Origin: Planctomycetaceae bacterium
GTDB lineage: Bacteria; Planctomycetota; MHYJ01; SBBU01
Direction: 5' to 3'
NCBI GenBank assembly: GCA_005239585.1
Contig: SBBU01000274.1
Coordinates: 1-7,272 of the forward strand
DNA length: 7,272 bases
Below the pieces are notes generated by a model, which did no database searches, was not told the origin of the DNA, and was given only the letters and a program-made list of their open reading frames with translations. Made by a program: the position numbers and the translations under genes. Positions 1 through 7,272 of this stretch are shown here, piece by piece (positions within the stretch are counted from its first letter, which is position 1; every line of letters begins with the position of its first letter).

Positions 1-2191
1 CAACGAAGGATTGTGGCAAGAAACTAAACTTGACCTCGCTATTGCCTGCCGGGATCTTCACAGCTTGAAACGCGAAATTTGCCCTTAAAACATCAGTTTC
101 CTTGCCATTCACCTGACATTGCCAGCCCGGATAAAATGTATTTGAAATAAAGAGAAGAGCCTCTTTGTTTGACTCTACTTTAATGTCAATCGAGTTCATT
201 GACTGTTTTAACTGTAGCAGGTTCCACTTTACATCCTGACTTGCAGGTTGGCCGGGATCTTTTTCTAATGCAACTAATTTGGACGGATCAAACTCGGAGC
301 TCTTCATGAACTTAATGAGCTCTTCATCACTTTTGCAGACTAGGAATGAACCTGTTACAAATACTCTTGGGAGGACTCCATCATTTTCATAGATTTTTAT
401 ACCATCTGATGAACTAATCTGCCTGAAACCTTGCAGTTCTTTTGATGTAATTATGTGCCTCACATTGAGCACGTCTAAAAATTTTGACTTGGTTGGCTCT
501 ACTGTGACCATTCTTGGGTCTTTTTCTATACCAAAAAACTCTTGGCAGAAATTGAAATAGCGTCTCACTCCAATGGCCTCATACCCTCCAATGTCCTCTT
601 TGCCAAAGAGAGCAATGGTATTTGCTGTGTGCCCCGTTACATCCTTGGGTACATTTGCCAGGGCCCTTCCTGAACTTGCCCACTTGACATATTCTGGTTG
701 ATTTGAGATTGGTTCATACATATGGTTGTAGCTCAAAAAGAGTGGCAGAAGGTCGCATAAGATGGCAGTGGCAAAAATAGTCTTGAAATATTTGCTCTTC
801 ACAAAATAAAGTACGGCTACAAGCCCCACGATTGCTAGCGCTTCATCGCGGAGTATCGAGTTGAGAGCAATGTCGTAGTTTCCTAATAGGTGTCTTGCTG
901 ACTGGACGAGTTTCCCCATCGATTTCGATTTTTCATAGTCCATAAATCCCATGAGGCGGAATGCAATAACTGATAGAGAAATGACCAGGAATAGAATCGT
1001 TGCTACAATCGCTGCTCTTTTGAGCTTTTTCATGTAAGCAGATGTGTCTTTGAAGAAATCTTGTGCTGCAAAGGCAAAAAGTATCGAGCCGCAAAATGAG
1101 AAAAGATATAGCCAGCGCGGTGCAATCAAATAACTGCCAATGGGAGTTCGCGAGGTAATGGGTTCCAGAAGAACAAGCAGTAGAGAGAACCCGGCAAAGT
1201 AATAAAAGAACTTGACTGATTTTAGGCGTTTGATGGCAAAAAGCACAAGCAAGAATGCCAAGAGTCCGAAGTAAAGTCTGTACTCCACGAGATTATTTCT
1301 GAGATTCAGGAATTCCTGTGGCTGATCGAGAGGTACACGATCACTTGGAGATGGGACGACCCTTGGGAAGAATAAACTTGGCAGGGTCAAAATGGCGTTC
1401 ATAAAAGAGATCTTTGTAGATTCAAGCGTTCTGCTGCCGTTCATTACAGTCTCGACCATTGGCAGCAATGTGACTGCTGCGGCGCCAACCGATGCAATGA
1501 GGAAAATGAAGGCATAGCGCAGGTTTGCGATTGCAGTGAAGATCAATAGAAAAATCATAACAAGTAGTGACATTTGCGGATGGCTCACAATTATGAGGAG
1601 TCCATTCACCGCTCCAGCAAGAAGGAGAAGCTTTATAGATCGCGCATCAAGTGCAAGCTTTAGTAAATAAAGACAGAGTGGCAGGAGACATGAGGTAGCA
1701 GGTATGTGCATCCATGCCAGCCAAGACCCGCTATAAGAGCAGAGTGTCCACGTGATGGCACCGAAAAATGCGCACCAGTGATCCAAATTAAACTTTGTGA
1801 GCAGTAGATGCATAAAGATCATGCCAAGCAGTAAATGAATCCAGATAAATAGCAGATAGGCAGTCTCGTTTGAAAATACATAATGCAAGATAAATTGCAG
1901 CGGATATACAGGTTCAATCATGGCAATATTGGAAGCGGGCTCGCCGCAGAATATAAAAGGATTCCAAAACATGAACTCGCCGTTCTTCAGCGCCTTGTTG
2001 TAATGTTCATTCGCCATGCAAAGCGTGAAAATGCAGTCAAAGTTGCGCGAGTGTTTGAGCTTGTCATATGTATCTACCTTGCCCTGCTCCAGCTCAAGCC
2101 AGTCAGTGGGGTAGGGCGTCTTGCCAAGCAGCGCATATCTTCCGCATATGAAGGCAGATAAAAGCAAGTAAACGAGGACAAATTTTCTCAT
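1..2191 (-). CDS. YfhO-family polytopic membrane protein, putative GT-C glycosyltransferase (3' end outside window)
   Basis: Reading the complement from the ATG at 2191-2189 gives 730 uninterrupted codons to the window edge; an in-frame TAA at 2209-2207 supports this start. A first membrane segment (residues about 3-22) is followed by an extracytoplasmic loop with Asp30 and the motif FWNPFIFCGEP (75-85). About ten more hydrophobic segments run to residue 487. A soluble C-terminal part contains GGYEAIGVRRYF (535-546), LNVRHIIT (575-582), YENDGVLPRVF (601-611), YPGWQCQVNGK (687-697) and IPAGNSEVKFSF (713-724). These match the YfhO family, whose members have a GT-C-like fold. Bacillus YfhO acts in lipoteichoic acid glycosylation with a polyprenyl-phosphate sugar donor; the substrate here is unknown. 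Because the final motif precedes the family's usual end, only a few to a few dozen residues are probably missing. No strong Shine-Dalgarno site is visible. Family is confident; enzymatic role is inferred. Confidence 0.88.
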   Translation of the reverse strand, partial: MRKFVLVYLLLSAFICGRYALLGKTPYPTDWLELEQGKVDTYDKLKHSRNFDCIFTLCMANEHYNKALKNGEFMFWNPFIFCGEPASNIAMIEPVYPLQFILHYVFSNETAYLLFIWIHLLLGMIFMHLLLTKFNLDHWCAFFGAITWTLCSYSGSWLAWMHIPATSCLLPLCLYLLKLALDARSIKLLLLAGAVNGLLIIVSHPQMSLLVMIFLLIFTAIANLRYAFIFLIASVGAAAVTLLPMVETVMNGSRTLESTKISFMNAILTLPSLFFPRVVPSPSDRVPLDQPQEFLNLRNNLVEYRLYFGLLAFLLVLFAIKRLKSVKFFYYFAGFSLLLVLLEPITSRTPIGSYLIAPRWLYLFSFCGSILFAFAAQDFFKDTSAYMKKLKRAAIVATILFLVISLSVIAFRLMGFMDYEKSKSMGKLVQSARHLLGNYDIALNSILRDEALAIVGLVAVLYFVKSKYFKTIFATAILCDLLPLFLSYNHMYEPISNQPEYVKWASSGRALANVPKDVTGHTANTIALFGKEDIGGYEAIGVRRYFNFCQEFFGIEKDPRMVTVEPTKSKFLDVLNVRHIITSKELQGFRQISSSDGIKIYENDGVLPRVFVTGSFLVCKSDEELIKFMKSSEFDPSKLVALEKDPGQPASQDVKWNLLQLKQSMNSIDIKVESNKEALLFISNTFYPGWQCQVNGKETDVLRANFAFQAVKIPAGNSEVKFSFLPQSFV

Positions 2192-2196
2192 ATACT

Positions 2197-2232
2197 TAAA
2201 CTTCGGTTATTAATAGATCCAAGTAAAGTTTA
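2197..2232. repeat. Inverted repeat TAAACTT / AAGTTTA
   Basis: TAAACTT at 2197-2203 is the exact reverse complement of AAGTTTA at 2226-2232, with 22 bp between the arms. On the minus strand it lies in the leader just upstream of the YfhO-like ATG, so it could be an operator or a leader stem. Seven-base arms in AT-rich DNA can also arise by chance, so significance is low. Confidence 0.25.
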
Positions 2233-2270
2233 TTAGTGGTTTGAATTTTGCAATAAAATCTGTTTTGTTC

Positions 2271-2284
2271 ACGTCATAAATTAT
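2271..2284 (+). promoter_or_regulatory. Shared 14-bp element, copy 1 (ACGTCATAAATTAT)
   Basis: This 14-mer is repeated exactly at 7233-7246, and both copies are in non-coding DNA. Here it ends 34 bp before the ATG of the pseudopilin-vWA gene. The next base, G at 2285, completes a CATAA-A-TTATG palindrome at 2275-2285. A TAAAA tract lies at the same offset upstream of both copies (2254-2258 and 7216-7220). A shared promoter core or an operator is the likely meaning; which one cannot be told from sequence alone. Confidence 0.5.
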
Positions 2285-2307
2285 GTGCAATCCGCATTTA
2301 TATATTT

Positions 2308-2313
2308 GAAGAG
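2308..2313 (+). promoter_or_regulatory. Ribosome binding site of the pseudopilin-vWA gene
   Basis: GAAGAG lies five bases before the ATG at 2319. It is a moderate Shine-Dalgarno match at normal spacing. An in-frame TGA at 2307-2309 overlaps it, so translation cannot start further upstream in this frame. Together these fix the start that yields a three-residue prepilin leader. Confidence 0.65.
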
Positions 2314-2318
2314 ATAAT

Positions 2319-5300
2319 ATGAAAGGGATCGTTCTTGTCGTTGTTATCTGGGTGCTGGCCCTTGTGTGGCTGCTGGCGGTTGTTTTCCTTATGGCTGCGA
2401 CTGCAGAGAGGTCGGTTTCGTCAAGTTACTATTTTGTATCCAGAGCAGAGTTTGCTGCAAGAAGTGGTGTCGAGTCGGCGGTTTCAAGGATCTATGAAAC
2501 AATCGAGCGCGGCTGGTTAAGGGGAGATGAGATTGATCAGAGTTGGAGATATGGAGAGAGTGTAACAACGCTGCTTGAGGATGCTCTAAAACCTTCATTT
2601 GCAGGAGAATCGATTAAGATAGGCTCAAAGCAGCAGCATATATCAGGGAAAACCTCTTCAGATGATGTCTTTAAGCTTAAAATTTCAGACACCCAAGGTC
2701 AGATAAATGTAAATGATGGAACAACCCTGCCAAAAGACCATGCTATGAACAAGACGCTAGTGAGAATTCTTAATACCCTTGGCAGACAAGTCGGGATTAC
2801 TAACATTCAACTTGGAGAGGAAACCCTCAAGAATAGACCATCAGGTGGATACCAGAACAAATACGAGCTTTTAAAGGCAGTGGGGGGGAAGATTGATCTA
2901 TTTAACCGCTTCAAGGATCATGTGACAACCAATTCATGGAAAAATCCTTCTGTTGCTATGCCTGTGCCCCTTTCAAGTCACGAGATAGCCAAGGGGAGCT
3001 ATCCGATTAGCTATAACAGGCCATGGGATGCAAAAGGTCCCATCTATCGATATGGAAATCATTCTTTTGAACCGTTAAACACTTATGCAAGGGTTTTTAG
3101 GGGTCTCACTGTTCAACCGCCATTTGTCATGTGTTTTCATCCTGATACAAAGTCGCTTGGGATAACAAGTTACGATGCACTCAATCCGCAGTGGATAGAG
3201 TTAGTAGAGCGGGCACCTGTGAATGTAAACACTGCCTCGAAAGAAGTGTTGACTTGTCTCATTGCAGGTCTTCAGGGTTTCTTCATAATGAATCCCAAAG
3301 TGGGTGAGCCTCGCAATATATTCTACTACTGGATGGGACATAAATATTTGTATCTTCCATCGACTCAGATGCAGTCGCAGATAGGATCGATATACATGAC
3401 ACAGCCATTTGTTGACGGATCAGATAACAACGCTCAAGGATTTCCTGCTCAGGCGATAGCAGACGAGATAATCGCATGCAGAACAAAGGCTGTCTCTCCA
3501 GTGAATATAGATTATGCTCAACTCCCATTCGGCGGACCCTTTAGGTCTTGGGCACAGTTCAACAAGTTTGTGGATTATCTTGTTGACAGAGGTGTCCTAA
3601 TTGACAATCGCAACATCTATTTTGATGAGGATTTTTCAAAGATTCAGTACACGCAGACTGTAATGCCAAAAAATTATGTAAAATTACCAGAGCCGTCGCT
3701 AACTATACCCTCTACTGCACAAAGGCGAATGGCCTCACAGGCAATGGCCGATGTACTCAAGGCAAATTTCAATCCCAATCTTCATCTGAACGAACTGAAT
3801 CAGAACAAGACACTCCACATGCTTGTAGACAAGACTGATTTGATTGTGAATTCTACAGAATTTTGCTTCCTGCCAATGGGATATTTTGAGATCGAGTCTC
3901 TGGGACTGGTTCTTTCGTCTGATGTGTCTGATCAGGATCATCAGATTATGGCCAGAAAGAAAATCAATACAATGGTCAAGTTGTACGATGTCTATTACGA
4001 ATCGGATCAAGCGAGATTTCACAGGGGTGAATTTGGAGATCGCAAGTCAGATCCGATGACCAATAACGGCAAGGCGGTTGAGACAGGTCCTGAGGTCGAT
4101 AATGGAAATGCCCCATTTGAGAACAATTACTCGGGTTATCTGGCTCTTAGCTCAAACTATGGTGGCCAGTCCCTGGCAAAAGGAGCCCTCTATACGACAC
4201 TTGCACCAAATATTATGACTGGTGCATTTCCAAATGCAGTCAGATCACCACCGGCTGTTAAGGAGCTCGATGCTAATATAGTTAGTCATTTTCGCTTTGA
4301 TCATGTTGCTAATTATCATTCAGATGGAATTGAACATTGCAAGCCAATAGGCCTGTTCCCGGGGAGTAGCGAGTGTGAAAAGAACTTCAAAGACAGGACA
4401 GAGGGAAGTCTATCCCCTTATTCATCAGTAAATGGTGAGAGATTCAGACTTTGCAGGACATACAAACATGGTGACGGGAAGCGCTTTTACTATTATTCTC
4501 CAAGCGATCTGCGAGTGGATGGGGCCTATTTTGAATTCAACTCTGCAATTGGATACAAGACTCCCTTTTTTAGAGACAGCTTTGTAGCGTCATTCTGGAT
4601 AAAACCAAACTTTTATCCTGAGCTTACTCCTAAGGTCAGGGCGTTTCTCTCTTTCTCTGATCTAACTTACTCTACCTATCCAAACAATTATTTCATGTGG
4701 CGAATAATTGATGTCGTCCCTTATATTACACCGTCATTCGGGCTCTTTTATTTCCCGAGCTACCATGGGTGGGAAGACCCGTGGAATATCGATGCTGGCA
4801 CATATAACAATAGGACACAGAATATAGCTCAGATTGTTTCAGCCTCCAAGGCACGGAGAAATTCGCTCGGGCTTTTTGGTTCCCTCACCTACAGAAAGGA
4901 TGCAAGCGGCAAAGTTAAATTTCTCCCTCTTGACTTGAGGGGTGGTCTCGGAACGATGACGCCTACTCTCAACCACAATTTTGAGACATACTGTGCAAAC
5001 CATCCTGCCAGCGGTAATTATTGTGGAAATCCAGGCGATGCCAACCATAAGTTCGAAACCAAATGGAGGCACGATAGATTCACTGGAGATGACGGCAGAC
5101 CCAATTTAATGAGGGATCACGAGTGGATGCACATTACCGTGGCAGGCAAGATCGGCGCCCCCAAAGAGCTTACTATACTCGTTAATGGAAAGGAACTGCC
5201 AAACACAGACCTAAGTAATATTCACATTCAGGACCTTGTATCTCTCAAGACAAGTCCGCTCTACATGCTAGATTTTTCAAAAATTCTAGGGAGCACGATA

Positions 5301-7079
5301 AGAATAGGGGGTGAATACGCATGGACTTGTGTGCCATCATTCAGATCTTACTTTGCTGATGCCACCATAGATGAATTCTACTTCTGGGCTGATAACTATG
5401 ATGTAGGCATAAACCGCTCCACTGAAATATTCAACAGCGGGCGCTACTACAGGTCGGTTGATTCAGATCCGACGGATGGCATCTTTACATCAGACACAAT
5501 AATTTTGCAAACCGGCAGAACTATGGCCAAACTTCCGGTTAGCCCGGAGGTTGTCGAGTCTGTATCAGCAAAGATCAAGATTCTCGGTCTAAACTGGACA
5601 TCCTACGCTGAAGACTATGAGAAAGGTACAAATTCAGAGGGCGGTCCAAGGCTAAAGCCAGTGATGTACAATTACAACAGTTTACCACAACAGAAGATGT
5701 CTCCGCAATATTTGCAGGATGCTAACGGGTATTTATCAGATAGCATATGCGAAGTATCTATAATTCATGGTTCTAAAAGGTTAGGGCCATTCAGGAATGA
5801 GTTTTTCAGCAACACGTCTAATCTCTACTTAGATGAATCAAGGCAGATTAAATATCAATTAAAATTCAGGACGGGTATCCAAAATCCGACAGGAACAGCT
5901 CTCTTGGCAACACCTATTTTTGATGATATTACAGTATTCTTCAGTCGTGGCGGTGCAGAATATCTCAGCTGTGTTGATCTTGAAGGACCTATGCCCATCG
6001 AAATTGGAAACCCGGGTTTTGTGCGACCCCCAATACCCCCGCCGCCTGGCATCGATAACCAGCCTCCAATCGCTCTACCAATTAGTCCGTCGAATAATAC
6101 AACACTTGAGCTTACTACCTCAGGAAATGTTACGCAGGAGTATAAAGTTAAAGTTACTGATTCAAACAACAATGCAAGCGGTGTGACATGGTTTCTAAAT
6201 GGTGTGCCAAAGGGTACAGATTATTTCACGACACCCGATGGTGGTGATAACACAAGACCATTCGCGTTTACAACTCCAGGCGATTACAAAATAGTAGCTG
6301 TACCTGTTGACAAGGAGAATCAGACAGGTCCTCCTGTTACATTTATTACGACCATAAAACCGCCTCCATGGGGAGGTGGCGGTGGTGGAGATGATTTCTT
6401 TGGAAATCCTATAACAGCAGAAAACATTATATTTCTTATCGATATGTCAGGTTCAATGTATGAGGGGCTTTCAGGGTATCAACCTGACCTGGAACTGGCC
6501 AAAAAGCTTGGCATAACGCTCAAGAAGGATTGGCAAGGACTCTACACCAAATGGGAGGTCCTGAAATTCGAGATAAAAAAAGCCCTCAAGTTATCGACAA
6601 AATTAAAGATGTTTAATATTGTCTACTTTGATCATGACTATGGGGGCATGAACTCAAAGCTAATTGAATTAAATGATACATCAATGAATCAGGCGTTTAA
6701 TCTCTTGAACGTCCTTTATCCACGAGGCGCGACAAATATATATGATTCAACTGCCCTTGCACTCAATATTATGAGGGATCAAAAGGCTACGTTGCAGGGT
6801 GAAATAGCGATCTACCTGCTTTCTGATGGCATGCCAAATACAAGGCTCATTAACCCTAAGATAATTAATAATGCAGATGGTGGCTTTCTGTATACTCGCG
6901 ACCCCGCGAATCCTAATAGTAAGTATGTTTCTCTTGAAAATTCTGCAAACGTTGTTAAAGAGCTCACAAAGCTAAATCAAGACATCAAAATTAAGATCAA
7001 CACGATCGCTATCCCAGGTAGCCTGTTCATGCGATCCATTTCCGAAAATAACTGGGGGGTGTACAAATCCATACCTTAG
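2319..7079 (+). CDS. GspK/PilX-like minor pseudopilin fused to LamG-like, Ig-like and vWA domains; putative pilus/pseudopilus tip adhesin
   Basis: The 1586-residue product begins MKG|IVLVVV, a three-residue type III (prepilin) leader with Gly at -1, then a hydrophobic helix to about residue 28. Residues 4-565 resemble GspK: DTQGQINVNDG (124-134), APVNVNTASKEVL (299-311) and CFLPMGYFEIESLG (516-529). Mature position 5 is Val, not Glu, as in GspK. Residues about 650-1045 form a LamG/concanavalin-like domain (VASFWIKP at 756-763, LTILVNGKEL at 951-960, TIDEFYFW at 1016-1023). A further beta-rich module ends in PIFDDITVFF (1199-1208). A Pro-rich linker (1237-1244), an Ig/PKD-like module (about 1246-1346) and a Gly6 linker (1352-1357) lead to a vWA domain (1367-1586) with MIDAS residues D1375, S1377, S1379, T1472 and D1503. 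Canonical GspK is about 330 residues. The vWA domain ends at the stop codon. No secretion partner genes lie in the window, so pilus or type II system membership is inferred. Confidence 0.85.
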   Translation: MKGIVLVVVIWVLALVWLLAVVFLMAATAERSVSSSYYFVSRAEFAARSGVESAVSRIYETIERGWLRGDEIDQSWRYGESVTTLLEDALKPSFAGESIKIGSKQQHISGKTSSDDVFKLKISDTQGQINVNDGTTLPKDHAMNKTLVRILNTLGRQVGITNIQLGEETLKNRPSGGYQNKYELLKAVGGKIDLFNRFKDHVTTNSWKNPSVAMPVPLSSHEIAKGSYPISYNRPWDAKGPIYRYGNHSFEPLNTYARVFRGLTVQPPFVMCFHPDTKSLGITSYDALNPQWIELVERAPVNVNTASKEVLTCLIAGLQGFFIMNPKVGEPRNIFYYWMGHKYLYLPSTQMQSQIGSIYMTQPFVDGSDNNAQGFPAQAIADEIIACRTKAVSPVNIDYAQLPFGGPFRSWAQFNKFVDYLVDRGVLIDNRNIYFDEDFSKIQYTQTVMPKNYVKLPEPSLTIPSTAQRRMASQAMADVLKANFNPNLHLNELNQNKTLHMLVDKTDLIVNSTEFCFLPMGYFEIESLGLVLSSDVSDQDHQIMARKKINTMVKLYDVYYESDQARFHRGEFGDRKSDPMTNNGKAVETGPEVDNGNAPFENNYSGYLALSSNYGGQSLAKGALYTTLAPNIMTGAFPNAVRSPPAVKELDANIVSHFRFDHVANYHSDGIEHCKPIGLFPGSSECEKNFKDRTEGSLSPYSSVNGERFRLCRTYKHGDGKRFYYYSPSDLRVDGAYFEFNSAIGYKTPFFRDSFVASFWIKPNFYPELTPKVRAFLSFSDLTYSTYPNNYFMWRIIDVVPYITPSFGLFYFPSYHGWEDPWNIDAGTYNNRTQNIAQIVSASKARRNSLGLFGSLTYRKDASGKVKFLPLDLRGGLGTMTPTLNHNFETYCANHPASGNYCGNPGDANHKFETKWRHDRFTGDDGRPNLMRDHEWMHITVAGKIGAPKELTILVNGKELPNTDLSNIHIQDLVSLKTSPLYMLDFSKILGSTIRIGGEYAWTCVPSFRSYFADATIDEFYFWADNYDVGINRSTEIFNSGRYYRSVDSDPTDGIFTSDTIILQTGRTMAKLPVSPEVVESVSAKIKILGLNWTSYAEDYEKGTNSEGGPRLKPVMYNYNSLPQQKMSPQYLQDANGYLSDSICEVSIIHGSKRLGPFRNEFFSNTSNLYLDESRQIKYQLKFRTGIQNPTGTALLATPIFDDITVFFSRGGAEYLSCVDLEGPMPIEIGNPGFVRPPIPPPPGIDNQPPIALPISPSNNTTLELTTSGNVTQEYKVKVTDSNNNASGVTWFLNGVPKGTDYFTTPDGGDNTRPFAFTTPGDYKIVAVPVDKENQTGPPVTFITTIKPPPWGGGGGGDDFFGNPITAENIIFLIDMSGSMYEGLSGYQPDLELAKKLGITLKKDWQGLYTKWEVLKFEIKKALKLSTKLKMFNIVYFDHDYGGMNSKLIELNDTSMNQAFNLLNVLYPRGATNIYDSTALALNIMRDQKATLQGEIAIYLLSDGMPNTRLINPKIINNADGGFLYTRDPANPNSKYVSLENSANVVKELTKLNQDIKIKINTIAIPGSLFMRSISENNWGVYKSIP

Positions 7080-7166
7080 CTTACTTTTGTTTCCACTGGT
7101 TATGAGTACGACTCCTAAACTATTCCATAATCGGGCAGGTTGATGTAATAATTTGGCAATATAATC

Positions 7167-7182
7167 CTTTGAAAGGTCAAAG
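7167..7182. repeat. Short inverted repeat CTTTGA-AAGG-TCAAAG
   Basis: A perfect 6-bp inverted repeat with a 4-base loop lies 87 bp after the stop codon of the large gene. It is AT-rich and has no T-run after it on either strand, so it is not a typical intrinsic terminator. It may be a weak operator or RNA stem. Confidence 0.3.
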
Positions 7183-7222
7183 TAAAAAGCTATACTTGAT
7201 TTTTAACGAGGAAAGTAAAAAG
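7179..7222 (+). repeat. Direct repeat pair AAAGTAAAAAG, 33-bp period
   Basis: AAAGTAAAAAG occurs at 7179-7189 and again at 7212-7222. The start-to-start distance of 33 bp is close to three helical turns, so both copies would face the same side of the DNA. The second copy ends 10 bp before the shared 14-bp element. This arrangement suits a pair of activator or repressor sites, but the purine-rich sequence is simple. Confidence 0.35.
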
Positions 7223-7232
7223 TAGTCTATCT

Positions 7233-7246
7233 ACGTCATAAATTAT
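7233..7246 (+). promoter_or_regulatory. Shared 14-bp element, copy 2 (ACGTCATAAATTAT)
   Basis: This is an exact repeat of the 14-mer upstream of the pseudopilin-vWA gene and has the same orientation. A TAAAA tract precedes it at the same offset as in copy 1. It sits near the right edge, with its presumed target gene outside the window. Only 15 bp separate it from the first plausible ATG at 7262, against 34 bp in copy 1, so either the leader is shorter or the true start lies further on. Confidence 0.5.
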
Positions 7247-7272
7247 ATAGAGTGATGTTCTATGTATAAAAG

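Follow-up and report, generated by a model that had tools for sequence, protein, structure and literature searches.

Gene content of the window

The window, i.e., the whole stretch of 7,272 nucleotides from a Planctomycetaceae bacterium (contig SBBU01000274.1) that was analysed here, holds one very long gene and part of a second one on the opposite strand. The features to which the text refers are the following:

2319..7079, forward: giant K-type pilin gene; 1586 amino acids in one intact frame
2319..2327, forward: three-residue prepilin-type leader MKG, with predicted cleavage
2328..2495, forward: hydrophobic N-terminal helix region, residues 4-59, without Glu at +5; aligns with the N-terminus of TIGR02600
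2496..3923, forward: GspK-type head, including stretches specific to the family, residues 60-535, from profile matches and alignments; limits approximate
3216..3236, forward: PVNVNTA motif, residues 300-306, the beginning of the Pfam T2SSK match
3759..3779, forward: KANFNPN signature of the family, residues 481-487, with little or no variation in the alignments
4500..5408, forward: LamG-like (concanavalin-type) region, taken as the slice of residues 728-1030
5496..5984, forward: conserved C-terminal module of the core, residues 1060-1222, ending in ..LLATPIFDDITVFF.., where the other alignment rows stop
5985..6383, forward: linker and spacer rich in Pro, residues 1223-1355, of Ig-like appearance by eye (BiPBP_C at E 0.054, below cut-off)
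6384..7076, forward: vWA module, residues 1356-1586, from the VWA_2 profile, BLAST and alignments
6441..6455, forward: DxSxS of the MIDAS (D1375, S1377, S1379), from alignments and residues assigned by eye
6732-6734 and 6825-6827, forward: T1472 and D1503, completing the MIDAS
2..2191, reverse: divergent YfhO-like membrane protein gene, truncated by the window edge (PF09586, E 9e-15)

Because the nearest in-frame stop upstream of the giant ORF ends at 2309, this frame offers no ATG earlier than that at 2319, and the leader consists of MKG. No connection between the YfhO-like gene and the giant was seen. Among the ORFs of the window, which covers no more than 2.3 kb on the upstream side and 0.2 kb on the downstream side of the gene, no GspG/H/I/J-type pseudopilin was recognised by eye. 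Searches of plasmids and phages gave nothing at E 1e-5, and viral contigs gave no pattern match.

Pilin start and GspK-type head

K subunits of type IV filament systems typically lack the Glu at position +5 that ordinary pilins generally possess. The giant protein starts with MKG followed, after the predicted cleavage site, by IVLVVVIWVLALVWLLAVVFLM, a class III-type prepilin start with Val at +5; the leaders of its relatives P0003 (MKKG) and P0021 (MRG) are equally short. A recognisable class III site is present in 79 of the 92 family members, the window protein included, and none of these has Glu at +5 (V in 42, I in 23, L in 9, T in 2, and F, N, and M in one each; the site-finding script probably placed the cleavage site of P0002 one residue early). 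Escherichia coli GspK, which was inspected alongside, likewise lacks this residue.

The NCBIfam model for GspK (NF037980) matches the window protein at E 6e-8, with its best stretch at residues 284-318, although the score of 32.6 bits misses the equivalog threshold of 130 bits; the GspK model also matches 17 of the 20 family members that were scanned (set A1). Profile-profile alignment with hhalign of residues 1-600 of the giants (13-row family alignment) with canonical GspK (28 proteins picked from 102 GspK hits) gave a probability of 97.7% (E 2.2e-12, 175 aligned columns), against 0.1% for residues 600-1222 and 2.9% for a reversed profile as negative controls. Removal of the first 59 residues lowers the match to 28.8% (E 6e-4), and much of the GspK score, therefore, sits in the N-terminal helix. 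Past the helix, the resemblance to GspK as judged from these profiles is one at motif level. When a 59-row family profile was compared with the sequences in the PDB, GspK of a type II system (5vtm_X) was the sole match at E ≤5 (E 0.044, with no single stretch significant alone). According to this profile, the motifs D..GR.N.N and then APxNVNTAS occur in the giants in the order of the GspK family, whereas a third matched stretch, RP..GY..K..L, precedes NVNTA in the giants and follows it in GspK. The profile aligns the R..GF.s...F element of GspK to this stretch; by eye, R388..PFRSWAQF is found after NVNTA.

The N_methyl family (IPR012902) was matched neither by the window protein nor by the 20 scanned members, and PilX_N matches nine members of set A1 and not the window protein. 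In the alignment, P0002 and P0003 possess approximately 200 extra residues (about 250-470) before PVNVNTA, which are missing in the window protein. The first-pass annotation of this DNA had described a prepilin leader, a hydrophobic helix and GspK-type motifs; a K-type pilin start and the GspK motifs are supported by the present analysis.

LamG-like region and remainder of the core

The LamG-like segment of the window protein itself has no Pfam match. In an aligned sample of 19 segments, i.e., that of the window and 18 of the 37 other giant-locus segments, Laminin_G_3 was matched by ten with E values of at most 0.05 (lowest 7.9e-6), Laminin_G_2 by two, and Pentaxin by one. Of whole proteins, three of the 20 in set A1 matched Laminin_G_3, and P0024 yielded a LamG match of 24.8 bits, under the threshold of 27.6. 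The LamG profile gave two matches among the PDB sequences (E 1 and 1.1), which were taken as chance. The LamG-like identity of residues 728-1030 is thus one read from the family; the LamG-like domain of the earlier annotation holds at that level, but was not recovered by Pfam from the segment of the window. Further downstream, residues 1231-1365 have P0002 as their sole match among the 91 other family proteins.

The vWA tail

VWA_2 matches residues 1370-1504 of the window protein at E 0.0042 with 18.1 bits, which is less than the cut-off of 27; P0003 scores above the cut-off (38.5 bits) and P0002 below it. The five residues D1375, S1377, S1379, T1472, and D1503 fit the MIDAS motif. According to BLAST and profile searches, the tail occurs in three of the 92 family proteins, i.e., the window protein, P0002, and P0003, and in none of the other 89. 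P0002 and P0003 share 57 and 56% identity, respectively, with the window protein (best local alignment) and both keep the entire domain order, P0003 even with two tandem vWA copies (residues 1491-1697 and 1712-1916), so that this order is not due to chance. The three proteins are 62-67% identical in their core and their MIDAS residues are intact. The vWA domain that had been noticed at the outset is supported by the profile match, the MIDAS residues and the score of P0003, and the proposed search for homologues with the same domain order has yielded these two proteins. Within this set of 92, the vWA is a rare add-on, and the vWA-less core (residues 1-1222) is the unit that constitutes the family.

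The closest relatives of the fused vWA outside the family are proteins combining HEAT repeats with a vWA (P0093, L081). With the tail alone as query, a search covering proteins of about 200-630 amino acids gave one match, a HEAT-vWA protein of 503 amino acids.

Distribution of the family and of the assembly machinery

The 91 homologues were found by scoring the 7990 candidates that shared most words with the query and were close to it in length. Scanning of genome contigs yielded 76 giant loci. Planctomycete-titled records account for 70, to which Candidatus Uabimicrobium, a member of the same group, is to be added; two others carry the labels Nitrospinota and Proteobacteria, and three are called simply bacterium. 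Each of the 30 genomes that were searched again matches the giant profile, as expected from their selection. Of 294 genomes of the phylum Planctomycetota (that of G013), 91 contain a match to the core profile at E 1e-15 or better, with two candidates scored per genome and many matches covering part of the profile; 26 of these 91 were carriers already known. Several giants are found in some genomes (e.g., G002 and G005), and the JAHFOU01 metagenome-assembled genome (MAG; G009, assembly of approximately 2.5 Mb) possesses 55 giant ORFs in 34 loci (L015, L016, and L022 among them), with up to four per locus. The FNPN motif is present in 46 of these ORFs, which total 51,677 residues or approximately 155 kb between stops, some being contig-end fragments. 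The sole vWA ORF in the 34 loci (L055, 5702-6322, reverse) lies at the end of its locus, away from the giant match at 156-425. At L034 (9874-12353), a giant-like match extends across ORFs that overlap one another, which may reflect a broken gene or an error in sequencing. In the titles and abstract starts listed from the open-licence literature on planctomycete pseudopilins and pilins, modular pilins, and the Verru_Chthon cassette, the giant family is unnamed.

The first-pass annotation had stated that lack of a prepilin peptidase and an assembly ATPase would refute its reading. The A24 prepilin peptidase and PF00437 (T2SSE) were both found in 13 out of 13 carrier genomes of relatives, and T2SSF and a secretin each in nine out of nine. 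PF00437 was also present in all 14 control genomes and is, therefore, by itself a weak and unspecific marker. PF05567, the C-terminal beta-propeller of PilY1, was matched in none of the 13 and none of the 294 genomes, but in no control genome either, so that no absence of PilY1 is claimed; it has no match in the window protein.

vWA genes beside the giants

A tBLASTn search with the tail against 88 loci located vWA genes in L023, L024, L025, L028, L039, and L057, besides eight loci that had been fetched for their vWA. In all of these six except L057, small vWA proteins with starts resembling signal peptides (by eye) are encoded directly upstream of the giant. The vWA profile detected a vWA gene in nine of 40 giant loci, which had been selected by score among the matches listed and represent 37 genomes; in eight it lies directly upstream on the same strand, with the two matches about 190-500 nt apart; L124 has three vWA genes at 1.6-2.6 kb from the giant. 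The control set, 20 stretches totalling 394 kb on contigs from 11 of these genomes, contains six vWA genes, all in longer ORFs of 480-595 codons. The other 31 loci lack a vWA gene by this profile, including L144, which falls inside the clade with vWA neighbours. Of the nine loci with a vWA gene, six had already been identified (L124, L127, L128, L129, L130, and L155 correspond to L057, L025, L024, L039, L023, and L028, respectively) and the vWA model was built in part from these six, so that the count is not independent of the discovery; the new ones are L139, L148, and, weakly, L157 (E 2e-10). A Poisson estimate (0.46 expected, eight seen) was set aside, as it ignores both this overlap and shared ancestry. 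In L128, two tandem small vWA genes (5202-5762 and 4096-4662) lie upstream of one giant. The idea that the window protein unites roles that are divided among separate subunits elsewhere finds support in the eight loci with a separate vWA gene directly upstream.

A different clade has other neighbours: a RecA-like ORF (by eye) adjoins the giant in 19 of the 40 loci, and 18 loci encode, beside the giant, either one or two proteins of approximately 340 residues that are related to each other. In L131, L132, L136, and L142 the order is RecA, giant, two of the ~340-residue proteins and a PurD-like gene on the opposite strand. The downstream proteins start like signal peptides (by eye), and the three that were scanned gave no Pfam identity. 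An ORF with a GFTLxE-type prepilin start was found by regular expression in none of the 40 giant loci, within flanks of at most 6 kb and less where a contig ended, versus three of the 20 controls.

Two ways of coupling a vWA to a giant

A quick, midpoint-rooted tree of 132 giants was built from profile-column rows; it has some long branches, and its RecA label, borne by 13 rows, does not always mark a locus with a RecA-like gene. In this tree the three fused proteins cluster together, with a support of 100, within the branch of the window protein. The nine loci with a neighbouring vWA gene are found in a distant part of the tree, in one group with a weak support of 63 that also includes L144, with no vWA match in its stretch, L156, with little upstream sequence, and P0087. 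Starred branches separate the two groups from each other, and core identity between them is 21-25%, with values down to 30% within the neighbour group. With a three-sequence model of the HEAT-vWA proteins, the fused vWAs reach 81-101 bits, versus 22-33 bits for the window protein and both copies of P0003 with a four-sequence model of the small neighbours (P0002 is unlisted there), so that the two couplings used vWAs of different types. Because the types differ and the groups are widely separated in the tree, it is probable that the coupling arose twice, once by fusion and once by gene neighbourhood. This same partnership, reached by fusion in one clade and through a neighbouring gene in another, is the strongest new point of our analysis.

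Role of the giant proteins

From sequence alone, the protein is to be regarded as a real, conserved, and modular K-type pilin. The rarity of the vWA, the presence of several giants per genome, and the lack of a GFTLxE-type pilin ORF in their flanks argue against a plain GspK/PilX subunit that belongs to a single operon. Of the initial description as a GspK/PilX tip pseudopilin fused to adhesion modules, the K-type start and the GspK motifs stand; no GFTLxE-type pilin ORF was seen in the flanks of the 40 giants, however, and the vWA belongs to three proteins rather than to the family.

Our preferred interpretation, to which we assign a probability of roughly 0.6, is that Planctomycetota possess in this protein a giant and modular minor pilin of the K type (GspK/PilX-like), which presents binding modules at the filament end, with tip adhesion as its likeliest role. 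The prepilin peptidase would remove MKG, and the N-terminal helix would serve as the inner-membrane anchor; a type IV filament machine, with its genes at other places in the genome, would put the protein at the end of the filament. There it would present its LamG-like region and, in the lineage of the window, the appended vWA with a putative metal-binding site, and these modules may bind glycan or protein surfaces. In the distant clade the same pairing would be achieved by the separate vWA protein encoded next door, which would presumably interact with the giant in the manner of PilY1 and tip pilins or CofJ and CofB. The tip location, export, and ligand of the giant are what we infer, and the 55 giant ORFs of one MAG, which exceed the need for single tip subunits, count against such a role. 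On the opposing side there are also the fall of the GspK match once the helix is removed, the different position of the third matched stretch, the flanks devoid of a GFTLxE-type pilin ORF, the 31 giant loci in which no vWA gene was seen, and the weakness of PF00437 as a marker.

The main competitor, which we consider unlikely although it is the best of the alternatives, takes the prepilin leader as a membrane-targeting signal only, with the giants staying in the inner membrane as anchored binding proteins that never enter a filament. The heavy paralogy in 34 loci of a single MAG and the flanks devoid of a GFTLxE-type pilin ORF fit this explanation, and the expanded SBP_bac_10 proteins of Planctomycetales may be such a case. 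In Tuwongella, 91 proteins combine a prepilin motif with SBP_bac_10, and the 25 of them identified were, in the available part of that report, mostly from the detergent-soluble fractions S2 and S3 (PMC8567305). A mere targeting signal leaves unexplained, however, that the head possesses GspK motifs beyond the leader and that Glu at +5 is missing as in K subunits. It seems improbable, and more so than membrane anchoring, that the giant is a type II secretion pseudopilin recruiting substrates, whose LamG-like region and vWA bind secreted enzymes instead of external surfaces: its resemblance to GspK and the secretins in all nine genomes would agree with this, but GFTLxE-type pseudopilin ORFs are lacking nearby and the giant is far bigger than canonical GspK of about 330 amino acids. 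A chimera, assembly fault, or decaying fusion would account for the rarity of the tail, but can hardly apply to a tail that is kept with an intact MIDAS in three proteins of such divergence, in one of them in two copies.

A bolder reading, to which we give somewhat less than even odds, is that Planctomycetota own a widespread tip-adhesin system of giant LamG-bearing K-type pilins, in which the vWA, in the role of PilY1, comes from a neighbouring gene in one clade and was independently fused into the pilin in the lineage of the window, and in which multiple giants serve as exchangeable tips on one shared filament machine. The tip-adhesin interpretation, if true, would provide a concrete candidate for the adhesin of planctomycete type IV filaments and a natural experiment in the coupling of tip pilins and vWAs, with a gene pair in one clade and a fusion in the other.

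Comparison with known systems

The vWA of PilY1 is separately encoded and is displayed at the pilus tip by minor pilins. The loci with a neighbouring vWA gene resemble this arrangement; the window protein differs by lacking a PF05567 match. The Verru_Chthon cassette protein A (TIGR02600) is of similar size and aligns over its N-terminal 57 positions, and its model matches 14 of the 20 members of set A1 (best E 3.9e-6). However, the window protein scores 16.8 bits versus a cut-off of 332, and the match stops at residue 59. An expansion of prepilin-motif proteins has been described in Planctomycetales, as far as the available part of the paper goes (PMC8567305).

With the K-type minor pseudopilins GspK and PilX the giants share the prepilin start without Glu at +5 and the succession of D..G.INVN and PVNVNTA. 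They differ by a core of approximately 1220 residues plus tail versus about 330, by the absence of a GFTLxE-type pilin ORF beside the 40 giants, and by a score far under the GspK equivalog cut-off. In the portion of PMC8179133 available to us, GspK is proposed to be located at the tip of T2SS pseudopili and CofB is described as an adapter for the secreted CofJ.

Pilins that bear a vWA or a lectin module have already been described (PilB, PilC, and CpaL). In CpaL of Caulobacter, a pilin-like module is joined to a vWA that contains a MIDAS and ends at residue 626, and the protein has been proposed to be located at the tip of the Tad pilus; GspK motifs and LamG are unmentioned for CpaL in the accessible text (PMC12607857). 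PilB (a vWA with MIDAS) and PilC (a concanavalin-type lectin) of Streptococcus sanguinis are modular pilins that are proposed to be at the tip and both have Glu at +5, according to the parts of the two papers at hand (PMC8179133, PMC9934059). Modular pilins combine a pilin start with a domain not specific to type IV pili; the window protein possesses such a domain in its vWA and, at the family level, in its LamG-like region. The survey of modular pilins, as presented in the available part of PMC8179133, was keyed on IPR012902 and comprises more than 1,200 proteins; if our interpretation is correct, a survey keyed in this way on N_methyl misses K-type pilins with very large grafted modules. Judged from the same partial sources, the giant thus shares with PilB and PilC the grafting of a binding module on a pilin, the vWA with MIDAS, and the concanavalin-type module, but where the monoderm host divides these between two subunits with Glu at +5, the giant is one K-type protein that unites both kinds of module.
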